A stretch of DNA of 45,682 bases, taken from contig NZ_AQPH01000023.1 in assembly GCF_000442515.1 (NCBI RefSeq), positions 1-45,682 on the forward strand. Reading direction: 5' to 3'. This DNA is from Magnetospirillum fulvum MGU-K5. GTDB taxonomy: Bacteria > Pseudomonadota > Alphaproteobacteria > Rhodospirillales > Magnetospirillaceae. Of the stretch, positions 1 to 45,682 are shown piece after piece. A model generated the notes under the pieces. That model ran no database searches. It worked only from the letters and a program-made list of their open reading frames with translations, and was not told where the DNA came from. Positions within the stretch are counted from its first letter, which is position 1. Each line of letters opens with the position of its first letter. A program made the position numbers and the translations under genes.

Positions 1-29
1 GCCACGGCGTTTTGCGCCGTGGCCTTTTT
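1..29 (+). terminator. Rho-independent terminator of an upstream gene
   Basis: A perfect 9-bp stem (GCCACGGCG with CGCCGTGGC) closes a TTTTG loop and is followed by C and five T. The T-run lies on the + strand, so it would end a + strand transcript that begins before the window. Confidence 0.75.
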
Positions 30-42
30 CGTTGGTGCTATC

Positions 43-109
43 GCCGCTTGGCTCCGCGCCACGAGCCGCGCGGCCCCTTGGGCCTAACCAAACAGCCTGT
101 TTGGTATTA
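43..109 (+). repeat. Palindromic intergenic element, copy A (right half only)
   Basis: This shares the core CTTGGCTCCGCGCC, then a GCGCGGCCC...GGCCTA block, with the full copies at 21126-21261 and 34776-34927. It ends in TTGGTATTA. The terminal hairpin pairs 87-95 with 97-105 (ACCAAACAG / CTGTTTGGT). The left half seen in the other two copies is missing, and the terminator at 1-29 lies just outside. The last three bases (TTA on +) are the TAA stop codon of the patatin gene. Confidence 0.75.
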
Positions 110-1237
110 CGGCGGCAGGATCGCCTTGCGGGCGAGGATGTGATCGCAGACCGACGTGGTATCCCAGGTCGAGGCCTTGCCCAAGGCGGGGGCAATCGTC
201 GGCCACGCCTGTTCAAACGCCCGGCGGCCCATGTCGCGCAGGTGAACCAGGAAATCCCAGGCCGGGGCTTCCTTGGAATAGACGCCAAGCGCGGCGATCT
301 CGGCATCAGCCTCGATCCGGTGCAGGTTGATGTGGCGGAACGGATGCTGACCCGGTGGCGGGTCGGCGATCATCTTGGCATCGACCAGCCGGTTGACGGT
401 TTCAATCGTGTTGATCTCGTGGATCAGCGCGGCGTTGAAGGTCAGTTCATTGAGGCGGTCGGCGACATGACGGGCGCTGCGCGGCGGCGGACCGTCGCGT
501 CGCAGCGGGTTGATCGTGACCAGGACAAGGTCGTTGGCCTCGGTCTCGCGCAGCCGTTCGGCCAGACAGGTCAGCGGCGGATTACCGAGATAACCGCCGT
601 CCCAATAAAGATGTCCGTCGATTTCGACCGCCGAGAACGGAGCGGGCTTGCAGTTCGAAGCGCGTAGCGCATCGGGCGAGACCGCGCCATCGACGAACAG
701 CTTGCGACGCCCCTCGCCGATATCGGTGGCGGCGATCACCAGAGACGGGGTTCCCGGTTGAGGCAGGGCGAAGATCGCCGGGATTTCCGGCATCACCTCG
801 CGCAGTACCGCTGATAGCGAGCCGCCCAGCCCGGTTTCCGCCACTGGCGACGTCGATCCGGCGACGTCGGCCCAGCGGGCGGCGGTGCTGTCGTCGATAT
901 TCCAGCCCGAGCCGAGAGTGACGGCAGCGACAAACGGGTTGCCGCTCCAAAAGGCGACGCGGGCGATCGTCTCCCACAATTCGCGGATTTTATCCCGTCC
1001 CGCTTCGGCGATGCGGCGGGTTCGGGCGGTGGCGGGTCCGGGCTGCCCCGCTCCTTGATGGCAGCCATAGGCGAAGGCGGTGGCGGTCAAAGCCCCCGAC
1101 GATGCCCCGCTGATTCCGACGATTTCGACGTTTCCGGCGACGACCTGATCAAGCAGGCCGTCTAATACCCCCCAGGCAAAGGCACCGTGGGTCCCGCCGC
1201 CTTGCAAAGCCAAGGCGATTCTGTGTGGTTTTTCCAT
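107..1237 (-). CDS. Patatin-like phospholipase family protein
   Basis: This is a predicted serine acyl hydrolase of the patatin/RssA fold. From the chosen ATG the protein begins MEKPHRIALALQGGGTHGAF, which carries the oxyanion-hole loop GGGTHG. The nucleophile elbow GASSG (GxSxG) follows, and DGG supplies the catalytic Asp, so the Ser-Asp dyad is complete. Length is about 376 residues, normal for bacterial single-domain members. The ATG has a GGGAGG site about 7 bases upstream; the longer reading to 1318 adds an unconserved basic tail. There is no signal peptide or membrane segment. The substrate cannot be read from sequence. The stop codon TAA is formed by the end of the repeat copy at 43-109. 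The gene is divergent from fabI. Confidence 0.85.
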   Translation of the reverse strand: MEKPHRIALALQGGGTHGAFAWGVLDGLLDQVVAGNVEIVGISGASSGALTATAFAYGCHQGAGQPGPATARTRRIAEAGRDKIRELWETIARVAFWSGNPFVAAVTLGSGWNIDDSTAARWADVAGSTSPVAETGLGGSLSAVLREVMPEIPAIFALPQPGTPSLVIAATDIGEGRRKLFVDGAVSPDALRASNCKPAPFSAVEIDGHLYWDGGYLGNPPLTCLAERLRETEANDLVLVTINPLRRDGPPPRSARHVADRLNELTFNAALIHEINTIETVNRLVDAKMIADPPPGQHPFRHINLHRIEADAEIAALGVYSKEAPAWDFLVHLRDMGRRAFEQAWPTIAPALGKASTWDTTSVCDHILARKAILPP

Positions 1238-1410
1238 GTTTCGCGCCTCCCGCAACCTGTTCAGCCGCCGCGCACTTTTTTGTTTAGGGTACGCTGAACC
1301 GTGGGGCAGGGCAACCAATGGTGTTGAGACTGGTCAGGCCGGATCGTCGTGCGGTCGGGGGATTCTGGCACGCCATGCGTGGGGATCGGGGGAGGGGGCG
1401 TCAACCGCCT

Positions 1411-1438
1411 TTGCCGTCTGCGGTGTTTCGTGTATGTA
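1411..1438 (+). promoter_or_regulatory. Possible sigma-70-type promoter for fabI-aroC
   Basis: TTGCCG, a 16-base spacer and TATGTA lie about 65 bases before the fabI start in the 267-base divergent gap. This is a visual match only. Nothing else definite is seen in the gap. Confidence 0.3.
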
Positions 1439-1504
1439 GAAACCTCCGTCGCCGCCGCCTTTGCTCGCGTCCGGCTTCTCCCCCCTTCCTCGGAAAGGAC
1501 CCGC

Positions 1505-2323
1505 ATGACCGCTCCTGCACCCCTGATGGCCGGAAAGAGAGGCCTCGTCATGGGCGTCGCCAACGACCGCTCCATCGCCTGGGGCATTGCCCAGGCCGCG
1601 CGTGCCCAAGGGGCGGAGCTCGCCTTCACGTACCAGGGCGAAGCTCTGGAAAAGCGGGTTCGTCCGTTGGCGGAAACCGTCGGCTCGTCGTTGGTACTGC
1701 CCTGTGATGTCTCGGACGAGGCGTCGATCGATGCCGTGTTCGATACCCTTGCCAAGACCTGGGGCAAGATCGACTTCCTGGTCCACGCGATCGGGTTCTC
1801 GGACAAGGAAGAGCTGCGCGGCCGGTATGCCGACACCTCGCTCCAGAACTTCCAGAACACGATGCACATCTCGGTGTTCTCCTTCACCTCGGTCGCCCGT
1901 CGCGCCGCGGCGTTGATGCCCGATGGTGGATCGCTGCTGACCCTGACCTATTACGGGGCCGAGCGGGTGATGCCGCATTACAACGTGATGGGCGTGGCCA
2001 AGGCCGCTCTGGAAGCCAGCGTGCGCTATCTCGCCGTCGATCTCGGCCGCGACAATATCCGCGTCAACGCGCTGTCGGCCGGTCCGATGAAGACCCTGGC
2101 CGCCTCGGGGATCGGCGATTTCCGCTATATCCTGAAGTGGAACCAGTACAACAGCCCGCTGAAGCGCAACGTCACCCTCGAAGATATCGGCGGTGCCGGT
2201 CTGTACCTGCTGTCCGATTTGTCGAGCGGCGTTACCGGCGAAACCCATCATGTCGATTCCGGCTATCACGTCGTCGGCATGAAGGCGGTGGACGCTCCCG
2301 ACATCAACGTCGCGAAGGACTAG
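1505..2323 (+). CDS. fabI: Enoyl-[acyl-carrier-protein] reductase (NADH), FabI
   Basis: FabI catalyses the last reduction of each type II fatty acid elongation cycle, trans-2-enoyl-ACP to acyl-ACP, using NAD(P)H. The 272-residue short-chain dehydrogenase fold starts with the FabI-type nucleotide loop [17 protein letters not shown], in which GxxxxxSIAWG replaces the classical GxxxGxG. The catalytic Tyr-x6-Lys is present as YNVMGVAK. The [13 protein letters not shown] segment matches the substrate-binding loop. The ATG follows a GGAAAGGA site; the longer reading from 1349 is rejected. The gene lies 5 bases upstream of aroC, so the two are probably cotranscribed. Confidence 0.95.
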
Positions 2324-2328
2324 AGTCC

Positions 2329-3414
2329 GTGTCGGGCAACGCCTTCGGCCATCTGTTCCGCTTCACCACCTTTGGCGAAAGTCACGGTCCGGCGATCGGA
2401 TGTGTGGTCGATGGCGTTCCGGCGCGTATTCCGCTGGCCGAGTCGGACCTTCAGGTCTGGCTCGACCGCCGCCGTCCTGGACAGAACCGCTTCACCACCC
2501 AGCGGCGCGAGCCGGATACGGTGAAGATTCTCTCCGGAATCTATCAGGGCCAGACCACCGGCACCCCGATCGGCCTGCTGATCGAGAATACCGATCAGCG
2601 TTCGAAGGATTACGGCGAGATCGCCGATCGCTTCCGCCCCGGTCATGCCGATTGGGTCTATCAGCAGAAATATGGCATCCGCGACCCGCGCGGCGGCGGA
2701 CGCTCCAGCGCCCGCGAGACCGCGATGCGGGTTGCCGCCGGGGGCATCGCCCGCAAGGTGCTTGACGCTTTGGTGCCGGGCGGCCTGTCCATTCGTGGCG
2801 CGATGGTCCAGATGGGGCCGCACGCGATCGATCCCGCCCGCTGGGATTGGGACGCGATCGAGGCCAATCCGTTTTGGTGCCCCGACGCTACCGCCGCTCA
2901 AGAGTGGGAAGGCTATCTCGACGGGATTCGCAAGTCCGGCTCGTCGATCGGCGGCATCGTCGAAGTGGTGGCCAAAGGCGCTCCGGTCGGCCTCGGTGCG
3001 CCGGTCTATGACAAGCTTGATGCCGACCTTGCCAAGGCGATGATGAGTATCAACGCGGTCAAGGGGGTCGAGATCGGGGCCGGGTTCGCCGCCGCCGCCT
3101 TGTCCGGCGAAGACAATGCCGACGAGATGCGGATCGGCCCCGACGGTCAGCCCTGCTTCCTCTCCAACCGCGCGGGCGGCATCCTCGGCGGCATTTCGAC
3201 CGGGCAGGACATCGTTGTCCGTCTGGCCGTCAAGCCGACCAGTTCGATCCTGACGCCGCGCCGCAGCATCGATATCACTGGGGCCGAGGTCGATGTCTCG
3301 ACCAAGGGCCGCCATGACCCCTGCGTCGCGATCCGCGCCGTGCCGGTGGCCGAGGCGATGATGGCCTGCACCCTGGCCGACCATCTGCTCCGCGCCCGCG
3401 CCGTCGCGCGCTGA
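2329..3414 (+). CDS. aroC: Chorismate synthase
   Basis: AroC converts 5-enolpyruvylshikimate 3-phosphate to chorismate, the last step of the shikimate pathway, using reduced FMN without net redox change. The 361-residue protein carries the N-terminal signature FGESHG, the Arg-rich segment [19 protein letters not shown], a central GSSIGGIVE and the C-terminal [16 protein letters not shown] chose the GTG start because it gives the conserved N-terminus ([19 protein letters not shown]) and an AAGGA site overlaps the end of fabI. The upstream in-frame ATG at 2137 lies within fabI. Length is normal for the family. Confidence 0.96.
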
Positions 3415-3491
3415 GCTAAGAAAACAGGGGAGGTTTGGAGGCGGATGCCCCCAAGCGGGGATCGGGGCGGCAGCCCCGCATCGCTCCTAAC

Positions 3492-5135
3492 TTATTTCCG
3501 CAACAGCCAGCGATCTTCGGCCGCGGGGGCGTCGATCCGTAACGGCAGCGCCCGCAATTCGTCGTAGAGGACGCTGCCATCGACGGCAAGCGGCAGCGCG
3601 TCGATCACCTCGATCCGACGCGGCACTTCGGCCTCGCCGCGCCGCAGCCGGACCCAGGCGCGTAACGCGTCCGGGTCGGGCGTGGCTCCGGGGCGGGCGA
3701 CGACGAAGGCCCGCAGGCTGCCGTTCTCGAGATCGACCAGACCGGCGGCGGCGATGGTGGGGTGGTCGGCCAGCGTTGCCTCGATCTCGTCCAGCCGGAC
3801 CCGGTGGCCGGCGACCAACGCCACGCCCTCCTCGCGGGCCAGCGGCTCGGGCCACAGGTAATTGTCGAGGTCGCGCATCCCCAGCCGTCCGGTCAGCAGC
3901 CAGCCCCGGACCCGTCGCGCCGGTCCACTGGTCTCGCCCCAATAGCCGAGGATGTTGCCCGGAGCGTCGGCCGACACCGCCAGGATGCCACGGTCTCCGG
4001 CGCGGACGGGGCGGCCGTGCTCGTCCACCGCTTCGACGGTCAGGCCCGGTGCGGCACGGCCGGGCGAGGGCGGGCGTAATTCCATCATTCCAGCCAGATT
4101 GGCGGTCACCGCGCCGGTCTCGGTCACCCCCCAGGCTTCGTTGACATGAACGCCGAAGGCCCGCAGCGCGGTTTCGTGCAAATCGAGCGACAGCGGGTCT
4201 GGGCCGCTGGCGATGGCGCGGGGACGGGCAAAGGGACGCGTCGCCGCCTCGACCAACGGGGCGACCTGTGCCGACGGTAGCCACAGCGCCCGCACCCCGT
4301 GACGGCCGATCAGGTCGAGGCTGCGGCCCGGATCGAACCGCCCCGGCGCGGCCAGCACCGCGACGCCGTGATGCCAGGCGGGCAGCACCAGCCGGAACAG
4401 GGCTTCGGCATTCATCCAGTCGGCCGGGGTCCAGGCGATGTCGCCGAACTGGGGGAACAGACCCATCGCCAGTTCGACTGCCGGAAGCCCGCCCGCCATC
4501 GCGCGATGGGCATGGACCAGCCCCGGCGGCCGCCCGGCTCCGTCGGTGGGATAGAACACGAAGGCGGGGGTGTCAGGCTGGGTCACCAGTGGAGCAAAGC
4601 TGTCCGAGGCGATCTCCAGCGCGGGCCACAGCGCCGGAGCGGCGGGACCATCGGCTTCGCCCGCGATCAGGACGGTCAGCAGATCGGGCAGCAGCGGCCG
4701 TGCGATCTCGATCACCGGCAGCAGCGCCGGGTCGGCGATCAGGGCGACCGCGCCGGAATTGCCCAGCCGCCAGACCAGCGGCTCGGCCCCCAACTCCAAC
4801 GGCAGCGGCACCGCCAACGCTCCCATCCGGGGAATCGCCAGCAGGGCGATGGCCGCATCCAATCCGGGCGGCAGCGCCAGCGCGACCCGGTCGCCGGGGC
4901 GCACCCCCCGCGCGGTCAGGACGTTCGCCAGCCGGTTGGCGAGCAGACGCAGGATGTGAAAGGTATAGCGCTCGGTGGTGCCGTCTTGCTGTTCGACGAT
5001 CAGCGCGGTGCGGTGCCCATCGGCTCCGCCCAGGGTCTGGCGGTCACAGACGTCGAAGGACAGGTTGTAAAGCTCGGGGATTCGCCAGCGGAAGGTGCGG
5101 CAAGCTTCCTCGTAAGAGCGGGGATTGTTCAGCAC
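3492..5135 (-). CDS. AMP-dependent acyl-CoA synthetase-like protein with degenerate catalytic motifs
   Basis: This 547-residue protein follows the ANL adenylating-enzyme fold, with closest resemblance to ACSM-type medium-chain acyl-CoA synthetases (N-terminal FRWRIPELYNLSFDVCDR, central WHHGVAVLA). The A5 motif is intact (WGVTETG) and the hinge-like segment reads GHRVRLDEIEA. Three key sites are not. The phosphate loop usually reading TSGTTGKPKG is TDGAGRPPG. The ribose-binding Asp of the TGD motif is Arg417 (LLTGRLG). The catalytic Lys of the C-terminal GK motif is Ser521 (DGSVLYDELR). The reading frame is open throughout. It may be a pseudoenzyme or have another activity. The start is GTG with no strong ribosome-binding site. 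It lies 25 bases downstream of the DUF3800 gene on the same strand. Confidence 0.8.
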   Translation of the reverse strand: MLNNPRSYEEACRTFRWRIPELYNLSFDVCDRQTLGGADGHRTALIVEQQDGTTERYTFHILRLLANRLANVLTARGVRPGDRVALALPPGLDAAIALLAIPRMGALAVPLPLELGAEPLVWRLGNSGAVALIADPALLPVIEIARPLLPDLLTVLIAGEADGPAAPALWPALEIASDSFAPLVTQPDTPAFVFYPTDGAGRPPGLVHAHRAMAGGLPAVELAMGLFPQFGDIAWTPADWMNAEALFRLVLPAWHHGVAVLAAPGRFDPGRSLDLIGRHGVRALWLPSAQVAPLVEAATRPFARPRAIASGPDPLSLDLHETALRAFGVHVNEAWGVTETGAVTANLAGMMELRPPSPGRAAPGLTVEAVDEHGRPVRAGDRGILAVSADAPGNILGYWGETSGPARRVRGWLLTGRLGMRDLDNYLWPEPLAREEGVALVAGHRVRLDEIEATLADHPTIAAAGLVDLENGSLRAFVVARPGATPDPDALRAWVRLRRGEAEVPRRIEVIDALPLAVDGSVLYDELRALPLRIDAPAAEDRWLLRK

Positions 5136-5159
5136 GGCGCGTCGGTCCGGGGGAGGGAA

Positions 5160-5867
5160 TTAGGGCGTGGCTGGGCGGTCATAGACGTGTAGCCCATGGA
5201 TGATTCCGCCGGAGGAATCGAAACGTGATGCGAAGATATCAAACAGGAAGCTTTGATCTCGCTCAAATTTTTGAAAAATGGCATAGGCGATCAGATCGGC
5301 AAGTTGGACCAGCCTGGAATTTCTTGAATCGAGAAAGACCGGAACCTCAGCCATGTTGCGAAGTTTTCCGAATGAGTGCCCATTGTTTTTGAAGTCGATG
5401 GCTAAATTCTGAATTGCCGCCTCGCGCGTCGATTTGTCGAGGATCATCAGCCCTCTTTGCGGATTTCCGCTTTTGAACAGGCGCATCAGATAATGGTCAA
5501 AGCGGCTGCTGATCTGTTCAAAGGCATAATCGACCGCGTCACGGGGCGAAATCGCCTCTTTTTGGACGGCGACGCCAAAGGCACGGTTGTCGCGGTGTGA
5601 AACGGCAAAGACGCCCAGGGCATCGCGGATCGCCTGGATACGGTCGGAGCGCGGCACGGAACGCCAGAACTTCGAGCCGGTCAGCATCGGCGAACCGTGC
5701 AGTTCGACACTGCTTGGATCGGCGGGATTGAACCGGGCCGCGATTGCATCGAGCTGTTCCGACAGCCAGTGCCCTTGTCGTTCGAACACGGAGAGCCCGG
5801 CGAGGACGAAATAGCGCTGGCTTGCGTCGTTGGAATTGCCCGAATCATCAAGGTAAAGCAGGTACAC
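5160..5867 (-). CDS. DUF3800 domain-containing protein
   Basis: The protein opens with YLLYLDDSGN, the DUF3800 hallmark YxDxSG, and later carries GLMILDKS and LVQLADLIAYAIFQKFER, the other acidic conserved blocks of that family. The fold is thought to be RNase H-like, but no reaction is established. I chose the GTG at 5867, which has an AGGGAGG site 8 bases upstream and puts the YLDDSG motif at the N-terminus; the longer frame to 5951 adds an unconserved tail. That gives 235 residues. Base composition is clearly lower in GC than the neighbours, especially 5220-5420, which suggests recent acquisition. Members are often found near mobile or defence genes, but none is visible here. Confidence 0.8.
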   Translation of the reverse strand: MYLLYLDDSGNSNDASQRYFVLAGLSVFERQGHWLSEQLDAIAARFNPADPSSVELHGSPMLTGSKFWRSVPRSDRIQAIRDALGVFAVSHRDNRAFGVAVQKEAISPRDAVDYAFEQISSRFDHYLMRLFKSGNPQRGLMILDKSTREAAIQNLAIDFKNNGHSFGKLRNMAEVPVFLDSRNSRLVQLADLIAYAIFQKFERDQSFLFDIFASRFDSSGGIIHGLHVYDRPATP

Positions 5868-6001
5868 TGCCGGTCCCTCCCTGGGCACAAAAAAGGTGGA
5901 CGGGGGAGAACCATGTCTCGACGGTCCGCATAGGGCGAACCTCCCGGCCACGCTGAATCTTCGCTCCCGCCCGACAGCGCTGTCAATAAATATTGTTTCC
6001 T

Positions 6002-7231
6002 TTAGCGGTCGATCGGCATCAGCTCTTCAAGCCACAGATAGGTCTCGACATCGTCGAACATTACCCCGTCGAAGCCAAGGTCCATCACGCCCGCGATATA
6101 CTTGCCGAGCAGGGTTTTCCACTCGGCGCTGCCGACGTCGGCGATATAGGTTCCCGGCTGGTCGTCATGGGCGAACAGGAAAGCGGGGGCACCGACCTCC
6201 CAGCCTTTTTGCCAGTACCAGCGCCAGTCATAGGCCCGTCCGATCGGCATCACCGCGAGTACCTGACGGCGCGGCCCCAGCTTCTTGAACTTCATCTGGG
6301 CGACATCGGCCTTGACCAGGAAATCGACGCCGCGATGGGCGACGTCGATCACCACCATGTCGTAATTGCTGTTCGAGATCGCCTCGACAAAGCGGCCCTT
6401 GCTGCCGAACCCGTCCGAGCGCAGCAGCGGCAGCCAATTGTGAATGACGTTCAGCGAGAGGATTTCGCTCGCATTCTCGCCGGGCGGATGCAAGCGGGGC
6501 GGCTGGTCGAGCCGGGCCGTGCCGATCATGGGATAGGAGGTGACGTGGTCGCGGGCGGCGCCGCGTAACGCGGCTTCGGCCGCCGCCGGGGCGGGGCAGG
6601 CATCGACCGACAGCAACGCCCGCCCCTCGGCCCGGATCGCGTCGGCGGCATAGACGATGCGGCGGACCCGCTCGGCCTTGTCCAGCTTCTCCTTGATCTC
6701 GGCGGCGCGGCGCAGTTCGACCGCCGGATCGTTGCTGAACGGCCCCATCTCGACCGGAATCGGCGGGCGCTGGATGCCGATCTTTTTTTCGCTGTCGATG
6801 AGGGCATCGTCGGCCTTGCGTTCCTTGATCGCGTCGGCCAGCGGCTTGTCGAGGACGTTGGCCCCGCAATACAGCCCGTCGATGACCAGTCCGTCGAGCA
6901 GCTTGACCAGCGGCCGGAACACCGAGCGTTCGGGCAGACGGCGATAGAACCCGCTGCTGGAGGGATCGTGCAGCGCTTCCCACTGGACTTCCCAATCGCC
7001 CTTGACCAGCAATTCGACGCCGCCGCGCATCAGTACCTGGAAATTGGGATCGCGTTTCTTGGCATAACTGGCCAGTTCGATCAGCACCGCGCGGGTCTGT
7101 TCGCGGACGTTGGGGACCTGCTCGGGCGGCGGGGGCACGAAGTCGCGCGGCTTGTCGAGCGCCAGCGCGGGCGAGGCCAGCAAGGCGAGTGCCAGCGCCA
7201 GAGTCCGTCCCGTCCGTCCGCCCCTTCTCAT
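6002..7231 (-). CDS. Secreted GH114-like (TM1410-type) TIM-barrel protein
   Basis: The 409-residue product begins MRRGGRTGRTLALALALLAS followed by PALA, a classical signal peptide. The mature part resembles the TM1410/GH114 family (endo-alpha-1,4-polygalactosaminidase-like TIM barrels). The supporting blocks are YDMVVIDVAHRGVDF, DWRWYWQKGW and the C-terminal GFDGVMFDDVETY, whose paired acidic residues sit where the active site is expected. Substrate is unknown. The ATG overlaps the TGA of the upstream FAD oxidoreductase (ATGA), so the two are translationally coupled. Reading back to 7510 would add 93 residues antisense-like to that gene and is rejected. Confidence 0.7.
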   Translation of the reverse strand: MRRGGRTGRTLALALALLASPALALDKPRDFVPPPPEQVPNVREQTRAVLIELASYAKKRDPNFQVLMRGGVELLVKGDWEVQWEALHDPSSSGFYRRLPERSVFRPLVKLLDGLVIDGLYCGANVLDKPLADAIKERKADDALIDSEKKIGIQRPPIPVEMGPFSNDPAVELRRAAEIKEKLDKAERVRRIVYAADAIRAEGRALLSVDACPAPAAAEAALRGAARDHVTSYPMIGTARLDQPPRLHPPGENASEILSLNVIHNWLPLLRSDGFGSKGRFVEAISNSNYDMVVIDVAHRGVDFLVKADVAQMKFKKLGPRRQVLAVMPIGRAYDWRWYWQKGWEVGAPAFLFAHDDQPGTYIADVGSAEWKTLLGKYIAGVMDLGFDGVMFDDVETYLWLEELMPIDR

Positions 7232-8337
7232 GACAGCAAATCCCGGACGTGATCGGCGATGGCGAGGCTGGCGGTCAGGCCGGGGCTTTCGATCCCGTAC
7301 AACGCCACCATTCCCGGCGCGCCGGTCTCGGCCGGGCCGTGGATCAGGAAATCGCGTCCCGGCTGGTCGGGGGCGTGAATCTTGGGGCGGATGCCGCAAT
7401 AGGCCGGGGCCAGCGCGCCATCGGGCAGGCCTGGCCAATACCGGCGAATTGCTTCGTAGAACACGTCGCCCCGGTGGGGATCGACGGTATATTCCTCGCG
7501 CTCGATCCATTCAACGTCGGGACCGAAGCGCCCGGCGCCGCCGAGATCGAGGGTGAAATGAACCCCCAGCCCGGCCGCGACCGGGACCGGATAGACCAGC
7601 CGCGAAAACGGCGTCCGTCCGGTCAGGCTGAAATAATTGCCCCGGCACAGGTAAGCGGGCGGCACGTCGGCCAGTCCCAGCGCCGCCCCGATTCGCGGCG
7701 CGGACAGACCGGCGGCCAGCACCACCGAGCGGGCGCGTAACCGCATCGGTTCGGCTCCGCCGGTTTCGATCAGCATCGCATCGCCGTCGGCGTGGCCGCC
7801 GGTGACCGGAGCGTGAAAAGCGATCATCGCGCCCGCAGCCTCAGCCTCGCCTTGCAGCGACAGCATCAAAGCGTGGCTGTCGATGATGCCAGTGAAGGGC
7901 GACAGCAACGCGGCGGTGCAGACGAGATTGGGCTCCAGCGCGCGGGCCTCGGCGGCATTCAGCATCCGCAGCCCCTCGGCTCCGTTGGCCTGACCACGGG
8001 CGAAGATCGCGGCCAGGGCGGCTTCCTCGCTTTCATCGGTGGCGACGACCAGCTTGCCGGGCAGGGAATGGGGGATCCCGCAGCGGACGGCATGGGCGCG
8101 CATCAAGCGGCTGCCCGCGACGCACAGCCGCGCCTTCAACGAGCCGGGCGCGTAATACAGACCGGCGTGGATCACCTCGCTGTTGCGGGACGAAATCCCG
8201 GTGCCGATCGCGCCCTCGGCTTCCAGCACGATCACGTCGCGTCCAGCCTGGGCCAGCGCGCGGGCAGCGGCCAGCCCGACCACGCCTGCGCCGATCACGA
8301 CGCAATCGACCGGCTCGGCATCCTGCTCCGTCAACAC
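7228..8337 (-). CDS. FAD-dependent oxidoreductase of the DAO / L-2-hydroxyglutarate oxidase type
   Basis: The N-terminus DCVVIGAGVVGLAAARALA is a Rossmann FAD-binding GxGxxG loop, followed by the adenine-ribose acidic end (VIVLEAE). The block SSRNSEVIHAGLYYAPGSLK is characteristic of LhgO-like enzymes, and the C-terminal GIESPGLTASLAIA matches the family's flavin-contacting end. It probably oxidises a small hydroxy acid, but the exact substrate is not readable. I prefer the GTG at 8337 (369 residues, GGGGGAAAG site) because the longer N-terminus to 8418 is not family-like. It is coupled by ATGA overlap to the secreted GH114-like gene and divergent from mipZ. Confidence 0.78.
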   Translation of the reverse strand: MLTEQDAEPVDCVVIGAGVVGLAAARALAQAGRDVIVLEAEGAIGTGISSRNSEVIHAGLYYAPGSLKARLCVAGSRLMRAHAVRCGIPHSLPGKLVVATDESEEAALAAIFARGQANGAEGLRMLNAAEARALEPNLVCTAALLSPFTGIIDSHALMLSLQGEAEAAGAMIAFHAPVTGGHADGDAMLIETGGAEPMRLRARSVVLAAGLSAPRIGAALGLADVPPAYLCRGNYFSLTGRTPFSRLVYPVPVAAGLGVHFTLDLGGAGRFGPDVEWIEREEYTVDPHRGDVFYEAIRRYWPGLPDGALAPAYCGIRPKIHAPDQPGRDFLIHGPAETGAPGMVALYGIESPGLTASLAIADHVRDLLS

Positions 8338-8520
8338 TTTGTCTTTCCCCCGGAAGTAATCCTCTACATCTCGCGAAGCATACCACCGGGGCCAGACCTG
8401 CGGAAGGCGCATGGTCATTGCGTGCCAACGCGGCTAACGGTAGAATCCGTCACCGATCATCACGCGGCCTCCCTGTCTCGACCCAACCGACGCACGCCCC
8501 CGCTTCTTTGCGAGGTTTTC

Positions 8521-9342
8521 ATGACCAAGCGCGCTCATGTCATCGTCGTCGGCAATGAAAAGGGGGGGAACCGCAAATCGACCATCTCGATGCATCTGAT
8601 CGTCAGCCTGCTCGAACGCGGCCTGTCGGTCGGCAGCATCGACCTTGACGCCCGTCAGGCAACGCTGACCCGCTATCTCAAGAACCGCGAGGCCCGCGCC
8701 GACCGCGCCCAACTGGGGCTGGCGATGCCCGATCATATCGCGGTGCCGCCGACCCACGATCCCAAGGAGGACGAGGCGCGGTTGCTCGACACCTTCAACC
8801 AGTTCGCCAACGCCCATGACGTCATCGTGATCGACACTCCGGGCAGCGACCATGCCCTGTCGCGGATGGGACATTCCTTCGCCGACACCCTGGTGACGCC
8901 GTTGAATGACAGTCTGGTCGATCTCGACGTGCTGGGGCGGGTCGATCCGGCGACGATGAAAATCCTTCGTCCCAGCCATTACGCCGAAATGGTGTGGGAG
9001 ACCAAGAAGGCGCGGGCGATGCGCGGCGAACGGGCGGTGGTCGATTGGATCGTGCTGAGAAACCGGCTGTCCAATCTCGACGCCCGCAACAAGCGCGAGA
9101 TGGAAAAGCTGCTGGCCGATCTGGCCCGCCGGGTCGGATTCCGCGTCATTCCCGGCCTGGGCGAGCGGGTGATCTATCGTTCGATGTTTCTCGAAGGGCT
9201 GACCCTGCTCGACCTGCGCCGCAAAATCGAAGGCTTCGATCTGTCGATGAGCCATGTCGCCGCCCGTCAGGAATTGCGCACTCTGGTCGACGCAATCGCC
9301 CTGCCGAAGCTGGGCGGAGCCGGGCCGGGGCAGGGGGGATGA
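8521..9342 (+). CDS. mipZ: Division-plane positioning ATPase MipZ
   Basis: MipZ is the alphaproteobacterial ParA-like ATPase that forms a polar gradient and inhibits FtsZ assembly away from midcell. The 273-residue protein matches Caulobacter MipZ along its length as I recall it: VIVVGNEKGG at the start, IDLDARQ, VIDTPGSD, then the MipZ-specific DWIVLRNRLSNLDARNKRE and GFRVIPGLGERVIYRSMF. The signature Lys14 and the P-loop Lys19-Ser-Thr are present. The glycine before that Lys is replaced by Arg18 (KGGNRKST), an unusual change. The ATG has GAGG six bases upstream; the frame extending back to 7792 is antisense to the FAD oxidoreductase and rejected. Confidence 0.9.
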   Translation: MTKRAHVIVVGNEKGGNRKSTISMHLIVSLLERGLSVGSIDLDARQATLTRYLKNREARADRAQLGLAMPDHIAVPPTHDPKEDEARLLDTFNQFANAHDVIVIDTPGSDHALSRMGHSFADTLVTPLNDSLVDLDVLGRVDPATMKILRPSHYAEMVWETKKARAMRGERAVVDWIVLRNRLSNLDARNKREMEKLLADLARRVGFRVIPGLGERVIYRSMFLEGLTLLDLRRKIEGFDLSMSHVAARQELRTLVDAIALPKLGGAGPGQGG

Positions 9343-9444
9343 TACGCGGTTGGCGTTTTTCCGATTGCCTCTGCCCCCCGGTATAACCATATGCTGTGAG
9401 ATGAAGTGCGCAGCTCGATCTGACGTGCTAATCTCGGAGAACAT

Positions 9445-9849
9445 ATGCAAAACATCGATAAACAGGCCAAGTCCAAGGCCAAAGCTGGCTTTGGCGAGCG
9501 TCTGAACACGGCCGCCGCCGCCAAGAAGGCGATGGTTGAGAAGTGGCGCGCCAACAAGATCGATACCACCGATCCGGTCTATCTGGAGAAGCAGGCGGCC
9601 CTTCAGGTCGCCGCTGCCGCCCGTGCCGAACGCGACGCCCAGCGCAAGGCGGAGAAAGAGGCGGCCAAACTTCAGGCCATCGCCGACCGCAAGGCGGAAA
9701 AGGACGCCGCCGCCGCTAAGATCATCGCCGATCAGGCCGCCGCCGAGGCCGCCCGGATCGAGGCGATCGCCGCTGAGGCCGCGCTGGAAGAGCAGCGCAA
9801 GGCCGCCCGCGACGCCCGTTATGCCGCCCGCAAGGCGCGCAGCAAGTAA
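9445..9849 (+). CDS. DUF6481-like alanine-rich coiled-coil protein
   Basis: This is a short 134-residue, highly charged helical protein rich in Ala, Lys, Glu and Arg. It begins MQNIDKQAKSKAKAGFGERL and continues as near-continuous heptad-like helix (EKEAAKLQAIADRKAEKDAA). It resembles the small cytosolic DUF6481 family common in alphaproteobacteria, whose function is not known. There is no signal peptide or membrane segment. An AT-richer stretch lies just upstream and probably holds its promoter. It stands alone between mipZ and the hyf-like cluster. Confidence 0.75.
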   Translation: MQNIDKQAKSKAKAGFGERLNTAAAAKKAMVEKWRANKIDTTDPVYLEKQAALQVAAAARAERDAQRKAEKEAAKLQAIADRKAEKDAAAAKIIADQAAAEAARIEAIAAEAALEEQRKAARDARYAARKARSK

Positions 9850-9861
9850 AGTGCCGGGTCT

Positions 9862-9895
9862 CCGCTTCCGCCGGTCGGACGATCGGGGGAAGCGG
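9862..9895 (+). other. Hairpin after the DUF6481 gene
   Basis: CCGCTTCC pairs with GGAAGCGG across an 18-base loop that itself contains CCG/CGG. There is no T-run, so it is at best a weak terminator or an RNA-stabilising 3' structure. Confidence 0.3.
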
Positions 9896-10028
9896 GGTAC
9901 TTGTCGGCCCCCCCGTTTGTCGTGATAAGCTCCTGAAAAGGACCGGGAACAGACCGGCCGTCCGGGAGCGCTTTCTTGACTTCTCATCCGTCGTTCTGCC
10001 GTCCTGGTCCATCCGGGCTGCTGTACCC

Positions 10029-12044
10029 ATGCTGATCGCCGCCTCTTTGTCGGCGTTGGTGCTGCTGTCGCTGCTCGCCGTTGTCGCCGGTGGTCGTGAG
10101 ATCACCCATCGGTTGGTCCATGCCGGGTGCGCCGCCGCCAGTCTGGGGCTGCTGATCGGCGGCCTGACCCATCTCGGCACCGGCCCGGGCGGGTCGCCCT
10201 CGATCGTCCTGCCGCTCGGTCTGCCGTGGATGGCGGCCCATTTCCGCCTCGATAATCTGTCCGCCTTGTTCATGGTGGTGGTCGATCTCGCCGCCGTCGC
10301 CGCCTCGGTCTATGGCATCGGCTATTGCCGCCATCTGCCCGAAGTGCGGCGGGTGACCCCGTTCTTCCCGCTGTTCCTGTTCGGAATGAACGCGGTGTTG
10401 CTGGCCGACGACGCCTTCATGTTCCTGGTGGCGTGGGAATTCATGTCGCTGGCGTCGTGGCTGATGGTGCTGGCCGACCATAAATCTGCGGAAAACCGCC
10501 ATGCCGGGATGGTCTATCTGGTGATGGCGGCGTTTGGCACCTTTTGCCTGCTGACCAGTTTCGGTCTGATGGCCGGGGCGGGCGGGGCCTATACCTTCAC
10601 CGCGATGCGTCAGGCCGAACTGGCGGCGGTTCCTGCCTTTCTGGTGGTGCTGACGGCGGTGCTGGGCGCTGGGTCGAAGGCCGGTCTGGTGCCGCTCCAT
10701 GTCTGGCTGCCGCTGGCCCATCCCGCCGCCCCCAGCCATGTCTCGGCGCTGATGAGCGGGGTGATGACCAAGGTCGCGCTGTACGGCCTGATCCGCATCC
10801 TGTTCGACCTCCACGGCGAGGTGCCGTGGGAATGGGGCGCGGCGCTGATGGTGATCGGCGGGGTCAGCGCGGTGCTGGGCGTGCTCTATGCGCTGTTCCA
10901 GGACGATCTGAAGCGGCTTTTGGCCTATTCCACCGTCGAGAATGTCGGCGTCGCGGTGATCGGGCTGGGGCTCGGCATCGCCTTCAAGGATGCGGGCGAA
11001 CCGGCGCTGGCGGCGCTGGCTTTGGTCGGCGGGCTCTATCACATCGTCAATCACTCAATCTTCAAGACCTTGCTGTTCTTTGCCGCCGGGGCGGTGATCA
11101 GCGCCACCGGCGAACGCCGTTTGAGCGGCCTGGGCGGGTTGCTGAACCGGATGCCGTGGACCGGCACCGCGGCCCTGGTCGGTGCCGGGGCGATTTCGGC
11201 GCTGCCGCCGCTGAACGGCTTCGTGTCGGAATGGCTGATCCTTCAGGCCCTGTTCAAGGGGCCGGGCCTGCCGCATTGGGCGATGAAGTTCGGCGTGCCG
11301 GTGGTCGGCGCGATGCTGGCCCTGGCCGGGGCGCTGGCCGCGACCTGTTTCGTCCGCGCCTATGGCATCGTCTTTCTGGGCCGTCCCCGTTCGTTGGCGG
11401 CGGCGCGGGCCGATCTGCATCCGACCCCGGCCAGTATGCGCTGGACGATGGCGGTGCTGGCGCTGCTGTGCATCCTGCTCGGCGCGATCCCGGTGACGGT
11501 GACGGATGCCTTGTCGGCGGTGGTCCAGCCGATGACCGGGCTGCATTTCGCGGTGTCGGCCGATCTGGGCTGGCCGTGGCTGTCGCCGGTCAGTTCGACC
11601 CGGGGCTCTTATTCCGGCACGATGCTGGTGATGGTCGGGGCCGTGCTGTTCGCCGTCGCGGTGGTGCTGGCCCATGGGCTGGGCACCCGAGGCGTTCGCC
11701 GCGCCGATGCCTGGGATTGCGGCCACCGCGAGGATATCCCCGAAACCCAATATACCGGCCAGAGCTTTTCCCAGCCGCTGCGCCGGGTGTTCGGCACCTC
11801 GATCTTCCTGGCGCGCGAAACGGTCGAGATGCCTGAACCGGGCGAGCGCAGTCCGGCCCGGCTTTCGGTGCGGATGATCGATCCGGTGTGGGTCTGGCTC
11901 TATGACCCGATCTCGCGGGCGATCAATTTCATCGCCGACCGGGTCAACCGGATGCAGTTCCTGACGGTGCGGGGCTATCTGCTGATGATGTTCTCCACCC
12001 TGGTCTTCATGCTGCTGGTGGTGGCGTGGAGGCAGCAGCCATGA
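10029..12044 (+). CDS. hyfB: Hydrogenase-4 component B-like proton-conducting membrane subunit
   Basis: This is the large antiporter-type (NuoL/HyfB) subunit of a membrane-bound hydrogenase-related complex, expected to move H+ or Na+. The 671-residue protein is almost all transmembrane helix. The conserved functional residues of the family are visible: Glu in VAWEFMSLASWLMV, Lys in GAGSKAGLVPLHVWLP, and the His-rich HPAAPSHVSALMSG loop. A second Lys lies in DDLKRLLAYSTVENVG. The C-terminal extension ends in an extra membrane helix. It is the first gene of a six-gene set joined by overlaps. A possible promoter (TTGTCG, 16 bases, TGATAA at 9901-9928) precedes it, with low confidence. No strong ribosome-binding site is seen. 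Confidence 0.9.
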   Translation: MLIAASLSALVLLSLLAVVAGGREITHRLVHAGCAAASLGLLIGGLTHLGTGPGGSPSIVLPLGLPWMAAHFRLDNLSALFMVVVDLAAVAASVYGIGYCRHLPEVRRVTPFFPLFLFGMNAVLLADDAFMFLVAWEFMSLASWLMVLADHKSAENRHAGMVYLVMAAFGTFCLLTSFGLMAGAGGAYTFTAMRQAELAAVPAFLVVLTAVLGAGSKAGLVPLHVWLPLAHPAAPSHVSALMSGVMTKVALYGLIRILFDLHGEVPWEWGAALMVIGGVSAVLGVLYALFQDDLKRLLAYSTVENVGVAVIGLGLGIAFKDAGEPALAALALVGGLYHIVNHSIFKTLLFFAAGAVISATGERRLSGLGGLLNRMPWTGTAALVGAGAISALPPLNGFVSEWLILQALFKGPGLPHWAMKFGVPVVGAMLALAGALAATCFVRAYGIVFLGRPRSLAAARADLHPTPASMRWTMAVLALLCILLGAIPVTVTDALSAVVQPMTGLHFAVSADLGWPWLSPVSSTRGSYSGTMLVMVGAVLFAVAVVLAHGLGTRGVRRADAWDCGHREDIPETQYTGQSFSQPLRRVFGTSIFLARETVEMPEPGERSPARLSVRMIDPVWVWLYDPISRAINFIADRVNRMQFLTVRGYLLMMFSTLVFMLLVVAWRQQP

Positions 12045-12987
12045 CCGAATTTCTGATTCAACTGGCGCAAATCTTCCTGGTGGTGGCGCTGGCCCCGTTG
12101 GTCACCGGCTGGGTCCGGCTGGTCAAGGCGCGGTTGCAGGGTCGGGTCGGAGCGTCGGCGTTGCAGCCCTATCGCGACCTTTACCGCCTGCTGCAACAAG
12201 AGGCGGTGGTGGCCCATTCCGCCTCGTGGCTGTTCCGTGTCGCGCCCTATGTCACCTTCAGCGCGGTGTGGCTGGCCGCCGTGCTGATCCCGACCTTCAC
12301 CACCGATCTGATCCTGGCCCCGGCCGCCGATCTGATCGCCCTGGTGGCGCTGTTGGGGGTGGCGCGGTTCTGGACCGCCCTGGCCGGACTGGATGTCGGC
12401 ACCGCGTTCGGCGGGCTGGGGGCATCGCGCGAGATGATGATCGCCTCGCTGGCCGAACCGGCGATGCTGATGGTGACCTTCTCGCTGTCACTGGTGTCGG
12501 GCAGCACCGCGCCGTCGCAGATCATCGCCTTCGTGCTGTCGGGCAGCGTCGGGATCGAGGTGTCGATGGGGCTGGCGCTGGCGGCGCTGGTGATCGTCGC
12601 GGTGGCGGAAAACGGACGGATTCCGATTGATAACCCCTCGACCCATCTGGAACTGACGATGGTGCACGAGGCGATGGTGCTGGAATATTCCGGCCGTCAC
12701 CTCGCTTTGATGGAAGCGGCGGGGATGGTGCGGTTGACCCTGTTCCTCGCCCTGATCGGCGGTCTGTTCGCGCCGTGGGGCATCGCCCAGGCCGGAGCGG
12801 GCTGGGGGGAATGGCGGTGGGGCTGGGAGCATTCTTTGCCAAAAGCTTTGCCCTGGCCTCGGCCTTGGCGGTGTTCGAGACCGGGATCGCCAAGATGCGG
12901 GTGTTCCGCTATGCCGATTTCCTGGGCGGCGCGCTGCTGCTGGGGCTGCTGGCGACGATCTTCCTCTACGTGTCGGAGGCGGTGTGA
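12041..12987 (+). CDS. hyfC: Hydrogenase-4 component C / NuoH-like subunit, interrupted by a one-base frameshift
   Basis: This is a membrane anchor subunit of the NuoH/HyfC/HycD family, which connects the catalytic arm to the ion-pumping arm. The family segment AENGRIPIDNPSTHLELTMV is intact. The frame breaks at a run of six G at 12804-12809. Before it the protein reads FAPWGIAQAGAGWG; after it, one frame over, comes the expected final helix region (GLGAFFAKSFALASALAVFE to FLYVSEAV) ending at TGA 12985-12987. One extra G would give a 315-residue product of normal length. The ATG overlaps the hyfB stop, and the corrected TGA overlaps the hyfE ATG (TGATG), which supports the corrected end. Most likely a sequencing undercall. 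Confidence 0.85.
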
Positions 12988-13655
12988 TGGGAGCCGGGCA
13001 GATCTCCTATGACGTCGCCCACCTGATCGGGGCCACCGTGCTGATGGCCGGGCTGCAATTGCTGTATCAGCGTCGTCTGTTCGCGGTGATCAACACCTTC
13101 GCCTTCCAGGCCCTGGCCTTGGCCGCCGCCGCCGGGTGGCAGGCCCATGTCCAGAATGCGCCGCATCTCTACGTCACCGCCGGGATCGCCCTGGTGTTCA
13201 AGGCAATGATCGTCCCCTTCGCCCTGCATTGGCTGATCGAAAAGCTGGGGATTCACCGCAGCGTCGAAACCGCGATGTCGATCGGCTGGACGATGATGGC
13301 CGGGGTGGCGCTGGTGGCGCTGTCGATTCTGCTGGTGCTGCCGGTCACCGCCAACGCGGCGGCGCTGACCCGCGAGAGTCTGGCCCTGGCGATGAGCGTG
13401 GTGCTGATCGGCCTCTTGATGATGATCACGAGGCGTAATGCGGTAACTCAGGTGGTCGGCTTCATGGCGCTGGAAAACGGGCTGATCCTGGCGGCGGTGT
13501 CGGCCAAGGGAATGCCGCTGGTGGTGGAAATTTCGGTGGCGTTTTCGGTTCTGGTGGCGATGACCCTGTTCGGCATCTTCTTTTTCCGCATCCGCGAGCG
13601 CTTTGACACCCTCGACATCAACGATGTCGAAACCTATCGCGGGGACCGGCAATGA
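12987..13655 (+). CDS. hyfE: Hydrogenase-4 component E-like membrane protein
   Basis: This 222-residue all-helical membrane protein is homologous to HyfE, which carries a NuoK-like segment. It begins MGAGQISYDVAHLIGATVLM. The NuoK-like part is seen in VVGFMALENGLILAAVSAKG, with its membrane-embedded Glu. The ATG at 12987 shares a base with the corrected hyfC stop (TGATG); the GTG three bases earlier is not needed. The stop overlaps the hyfF start (ATGA). It is expected to form part of the ion-translocating membrane domain. Confidence 0.88.
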   Translation: MGAGQISYDVAHLIGATVLMAGLQLLYQRRLFAVINTFAFQALALAAAAGWQAHVQNAPHLYVTAGIALVFKAMIVPFALHWLIEKLGIHRSVETAMSIGWTMMAGVALVALSILLVLPVTANAAALTRESLALAMSVVLIGLLMMITRRNAVTQVVGFMALENGLILAAVSAKGMPLVVEISVAFSVLVAMTLFGIFFFRIRERFDTLDINDVETYRGDRQ

Positions 13656-15142
13656 TCGACCGGCTGACGGGCTTGCCCGGGCTTGAAAACCCGCTGCTGT
13701 GGATTCTGGCGGTGCCGCTGGGGGCGGCTGGCTTCCTCGCGGTCTTGCGGGACTGGCGGGTGGCGTCGTGGGTCAATGTCGCGGCGTCGGCCTTGACCTT
13801 CATCGCCTCGCTGGTGCTGCTGCGAGTGCGTCCGGCCCCGACCAAGTTGTTCTTCATCGACGATTTCAACGTCTATCTGGTGGTGCTGACCGCCTTTGTC
13901 GGCCTGACCACCTCGGTGTTCTCGGCTGCCTATATCGCCCGCGAAAGCGAGGGTAACCGCCTGTCCGACCTGCATCTGCGCTTTTATCACGCGATGTATC
14001 AGGCCTTTCTGTTCACGATGCTGCTGGCGCTGTCGGCCAACAATACCGGGGTGATGTGGGTCGCGGTCGAGGCGGCGACCCTGACCACCGTGCTGATGGT
14101 CAGCCTGTACCGCACCCGCGAGGCGATCGAGGCGGCGTGGAAATATTTCATCCTCTGCTCGGTCGGCATCGGGCTGGCGTTGTTCGGGACGATCCTGGTC
14201 TATCTGGCGGCCCAGCCGGTGATGGGCGACGGAGCGGATTCGATGGCCTGGACCGAGATGATGCGCCGGGCGGCGGAGTTCCAACCCGATCTCTTGAACC
14301 TCGCCTTCGTCTTCGTGCTGGTCGGCTATGGCACCAAGGTCGGTCTGGCCCCGCTCCATGCCTGGTTGCCCGACGCCCATGCCGAGGGGCCGACCCCGAT
14401 TTCGGCGGTGCTGTCGGGGCTGTTGCTGAACGTCGCGTTGTACGCCCTGCTGCGCTTTAAGATGCTGCTGTCGGCCAATGGCCAGACCCTGTCGCCCGGT
14501 CCGTTGCTGGTGGTGATGGGGCTGTCGTCATTGTTCCTGTCGGCCTTCATGCTGTACCGGCGCGGCGACATCAAACGGCTGTTCGCCTATTCCTCGATCG
14601 AGCATATGGGGCTGATCACCTTTGCCTTTGGGATGGGCGGGCCGCTGGCCAATTTCGCCGGTCTGCTCCACATGACGATGCATTCGTTGACCAAGTCGGC
14701 GATCTTTTTCGCGGTGGGCATCATCTCGCAGAACGAGGGAACCAAGCGGATCGCCGATATCCGGGGCCTGACAATGTCGCATCCGGTGCTGGGCTGGGGC
14801 TTTGTCCTGGCGGTGCTGGCGATTGCCGGTCTGCCGCCGATGGGTGTGTTCATGAGCGAGTTCCTGGTGCTGGGATCGACCTTCTCGCGCCAGCCGCTGT
14901 TGGCGCTGCCGCTGGCGATCGCGCTGTTGCTGGCGTTCGGCGCGCTGATCAGCCGGTTACAGATGATGGCGTTCGGCGAGCCGCCGCCGCGTTCGGCGGT
15001 TCAGAGCCATGCCGGGCGGGCGTCGAGTATCCTGGCGCTGACCCCGCTGTGGCTACACATGGCGCTGGTGCTGATGGCCGGGCTGTATCTGCCCGCGCCG
15101 TTGGTGGCGTGGTTCCACACGGTGGCGAGGATGCTGGGATGA
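13652..15142 (+). CDS. hyfF: Hydrogenase-4 component F-like antiporter subunit
   Basis: This is the second NuoL/M/N-type subunit of the complex, 496 residues and mostly membrane-spanning. Conserved features are Glu in VAVEAATLTTVLMVSLYRT, the lysine in YGTKVGLAPLHAWLPDAHAE, and a further Lys in GDIKRLFAYSSIEHMG, the residues that relay protons in complex I homologues. Together with hyfB it gives the complex two antiporter-like modules. The start overlaps the hyfE stop and the stop overlaps the hyfG start, both as ATGA, so translation is coupled. No frameshift is seen. Confidence 0.92.
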   Translation: MIDRLTGLPGLENPLLWILAVPLGAAGFLAVLRDWRVASWVNVAASALTFIASLVLLRVRPAPTKLFFIDDFNVYLVVLTAFVGLTTSVFSAAYIARESEGNRLSDLHLRFYHAMYQAFLFTMLLALSANNTGVMWVAVEAATLTTVLMVSLYRTREAIEAAWKYFILCSVGIGLALFGTILVYLAAQPVMGDGADSMAWTEMMRRAAEFQPDLLNLAFVFVLVGYGTKVGLAPLHAWLPDAHAEGPTPISAVLSGLLLNVALYALLRFKMLLSANGQTLSPGPLLVVMGLSSLFLSAFMLYRRGDIKRLFAYSSIEHMGLITFAFGMGGPLANFAGLLHMTMHSLTKSAIFFAVGIISQNEGTKRIADIRGLTMSHPVLGWGFVLAVLAIAGLPPMGVFMSEFLVLGSTFSRQPLLALPLAIALLLAFGALISRLQMMAFGEPPPRSAVQSHAGRASSILALTPLWLHMALVLMAGLYLPAPLVAWFHTVARMLG

Positions 15143-16659
15143 TCGGGCAGGAAACGCTGGCGGAGTTTCTGGCCGGAGCCGAGACGGTGGCGGGCAGCCA
15201 TCCCTATCCCCGAACCCGGCTGGACCGGGTCGGCTGGCAGGCGCTGGTGGCGCGGCTGGCCGGATCGGATTGGGGCCTGATGGCCGAATGGGGCGAACCG
15301 GACGAGGTCTATGTCGCCCTGCGCGACGAAAGCGACGGCGAGATCCGCATCGTCTCGCACCGCTGTTTCGACCGCCGCTTTGCCGCGATCGGTGCGGTCA
15401 GACCGGCGGCGATCCGGCTGGAGCGGGCGATCCGCGATCTGTGGGGGCTGGAGCCCGAGGGGCTGGACGACCGCCGTCCCTGGCTTGATCATGGCCGCTG
15501 GCCGGTGCGCCAGCCGCTGGCGGCGCGGCCGCGCGATCCCTCGCCGACGCCGTTCGCTTATCCCTTCCTGACCGCCGAAGGCGAGGGGCTGCACCAGATT
15601 CCGGTCGGGCCGGTCCATGCCGGGGTGATCGAGCCGGGCCATTTCCGCTTTCACGCCCAGGGCGAGACGGTGGTGCGGCTGGAAGCGCGGCTGGGCTATA
15701 CCCATAAGGGGATCGCCGGGCTGGCGACCGGCCGGACAATCAAAGAGGTGGCGCGACTGGCCGGGCGGGTCTCGGGGGATTCCACCGTCGCCTATGCCCT
15801 GGCCTATGCCCGTGCCGTCGAGGCCGCGACCGGGGCCGATGTGCCGCGCCGGGCCAACTGGCTGCGCGCCCTGATGGCCGAGCTGGAGCGGCTGGCCAAT
15901 CACCTTGCCGATATCGGCGGTATCTGCAACGACGCCGCCTTTGCGGTGATGCTGGCCCATATGTCGGTGCTGCGCGAACGCATCCTGGGGGTCAATCGGG
16001 CGCTGTTCGGCCATCGCCTGCTGATGGATCAGGTGGTGCCGGGCGGTGTTGCCGCCGATCTGCCGCCCGAAGGGTCCGAGACGATCAAGCAATTGCTGTA
16101 CGGGCTGCACAAGGAAATCGACCGCGCCCGCCAATTGTACGAAAACACTCCCTCGCTGTCCGACCGGACCCAGGGCACCGGCATCCTGCCCTCGGCCCTG
16201 GCCAATCGGTTCGGTGCGGGCGGATTCGTCGGCCGCGCCTCGGGGCGGGGGCATGACGCCCGCCGTGTGCCGGGCTATCCGCCCTACGAGATGCTGGATC
16301 TCTCGGTGCCGATGCTGCTCGAAGGCGACGTCAACGCCCGGGTGATGATCCGCTTTGCCGAGGCGGCGGAAAGCCTGCGCCTGATCAACCGCATCCTGCT
16401 CGAACTGCCCGACGGGCCGGTGCGGACCGACCTGCCGCTGCGGGCGGGCGAGGGGATGGCGGTGACCGAAAGCTTTCGCGGCGAGGTGCTGGTGTGGGTC
16501 CGGGTCGATGAGTCCGGGCGGGTGGTCCGCTTCCACGCCCACGACCCGTCCTGGTTCCAGTGGCCGTTGCTGGAAGCGACGATCAAAGGCAACATCGTTG
16601 CCGACTTCCCGCTGTGCAACAAATCGTTCAATTGTTCCTATTCGGGGCATGACCAATGA
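15139..16659 (+). CDS. hyfG: Hydrogenase-like large subunit (NuoC-NuoD fusion) lacking the Ni-Fe site cysteines
   Basis: This 506-residue protein has a NuoC/30-kDa-like N-terminal domain (about 1-170) fused to a NuoD/hydrogenase large subunit domain, as in HyfG/HycE. The second domain starts with GPVHAGVIEPGHFRF and contains ELERLANHLADIGGIC. The two Ni-Fe ligand motifs are changed. RxCGxC is R210-V-S212-G-D-S215. DPCxxC is D469-P470-S471-W-F-Q474. All four cysteines are therefore absent, and the protein runs on about 30 residues past the second site (to CNKSFNCSYSGHDQ), so no protease-processed tail is expected. This pattern defines Ehr complexes (energy-converting hydrogenase related), whose electron partners are not settled. 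It should not be annotated as a working hydrogenase. Confidence 0.9.
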   Translation: MIGQETLAEFLAGAETVAGSHPYPRTRLDRVGWQALVARLAGSDWGLMAEWGEPDEVYVALRDESDGEIRIVSHRCFDRRFAAIGAVRPAAIRLERAIRDLWGLEPEGLDDRRPWLDHGRWPVRQPLAARPRDPSPTPFAYPFLTAEGEGLHQIPVGPVHAGVIEPGHFRFHAQGETVVRLEARLGYTHKGIAGLATGRTIKEVARLAGRVSGDSTVAYALAYARAVEAATGADVPRRANWLRALMAELERLANHLADIGGICNDAAFAVMLAHMSVLRERILGVNRALFGHRLLMDQVVPGGVAADLPPEGSETIKQLLYGLHKEIDRARQLYENTPSLSDRTQGTGILPSALANRFGAGGFVGRASGRGHDARRVPGYPPYEMLDLSVPMLLEGDVNARVMIRFAEAAESLRLINRILLELPDGPVRTDLPLRAGEGMAVTESFRGEVLVWVRVDESGRVVRFHAHDPSWFQWPLLEATIKGNIVADFPLCNKSFNCSYSGHDQ

Positions 16660-17192
16660 TTCCCCCGATTTCGAAATTACTGTTCCGTGCCCTGACCCGG
16701 GGACCGCAGACAAGGCGCGGGCCGGTCGCGCCCGATCCCGACGGCGCGCTGGAACTGGCGGCGGCGCTGGGCGAGCGGGCGCGGGCCAAGCTGGGCCGTT
16801 CGCTGGCGATCCGCGAGGTCGATGCCGGATCGTGCAATGGCTGCGAGTTGGAGATTCACGCCGTCAACGGTCCCGTCTATGACCTGGAACGGTTCGGCAT
16901 CCGCTTTGTCGCCAGCCCACGCCATGCCGACGTGCTGATGGTGACCGGCCCGGTCACCGCCAACATGGCCGAGGCGCTGCGGCGGACCTACGAGGCGGTG
17001 CCGTCGCCGAAATGGGTGGTGGCGCTGGGCGATTGCGCGCGTGATGGCGGCTGCTTCGCCGGGTCCTATGCGGTGGTGGGCGGAGCCGCCTCGGTGGTGC
17101 CGGTTGATCTCCACATTCCCGGCTGCCCGCCCGAACCGGCGCGGATTCTATCCGGTCTGCTCGAAGTGATGGAGCGGGCGGTGAAAGGGTGA
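16656..17192 (+). CDS. hyfI: NuoB/HyfI-like [4Fe-4S] small subunit of the hydrogenase-related complex
   Basis: The 178-residue product is the small electron-transfer subunit of the NuoB/HyfI family. The four ligands of the N2-type cluster are in place: Cys60 and Cys63 (AGSCNGCELEI), Cys127 (GDCARDGGC) and Cys157 (IPGCPPEP). The electron path to the membrane domain therefore appears intact even though the large subunit has lost its Ni-Fe site. The start overlaps the hyfG stop (ATGA). No HyfA/HyfH-like ferredoxin subunit follows, so the redox partner that docks here is not encoded next door. Length is slightly shorter than complex I NuoB. Confidence 0.9.
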   Translation: MIPPISKLLFRALTRGPQTRRGPVAPDPDGALELAAALGERARAKLGRSLAIREVDAGSCNGCELEIHAVNGPVYDLERFGIRFVASPRHADVLMVTGPVTANMAEALRRTYEAVPSPKWVVALGDCARDGGCFAGSYAVVGGAASVVPVDLHIPGCPPEPARILSGLLEVMERAVKG

Positions 17193-17321
17193 TCTTTTCG
17201 CGTCCGCGTTAAGAAGACCCGTGCACCCGCGGTCACCCTCGGCTAAGACAGTACCGGATAGACTAAATGGGGTTTGCCTCCGCCCGGACGGAGGATGGCC
17301 CCGGTCAAGGAAGGTATGAGG

Positions 17322-17795
17322 ATGACACAGCGGATGAAGTCTCTGGTTCCTGCGCTGCTTCTCGCGGCGGCGATGGCGACCCCAGCGGCGGCCGAGGAAG
17401 TCGGCAGCGTCTCGACCGTGTTCAAGGCGCTTGGCCCCAACGACAAAATCGTGATCGAAGCGTTCGACGATCCCCAGGTTATCGGCGTCACCTGCTATCT
17501 GTCGCGGGCCAAGACCGGCGGGATCAAGGGCGGGATCGGCATTGCCGAGGATACCGCCGACGCCGCGATTGCCTGCCGTCAGGTCGGTCCGATCCAGTTC
17601 GTCGAGCAGATCAAGGACGGCGACACCGTGTTCAAGAAGGACACCTCGCTGCTGTTCAAGACGATGCAGGTGGTCCGATTCCTCGACCGCAAGCGCAACG
17701 TGCTGGTCTATCTGGTCTATAGCGACCGGATCATTGAAGGCTCGCCGAAGAATTCGGTGTCGGCGGTGCCGATCCAGAAGAACTGGATTCCGTAA
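17322..17795 (+). CDS. creA: CreA family protein, secreted
   Basis: CreA is a small conserved periplasmic protein of unknown role. The 157-residue precursor has a signal peptide ([20 protein letters not shown] near the start) and the family blocks [41 protein letters not shown] and [22 protein letters not shown]. Two cysteines (in GVTCYL and IACRQV) fit the conserved pair. I chose the ATG at 17322, nine bases after AAGGA; the ATG at 17316 is too close to that site. A CCTCCG/CGGAGG hairpin at 17278-17295 lies in the leader. The gene ends one base before the GTG of the next gene. Confidence 0.9.
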
Positions 17796-17796
17796 G

Positions 17797-19410
17797 GTGA
17801 CGACTGACCTGCCCGCCGATCAACGGCTGTTGCTCGACGGGTTGCTGGCTCGGCTGGACGGCATCCGCGATTCGGCGGCGCTGTCCCAATTTATGTCCGA
17901 CGTGCTGCGCAGCCTGCTGCGCCGCCAGGGCGACGCCGAGTTCCGCGAGACGATCCAGGCCGCCTTTGCCGAGGGTCTGGTCGCCCATACCTGGGACGAG
18001 CAAAAGGTGCTGGCCGCCGAAGTGATCCGGGTCGTGATCGACAAACGGCCCGAGATCGCGCTCGCCTGGCAAATGGCCAATGCCGGGTCGTCCCCGGTCG
18101 GGACCCGCCGCGCCGCCGATGCGCCGCCGTCCCCGCCGCCAGTCGCGTCCGCGCCGCCGCCGACCTCGGAATATCTCTATGCCGAGGCCGAGGCTGGTCT
18201 TGGCCGCTATGTCGCCGATATCGCGGTGCGGCGGCTGGCCCAATTTCAGGTCCCGCCTGCGACGTTGCCTTCGGCCGCCTATCATTCCGGTCGGCCATTC
18301 TTTCTGTTCGATCCGGCGCTGGGCCAGGTGCTGGGCGATTTCGTCGCCGGGCCGCTGCTGCGCCATTGCCGCGACGGGATGGAACGGCGGGTCTATCGCC
18401 CCTGCGAGGGGGGCGTGCCAGTCGGCGACGAGGCCTGGGCCGCCTATATGGCCGACAAGCGCGACCATGTGTGGGCGATTTTGCTCGACCGGCTGACCCG
18501 GCTGGCCGTCGATCACCAATCGGCCGAAGCCAAGCAGAACGGGGTTCATGAGGGTGGCGATCCCGGCTACCGGATTGTCGAGGTTCCGGTTACCAAGCCG
18601 CGTCATTTCTCGATCCTGGGGGTCGAGTTCACCCTGGGCCACGTCACCACCACCCGCAGGGTCAGGGTCAAGACCCCGCCCGCCAACGCGCTGGAGTCCA
18701 ACGAGCAAGAGGCGCTCGATCTGCTGGCCGAACTGCGCCTCTTGGCCGAGCGGGCGCGGATCGAGCTGCCCGACAGTGCCGACTTCCAGTTCCTGCGCAC
18801 TTTGTTCGAGTTCAACGTTCGCCAGTTCGTCGCGCTCCGCGACGAATTGATGGCGCTGTTTGCCAATGCCGGGACCAGCGGGCCGTTCCTGCTGGAACGG
18901 CTCCACGCGATCGACGATGTGCTGAGCAGCATTCTGGCCGACATTCTGGGGCTGATGCTGTTCACCCGTCACGGGGACGGGCGGTTCGGCCTGTCCGATT
19001 TTTATTATTTCTGCCAGGGAGCCGCCCGCGATTTCAGCGCGGTCAGCGAGACAAGGCCGTTCAGCGTGATCGAGATCGCCTCGCGCCCGCGCGAACTGGT
19101 GCTGCAACTGCGCGAGGGGCTCCGGCGGCGGGTCCATCCCGACAAGCTGTTGTCGGCGGTCGAGAAGCTGCTGGAATGCTGGACGGTGATCGGCCGCACC
19201 CGCTTTGGCACCGAGCTTGATCAGGGGTTGGCGGTATTTGACTCGTTTGCGCCGTTGTTCGCCGACGATCCCGATTGCGAGGTGATCGCGGAAATCACCC
19301 GGATGGTTCGCGGCCAATTGGTGACCGGCGGGGCCAGCCGCGAGTCGCTGTTGCTGGCGCTGGGGCGGGCCTATGAACCGATTGGACGGCGGACGGCGGG
19401 ACGATATTGA
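17797..19410 (+). CDS. Unrecognised 537-residue cytosolic protein
   Basis: I do not recognise this family. The protein has no signal peptide or membrane helix. An N-terminal helical part (1-90) is followed by a Pro-rich linker (DAPPSPPPVASAPPPTSEY), then a long mixed alpha/beta region with ADFQFLRTLFEFNVRQFVAL and LSDFYYFCQGAARDFS. A late block reads RPRELVLQLREGLRRRVHP, and the end LLLALGRAYEPIGRRTAGRY is basic. The GTG start follows the creA stop by one base without a clear ribosome-binding site, so translation may depend on creA; an ATG at 17893 is the alternative. The stop overlaps the next ATG (TGATG). Context suggests an envelope-related operon, but the function is unknown. Confidence 0.65.
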   Translation: MTTDLPADQRLLLDGLLARLDGIRDSAALSQFMSDVLRSLLRRQGDAEFRETIQAAFAEGLVAHTWDEQKVLAAEVIRVVIDKRPEIALAWQMANAGSSPVGTRRAADAPPSPPPVASAPPPTSEYLYAEAEAGLGRYVADIAVRRLAQFQVPPATLPSAAYHSGRPFFLFDPALGQVLGDFVAGPLLRHCRDGMERRVYRPCEGGVPVGDEAWAAYMADKRDHVWAILLDRLTRLAVDHQSAEAKQNGVHEGGDPGYRIVEVPVTKPRHFSILGVEFTLGHVTTTRRVRVKTPPANALESNEQEALDLLAELRLLAERARIELPDSADFQFLRTLFEFNVRQFVALRDELMALFANAGTSGPFLLERLHAIDDVLSSILADILGLMLFTRHGDGRFGLSDFYYFCQGAARDFSAVSETRPFSVIEIASRPRELVLQLREGLRRRVHPDKLLSAVEKLLECWTVIGRTRFGTELDQGLAVFDSFAPLFADDPDCEVIAEITRMVRGQLVTGGASRESLLLALGRAYEPIGRRTAGRY

Positions 19411-20360
19411 TGCGTATTCTGTTTATCACCGCGAGCCGGATCGGCGATGCCGTCTTATCAACCGGGCTGTTGAATCATCTGGCCGAACGCTATCCCGACG
19501 CCCGCTTCACCGTTGCCTGCGGGGCTCCGGCTGCCCCGTTGTTCGCCGCCGCTCCGTTCGTTGACGAGGTGATCCCGATGATCAAGCGCCGCCGCGCCGG
19601 TCATTGGATCGATCTGTGGCGACGCACCGTGACACGGCGCTGGAATCTGGTAGTCGATCTGCGCGGCTCGGCGATCGGTTGGCTGCTGCCCGCGTGGCGG
19701 CGGCGGGTGCTGAAATCCTCGTGGGAGCCGCGTCACCGGCTGGCCCATCTCGCCACCGTGCTGCGGCTTGATCACGTTCCGCTGCCCCGCTTGTGGGCCG
19801 GGACGGCCGAGCGGGCGGCGGCGGAACGGCTGATCCCGTCCGGCGGGCCGGTTCTGGCGGTCGGTCCCACCGCCAATTGGGGGGGCAAGCAATGGCCCGC
19901 CGACCGCTTCGTCGCGGTGATCGCGCGTCTGACCGCGCCGGGTGGGGTTCTGGCCGAGGCCCGGGTCGCGGTGATCAGTTCGCCGACCGAGCGGGAGGCC
20001 GCCGCCCCGGTGCTGGCATCGGTGCCGCCCGAGCGCCGGATCGATCTGACCGACGGCGCGCACGATCTCGCCACAATCTATGCCTGCCTGGAACGCTGCG
20101 CTTTTTACCTGGGCAACGATTCCGGGCTGATGCACATGGCGGCGGCGGCGGGAGTGCCGACGCTGGGGCTGTTCGGGCCGTCGTCCGAGATCTTCTATGG
20201 TCCGGCGGGGCCACGGGCGGCCAGCGTGCGCGGGCCGCGCTCGTTCGAAGATATCTGCCATGCCCCCGATTTCGATCACCGCCGTCAGGACAGCCTGATG
20301 CATGATCTCGATCCCGAGACGGTGGTCGCGGCGGCTGAACGGCTGTGGGCCAGCCTGTGA
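19410..20360 (+). CDS. Glycosyltransferase family 9 (heptosyltransferase-like) protein
   Basis: The 316-residue protein has the GT9 two-Rossmann layout. It opens with MRILFITASRIGDAVLSTG, the family's conserved phosphate-free acceptor loop with GDA. The donor domain contains GPTANWGGKQWPADRF and the family signature GNDSGLMHMAAAAGVPTLGL followed by FGPSS. GT9 enzymes transfer heptose or another sugar from ADP/UDP donors to the LPS inner core at the cytosolic face. The exact sugar cannot be read. The start overlaps the preceding gene (TGATG) and the stop overlaps the GTG of the TonB-like gene (GTGA). Confidence 0.88.
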   Translation: MRILFITASRIGDAVLSTGLLNHLAERYPDARFTVACGAPAAPLFAAAPFVDEVIPMIKRRRAGHWIDLWRRTVTRRWNLVVDLRGSAIGWLLPAWRRRVLKSSWEPRHRLAHLATVLRLDHVPLPRLWAGTAERAAAERLIPSGGPVLAVGPTANWGGKQWPADRFVAVIARLTAPGGVLAEARVAVISSPTEREAAAPVLASVPPERRIDLTDGAHDLATIYACLERCAFYLGNDSGLMHMAAAAGVPTLGLFGPSSEIFYGPAGPRAASVRGPRSFEDICHAPDFDHRRQDSLMHDLDPETVVAAAERLWASL

Positions 20361-21118
20361 CCCGCAGGCGCCTGCGTCTGCGCCTTTCGACCGCCGTTTG
20401 GGCTTTGCTGATTTCGCTGGCGTTGCATCTGGTGGCGTTCGTCGGCGTGTGGCGGCTCCAGATCGATCTGCCGCCCGATCCGGTTGCCGAGCGGGTGACG
20501 ATTGTCGATCTCGCGCCGCTGCCGCCGTCTCCTCCCCCGCCGCCCCCAGCCCCTCCGCCCCCTCCACCATCACCGCCTCCGCCGCCACCGTCACAGAAAG
20601 CGGACCCGAGGCCGAAGGAGCCGCCGCCGCCTCCGCCGCAATTGACCCGCGCCCCGATCGCCAAGCACTCCTCGGGGGTCAAGTCCGGTAATGAGTCCGT
20701 CCGCCCCGCCCCTTCGGCCGCAGCGGTGCTGAGCGTCGAGACCGCCGGAAGCCGCAAGCCTCAGGCTCCGGCACGCGGCGGACTCAGCCAAAGCGCCCAG
20801 GATTTCATCCTGGCCCAGATTCTGAAGATGTGGCGGTTCGATACCGCGCCGATGAAAGGGAAGGGGGTGGTGATCTCGGCGATGATCGAGATCAATGCCG
20901 ACGGCACCCTGGCCGGGGCGATGAACCGCACGGTTCCATGGAATCCCGGCGCGGTGATCTCGGGCTATGACCGCCTGCCGCCCGACAGCCCGCTGCGCCG
21001 GGCGCTGGAAGCCTATCTGCTGGCGCTGCGGCTGGCCCAGCCGCTGACCCTGCCGCCCGACGACGGCAAGGGCTGGCCGCGCCGGATGACCCTCCGCTTC
21101 GCGATCGACGATCTGTAA
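20357..21118 (+). CDS. TonB-like energy transducer with polyproline linker
   Basis: The 253-residue protein has a short basic N-terminus, one membrane helix (about residues 11-34), a long proline tract (about 50-100) and a periplasmic C-terminal domain. The helix carries Ser20-x3-His24 (SLALH), the TonB signature for coupling to ExbB/ExbD. The C-terminal domain (QDFILAQILKMWRFDTAPMK, later VVISAMIEINADGTLAGAM) resembles TolA/TonB C-terminal folds. It may therefore transmit proton-motive force to an outer-membrane receptor or the Tol system. No exbB or exbD is in the window. The GTG start overlaps the glycosyltransferase stop. Repeat copy B begins 7 bases after its TAA. Confidence 0.75.
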   Translation: MTRRRLRLRLSTAVWALLISLALHLVAFVGVWRLQIDLPPDPVAERVTIVDLAPLPPSPPPPPPAPPPPPPSPPPPPPSQKADPRPKEPPPPPPQLTRAPIAKHSSGVKSGNESVRPAPSAAAVLSVETAGSRKPQAPARGGLSQSAQDFILAQILKMWRFDTAPMKGKGVVISAMIEINADGTLAGAMNRTVPWNPGAVISGYDRLPPDSPLRRALEAYLLALRLAQPLTLPPDDGKGWPRRMTLRFAIDDL

Positions 21119-21125
21119 GAAGAGC

Positions 21126-21261
21126 TTATACCAAGCTGCATCATGCAGCTTGTAGGCCCAAGGGGCCGCGCGCCCCATGGCGCGGAGCCAAGCGAACGGA
21201 GTGAGCGCCCGGCGAATGAGGGCCTGCGCGGATCGATTTCGATCAGCGCAGCTTGGTATTA
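21126..21261 (-). repeat. Palindromic intergenic element, copy B (full)
   Basis: Read on the minus strand it runs TAATACCAAGCTGCGC, a hairpin, CCTCATTCGCCGGGCG, the core CTTGGCTCCGCGCC, a GCGCGGCCCC/TTGGGCCTA block, and a second hairpin ending TTGGTATAA. The right-end hairpin is a perfect CAAGCTGCAT/ATGCAGCTTG stem (21132-21141 with 21143-21152). The element fills the gap between the convergent TonB-like gene and chrR. Its TAATACC end provides the chrR stop codon (21259-21261). Confidence 0.85.
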
Positions 21262-21894
21262 CCCCGCGAACGGAGCGAACAGACGGCTAAGCAATCCGCT
21301 TGGGCGGATCGGGTCGTCGCCGACGCACAGGCACAGACAGGCTTGATCGGTATCGGCGACCGGGCGATAGAAGCGGTTGGCGGCCTCGACCGCGAAATCG
21401 CCGGGGCGGTAATGCCCGACCGCATCGCGATAGGCTCCCTGCAACACCACGTTAACTTCGGCGGCGGCGTGGCGGTGACGGGGCGAGACCACGCCAGCCT
21501 GCATCCGGATCAAGCGGGCCTGGGCGCGGTCGGAGCTGACCAGGATTGCCTGATCGATTCCGGGCGAGACGGGGTGCCAGGACAGACGGGCCGAATCGCC
21601 GCCGCAATAGGCTCCGATCGGGCCGGGCAAGGCGGAGCCACGGGCGGGCAAGCGGGGCGCGGGCGGGGTCCGGTCGAGCCGGGCCAGGGTGCGGGCCAGC
21701 GCGTCGTCGGCCATCGCGCAAATGGGAAGGGATTCGAACGTCGCTCCGGCCAGGGCTTCAAGCCGGGTCACTTCGGCCCGACAGCGTGGGCAGAAGGCGA
21801 GGTGGGTGGCGACGGCCAGCGCCGTCGCTTCGTCCATCGCTCCGGCGGCATAGGCCGCCAGCAACGCGTCGGAGGGGTGGAAGGAGGCGCTCAT
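21259..21894 (-). CDS. chrR: Zinc-binding anti-sigma factor ChrR
   Basis: ChrR holds RpoE inactive until singlet oxygen or organic hydroperoxides cause its release. The 211-residue protein has the N-terminal ZAS zinc site with His6, His31, Cys35 and Cys38 (HLAFCPRC), the same numbering I recall for Rhodobacter sphaeroides ChrR. A C-terminal cupin domain follows, with metal ligands in SPRHRHAAAEVNVVLQG and HYRPGDFAVE. The ATG overlaps the rpoE stop (ATGA), so the anti-sigma is coupled to its sigma factor. Its TAA stop codon is made by the first bases of repeat copy B. Confidence 0.93.
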   Translation of the reverse strand: MSASFHPSDALLAAYAAGAMDEATALAVATHLAFCPRCRAEVTRLEALAGATFESLPICAMADDALARTLARLDRTPPAPRLPARGSALPGPIGAYCGGDSARLSWHPVSPGIDQAILVSSDRAQARLIRMQAGVVSPRHRHAAAEVNVVLQGAYRDAVGHYRPGDFAVEAANRFYRPVADTDQACLCLCVGDDPIRPSGLLSRLFAPFAG

Positions 21895-22475
21895 CGGCTT
21901 TCTCCCAACAGGGCCTTGATCCGCCCCATCGCCAGTCTCATGCGGGATTTAACGGTTCCCAGCGGCACATCGAGCCGGGAGGCGATCTCGGCGTGGGGCA
22001 TGTCCTCGAAGAAGGACAGGGCCACCACCCGCGCCTGATCCGGCGGTAAGTGGGTCAAAGCCGTGCGCACCCGCTGTTCGCGGCGCCCGGTCTCCAATGC
22101 CTCGTCGGCGGGCGGGGCCGGATCGACGACCAGATCGGGGTCGTCCGGGTCGATCTCGGGCCGCCGTTCGTGGCGCAGCCGGTCGATCCGCAGATTGCGG
22201 GCGATGGCAAAAATCCAGGTGCTCGCGCTGGCCCGTTCGGGATCGAACGCCGCCGCTTTGCTCCACACCGTCAGCATCGCGTCCTGCGCCAGTTCCTCGG
22301 CCACCGCATCCTCGGCCCCCAGGCGACGCAGATAGGATTTGATCCGGGGCGCGTAATACAGGAACAGCGCGGAAAAGGCGGCCTGATCGCGGGATTGGGC
22401 GACCGCCCGCAAGCGAGCGTTCATCGTCTGGGCGTGCGGGTCCGGGTCTGCCGGGGTGTCGTCGCGGGCGATCAT
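21891..22475 (-). CDS. rpoE: ECF sigma factor RpoE (ChrR-controlled)
   Basis: This is a group 4 sigma-70 factor of 194 residues. Region 2 reads LFLYYAPRIKSYLRRLG through ASTWIFAIARNLRIDRLRHE, and region 4 reads ALTHLPPDQARVVALSFFED and LDVPLGTVKSRMRLAM, the -35-recognition helix-turn-helix. With chrR directly downstream it fits the singlet-oxygen-responsive ECF group of photosynthetic alphaproteobacteria. The ATG is preceded by GGGAGGA. An RpoE-type promoter is seen upstream of the small ORF at 22569-22724, consistent with autoregulation. The 93-base stretch before the start holds no other clear gene. Confidence 0.92.
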   Translation of the reverse strand: MIARDDTPADPDPHAQTMNARLRAVAQSRDQAAFSALFLYYAPRIKSYLRRLGAEDAVAEELAQDAMLTVWSKAAAFDPERASASTWIFAIARNLRIDRLRHERRPEIDPDDPDLVVDPAPPADEALETGRREQRVRTALTHLPPDQARVVALSFFEDMPHAEIASRLDVPLGTVKSRMRLAMGRIKALLGESR

Positions 22476-22568
22476 GATCCTCCCGTCGTGTTATCGGCGG
22501 GCCGACCAGAGACAGCTCTGGCACGGCCTCGGACCGATCATCGTCGCGACGGGAGGAAAAAGCCAGCA

Positions 22569-22724
22569 TCAGCCCGCCCCGGCCGCCATCCGCTCGTAGC
22601 TGATCGCCAGCGAGCGCAGCACCGGCCCGGCTCCGTCATGGCCATTGGCGATGTCGCGCAGAGCGCGGGCCAGGGCGATCAAGGTGGTCTTGTCAGCGGT
22701 GCGGGAAGTCGTCGAAGCCATCAT
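22569..22724 (-). CDS. Small 51-residue ORF heading the rpoE-chrR unit
   Basis: This is a short, mostly helical product (MMASTTSRTADKTTLIALAR then ALRDIANGHDGAGPV). I do not recognise it. It has a good AAGGAG site five bases before the first of two tandem ATGs, and an RpoE-like promoter ends about 30 bases upstream. It is followed by rpoE on the same strand after 93 bases. Those features support a real gene, or a leader peptide, cotranscribed with rpoE. No signal peptide, membrane segment or cysteine is present. The coding claim rests on position, start signals and codon composition only. Confidence 0.5.
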   Translation of the reverse strand: MMASTTSRTADKTTLIALARALRDIANGHDGAGPVLRSLAISYERMAAGAG

Positions 22725-22754
22725 CGGTCTCCTTGGAGAGCGTCGGTTATGATG

Positions 22755-22784
22755 GTTCTACGCAGCCCCGGCCGGGTTGGATCA
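22755..22784 (-). promoter_or_regulatory. RpoE-type (ECF) promoter, probable autoregulatory site
   Basis: On the minus strand TGATCC (22784-22779), an 18-base spacer and TAGAAC (22760-22755) resemble the -35 TGATC and TA-rich -10 of RpoE/ChrR-controlled promoters known from Rhodobacter. The -35 sits in the loop of a GGCCGG/CCGGCC inverted repeat. Predicted start is about 25 bases before the small ORF. Confidence 0.5.
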
Positions 22785-22804
22785 CCGGCCGCAGCAAAAA
22801 AAGA

Positions 22805-23233
22805 TCAGGGGAAGCCGCCGCCGTCGGCATGGGACGTCCGGCCGTCGGTGAGGTGAAGATCAATCTCGGTCACTGGACAGGGGGCGATTCCGGTGCTGCG
22901 CCCGCCCAGCGGTCGGACCACCGTCTCGACCATGCATTGCTGCGAGCAGACTTCGGAGCAGACTTCGATGCGGTTTTCCCACATTTCGGTGGCGGCCTGG
23001 ACGACATAGCCGTGCATCGCCCGCGCATCCTCGTCGGAATAACGGCCGCCCAGCGCCTTGGTATACTCGGCGATCATCCTGTCAGGCGAGATGTCGGAAC
23101 AGCCGCAATTGGCGACCAGACCGAGAAAGCGGCCCATCCGGCCGTACCAGGCCGGTTGTTCTGGCGGCGGCAGACAGCCGGGGAGCAGGAGCGGCAGCCC
23201 CAGCGCCAGCACGAATGCCGCGCGGGCTGTCAT
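22805..23233 (-). CDS. Cys-rich outer-membrane lipoprotein, unknown function
   Basis: The 142-residue precursor has a short signal peptide ending in a lipobox (LLLPGC, Cys20), so it should be lipidated. The mature part is rich in cysteines (NCGCSD, VCSEVCSQQC, IAPCPV), which suggests disulfides or a metal site. I do not recognise a domain family. The ATG overlaps the stop of the upstream 107-residue gene (ATGA), so the two are cotranslated. After its stop comes a T-run and then the rpoE promoter region, so it is probably a separate transcription unit from rpoE. Confidence 0.65.
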   Translation of the reverse strand: MTARAAFVLALGLPLLLPGCLPPPEQPAWYGRMGRFLGLVANCGCSDISPDRMIAEYTKALGGRYSDEDARAMHGYVVQAATEMWENRIEVCSEVCSQQCMVETVVRPLGGRSTGIAPCPVTEIDLHLTDGRTSHADGGGFP

Positions 23234-23553
23234 GCCGCGATCCTGTCGAGATGGTCGGCCAGACGCCCCAGCGCGGCCGAGAGCAGGCGATGATCGTTGG
23301 CGTCGAGTACGGCGGCCATGATTGCGGCACCTTCGTCGCTCAACAGGTCAAGGGTCTGGAGCGCGGGAAGCACGCCATCTTCGGCCAAGAGGTCGAGCGC
23401 GGTGCGGAAGATGCGGTGTCGACCGCCGCGCGATTCCTCGCCCAATAATTCGGCCAATGCATCAGGACAGGGTTGCTTGCGGTGGACCCGAAAAGCAAGA
23501 CCTCGCAGTAAGCGAGCTTTTTCAACTGGGTCGAGAGAATCGTTGCGGGCCAT
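23230..23553 (-). CDS. Unrecognised 107-residue helical protein
   Basis: This is a soluble, helix-rich protein (LDLLAEDGVLPALQTLDLLS, LLSAALGRLADHLDRIAA) with no signal peptide. I do not recognise it. It is coupled by ATGA overlap to the lipoprotein downstream. It is divergent from the SH3 protein gene across a 156-base gap. Codon composition matches the neighbourhood, and the frame is free of anything odd. Confidence 0.55.
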   Translation of the reverse strand: MARNDSLDPVEKARLLRGLAFRVHRKQPCPDALAELLGEESRGGRHRIFRTALDLLAEDGVLPALQTLDLLSDEGAAIMAAVLDANDHRLLSAALGRLADHLDRIAA

Positions 23554-23709
23554 GATGGACGCTCCTGCTCCGGCGAGATCCGGGCTCGCAACTTTCGCTC
23601 TCTGGCTGGGGGTGCGTCAACCTTTTCACGATATTGATCGACCGGCTCTCGAAATTGGGTGCCTTGACCATAGGGTCGGCCTCCCGCCTATAATGCCCGG
23701 GGAGGATAC

Positions 23710-24231
23710 ATGCTGGCCTGCGGACCTAGAGCTTTGACGGGGATATTGCGGCTTTCGGCGGCGCTGGTGCTGCTGATGCTGCTGTCGGTCCCGGCCCCAG
23801 CATCCGAAGGCAGCGGACTGCCGTTGCCTCGCTTTGTCTCGTTGCGCTCGGACGAGGTCAATCTGCGCACCGGCCCCGGCGTCCGCTATCCCATCGACTG
23901 GATCTATGCCCGCAAGGATTTGCCGGTCGAAGTGGTGGCCGAGTTCGAATCCTGGCGCAAAATCCGCGACTGGCAAGGGTCCGAGGGCTGGGTCCATCAA
24001 AGCATGTTGTCCAGTCGGCGGATGATGGTGGTGATCGGGGCCCAGCGCCCGTTGCGGGCGTCGGATTCGGACTCCGCCGATCCGGTGGCGATGTTGGAAC
24101 CGGGCGTGCTGGGCCGCCTGCTGCAATGTCCGCGCAACCGCGATTATTGCCGCGCCGAGATCGGCCGCAGCCAGGGTTGGCTGCGGCGCGACGAAATCTG
24201 GGGCGTCTATAAAGGCGAGTGGATCGAGTAA
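23710..24231 (+). CDS. SH3-domain periplasmic protein
   Basis: This is a 173-residue precursor with a signal peptide (ILRLSAALVLLMLLSVPAPA) followed by a bacterial SH3 domain: VNLRTGPGVRYPIDWIYARK is the typical start, with WRKIRDWQGSEGWVHQSML as the central strand pair. A second, degenerate SH3-like half follows (VAMLEPGVLGRLLQC to GWLRRDEIWGVY). Such proteins are thought to bind peptidoglycan. GGAGG precedes the ATG. TATAAT at 23689-23694 is too close to the start to be a secure promoter. Confidence 0.85.
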   Translation: MLACGPRALTGILRLSAALVLLMLLSVPAPASEGSGLPLPRFVSLRSDEVNLRTGPGVRYPIDWIYARKDLPVEVVAEFESWRKIRDWQGSEGWVHQSMLSSRRMMVVIGAQRPLRASDSDSADPVAMLEPGVLGRLLQCPRNRDYCRAEIGRSQGWLRRDEIWGVYKGEWIE

Positions 24232-24254
24232 GGCGGACGGGGCGTGCCCCCGCT

Positions 24255-25205
24255 TTAATCGGCGGCGGGCGGCTCTTCCGGGCAGATCAGATCAACGGTT
24301 TCGTCGGCAATCGCGATTTCGGCGGGCAGGCGGGCGACGATGTCGCCGTCTCCCTGCACCGGAGCCCCGCGCGGCCCGGTGATGATGATCGACTTCGCCT
24401 TGATCACCTGAACCTCGGGCAGTTCGGTCAGCTTGCCCAGCGGCAAGGCAATCCCATAGCGCAGCATCCCGGTGACCCCGGCGGCGGGCAGGATGCAGAT
24501 TTCCAGCATCGGGTCTTCCAGGTTGGCGTCGGGGGCGGCGACGAACGGCCCGCCATAGAAGCGGCCCTTGCACGCCACCACCATCCGCCCTTCATAGGTC
24601 ACGCCGTCGGCGCGGATGGTCAGAATCGGGAAGTCATAGCCGACCGCCTGCTTCAATCCCTCGACGACATAGGCCAGCTTGCCCGCATGGCGTTTCAGGG
24701 TGACGTTGAGCCCGGCGACGACTTCGGCGTCAAGCCCGGCCCCGGCCATCAGCAAAAAGCGGCGGCGATTGGCGGTGCCGAGATGGACTCGCCGCGCCGG
24801 GCCAAAGGCGATGGCGCGGGCGACCTGTTCGCCGTCGCGGGGATCGAGCCCGATTTCGCAGGCGAGCACGTTGGCGGTGCCAAGGGGCAGCACCCCCAGC
24901 GCCAGCCCGCCCCCGGCCAAAGCCAATCCGTTCAGGACTTCATTGACGGTACCGTCGCCTCCGGCGGCGATCACCGCATCGAACAGGGCCGGATCGACGC
25001 TGGCGGCAAAATCCTCCGCATCGCCGCGTTTGGCGGTTTCGCGGACCGTGACGGCGCACCCAAGCTGTTCGAGCCGGTCGACGACACCGATCAGGCGGCG
25101 ACGTTTGTGACGACCGGCGGTGGGGTTGTGAACGATCAGAACCCGGCGCGGCCGGGTCGGGATCGGCGAGGCTTCGATCGACGGGATCAGGCTATTTTCC
25201 AACAT
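24255..25205 (-). CDS. Diacylglycerol/lipid kinase family protein
   Basis: This is a DAGK-catalytic-domain protein of 316 residues (YegS/DgkB-like) that phosphorylates diacylglycerol or a related lipid with ATP. Its motifs are VLIVHNPTAGRHKRRRL, the nucleotide-binding AAGGDGTVNEVLNGLA, PLGTANVLACE, and the C-terminal QGDGDIVARLP. I start at the ATG at 25205; the frame continues to 25313, but that tail lies in AT-rich intergenic sequence. It diverges from the PlcP-like phosphoesterase gene. Since PlcP-type enzymes release diacylglycerol, a neighbouring lipid kinase makes biochemical sense. Confidence 0.85.
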   Translation of the reverse strand: MLENSLIPSIEASPIPTRPRRVLIVHNPTAGRHKRRRLIGVVDRLEQLGCAVTVRETAKRGDAEDFAASVDPALFDAVIAAGGDGTVNEVLNGLALAGGGLALGVLPLGTANVLACEIGLDPRDGEQVARAIAFGPARRVHLGTANRRRFLLMAGAGLDAEVVAGLNVTLKRHAGKLAYVVEGLKQAVGYDFPILTIRADGVTYEGRMVVACKGRFYGGPFVAAPDANLEDPMLEICILPAAGVTGMLRYGIALPLGKLTELPEVQVIKAKSIIITGPRGAPVQGDGDIVARLPAEIAIADETVDLICPEEPPAAD

Positions 25206-25380
25206 GACGCGTTCTATATCGCGGCTTGTTGACGAATCATCAGTGAAATAATTGTTACGAACATTATTCAGTTCGATGAATTTTGGCAAAACTAAGGCAA
25301 TGAGTATGTACAAGCCGACCTATGCGCACTAGAACCGCGACACCTGAAGCGTCCGGAACTGAGATTGGATAGGTGGATGC

Positions 25381-26214
25381 ATGAACGCCAGTACTGATAT
25401 AAAGCGGCGTTACCGGACCATCTGGATTTCGGACATCCATCTCGGCACACGCGGCAGCAAGGCCGACGATCTGCTCGATTTTCTGAAAAGCACCGAATCC
25501 GATACGCTTTATCTGGTCGGCGACATCATCGACGGCTGGCGGCTGCGTAAATCCTGGTTCTGGCCGCAATCCCATAACGACGTCGTGCAAAAATTGCTGC
25601 GCAAGGCGCGCAAGGGAACCCGGGTGGTGTTCGTGCCGGGCAATCACGACGAGTTCGCCCGCGATTATCACGGCATTCTGTTCGGTGACATCCGCGTCGC
25701 CACCAGTGCGATTCACCAGACCGCCGACGGGCGGCGTCTGCTGATCGTCCATGGCGATGCATTCGACGGCGTGGTCAAGCACGCCAAGTGGCTGGCTCAT
25801 CTCGGCGACGGGGCCTACACCCTGGCGCTGTCGCTCAATCACTGGCTGAACGTGGCGCGCCGCAGCCTGGGCTTTCCCTATTGGTCGCTGTCGGCCTACC
25901 TGAAGCTCAAGGTCAAAAACGCGGTTCAGTACATGGCCAATTTCGAAGAGGCGATGGCCGACGAAGCGCGCCGCTGTCAGGCCGATGGCGTTGTTTGCGG
26001 TCACATCCATCACGCCCAGATGCGCGATATGGACGGCATCCTCTACTGCAATGACGGCGATTGGGTCGAAAGCTGCACCGCCCTGGTCGAGAATTTCGAC
26101 GGCAGCCTGGAAATCGTGCACTGGCTGCGGGCGCCGGGGATGTATCTCGCCTCGGCGGCGTCGGCCCACGACGACAAATCCGGGGAAGCCGCCCCGCAGC
26201 TCAGTCGGGTGTGA
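25381..26214 (+). CDS. LpxH-family metallophosphoesterase, candidate phospholipase C (PlcP-type)
   Basis: This is a 277-residue calcineurin-like phosphoesterase (COG2908 type). The five metal-binding blocks are present: SDIHLGTRGSKADD, VGDIIDGWRL, VPGNHDEFAR, VHGDAFDG and CGHIHHA. Homologues are commonly annotated as UDP-2,3-diacylglucosamine hydrolase. In alphaproteobacteria, members sitting immediately before a glycosyltransferase (Agt) act as the phosphate-starvation phospholipase C PlcP, which turns phospholipids into diacylglycerol. The next gene is such a glycosyltransferase, 20 bases on, so I favour PlcP; LpxH activity is not excluded. The 175-base divergent gap is AT-rich with a weak TTGGCA-16-TATGTA promoter and no convincing Pho box. 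Confidence 0.82.
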   Translation: MNASTDIKRRYRTIWISDIHLGTRGSKADDLLDFLKSTESDTLYLVGDIIDGWRLRKSWFWPQSHNDVVQKLLRKARKGTRVVFVPGNHDEFARDYHGILFGDIRVATSAIHQTADGRRLLIVHGDAFDGVVKHAKWLAHLGDGAYTLALSLNHWLNVARRSLGFPYWSLSAYLKLKVKNAVQYMANFEEAMADEARRCQADGVVCGHIHHAQMRDMDGILYCNDGDWVESCTALVENFDGSLEIVHWLRAPGMYLASAASAHDDKSGEAAPQLSRV

Positions 26215-26234
26215 CGCCGGTTTAAGGAGAAGGA

Positions 26235-27281
26235 ATGCGTATTCTTGTCGTCTCGGATGCCTGGCTGCCCCAGGTCAATGGTGTCGTCCGCACCCTCGAT
26301 ACGCTGAGAAGCGAATTGGAGCGCACCGGCCACGAGGTGGTGATGCTCACCCCCGAGCGGTTCCGCACCATTCCCTGTCCGACATATCCAGAGATCCGGT
26401 TGGCGGTGCGCCCCGGTCCGCGGATCGCCCGGCTGATCGAGGCGGCGCAGCCCTGCGCGATCCATATCGCCACCGAAGGCCCGTTGGGCTGGGCGGCGCG
26501 GCGCTATTGTCTGCGGCGGCGTCTGCCCTTTACCACCGCCTATCACACCCGCTTCCCCGAATATATCAAGGCCCGGTTCCGGGTGCCGCTGCCGCTGTCC
26601 TATGCGGTGATGCGGCGGTTCCATGCCGCCTCGTCGCGGGTGATGGTGGCGACCCAGGGGATCGAGACCGAGCTGGAACAGCGCGGCTTTCACCGGATCG
26701 GCCGCTGGTCGCGCGGGGTCGATACCGACCTGTTCCGCCCCCGCCCCGAAGCCAGGGGCGATGACGGTCCCTTTGCCGGTCTGCCCCGGCCGATCTTTTT
26801 GTATGTCGGGCGGGTCGCGGTCGAAAAGAACATCGCCGCCTTCCTGGCCCTCGACTTGCCCGGGAGCAAGGTGGTGGTCGGCGACGGGCCGCAGCTTGAC
26901 GATCTGCGCCGCCGTCATCCCGAAATCCACTTTGCCGGTGCCCAGTTCGGCGAGGCTCTCGCCCGCCATTATGCCGCCGGAGACGTGTTCGTTTTCCCCA
27001 GCCGGACCGACACCTTCGGCCTGGTCCTGCTCGAAGCGCTGGCGTCGGGCTTGCCGGTGGCGGCCTATCCGGTGCCGGGTCCGCTGGACGTGATCGGGGC
27101 TTCGCCGGTCGGGCGGCTCGATACCGATCTGGGCAAGGCGGCGTTGGGGGCGATTGGGATCGATCCGGCGCTGTGCCGCGCCCATGCCCTTGATTTCTCG
27201 TGGGCGGCATCGACCCGCCAGTTCGTCGAGAATCTGGCTCCGTTCGAAATCACCTGCTGGAAAGAACCGGCGCCGGTGTAA
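26235..27281 (+). CDS. GT-B glycosyltransferase (GT4 type), candidate Agt
   Basis: This is a 348-residue retaining glycosyltransferase with two Rossmann domains. The acceptor domain begins MRILVVSDAWLPQVNGVVRT, and the donor domain contains FLYVGRVAVEKNI, VVVGDGPQLDDLR, and the E-x7-E site in FPSRTDTFGLVLLEALASG. A TAAGGAGAAGG site precedes the ATG. Directly downstream of the PlcP-type gene it would glycosylate the released diacylglycerol, giving glycolipids that replace phospholipids under phosphate limitation. The acceptor is inferred from the pairing; LPS or mannose transfer remains possible. Confidence 0.85.
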   Translation: MRILVVSDAWLPQVNGVVRTLDTLRSELERTGHEVVMLTPERFRTIPCPTYPEIRLAVRPGPRIARLIEAAQPCAIHIATEGPLGWAARRYCLRRRLPFTTAYHTRFPEYIKARFRVPLPLSYAVMRRFHAASSRVMVATQGIETELEQRGFHRIGRWSRGVDTDLFRPRPEARGDDGPFAGLPRPIFLYVGRVAVEKNIAAFLALDLPGSKVVVGDGPQLDDLRRRHPEIHFAGAQFGEALARHYAAGDVFVFPSRTDTFGLVLLEALASGLPVAAYPVPGPLDVIGASPVGRLDTDLGKAALGAIGIDPALCRAHALDFSWAASTRQFVENLAPFEITCWKEPAPV

Positions 27282-27315
27282 CGGCAAGGCGCGCGTCTTG
27301 CGCCGTTGGTTCCGA

Positions 27316-28419
27316 TCAGGGAGCGGCGGCCTCGGCGGCGCGCGCGTTCGAGCGCTGATACTTGTTGAGACCCTCGGCCATCGCCGCGGCGAACCAATCG
27401 TTCGCCGGGGAGGATGGCGCTGCGGCCGAGGCTGCCGTTGCGGCGGCATTGGAGGCAGGCGGCACGGACGTAGCCGCCGCCGTACCTTCGGCCTGGGCGG
27501 CGACGACCGGGGCGGCGTTGGCGGGGGCGATCAAGCCCGATTGCGGCCGTGCCCCGGTGACGGGCAGGGGGGATCGTCCGCTATTGCCGGAAACCGAGGT
27601 GGCCACCACCGGAGGAGTCCGGGTGGCGAGGTCCGTCGTCCGCGACGGCATGGTCAGCACCCGTCCGGGCTTGGTGTTCCATAACCGCGTCGGGGCCGCG
27701 TCGGCGGTGGCGGCGACGCTGACGGCGGCGGGGGCATTGTCGGCGCTGGCGGTTCGGGCCGTCTCGGCCGGGGGCACGCTGGCGCTGGTGCTGACCTGGG
27801 GACGCGGCGCGGCGGCCGGGGCGGCGGGCTCGTCGCCGATCAGGTCGGTCAACAGAATCGGCCGGGCGTCGGTCGGTTTCGTCTCGGTCTTGGGCTCGCT
27901 CGTGGCGCTGCTGGCGACGGCGGCGGCTTTCGGTTGGGTATTATCGCTCGCCGTTGCATCGCTGGGCGGAGGCTGGGCGGCTGGCGTGGCTTGGGCGAGG
28001 GCGGTGCCGCTGTCTCCCGGAGCCGGATCGTCGCGGAACAGGGCCAGCATGTGTCCCCCCGCCGTGGCGCCGGTGCTTTCCTCCAGCACGCCGTTGACCG
28101 CCGCGCCGATCAGTCCGATCACGCCACCGAACAGCGCGCCCCCGGTCAGGCGGGCGGCTATGCCGATCTTGTCGCCGGACACGTCGCGATAGATGTCGTT
28201 GACCAGCGGGATGTGTTGCAGCGGATTGATGACGTCGACCAGATCCCAGAACGAGGGTTCATCGTCGTCGGCGCCGAACATGCCGACATGGCTGTGCTTC
28301 GACCCGGCCTTGTCGGTCGATTGCGTCGCCGCGGTCTCGGCATTTTCCGACGGCAGAGTCGGAATCAGGGAATCGATCGGATTCGAAGGCCTGACGGAAG
28401 ACGTGGCGGAGACCGACAT
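27316..28419 (-). CDS. Ala/Pro/Thr-rich hypothetical protein with conserved N-terminal domain
   Basis: The 367-residue product has a conserved-looking segment at about 50-125 (SFWDLVDVINPLQHIPLVND then IYRDVSGDKIGIAARLTGGA), with a glycine-rich hydrophobic hairpin (LFGGVIGLIGAAVNGVLEES). I recall this block from unnamed proteins of other Rhodospirillaceae. The rest is low-complexity Ala/Pro/Ser/Thr sequence, probably disordered, ending in a short helix (NDWFAAAMAEGLNKYQRSNA). There is no signal peptide. AGGTG precedes the ATG. Function unknown; the hydrophobic part could contact the membrane. A weak ACGGC/GCCGT hairpin at 27281-27306 separates it from the convergent glycosyltransferase. Confidence 0.75.
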   Translation of the reverse strand: MSVSATSSVRPSNPIDSLIPTLPSENAETAATQSTDKAGSKHSHVGMFGADDDEPSFWDLVDVINPLQHIPLVNDIYRDVSGDKIGIAARLTGGALFGGVIGLIGAAVNGVLEESTGATAGGHMLALFRDDPAPGDSGTALAQATPAAQPPPSDATASDNTQPKAAAVASSATSEPKTETKPTDARPILLTDLIGDEPAAPAAAPRPQVSTSASVPPAETARTASADNAPAAVSVAATADAAPTRLWNTKPGRVLTMPSRTTDLATRTPPVVATSVSGNSGRSPLPVTGARPQSGLIAPANAAPVVAAQAEGTAAATSVPPASNAAATAASAAAPSSPANDWFAAAMAEGLNKYQRSNARAAEAAAP

Positions 28420-28562
28420 TGCGTCACCTCGGGGACTGGGGCGACGAGGTTATCTGCAAGAGCAATGCCAGTTTGAAGAAGGGCGGAAAGGCTGTGTTTG
28501 TCGTCCGCCGCTTCACGCCCCCGACGGCCGGATGCCGCCGGGGGGAAGATTCTGCCCGGTCG

Positions 28563-29108
28563 TTATTTCTTCTTGGGCTTGTTGGCCAGGGCGCGCTCGA
28601 TCCCCTGCTGGATGATCTCGCCGGCCTTTTCCGGGCCGCCCCAACCCTTCAACTGGACCCACTTGCCGACTTCCAGGTCCTTGTAATGGACGAAGAAGTG
28701 CTCGATCTGCTGAACCAGAATCTTGGGCAGGTCTTCATAGCTGTTCACGCCGTCATAGAACGGGTGCAGCTTGGAATGGGGCACGGCCAGGATCTTTTCG
28801 TCCATGCCGCCTTCGTCTTCCATCAGCAGCACGCCGATCGGGCGCGAGCGCATCACCGCGCCGACGGCAACCGGGGTGCGTCCGACCACCATGATATCGA
28901 CGGGATCGCCGTCTTCGGACAGGGTGTGGGGAACGAAGCCGTAATTGACCGGATAGTACATCGCGGTGTTGAGGAAGCGGTCGACGTACATCGCACCGGA
29001 TTCCTTGTCGATCTCGTATTTGACCGGATCGCCATTCAACGGGATCTCGACGATCACGTTGACGTCGCGCGGCGGGTTCTTACCGATCGGAATCTTCTTG
29101 AGGTCCAT
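28563..29108 (-). CDS. ppa: Inorganic pyrophosphatase, family I
   Basis: Ppa hydrolyses pyrophosphate, pulling biosynthetic reactions forward. The 181-residue protein matches family I soluble enzymes: VNVIVEIPLNGDPVKYEIDK, the Tyr-rich YYPVNYGFVPHT, the metal site EDGDPVDIMVV (DxDxxD) and KILAVPHSKL. The start is the ATG at 29108; the frame running further upstream overlaps the end of ampG. A poor AGGA lies before it. It follows ampG on the same strand with a 180-base gap. Confidence 0.95.
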   Translation of the reverse strand: MDLKKIPIGKNPPRDVNVIVEIPLNGDPVKYEIDKESGAMYVDRFLNTAMYYPVNYGFVPHTLSEDGDPVDIMVVGRTPVAVGAVMRSRPIGVLLMEDEGGMDEKILAVPHSKLHPFYDGVNSYEDLPKILVQQIEHFFVHYKDLEVGKWVQLKGWGGPEKAGEIIQQGIERALANKPKKK

Positions 29109-29288
29109 GGGATTGGTCAGTCCTGTCAGAGAAGTACGTGAGGCCGCCGCGCCAAAGCGGGGCCTCGGACAGTGCGCCGGTCCGGCCCGTGACGGCCTTG
29201 ACCTGCGCAAAAGAAAAAACCTTGGCGGGCATTGCTTTGCTCCTGGTCAAAAGAGCGTCGCCAAGGATGAGCCTGCCGACAGCACGTT

Positions 29289-30627
29289 TCAACCATGCTG
29301 GGCCGGCTCGGTTCGGTAATGGCGGGCCAACCAGGGCAAAAGCAACAAAGCGGGCAGCGTCACCACCGTGGTCATCAAGAAAAAAATCGACCCAGCCGAA
29401 CCGATCGGCCAGCCAGCCGCTGGTCGAGGCGAACAGGGTCCGCCCCACCGCCGTCAAAGACGAGAGTAGGGCGTATTGGGTGGCAGTATAGGCCACATTG
29501 CACAATCCGGACAGATAGGCCACCAACGCCGATCCGGCCATTCCGGCGGTCAGGTTCTCGGCGAAGACACACACCGCCAATGCGGCGACATTGTGCCCGG
29601 CCATCGCCTGGACGACATAAAACAGATTGCCGACCGATTGCAGCACGCCGAACAGCAGCAACGCCCGCATCACCCCCATCCGGGCGATCAGGGCGCCGCC
29701 GATCAGGGTTCCGGCGATGGTCGCGCCAAAGCCGAAAATCTTGCTGACCCAGGCGATCTCTTCCAGCGCGAAGCCGCTTTCGATGTACAGGGTGTTGGCC
29801 ATCGCCCCGGCCATCGCCTCGCCGGTCTTGTAGCCGACGACGAACAGCAGCACCGCCCACCACACCGGGCGGGACATGAATTCGGCGAACGGGCAGACCA
29901 CCGCGCCATACAGCCAACCGGCCAGCCGGGCGGTGCCGCCGTGCAGATCAGGGCGGCGGGCCAGGAAGGCGGCGGCGCGCTCCTCGCGCTCGCGGGTGGC
30001 GGGGGAAACGACGACCGCCGGTTCGGGGCCGAACAGGAACACGGCCAGCCCAACCGCCACCAGCGCCGCCATCGTGGCATAGGCGGCGAACCAGCCCCAG
30101 GCCGAGGCGACGAACAGCGCGCCCGCGCCCGAAGCCAGCATCGCGAGGCGATAGCCGGTCTGAACCGCGCCCGCGCCCGGTCCCTGCGAGGCGGGATCAA
30201 GGATTTCGACGCGGTAGGCATCGATCACGATGTCCTGGCTGGCCGATAAAAAAGCGACCCCCAGGGCAAGACATCCGGTCACCCACAGATTATGGGCGGG
30301 ATCGGTGGCCCCCAGCGCCAGAATCGCGACGATCAGAAGGCACTGGATGGTGACGCCCCAACTGCGCCGCCGCCCCATGCGCCGGGTCAGAACCGGCAGG
30401 CTCAGGCGGTCGATCAATGGCGACCACAAAAATTTGAGCGCATAAGGAGTCCCGACCAGAGCGAAGGCTCCGATCGCGCTGCGGCTGATTCCCTCGCTTT
30501 TCAGCCAGGCCGACAGGGTGGAGAAGGTCAACAACAGCGGCAGGCCGCTGGAAAACCCCAGCAGAAGTACCAGCATCACCCGCCGGTCGAGATAGGCGGC
30601 GAAGGCGGCGGACCAGCTTCGTTTCAT
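29289..30627 (-). CDS. ampG: AmpG-like muropeptide MFS permease, C-terminus shifted by one base
   Basis: AmpG imports anhydro-muropeptides for wall recycling. The major facilitator fold is clear: YLDRRVMLVLLLGFSSGLPL, LKFLWSPLIDRLSLPVL, SASQDIVIDAYRVEIL and FAENLTAGMAGSALVAYLSG. After GWLADRFGWVDFFL the frame as given turns hydrophilic and overruns into ppa. Seven A at 29380-29386 (+ strand) cause this. With six, the protein continues FFLMTTVVTLPALLLLPWLA and ends RTEPAQHG at a TGA (29289-29291), the usual AmpG last helix, 445 residues in all. I therefore give the corrected end. The start at 30627 is chosen by family N-terminus; no good ribosome-binding site is seen. Confidence 0.85.
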
Positions 30628-30773
30628 CGGGGGGAGGGGACCAGGCAGAGTGGGGGGAAAAGGCAAGTCCCTTGCTATGCCAAAGCGGTCGGGCGGCTGG
30701 CAAGACAATTCGCCAAACGGCTTTCACGCCGCTCTTTGCACGCCCGATCCGCTTCGCCATCTTTTTGCCATGG

Positions 30774-30801
30774 TTGCACGCTCTGGCCCCCTCCCTATAT
30801 A
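30774..30801 (+). promoter_or_regulatory. Promoter of dnaK, possibly heat-shock (RpoH) type
   Basis: TTGCAC and CCCTATATA lie 16 bases apart, about 130 bases before dnaK. The C-rich bases before TATATA fit alphaproteobacterial RpoH promoters (CTTG... / CYTATNT) as well as sigma-70. The 304-base divergent gap between ampG and dnaK holds nothing else certain. Confidence 0.5.
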
Positions 30802-30931
30802 AGGCGCGGGGGATAACCGAATTGATGGTCGATCCCCGGTCAATTTCAGCGATTCAACCCGGAAGGGGGTCGCGGGGCGGCTGCGCAGACAGCAGAGCCC
30901 CGGGGATCTGCCGAGCAGGAATGAGGATGAC

Positions 30932-32842
<1,911 letters not shown>

Positions 32843-32860
32843 TCCGGCCCGATCGTCTTC

Positions 32861-32888
32861 ACGGCCGACGGGCGATCCCGTCGGCCGT
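32861..32888 (+). other. Strong hairpin between dnaK and dnaJ
   Basis: A perfect 12-bp stem (ACGGCCGACGGG with CCCGTCGGCCGT) and a CGAT loop lie 18 bases after the dnaK stop. No T-run follows, so it is more likely an attenuator or RNA-stability element lowering dnaJ relative to dnaK than a full terminator. Confidence 0.6.
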
Positions 32889-32974
32889 TCGTTCGCCCCG
32901 GCGCCGCCGTCTCCCGTCGCTTGAAACGGGGGGGCGCGGCCGTCTGGGCCAGTACCGGATAGCAAGCGAAGCGC

Positions 32975-34117
32975 ATGAGCAAGCAGGATTACTACGACCT
33001 TCTCGGTGTCGGGCGTGGTGCCTCGGCCGACGAGATCAAAAAGGCCTATCGCAAGATGGCCATGCAATTTCATCCCGATCGTAATCCGGGCGATGCCGCG
33101 GCAGAGCAGAAATTCAAGGAAATCAACGAAGCCTATGACGTCCTGAAGGACGATCAGAAGCGTTCGGCCTATGACCGCTTTGGCCATGCCGCCTTTGAAC
33201 AGGGCGGTGGACGTGGCGGCGGGGCGGGCGATTTCGGCTTCGGCGGCGGCTTCGCCGATATCTTCGACGAAATGTTCGGCGAGATGATGGGCGGCGGACG
33301 GCGCGGTCAGGCCTCGGGCCGGGGTGCCGATCTGCGCTACGACATGGAAATCTCGCTCGAAGATGCCTTTGCGGGCAAGACGGCGACGATCCGGGTGCCG
33401 ACCTCGGCGGTGTGCGAGGAATGCAAGGGCACCGGCGGTCGCGACGGCGCCCAGCCGGTGACCTGCTCGACCTGCCACGGTCACGGCAAGGTCCGCAGCC
33501 AGCAGGGCTTCTTCACCATCGAACGCACCTGCCCGACCTGCCAGGGGATGGGCCGGATCATCAAAGACCCCTGCCGCGCGTGCAGCGGCACCGGCCGGGT
33601 CCGCAAGGAAAAGCAGCTGTCGGTGACGATTCCCGCCGGTGTCGAGGACGGCACCCGGATTCGTCTCGCCGGAGAGGGCGAGGCCGGGATGCGCGGAGCC
33701 CCGGCGGGCGATTTGTACATCTTCCTGTCGCTGAAGGCGCATCGTCTGTTCCAGCGTGAAGGCGCCAATATCTATTGTCGGGTGCCGATCCCGATGGTGA
33801 CGGCGACGCTGGGCGGGACGATCGAGGTTCCCACCATCGACGGCGGCAAGGCCAAGGTGGTGATCCCCGAAGGCACCCAGACCGGGCACCAGTTCCGTCT
33901 GCGTGGCAAGGGGATGAGCGTCCTGCGCAGCCCGTCGCGCGGCGACATGTTCATCCAGGCGACGATCGAGACTCCGGTCAATCTGACTCCGCGCCAGATC
34001 GAGCTTCTGCGCGAGTTCGAAACCGCCGGAGAGGACAAAAAGGGCGGCAATTCCCCGGAAAGCCATGGCTTCTTCGCTCGGGTCAAGGAATTCTGGGAAG
34101 ACCTCAAGGAGGGCTGA
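32975..34117 (+). CDS. dnaJ: Chaperone protein DnaJ (Hsp40)
   Basis: DnaJ stimulates DnaK ATPase and delivers substrates. The 380-residue type I protein has the J domain with HPD ([11 protein letters not shown]), a Gly-rich linker, and four CxxCxGxG zinc-finger repeats ([32 protein letters not shown]). The C-terminal substrate domain contains [20 protein letters not shown]. Length is normal. The ATG lies downstream of the dnaK-dnaJ hairpin with only a weak GAAG site. A response regulator gene follows 11 bases later on the same strand. Confidence 0.97.
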
Positions 34118-34128
34118 CCCTGACCCTG

Positions 34129-34778
34129 ATGCCCCGTCTGCTGCTGGTCATCGCCGATCCCCTGCTGGCCGAGACCGTTGCCGGTCATCTCGGCCGGGCG
34201 ATGGCGGTGACCCGCGCCGACGATCCCGCTTCGGCCCTGGCGGCGGTCGTTGACCAGGATTTGATCCTGGTCGACGAGGCGGCCTGGAGCGGGGATGAGG
34301 CTCCGTGCCGGGCGTTGCGGGCAGCCGGGGTGACCCTGCCGCTGGTCCTGCTCGCCACCGGAGGGGCAGGCGATCCCGATGCCGATCTGGTGATCGCCAA
34401 GCCGTTGCGCCTGTCGGCCTTATCGGCGCGTTTGAGTGATGTTCTGTCCCGTCGTGCCGCCACGGCCGGGATCGCTCTCGGGCCTTGGCGGCTGGAATAC
34501 GACCGGCGGCTTCTAACCGCCATCGCCGATGAGCGGGCGGTGCGGCTGACTGACAAGGAAGTCGCGATCCTGCGCCGTCTGGCCGAGGCGGCGGGGGCGG
34601 TGGTCAGCCGCGAAAACCTGCTCGCCGATGTGTGGGGCTATTCCGCCGACCTCGATACCCACACGCTCGAAACCCACATCTATCGCCTGCGCCGCAAGAT
34701 CGGGGAGGGGGCGACGACGATTCGCCCGGCCTGTTGCGGACCGAACCCGGCGGCTATCGTCTCGCCCTTGAGGGGTAA
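34129..34778 (+). CDS. OmpR/PhoB-type response regulator, C-terminus shifted by one base
   Basis: A receiver-like domain (1-105) precedes a winged-helix OmpR domain. The receiver keeps the phospho-acceptor Asp (DLILVDEAAW), the Thr (LLATGG) and Lys (VIAKPL), but has one Asp where an acidic pair is usual (LLVIADPLL). The DNA-binding part reads RAVRLTDKEVAILRRLAEAA, WGYSADLDTHTLETHIYRLR and RKIGEG. The frame then breaks at five G (34707-34711). One more G restores the expected end DDDSPGLLRTEPGGYRLALE plus G, closing at TAA 34776-34778, 216 residues. Without correction translation runs through the repeat to 34989. Its TAA is the first codon of repeat copy C. No histidine kinase is nearby. Confidence 0.82.
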
Positions 34779-34927
34779 TACCAAGCTGCGCAGATCGGAA
34801 CCGATCCGCGCAAGCCCTCATTCGCCGGGCGCGGCCCCTCCGGGCCGCTTGGCTCCGCGCCACGAGGCGCGCGGCCCTTCAGGCCTAACCAACCCGCATG
34901 AGTTTCACTCATTGCGGGTTGGTATAA
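34776..34927 (+). repeat. Palindromic intergenic element, copy C (full, 152 bases)
   Basis: It starts TAATACCAAGCTGCGC, has a left hairpin (34787-34798 with 34801-34812, one mismatch), then CCTCATTCGCCGGGCG, a GCGGCCC/GGGCCGC stem, the core CTTGGCTCCGCGCC, and a right hairpin (34889-34903 with 34907-34922). It ends TTGGTATAA. The first three bases are the stop codon of the response regulator; the far end lies 1 base from the stop of the convergent reductase gene. Confidence 0.88.
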
Positions 34928-34928
34928 C

Positions 34929-35963
34929 TCAGCTCCCCGGCACACCGGCGGTGGTGGAATGGACGAAATGCAGCGCCGCGCCGGGGTGAACGACGTCGTG
35001 GGCCGAATGGGCGGCGCGGGCCGCTTCGGCAAAGCCGGTCAGGATCAGGCGCAGCTTGCCCGGATAGGTGCAGATATCGCCGCAGGCGAAGATGCCGGGG
35101 CGGCTGGCGGCACCGCTGGCGGGGTCGATGGTGACGGCATGACCGTCCATATCGAGGCCCCATCCGGCGACCGGGCCGACATCGCCCGATAGTCCGAAAA
35201 AGGCCAGCAGGGCGTCGGCGGGTATCCGCCGCGTCTCACCCTCCAGCGTGGACACGATCACCGCCTCCAGGTGGCCGTTATCGCCTTCCAGGGCATGAAG
35301 CTGGGTCGGGATCACCAGATCGATCCGACCCTGCTCGGCCAGCCGCAGCAACTCCGCCTCGGCTCCCGGAGCGGCGCGAAAGCGCGGGCGGCGATGGACC
35401 ACGCTGACCTTCGCCGCGATCTCGGACAGCGAGATCGCCCAATCCACCGCCGAATCTCCTCCGCCCGCGATCACAATCCTCTTGTCGCGGAAGGCTTCGC
35501 GGCGGGGCACGCTATAGAACACGCCGCGGCCTTCATATTGCTCCAGCCCGTCAAGCGGGGGCCGCTTGGGGGCAAAGGCTCCGCCGCCCGAGGCCAGGAT
35601 CACCGCGCGGGCCAGGATTTCCTCGTCGCCGCCCAATCCCATCCGCCAGCGTCCGTCCGGCTCGGGAGTCAGGGTGGTGGCGGTAACTCCCAGATGGTAG
35701 ACCGGATCGAACGGCGCGGCCTGTGCGCTCAATCGCTCGACCAGTTCCGAGGCCAGGATGCGGGGATGGCCGGGTACGTCATAGATCGGCTTTTCCGGGT
35801 ACAGCGCCGAAAGTTGCCCGCCGACATGGCCCAGCGCATCGACGACATGGCAGCGGACCTTGACCATCCCGCATTGAAAGACCGTGAACAACCCGACCGG
35901 TCCCGCTCCCACCACCACCGCGTCGGTTTCATGAACGCGCATTGTCTTTGGCCTCTTCGTCAT
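34929..35963 (-). CDS. Ferredoxin-NADP+ reductase (thioredoxin-reductase-like type)
   Basis: This is a flavoprotein of about 344 residues transferring electrons between NADPH and ferredoxin or flavodoxin. The FAD loop reads [20 protein letters not shown], followed by [23 protein letters not shown], the hallmark of TrxR-like FNRs (GGQ...YPEK). The NADPH site is [17 protein letters not shown], with [10 protein letters not shown] binding the phosphate. It lacks the redox-active CxxC of thioredoxin reductase, as expected. The C-terminus has [17 protein letters not shown]. The start is ambiguous between ATG 35963 (GGACGGA site) and ATG 35942. It converges on the response regulator, with repeat copy C between. 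Confidence 0.9.
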
Positions 35964-36082
35964 TTCCGTCCGTTCCAGATGGCCCCGAGGCGGCAAACCG
36001 ACAAGAGTGAGCGGGGCGTGTCATTTTGACCGTTGCATCCGGCCCAACCCTGACATACAGTGTCGCCCCTTGCTTCTGCGTA

Positions 36083-36159
36083 GCACCCGTAGCTCAGCTG
36101 GATAGAGTACCGCCCTCCGAAGGCGGGGGTCACAGGTTCGAATCCTGTCGGGTGCGCCA
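36083..36159 (+). tRNA. tRNA-Arg (anticodon CCG)
   Basis: A complete cloverleaf of 77 bases with encoded CCA. The acceptor stem is GCACCCG/CGGGTGC. The D-arm contains AGCTCAGCTGGATAGAG, the anticodon stem CCGCC/GGCGG encloses loop CTCCGAA, and the T-arm reads ACAGGTTCGAATCCTGT. Anticodon CCG decodes CGG, a common arginine codon at this GC content. Confidence 0.97.
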
Positions 36160-36225
36160 AAGCTTCTCCCTTATTTTAAGACGATCATCCCAGCCTCACC
36201 CAGGCTGCGGACGCGATTCGGCACG

Positions 36226-36259
36226 CGGGCGGCGCAAAGGCCGCCCGGCTTTTTCTTTT
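36226..36259 (+). terminator. Rho-independent terminator after tRNA-Arg
   Basis: CGGGCGGC pairs with GCCGCCCG around a short GCAAAG loop, followed by GC and TTTTTCTTTT on the + strand. It lies just before the convergent chemoreceptor stop. Confidence 0.8.
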
Positions 36260-36280
36260 GCTGAACATGTCTGGACCCGG

Positions 36281-38395
36281 TCAGGCGGCCCGCGCCGTTT
36301 TCAGATAAGTGGCAAAGGCCGTATCTTCGCCCCGAATGTGATCGGTCAGCCAGGAGGCGAGGTAATCGAACAGCTTGCCGGTCGCCTCGGGACGATTCGC
36401 CTCGATGTCGCGGCGCAGATCGGCGGCGCGTTTCAGGAACGTTTCGTGGTTCTGATGATGGGCCGCTGCGCCCGGATAGCCCAACTGGGACATCTGCGCT
36501 TCTTCTTCGGCGAAATGGCGCTGGAGTGCTCCCGACAGCTTCTCCAGCATCCGCGCCGAAGCGACCGCACCCTGGCCCGACATCATCAGTTTGTAGGAAT
36601 CGTTGATCATCCGGAACATCTCCTTATGGTGGAGATCGATCGAGGCAACGCCGAAGGTCTGGCTGTCGTCCCACAGCAACAGGTCACCTTCTCCGCCATC
36701 TGCCCGGACCTGAACCAGGAAGCGGCCGACCTCATCGCGCAGAATTTCCGCCTGCCGGGACAGATTGCCCGATGCGGTGTTGATCTGTACTGCGGCGGTT
36801 CCGGTCTCCTTGGCCGCTTTCTCGACGCAGACAATGTTGACCGAGACGTCCGATGTGCCGGCGGAAGCCTGTTCAATATTGCGGGCGATTTCTCCGGTCG
36901 CGGCGGTCTGCTGCTGCACCGCCGCCGAAACGGCGGCGCTGATTTCGCTCATTTCCGAGATCACGGCCGCGATACCGTTGATCGCCAGCACTGCCGAGCT
37001 GGTTCCCTTCTGAACCGCCTGGATCTGGGCGGCGATCTCGCTGGTCGCCCGGGCGGTCTGGTTGGCGAGGTTCTTGACCTCGCCCGCGACCACGGAAAAG
37101 CCCTTGCCGGCATCGCCTGCGCGCGCGGCCTCGATCGTCGCATTGAGCGCGAGCAGATTCGTCTGTGAGGCGATGTCATTGATGAGGGTGACGATGTCGC
37201 CGATTTTAGAGACCTGATCCGACAGTTCCTGCACATGGGAGGTGGTGTCGGTTGCCTCGGTCCTGGCCCGGACCGACACCGACTGGGATCGTTCGACCTG
37301 ATGGGCGATCTCCTGGATCGAGCAGGCCAGTTGCTCGGTCGCGGACGCCACCGTCTGCACATTGACCGAAGCCTGTTGGGCGGCCGAGGCGACGGCGGTT
37401 GCCTGGGAACTGGTCCGGGTCGCCGTCCCGGACATCTGTTCGGACGCCGACTGCAACTCTCCCGCCGCGGCGGTGACGGTTCCGACGATCGCCCCGACGC
37501 TGCCTTCGAACAGATCGGCCATCTTGCGCATTGCCGCCAGCCGGTCGGCATCGGCCCGCCGTTTCTGTTCCTTCTGTTCGGTTTCCATTTCCCGGGTGCG
37601 GATCAGGGTTTCTTTGAACACCTGCATCGTCTTGGCGATCAGGCCGATTTCGTCCTTGCGCCCCACGCCGTAAATCTCGACGCCGGTATTGCCATCCGAC
37701 AGGGCCTTGAGCCCCTGTACCGCCCGGCCGATTGGCTTCGAGATGCCGAAATTGCCAATCAGATAGCCGATGATCACTCCCGCGATCACGCCGACCAGCG
37801 AGGCGAGTATCATGAAAAATATCTTCTCTTTCGACGTCTCCAGCCCTTGTTGCGCTATTTTTGTTCCGGCAACATCAAAATAATTGTCAAGATTAGTTAC
37901 AGATTCCTGGAGCTTATCGATAATGGCTCGGCTGGAGGCGACGGCGTTAGTTATCTCGCGTTGCGACTGATCGATCTGGGTGGTGCTGCCATATTTCTGT
38001 ATTTTTAAAAGATTGTCCTGAAGTCTGTCGGAGTATTCCTTGTATTGACTCTCGACCTTATTCAAAAGCTCGAGACCCTGCCCGTCGGCCCCGGATTTCA
38101 GCTCCTTGATCGTCGCCTCGACAAAAATCCGTCGCTCTTGGTTCGCCTTGGTGATGATCGCGATGGTTTCCGGGGTTGGGTCCATTGCTGCCCGATATTC
38201 GGTGCGGTTGAAGGCGACGATCGCTTGATTGAGCCGGGCCGCCTTCAGCGCCAAGCCGTCGGCATTGTCGATTTGCTGTCCGGCCATCGCCAAGTAATTG
38301 GCATTGGAGACGCCGAGATAGCCGACGATCCCCGTGATAATGGCCATCACCGTGACCAGCGTCATGATCTTGAGCAAGATCGAGATGTTCTGCAT
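36281..38395 (-). CDS. Methyl-accepting chemotaxis protein with C-terminal hemerythrin domain
   Basis: This is a 704-residue chemoreceptor. The N-terminal membrane helix ([19 protein letters not shown]), a helical four-helix-bundle periplasmic sensor (about 35-180) and a second membrane helix ([20 protein letters not shown]) are followed by HAMP and signalling domains. The hairpin tip reads [20 protein letters not shown], then [16 protein letters not shown]. The last 130 residues are a bacteriohemerythrin with di-iron ligands in [29 protein letters not shown] and LTDHIRGED. It probably senses oxygen or redox state. GGAGGAGAAG precedes the ATG. The 259-base gap upstream holds no clear gene. 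Confidence 0.93.
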
Positions 38396-38654
38396 TGTCT
38401 TCTCCTCCTCGAGTTGAGTTGACAAGCCATCCCTCTTTCCCTGTCGATGACAGGGCCGTATCGTGCAAAATCTCGATCTTGTCCGCGTGATCGATGAGAC
38501 GTGTCCTTATTGGGCTGCTGCGCGGCTAGAGGGTATTTGCCGACGACACACAAACGTCATGGTAGATTGAATTGGGGTGGACCTAAAGAGATATTTCGCC
38601 CATGACCATCGTCCTGCCCTGGTTGTCAGCCCCCCCCTCGACCGTCTCCCGGGC

Positions 38655-39680
38655 TTACCCTCCATCGAGCAGGGCGTCTGGAATCTCGAACCGTTCTTGA
38701 TCGCCGATCCGCAGGATCGTCCAGTCTTCATGACGGTCTGCGTGGATCGGGTCGGTCCCGTCGGCAACAATCGGCGTGCCGTGGACGAACAAGACCCGAC
38801 GCATCCGGGCCACGGTGTTTTGCTCCCAACGGATTTCCACCGTGGCGGTGCGGTCATGCCCCCGGCGGATCACGCCAGCCTGGCAGGTGAGCGGGGACGG
38901 TGCGAAGGCGACAGTGCAGGGCACTTCGGCGACGGCGTGGTAGGGCGTGCCCGGGACCAGCGCGTCTTCCGCCGCTGACAACGGAGGCAATGGCTGGCCC
39001 GTCCGGGTCACGGCGAGGCGGAAGTCGCTCTGTTCGTTTCGCCGCGCCGCCGGGCGCATCAGGTAGACGCGGACAAGGTAAGCGCCGTCGGTGGGGGCCA
39101 CGCCGTCGAAGCTGTCTCCGGACTGGGAGCCGACAAAGCGTGCCTCGTCGCTGCCGGGAGGAAGGACGTTGAAATAGGTCTGGGGGTTGCTTGCCGTCAT
39201 CCTTACCCGCAGCCTTTGACCCGCCAGAAGGGGAACCCGGTAATCGGCATCGGCCCGTCCGCGCAGATGGCCGCGAATCTCCCCCGTGTCGCGGCCCGGA
39301 GGAAACGGATCGCGCGCGGCGGGGCAGGATTCTTCGGTCAGCCATGTTCCGTCGAGCCAGCCCACCCGCCCCTGGTGTTCAACCCGGCACCACCGAGGAT
39401 TGGCCTGGGCGCGATCGTGTTTTTCCGTCTCGGACAGGGTGGTGGCCTCGTCGAGGGTCAGCCCGCCCCGGCAGCCGAGGCTGCGCAGACAGCGGGCACC
39501 GACGGGAAGCTGGGTGATCGGAGCGGCGTTGAAGCCCGGCTGGGCGCGCAGGATCAGGCTTGGGGCGGGAGCGCCGTCGCGGAGACGGTAATGGTCCGGC
39601 CCGTCGGCGGTGGCCCTCGCTTCGCCTGTCGCGACCAGAACCAGGGTTGCCGCCAGTACCGTGACGCTTCGGATGCTCAT
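38655..39680 (-). CDS. Secreted SH3-like protein with a beta-rich lysozyme-inhibitor-like region
   Basis: This is a 341-residue precursor with signal peptide (VTVLAATLVLVATGEARA). Residues about 35-120 form an SH3-like domain (LILRAQPGFNAAPITQLPVG, then WCRVEHQGRVGWLDGTWL). The middle domain has the motif TYFNVLPPGSDEARFVGSQS and YLVRVYLMRPAARRNE, which I recall from periplasmic proteins related to lysozyme inhibitors. The end (VLFVHGTPIVADG to ILRIGDQERFEIPDALLDGG) is a further conserved strand pair. GGGAGGA lies 9 bases before the ATG. Role probably at the cell wall; not certain. Confidence 0.78.
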   Translation of the reverse strand: MSIRSVTVLAATLVLVATGEARATADGPDHYRLRDGAPAPSLILRAQPGFNAAPITQLPVGARCLRSLGCRGGLTLDEATTLSETEKHDRAQANPRWCRVEHQGRVGWLDGTWLTEESCPAARDPFPPGRDTGEIRGHLRGRADADYRVPLLAGQRLRVRMTASNPQTYFNVLPPGSDEARFVGSQSGDSFDGVAPTDGAYLVRVYLMRPAARRNEQSDFRLAVTRTGQPLPPLSAAEDALVPGTPYHAVAEVPCTVAFAPSPLTCQAGVIRRGHDRTATVEIRWEQNTVARMRRVLFVHGTPIVADGTDPIHADRHEDWTILRIGDQERFEIPDALLDGG

Positions 39681-40004
39681 TCCCGCCTATCCTCCCGTCC
39701 AGATCGTTGGATATAGCCTAGCCGATTCGAGGCGCGTTGCCGAGACGGAGCCGGAGGCTGAAATGCTGGATTGTGATGTGCGCCCAATGCTTTGGCTGGC
39801 GGGGTGATCCGGACGGCAAAAACGAGGACGTTGCCCCTTTGGGCGCCGTCTCTGTCGCGATGATGAGAATTGCATCGTTATCGCGCTTCGGATGAAAAAT
39901 CCCGTTGACTCGGGGCGGGGGTGATGTCAGATTACCGAAAGTTAATGACAAGTCAGTAATCGGTTGTCGGTTACTGTGTCCCAACTAAATAAATGGAGAT
40001 AACC
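39681..40004 (+). promoter_or_regulatory. Upstream region of the LH2 genes with inverted repeat at 39954-39976
   Basis: This 324-base stretch has no gene. CAGTAA and TTACTG flank 11 bases at 39954-39976, about 30 bases before pucB, a possible regulator or 5'-leader structure. The last 110 bases are AT-richer than the surroundings. I see no TGT-N12-ACA PpsR site. GGAG (39995-39998) is the pucB ribosome-binding site. Confidence 0.4.
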
Positions 40005-40145
40005 ATGGCTGAGAGAAGCCTTTCGGGTCTGACCGTTGAAGAAGCCGTCGAAGTGCACGAGCAGTTCAAGACGACTTTCAGCGCCTTCATCCTCATCGCC
40101 GCCGTCGCGCACGTGCTGGTGTGGGTTTGGAAGCCCTGGTTCTGA
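40005..40145 (+). CDS. pucB: Light-harvesting LH2 (B800-850) beta chain
   Basis: This 46-residue membrane peptide begins AERSLSGLTVEEAVEVHEQF after the start Met and ends HVLVWVWKPWF. In mature numbering His17 and His35 are present, His35 being the B850 bacteriochlorophyll ligand, and Trp44 forms the usual hydrogen bond to the pigment. A single transmembrane helix spans about 20-40. It closely matches the Phaeospirillum molischianum LH2 beta chain as I recall it. GGAG precedes the ATG. pucA follows 34 bases later, the standard puc order. Confidence 0.95.
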   Translation: MAERSLSGLTVEEAVEVHEQFKTTFSAFILIAAVAHVLVWVWKPWF

Positions 40146-40167
40146 GTCTGATCTGAATTTTATTTAG

Positions 40168-40353
<186 letters not shown>

Positions 40354-40386
40354 TTCGCTCACAGCCAGCGTTTTACGCTCCGTAAG

Positions 40387-40422
40387 CGGGCGGATCCGGG
40401 GAAACCCGGGTCCGTCCGTTTT
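40387..40422 (+). terminator. Rho-independent terminator of pucBA
   Basis: CGGGCGGATCCGGG pairs with CCCGGGTCCGTCCG (two G-U pairs) around GAAA and is followed by TTTTCGTTT. It lies 33 bases after pucA. Confidence 0.75.
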
Positions 40423-40457
40423 CGTTTGTGCGGGCCGTTTCGCTGCCTGCCCGGTCT

Positions 40458-41078
40458 CTAGGGCCGCAGCAGGGGCAGGGTCGCCAGAGCGAGGCACAGC
40501 ACGGTCACAATGGTTTCCGGCGCGCCGCCGGTGGTGATCAGGCGGAACCCGACGCGACGATCAACCCAGGGCCACAGCAGCGGGATCCCCTGACGGGTCA
40601 ATGAATCCAGCAGCAGGTGCGAGCCATAGGCGGCGGCGAAGACCAGCCCGGCTGCATCGACACCATGAAACCATCCCCGTTCGCGTTGCAGCCACGGCAC
40701 CAGCAGGGTCAGGCCGATGCTGCCGCCCAGCCAGGGCCAGAGCGAATGGGTCCAGGGGCTGCGATGACCGCCGAGCACGGCGGCAAGGTAGTAGCTGAGG
40801 AAGGTCAGCAGCACCGCCACCTGATCCAACGGCAGGCGCGGCCCCAAGACCACCATTGCTACCGCGATCCCGATCAGCAGCAGCACGGCCAGCCATTTGG
40901 CCCGTCGTCCCATCGTCGAGCTGAGATGGTCGATATCGGGCAGCAGGGCCGACGCCATCCCCAGGGTGTAGTACAGGGGCAGCGCGGACGGGGTAAGGGG
41001 ATACCCGATTTGTTCTCCCCAAACGGAAACGAGAGAGACGGCCGCCATGCCGGCGGCGAGATGAGCGATGGCTTGCAC
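40458..41078 (-). CDS. YdjM-type membrane metal-dependent hydrolase family protein (DUF457)
   Basis: This is a 206-residue polytopic membrane protein with the DUF457/YdjM motifs: HLAAGMAAVS at the N-terminus, SALLPDIDHLSS, GGHRSPWTHSLWPW and YGSHLLLDSLTRQGIPLLWP. The conserved His and Asp residues are thought to bind metal. The E. coli homologue is LexA-controlled, but I see no LexA box here. Substrate unknown. It converges on pucBA. Conserved start at ATG 41078. Confidence 0.85.
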   Translation of the reverse strand: MQAIAHLAAGMAAVSLVSVWGEQIGYPLTPSALPLYYTLGMASALLPDIDHLSSTMGRRAKWLAVLLLIGIAVAMVVLGPRLPLDQVAVLLTFLSYYLAAVLGGHRSPWTHSLWPWLGGSIGLTLLVPWLQRERGWFHGVDAAGLVFAAAYGSHLLLDSLTRQGIPLLWPWVDRRVGFRLITTGGAPETIVTVLCLALATLPLLRP

Positions 41079-41526
41079 GATGTGTCCCGATTGGTCCGAG
41101 CGCTACCCAGCCGGGACCGGCCAATGAGGGGGGAGGCTCATAGCACGCCTGCGTGCCGCCGACAATCCGATCTCGCTTCGTTCCGGGCGGGTCTGTGTCG
41201 TTCTGTGCTTGGTCGAGGTGAGGCGTGGCCGTGGGAGACTTGTCCCCACCCGATGCTCGATCCTGCCGGTTATCCTCTGATTCTGTGGATAGATCTGTGG
41301 GCCGGTTGAGGGTAAGGCCGGGGAATCCTGGCGAACCGGGGGTGTTGTGGGATGTGCCGATTTTTAAGGCAATCACGGCACCTGGGCACGGTAAAGCGGC
41401 AGGGGACGTTGCCTCGGAACCGGGCGATGCCCAGCGGCCCGGCTTTCCGCTACACTGTCGGGCCGAAACCGGGCGTCAGGGCACGTCCCACCGACCAAAA
41501 AAGATTGATCCACCATTGGGGGCCAA
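41079..41526. other. 448-base intergenic region without a supported gene
   Basis: It separates the divergent YdjM-type and PsiE-type genes. I see no tRNA, repeat copy or convincing small ORF. Two 9-mers resemble DnaA boxes (TTATCCTCT at 41270 and TGTGGATAG at 41284), but each has at least one mismatch. The last 40 bases before the PsiE gene are AT-richer and likely hold its promoter. Confidence 0.5.
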
Positions 41527-42036
41527 ATGAGCGAAAGCGATCATTCCGACAAAGAAACTTCCCGCATCAGCCAGCTTGCCACGCGCGGCTTCCTCAAGAT
41601 CGAGGTGTTCGCTTACATCGTCCTGGGCGCGATGTTGGCTCTGACCGCGCTGATCGGCATTGCCAATGCCGGAGCCTCGCTGTGGGGGGCAGTCCACGAT
41701 ATCGGCAGCACCGAGAAGATCATTCTCACCATCGACCGGCTGCTGTTCGTGCTGATGTTGGTCGAAATCCTGCACACCGTGCGCGATTCGTTTCGTACCG
41801 GTACCCTGGTGTGCGAGCCGTTTTTGATCGTCGGCCTGATCGCATCGATCCGGCGGATTCTCAGCATTACCCTGCAATCGTCGCAAGCGAGCCATCCCGG
41901 CGGCTGGACGCCGGAATCCGAGGCGATCCTGCATTCGGCGATGCTGGAACTGGCCGTGCTGGGGGGTCTGATTTTGGTGATGGTGGTATCGATCTGCCTG
42001 TTGCGGATCACCAAGCATCGCATCGCCGATAAATAG
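41527..42036 (+). CDS. PsiE family (phosphate-starvation-inducible) membrane protein
   Basis: This is a 169-residue protein with four predicted membrane helices (FAYIVLGAMLALTALIGIAN; IDRLLFVLMLVEILHTVRDS; EPFLIVGLIASIRRILSITL; LAVLGGLILVMVVSICLLRI), the PsiE layout. The basic segment after helix three (ASIRRILSIT) is typical. E. coli PsiE is induced by phosphate and carbon starvation, but its molecular role is not known. No Pho box is obvious upstream. It converges on hemN with a shared hairpin. Confidence 0.82.
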   Translation: MSESDHSDKETSRISQLATRGFLKIEVFAYIVLGAMLALTALIGIANAGASLWGAVHDIGSTEKIILTIDRLLFVLMLVEILHTVRDSFRTGTLVCEPFLIVGLIASIRRILSITLQSSQASHPGGWTPESEAILHSAMLELAVLGGLILVMVVSICLLRITKHRIADK

Positions 42037-42049
42037 GCGGCGACACGCC

Positions 42050-42085
42050 AAAACTCCGCCCCCCTGCGGAAACACAGGGGGGCGG
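42050..42085 (-). terminator. Terminator of hemN
   Basis: CCGCCCCCCTG pairs with CAGGGGGGCGG. On the minus strand the stem is followed by AGTTTT, so it mainly serves hemN. It may act for both convergent genes. Confidence 0.6.
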
Positions 42086-42099
42086 TTGGCGTAACGGAA

Positions 42100-43452
42100 T
42101 TAAACCGCCTTCGAGTGGCGCTGCTCGCCCGCCTTCAGATAGCGGTCAAAGGCGGCGCAGACGGCGCGGACCAGGGTCCGGCCCTCTTCGGTGACGGTGA
42201 GGCGGCGGCCATCGACAGTGACCAGGCCGTCGGCCTGGAGCGGGCCAAGCGTATCGATCTCGGCGTCGAACTGGGCGGGATCGACCTTGTGCGATCCGGC
42301 AACCGCGTCGATATCGACCTCAAGGTCGCACATCAGCCGCTCGATGATCTCGCGGCGCAGACGGTCGTCGTCGCTGATCGCGATCCCGCGCGAGGTGGCC
42401 AGCACCCCGTCCGAGATCAGACGCTGATAGGCGTGGACCTCGCCTTCGTTGACGACATAGCCCTGGGGCAGCGAGCCGATACCCGACGCGCCGAACCCGA
42501 TCAGGGTCGAGGCGGTATCGGTGGTGTAGCCCTGGAAGTTACGGTTCAGGGTCTTGGTCTTCAACGCGATCGCCATCGCGTCGTCGGGGGCGGCGAAATG
42601 GTCAAGACCGATCTGGACGAAGCCGTGATCGGCCAGCATCTTGCAGCCCTGTTCGTACATCTGCCAGCGGGTGTCGGTATCGGGCAGCGCCGCCTCGGGG
42701 ATCAGGCGCTGGTGCTTCTTCATCCACGGCACGTGGGCATAGCCGAACAGAGCGACACGGCGCGGCTTGAAGCCGGTCAGGGCGGTGTCAATCGTCTTCA
42801 GCAGGCCGTCGAGAGTCTGGTGGGGCAGGCCGTAGACCAGATCGACATTGACCTCGGACACGCCGTACTGACGCAACCAGCCGACGACGCGCTCGCTGAC
42901 CTCATAGGGCTGAATGCGGTTGATCGCCTTCTGCACCTCGGGATCGAGATCCTGGACGCCGATCGAAGCGCGGGTAACGCCGACGCTGCCCAGAGCCTTG
43001 ATATAGGTCTCGTCGGCAGTGCGGGGATCGAGCTCGACCGCGATCTCGGACTGATCCTTCAGGAGGAACTTGCTCTTCAGCAGTTCGACGGTCTTGACGA
43101 AATCGGTCGGCGTCAAAATCGTCGGGCTGCCGCCACCGAAATGGATGTGCCGGGCCAGCATCCGCTGCGGCAGAGCCTCGGCCACCATTTCGATTTCGCG
43201 CCACACCGCTTCCATGTAGGTGGCGACCGGAGCATAGCGGCGGGTCACCTTGGTGTGGCAGCCACAGAACCAGCACATATCGGCGCAGAACGCGACATGG
43301 AGGTACAGCGACAGCTCAAGCGCGGGATCAAGCCCGCCCAGCCACTTGCGGTAGGTTTCGCCGGTTACGCCGGGATGAAAATGCGGCGCGGTGGGGTACG
43401 AGGTGTAGCGGGGAACGCGAAGATCGTATTTTGCCGCAAGGTCGGGGCGCAT
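42100..43452 (-). CDS. hemN: Oxygen-independent coproporphyrinogen III oxidase
   Basis: HemN is the radical-SAM enzyme that decarboxylates coproporphyrinogen III to protoporphyrinogen IX without oxygen, required for heme and bacteriochlorophyll in anaerobic phototrophs. The 450-residue protein has the [4Fe-4S] motif Cys56-x3-Cys60-x2-Cys63 plus Cys65 (FCADMCWFCGC). Also present are the SAM segments HFGGGSPTIL and VELDPRT, and VNVDLVYGLPHQT; GASGIGSLPQGYVVNE is HemN-specific rather than HemW. The start is ATG 43452 with AGGA 9 bases upstream. It is divergent from an Fnr-type regulator, though no FNR box is evident in the gap. Confidence 0.96.
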   Translation of the reverse strand: MRPDLAAKYDLRVPRYTSYPTAPHFHPGVTGETYRKWLGGLDPALELSLYLHVAFCADMCWFCGCHTKVTRRYAPVATYMEAVWREIEMVAEALPQRMLARHIHFGGGSPTILTPTDFVKTVELLKSKFLLKDQSEIAVELDPRTADETYIKALGSVGVTRASIGVQDLDPEVQKAINRIQPYEVSERVVGWLRQYGVSEVNVDLVYGLPHQTLDGLLKTIDTALTGFKPRRVALFGYAHVPWMKKHQRLIPEAALPDTDTRWQMYEQGCKMLADHGFVQIGLDHFAAPDDAMAIALKTKTLNRNFQGYTTDTASTLIGFGASGIGSLPQGYVVNEGEVHAYQRLISDGVLATSRGIAISDDDRLRREIIERLMCDLEVDIDAVAGSHKVDPAQFDAEIDTLGPLQADGLVTVDGRRLTVTEEGRTLVRAVCAAFDRYLKAGEQRHSKAV

Positions 43453-43625
43453 GGCGATTATCCTGAAGCAAGGGACCTGTGAATTATCGGAGGGAAAACC
43501 TACTCCGGGCGATGGCGACTTGGCAACCGTCCGCGCCGCTATCCTGGTTTCAGATCGCGCTTCCGGCTATCGTCGTTGCGGACGGCGAGCCCCCCGGTGC
43601 CGCGTTCGCCCCATAGAGGACAGGG

Positions 43626-44321
43626 ATGAAGAGTATCGAAATCGAAGCCGCATGGCATGGACTGGCCTCGTGCGATTGTTGTCCGATCCAGGATCTCGTC
43701 CTGTTCGCCGACCTGGAGTCCGCCGATTTCACCGCGATTCATCAGCCGATCGACGATCTGTGGCTGCCCCCCGGCGCGACCCTCTACCGTGCCGAACAGG
43801 CGGCACCGGCGCTGTTCACCCTGCGCGAGGGGCTGGTCAAGCTCGAACAATATTTATCCGACGGGACCAAGCGGATCGTCAGCCTGGCCGGGCCGGGCGA
43901 CGTGCTGGGGCTCGAGGCGATGCTGGCCGACAGCTATGAACACGCCGCCATCGCCCTGCAACCGTCGAAGGTCTGCCGCATCCCTAAGGCGGTGATCGGG
44001 GCGCTGTCGCCCAAGATCAACAATCAGTTGATGCGGAAATGGCACGAATCCGTGCGGAAGGCCCATGCCTGCACCCGCGATCTCTCGACCGGCAACGCCC
44101 GCCAGCGGGTGGCGCGGCTGTTCCTGCTGCTGGCCCCGTCCGAGGCGCGGCGCTGCCGCCTGTTCGGGCGCGAGGATGTCGGCGCGCTGCTGGGAGTCAC
44201 CACCGAAACCGCCAGCAAGACCGTTGCCGAGTTCAAGCGTCAGGGATTGGTGCGGGAAATCGCCGTCAATCTGTTCGAGCGCGATATCGCCGCGCTGGAA
44301 CGGATTGCCGATGGCGATTGA
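43626..44321 (+). CDS. Crp/Fnr-family transcription regulator
   Basis: This is a 231-residue protein with an N-terminal cysteine cluster, a cyclic-nucleotide-binding-like beta roll (PPGATLYRAEQAAPALFTLR) and a C-terminal winged helix. The recognition helix TTETASKTVAEFKRQG carries ExxSK, near FNR's ExxSR, so TTGAT-type sites are expected. Cysteines are Cys16, Cys18 and Cys19 (ASCDCCPIQ) and Cys117. That is one N-terminal spacing short of the FNR Cys20/23/29/122 pattern, so an oxygen-labile [4Fe-4S] cluster is possible but unproven. An AGAGGACAGGG site precedes the ATG. Position beside hemN fits control of anaerobic or photosynthetic genes. Confidence 0.88.
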   Translation: MKSIEIEAAWHGLASCDCCPIQDLVLFADLESADFTAIHQPIDDLWLPPGATLYRAEQAAPALFTLREGLVKLEQYLSDGTKRIVSLAGPGDVLGLEAMLADSYEHAAIALQPSKVCRIPKAVIGALSPKINNQLMRKWHESVRKAHACTRDLSTGNARQRVARLFLLLAPSEARRCRLFGREDVGALLGVTTETASKTVAEFKRQGLVREIAVNLFERDIAALERIADGD

Positions 44322-44393
44322 CTGACTTCAATGACGCCGGGGCTAAGATCGCCTTAAGTCCAGAGCGTTGCTTCTCTTGGGAGACATGTCGTT

Positions 44394-44762
44394 ATGATCG
44401 TTGCCGTCGCCAGTCAGAACTTCACCACGGTTACCCAGCATGCGGGCAAGACCCGCCGCTTCCTGCTGTTCGACGCCACCGCCGGTCAGCCGGTGCGCGA
44501 GGTCGGGCGGCTGGATCTAGCCGAGGGGATGGCGATTCACGATTTCGCCGGTGACGGGCCGCATCCGCTCGATCAGGCCAAGGTGGTAATGGCGGGCAGC
44601 GCCGGGGAAGGCTTCATCCGGCGGATGGATGCGCGCGGGATTGTCACCGTCCTGACCGAGGAAACCGACCCGGTCGCGGCGATCCGCCAGTATGTCGAAG
44701 GCGCACTGGCCCCGACCGCCGCCGAGTCCGCCGGTCCCTGCGGCTGTCACGGCGACCATTGA
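44394..44762 (+). CDS. NifX/NifB-type dinitrogenase cofactor-binding domain protein
   Basis: This is a 122-residue small protein of the NifX/NafY/NifB C-terminal fold (MIVAVASQNFTTVTQHAGKT, then RRFLLFDATAGQPV). The later block VVMAGSAGEGFIRRMDARGI matches the family's cofactor-handling half. The tail GPCGCHGDH adds a Cys/His cluster that may bind metal. Such proteins carry iron-sulfur or iron-molybdenum cofactor precursors, or are stand-alone homologues of uncertain role. There are no nif genes here. It follows the Fnr-type gene by 72 bases on the same strand and has a GGGAG site. Confidence 0.82.
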   Translation: MIVAVASQNFTTVTQHAGKTRRFLLFDATAGQPVREVGRLDLAEGMAIHDFAGDGPHPLDQAKVVMAGSAGEGFIRRMDARGIVTVLTEETDPVAAIRQYVEGALAPTAAESAGPCGCHGDH

Positions 44763-44763
44763 T

Positions 44764-44805
44764 AAAAAACAAACGCCCCCTGACGCGGTGACGTGCCAGG
44801 GGGCG
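44764..44805 (-). terminator. Terminator of fbp
   Basis: CGCCCCCTG and CAGGGGGCG pair around a 14-base loop. On the minus strand the stem is followed by TTTGTTTTTT, a classical tail. It starts right after the convergent NifX-like stop. Confidence 0.8.
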
Positions 44806-44831
44806 GTGAGGACCGGCCTTTAACGCGGGGA

Positions 44832-45682
44832 TTAGCCGCGGCCCGCGTCGTACTCGGCGTGATACCCGGCGATGCGGGTCACTTCGTTGCGCGAGCCCAG
44901 GATCACCGGCACCCGCTGGTGCAACTTGGTGGGCGCGATGTCGAGGATGCGGCCGCGTCCGGTGCTGGCGGCACCGCCCGCCTGCTCGATGATGAACGCC
45001 ATCGGGTTGGCTTCGTACATCAGCCGCAGCTTGCCGCCCTTGGCCTGATTCTCGGCGTCGGCGGGATACATGAACACGCCGCCCCGGCACAGGATGCGAT
45101 GGACTTCGGCGACCATCGAGGCAACCCAGCGCATGTTGAAATTCTTGCCGCGCGGGCCTTCGGTGCCAGCCAGACATTCGTCGACATAGCGCCGCACCGG
45201 CGGTTCCCAATGGCGCGAGCGCGAGGCGTTGATCGCGAATTCCTGGGTATCGGCGGGAATGGTCATGTTGGGATGGGTCAGCATGAACATCCCGATCGAC
45301 TGATCGAGGGTAAAGCCGTTGACGCCGCTGCCGGTGGTCAGAACCAGCATCGTCGACGAGCCATAAATGGCATATCCGGCGGCGATCTGCTTGACGCCCT
45401 TTTGCAGGAAGGCTGCTTCGGCAATGCTCGAAGCCCCCTCGGGCAGGCGCAGGATCGAGAAGATCGTGCCGACCGAGATATTGACGTCGATGTTCGACGA
45501 CCCGTCCAGCGGATCGAACAGCAGCAGGTATTTGCCATCGACGGCGCTGTGGACGGGACGGACATCTTCCATCTCTTCCGAGGCCATGCCGGCATAGGCG
45601 CCGCCCACCGCGTTCATGTGCATGAAGATTTCGTTGGAGAGGATGTCCAACGTCTTCTGTTCCTCGCCCTGGACGTTCTCGG
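44832..45682 (-). CDS. fbp: Fructose-1,6-bisphosphatase class I (5' end beyond window)
   Basis: Fbp hydrolyses fructose 1,6-bisphosphate for gluconeogenesis and the Calvin cycle. The visible 283 residues start within the N-terminal helix ([19 protein letters not shown]) and run to the C-terminus; the N-terminal part lies beyond the window edge. Family motifs are the metal site [46 protein letters not shown] and the substrate-binding [20 protein letters not shown]. The C-terminal [10 protein letters not shown] block is normal. In a phototroph it could be the Calvin-cycle cbbF; no other cbb gene is in view to decide. Confidence 0.96.

Follow-up and report, generated by a model that had tools for sequence, protein, structure and literature searches.

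Several families of short repeats with features of the elements described here are known. RUP of Streptococcus pneumoniae is a short repeat with ends resembling those of an IS630-family element and with a structured RNA, and it is thought to be moved in trans by IS630-Spn1 (PMC3049150). Its ends, host and composition differ from ours, and the parts of PMC3049150 compared contain no rule for the duplication of stop codons. SPRITE, also from S. pneumoniae, is enriched near gene 3' ends and folds into a hairpin as our elements do, but it is U-rich and terminator-like, which ours are not, and that source, in the parts compared, names neither a duplication nor a partner IS for it (PMC3049150). QMITE2 of Coxiella burnetii is a 150-190-bp MITE, located mainly in 3' untranslated regions and serving as landing site for IS1111; unlike our elements, it is described with variable duplications of 7-11 nt and, in the portion of PMC5896051 considered, without a tie to stop codons through duplication. 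Among insertion sequences, the IS1031 group of the IS5 family inserts at TNA and duplicates 3 bp, but the terminal repeats given as an example begin with GAACCTG (PMC12016507), whereas the IS elements sharing our ends carry an IS630-family transposase. The Fot group of pogo transposons (IS630-Tc1-mariner) has a transposase of a related superfamily and uses the 3-bp TAA instead of TA; it is not bacterial, and its duplications are TAA, while ours are TAA, TTA, TCA and TGA (PMC7386202). REP sequences, finally, are extragenic palindromes that serve IS elements as targets (PMC1525189). In the open-access literature, with most subscription journals outside the coverage, no description was found of the present family or of a bacterial MITE duplicating TNA at stop codons.

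The repeats analysed here, of about 150 bp, belong to one family of MITEs, miniature transposons that end in inverted terminal repeats and lack a transposase gene. Three copies had been noted in the window, the whole stretch of 45,682 nucleotides under analysis, and they are present as described at 43-109, 21126-21261 and 34776-34927 (copies A, B and C, Table 1); B and C possess both ends and measure 130-146 bp between the triplets, while A consists of the right half only. The element proper extends from TACCAA to TTGGTA and is flanked on each side by the same three bases. In the initial annotation TAATACC was taken as the end of the element; the outer TAA or TTA is instead the duplicated target triplet TNA and lies outside of it. 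Whatever its middle base, TNA reads as TAA or TGA on one strand and not on the other. This explains the resemblance of the element's end to a stop codon, and a stop codon that receives an insertion is restored by the duplication. An in-frame TAA stop had been assigned to all three copies. This applies to A (patatin-like ORF ending at 107) and B (ChrR-cupin ORF ending at 21259), but to C only in the original frame of the response regulator. As the DNA stands, the regulator ORF reads through element C to 34989, and its Trans_reg_C domain was matched only to position 59 of the 77 profile positions. In a relative, genome G004, the conserved tail of the regulator runs to a TAG stop at about the place corresponding to copy C. 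The frame of the regulator (window 34129-34775) is shifted before the element, which is either real or a sequencing error.

Table 1. Features of the three element copies in the window
Positions	Strand	Feature	Basis
43..106	-	Copy A, truncated: right-end half retained, left half and left target triplet missing	BLAST to copy C positions 69-125; sequence
107..109	-	Target triplet TTA, in-frame TAA stop of patatin-like gene 107-1237; same TTA stop in M. fulvum G006 without element	ORFs, relative, profile match
21126..21128	+	Copy B, left target triplet TTA	sequence
21129..21258	-	Copy B, 130-bp element TACCAAGCTGC...GCAGCTTGGTA; absent in G004	sequence, relatives
21259..21261	-	Copy B, right target triplet TTA, in-frame TAA stop of ChrR-cupin gene 21259-21894	sequence, ORFs, profile match
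34776..34778	+	Copy C, left target triplet TAA, stop of the response regulator in the frame it had before the upstream shift of this assembly	
34779..34924	+	Copy C, 146-bp element TACCAAGCTGC...TTGGTA, chain of hairpins	sequence, BLAST, folding
34779..34812	+	Copy C, left end: TACCAA plus hairpin GCGCAGATCGG-AA-CCGATCCGCGC (TGATC-type end)	folding
34888..34924	+	Copy C, right end: hairpin CCAACCCGCATGAGTTTCACTCATTGCGGGTTGG closing in TTGGTA (TGAGTnnnACTC-type end)	right-end pattern, folding
34925..34927	+	Copy C, right target triplet TAA	sequence

The core sequence CTTGGCTCCGCGCC occurs nine times in the genome containing the window (3.77 Mb in 178 contigs, the window being contig C23), compared to zero occurrences of the reversed control. 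BLAST with copy C yielded 51 matches in this genome at E <= 10, including 24 at E <= 1e-5, and matches in 29 of 60 genomes, counting its own; every one of the 17 searched genomes of the genus is represented. Over the species collection, at least 120 stretches matched the left-end pattern. Eighty titled stretches among the matches listed belong mostly to Magnetospirillum, Paramagnetospirillum, Telmatospirillum and unnamed alphaproteobacterial or proteobacterial MAGs; Phaeospirillum, Thalassospira and Terasakiella are also among the matches listed, a few of which resemble chance matches. In viral contigs, the left-end pattern was detected in three stretches, one of them with a TAA-flanked left end. 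The genome with most copies, G024, has 90 right ends according to the right-end pattern. Identity with a known Rfam family was rejected, since 34700-35000 gave no match to Rfam 15 up to E 1; only a tRNA at 36083-36156 reached the gathering score in the window. The inner core (CCCTCA..CGCCGGGCG..GGCTT..GCGCC) is also present without TACCAA ends in L027, L028, L030, L031, L034 and L038 (contigs C66, C80, C37 and C1 of the same genome as the window), as if a separate repeat served as a module. One-hairpin mini-elements of about 30-50 bp with TACC...GGTA ends were seen in L110, L402, L324 and L154. Those in L110 and L402 have TAA on both sides and are situated at a gene stop codon, by reading for L110 and according to the gene caller for L402.

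For the analysis of the flanking triplets, the scan provided at least 126 left ends, three from viral contigs, and 123 were kept. Pairing of ends by arm similarity alone gave 75 two-ended copies among the matches listed, 57 with TNA on both sides and 51 clean; an earlier count giving weight to equal triplets (66 two-ended copies, 53 clean, 30 of the 53 at stops) is superseded by these figures. The middle base is equal in 51 of the 57 TNA-flanked copies, while re-pairing resulted in a mean of 17.9 and a maximum of 29. To be counted against a duplication are 24 of the 75 copies without identical triplets, 18 of which lack TNA on both sides; several of the 24 are chance matches or decayed copies. 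From G024, 63 stretches around the listed matches were examined (about 0.23 of 3.4 Mb), rather than all 90 right ends. They contain 65 right ends and 46 usable two-ended copies, many others being cut by contig ends. In 42 of the 46 the triplets are identical and the copies clean (TAA 20, TTA 14, TCA 5, TGA 3). Within one genome, copies that resemble each other are flanked by triplets that vary from copy to copy yet agree on the two sides; together with empty sites in relatives, this shows a 3-bp TNA target-site duplication. In L118, L172 and L176, TGA on the left is combined with TCA on the right, or TAA with TTA, and each end could provide the stop of a gene approaching from that side; the unlike triplets could go back to mutation or to recombination between copies.

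The loci around A, B and C were taken from 17 genomes of the genus, and those of G004 and G006 (M. fulvum) were the only ones close enough for the sites to be read. At site A, M. fulvum G006 has no element, and the patatin-like gene ends in TTA there. At site B, the same element is found in the same place in M. fulvum G006; G004 is without it, and its ChrR-like gene ends in TCA. At the empty sites, A in M. fulvum G006 and B in G004, a single stop triplet is in place. Element C is absent in G004, while a different neighbour in M. fulvum G006 makes the site unreadable. Near site A, a 40-bp mini-element in G004 splits the TAA stop of the next gene, a stop that is single in M. fulvum G006. Copy B with its triplets is identical over 136 of 136 positions in M. 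fulvum G006, the only window at 1.0 among 170 (median 0.90). The DNA around copy B is about 89% identical to the M. fulvum orthologue (L384, L090), and the identical 136 bp could be attributed to constraint, conversion or recent exchange. In another copy common to the two genomes (L013/L104), a gap and substitutions separate the species.

As had been noted initially, there is no matching transposase in the window, and the search of the 178-contig assembly for the IS630 type was negative as well. The RAYT-like partner initially suspected was not supported: the common ends point to an IS630-family partner instead. A first scan for long elements with strict ends gave no useful candidate, but seven pairs emerged when the fetched loci were searched for long elements bounded by TACC ends and matching triplets. 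One of these, in L131 of Telmatospirillum siberiense, measures 1167 bp, lies next to a MITE, has TGA at either side and carries an IS630-family transposase spread over two frames. This transposase matched DDE_3 and scored 127.6 bits with the NCBIfam model IS630 NF033545 (cut-off 100). When 55 genomes of the family were searched with the L131 protein, 22 had a match at E <= 1e-10, the genome of the window and G024 not being among them; the absence from these two counts against the proposed mobiliser. Of the loci with an L131-like protein, 31 were examined (L131 and L417 are one copy), and end pairs were determined without information on the triplets. Nine distinct IS630-type elements of 1158-1179 bp with TACC(A/G) end pairs were obtained; no TACC end pair was detected at the remaining loci, likewise a point against it. 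Identical TNA triplets flank six of the nine (TAA four, TGA two), while three, to be counted against, have unlike ones (TCA/TGA, TAA/TTA, TAG/TAA). The L425 element starts with TACCAAGTCCCGGTGATCAGGACC and reads TACCAAATCCCAATGAGTCGGACTCA at its other end, thereby showing both end types of the MITE, and its right end had already matched the right-end pattern. L441, with a transposase of 148.9 bits that is 44% identical to that of L131, has TACCAAGTCCCGGT at both ends and TAA/TAA triplets. The MITE thus has ends in common with IS630-type elements that could be autonomous, L425 and L441 (TACCAAG/TACCAAA ends, TAA/TAA). In L131/L417 and L441 the transposase is spread over two overlapping frames, which could be programmed frameshifting or decay.

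IS630-family elements typically duplicate the 2-bp TA. A TA duplication is also given for Tc1/mariner in PMC7386202. The present elements are different, with 3-bp TNA flanks identical in six of nine IS630-type copies and a single TNA in the empty sites of the MITE. From the resemblance of the ends, the 1.16-1.18-kb IS630-family elements of relatives are the likely mobiliser, which would act in trans. Other candidates were rejected. The MITE resembles the IS1031 group in its TNA target and 3-bp duplication, but ends common to an IS5-type element were not found: 30 loci with PF13340 had no TACCA end pairs by the test used. Three of the 30 have GAGKCCG ends with TAA on both sides, and in L243, L257 and L258 (G009, G016) the PF13340 elements of IS5 type display GAGKCCGTCC ends with TAA on either side. 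In L180, two ends separated by 1.1 kb were not accepted as an IS; the content between them is presumably galE-like. The IS110-family element of Telmatospirillum MAG_CA127 was dismissed as mobiliser because its L269 copy is located within a MITE; no Pfam match was obtained with a 47-residue fragment of its transposase taken by itself.

The MITE itself is a landing place for other elements. At L269 of MAG_CA127, the IS110-family element (PF02371) lies inside the MITE, and there are five left halves that terminate in this IS sequence. Another PF02371 element begins exactly at the MITE end (L267, L270). After the right end of the MITE, a similar stretch is found in L358 and L365 of G024, with no transposase seen there. 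IS110-family elements inside the MITE or at its end occupy fixed places in L269, L267, L270, L358, L365, L115, L122, L137, L140 and L227. REPs are known as IS targets (PMC1525189), and IS110/IS1111 elements are reported to pick their targets via RNA guides (PMC11208160, PMC11187229).

The location of the copies relative to genes was determined with our own codon-usage gene caller after the element and one triplet had been excised from each locus, and all other TNA sites of the same loci served as background. The pooled set comprised 93 clean copies, 81 after removal of duplicates, and the four in called coding sequence were excluded from the logistic fit; the family is multicopy and mostly intergenic. 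Of the 81, 41 are found in in-frame stops and 36 in non-coding DNA. The separate sets gave 28 of 51 clean scan copies at stops (among the matches listed), 21 of 42 in G024, and 13 of 27 at other fetched loci, which partly overlap the pooled set. For the TAA kind, stops received 27 insertions to 94 background sites, compared to 31 to 935 in other non-coding DNA (odds ratio 8.7, P 1.7e-12), and for the TGA kind the values were 14 to 246 versus 5 to 1625 (odds ratio 18.5, P 3.9e-9). Sites 1-20 bp downstream of gene ends were also preferred to more distant ones (TAA kind, 9 to 54 versus 22 to 881, P 7.8e-5; TGA kind, 3 to 134 versus 2 to 1491, P 0.005), and stops did not differ significantly from them (P 0.24 and 0.19 for the TAA and TGA kinds). 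In the logistic fit, the TAA kind had an odds ratio of 8.5 relative to the TGA kind, and G or C on either flank 3.4 each; by location, the values were 10.6 at stops, 8.9 at 1-20 bp downstream, 2.2 at 21-50 bp and 0.8 for sites no more than 60 bp from a gene start. The difference in log odds between stops and 1-20 bp downstream was 0.17 (s.e. 0.41).

Because stops and the TNA sites 1-20 bp beyond gene ends attract insertions with similar ease, the insertion bias is toward gene 3' ends and not demonstrably toward stop codons as such. A strict stop-codon target was rejected, being inseparable from TNA within 20 bp downstream; of the earlier proposal that the element targets stop codons, the association with stops persists, while a preference over nearby downstream TNA is not significant. 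Similarly, three of three copies at stops did not prove to be the rule, although the strong association with stops and 3' ends did. In the genome of the window, five two-ended copies with identical triplets were found; the gene caller places B alone at a stop, two of the five if C is counted, and the other three are 18, 162 and 7 bp from the nearest gene 3' end. Nor are convergent gaps a rule, since in G024 insertion into TAA-kind stops is as ready in front of tandem genes (7 to 22 background sites) as in front of convergent ones (8 to 18). Divergent gaps of G024 had 7 insertions to 89 TAA-kind sites versus 4 to 116 in tandem gaps, while in the scan set 2 insertions to 300 sites were recorded for divergent gaps among the matches listed. 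None of the nine IS630-type copies is at a stop, compared to 41 of 81 MITEs (P 0.003), a difference for which a shared target rule alone does not account; the gene caller puts three of the nine inside genes. In this small sample, the IS630-type copies may be younger than the MITE copies. In pneumococci, IS elements are located further from genes than small repeats (PMC3049150).

A fold alignment of 22 of 45 candidate copies, thinned for likeness, contained 37 consensus pairs, 18 of them with two-sided changes. Both end hairpins stay paired while the stem sequences change. Copy C has a fold z of -7.13 as RNA and -7.46 as DNA. One terminator-like site was predicted on its minus strand (mean of 0.1 in shuffles), and no T-run terminator on its plus strand. 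The covarying hairpins fit reading of the hairpins by a transposase or a role as RNA alike.

In all likelihood, the elements form a MITE family with IS630-family ends and TNA duplication, concentrated at gene 3' ends probably by harmless retention. Lacking a transposase, the MITE would move via an IS630-family transposase recognising common ends; TACCAA with the TGATC-type hairpin on the left and TACCAA with the TGAGTnnnACTC-type hairpin on the right are the counterparts of IS630-family ends in relatives. Insertion occurs at TNA, preferably TAA or TTA with G or C on either side, and duplicates the three bases, so that an insertion in a stop codon leaves an intact stop on the gene's side. Within 3' ends, comprising the stop and about 20 bp beyond, stop codons with a neighbouring G or C are the commonest good target. 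The concentration there most likely reflects retention where insertion is harmless, perhaps aided by a function of the hairpins at 3' ends. Alternatively, transposition could be actively steered to gene 3' ends through transcription termination, paused polymerase or hairpin DNA, with selection being secondary. The bias is equally strong in the G024 burst, where half of the similar copies are at stops and 22 of a single size class have a median pair similarity of 0.96; the odds do not fall near gene starts, and divergent gaps of G024 are not avoided. Steering is nevertheless judged rather unlikely in view of the IS630-type copies, which are absent from stops, and of the poor divergent gaps in the scan set; moreover, insertions within called genes are nearly absent, and purging therefore clearly operates. 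It also appears unlikely that insertion is directed to gene 3' ends with the stop codon as principal target, rebuilt on insertion, which would make the family a near-harmless bacterial IS630-type element with hairpin ends and a TNA rule, homing to gene ends.

Copies at stops might also be favoured rather than tolerated, if their hairpins terminate transcription or protect mRNA 3' ends and the element is kept as a 3'-end module. Strong covarying hairpins, the fold z of copy C, the terminator-like site on its minus strand, the identity of copy B in M. fulvum G006, and the SPRITE repeats at gene 3' ends, proposed as co-opted terminators in PMC3049150, would agree with such a function. It is considered improbable, however, as the plus strand of copy C is devoid of a T-run terminator, the L013/L104 copy has diverged between two species, copies are present in divergent gaps too, and the covariation could equally stem from recognition of the ends by a transposase. 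REP/RAYT elements are not known to make target-site duplications; our elements differ from them by the 3-bp duplication and the IS630-type relatives. An origin of this kind, with movement by an HUH (Y1) transposase via single-stranded hairpins, was rejected and is very improbable: the triplets differ among similar copies of one genome yet match on both sides, which requires target duplication, and the transposase found in elements with matching ends is a DDE enzyme of the IS630 family. The palindromic, extragenic nature of the repeats and their covarying hairpin ends would be compatible with it, as would the fact that IS110-family elements hit them as they do REPs (PMC1525189). That three of three copies at stops are mere luck in a family without bias, TNA being common, would suit the few copies at stops in the genome of the window, but the enrichment at stops for both kinds of triplet makes this extremely improbable.

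The MITE family illustrates a simple route to a near-neutral mobile element, in which a 3-bp duplication, every form of which is a stop on one strand, makes the stop codon a safe landing place. It also suggests that the IS630 kind includes a branch duplicating 3 bp at TNA. The genome with 90 right ends, G024, represents a natural system for distinguishing targeting from selection in a bias toward 3' ends, a question that is usually hard to test.
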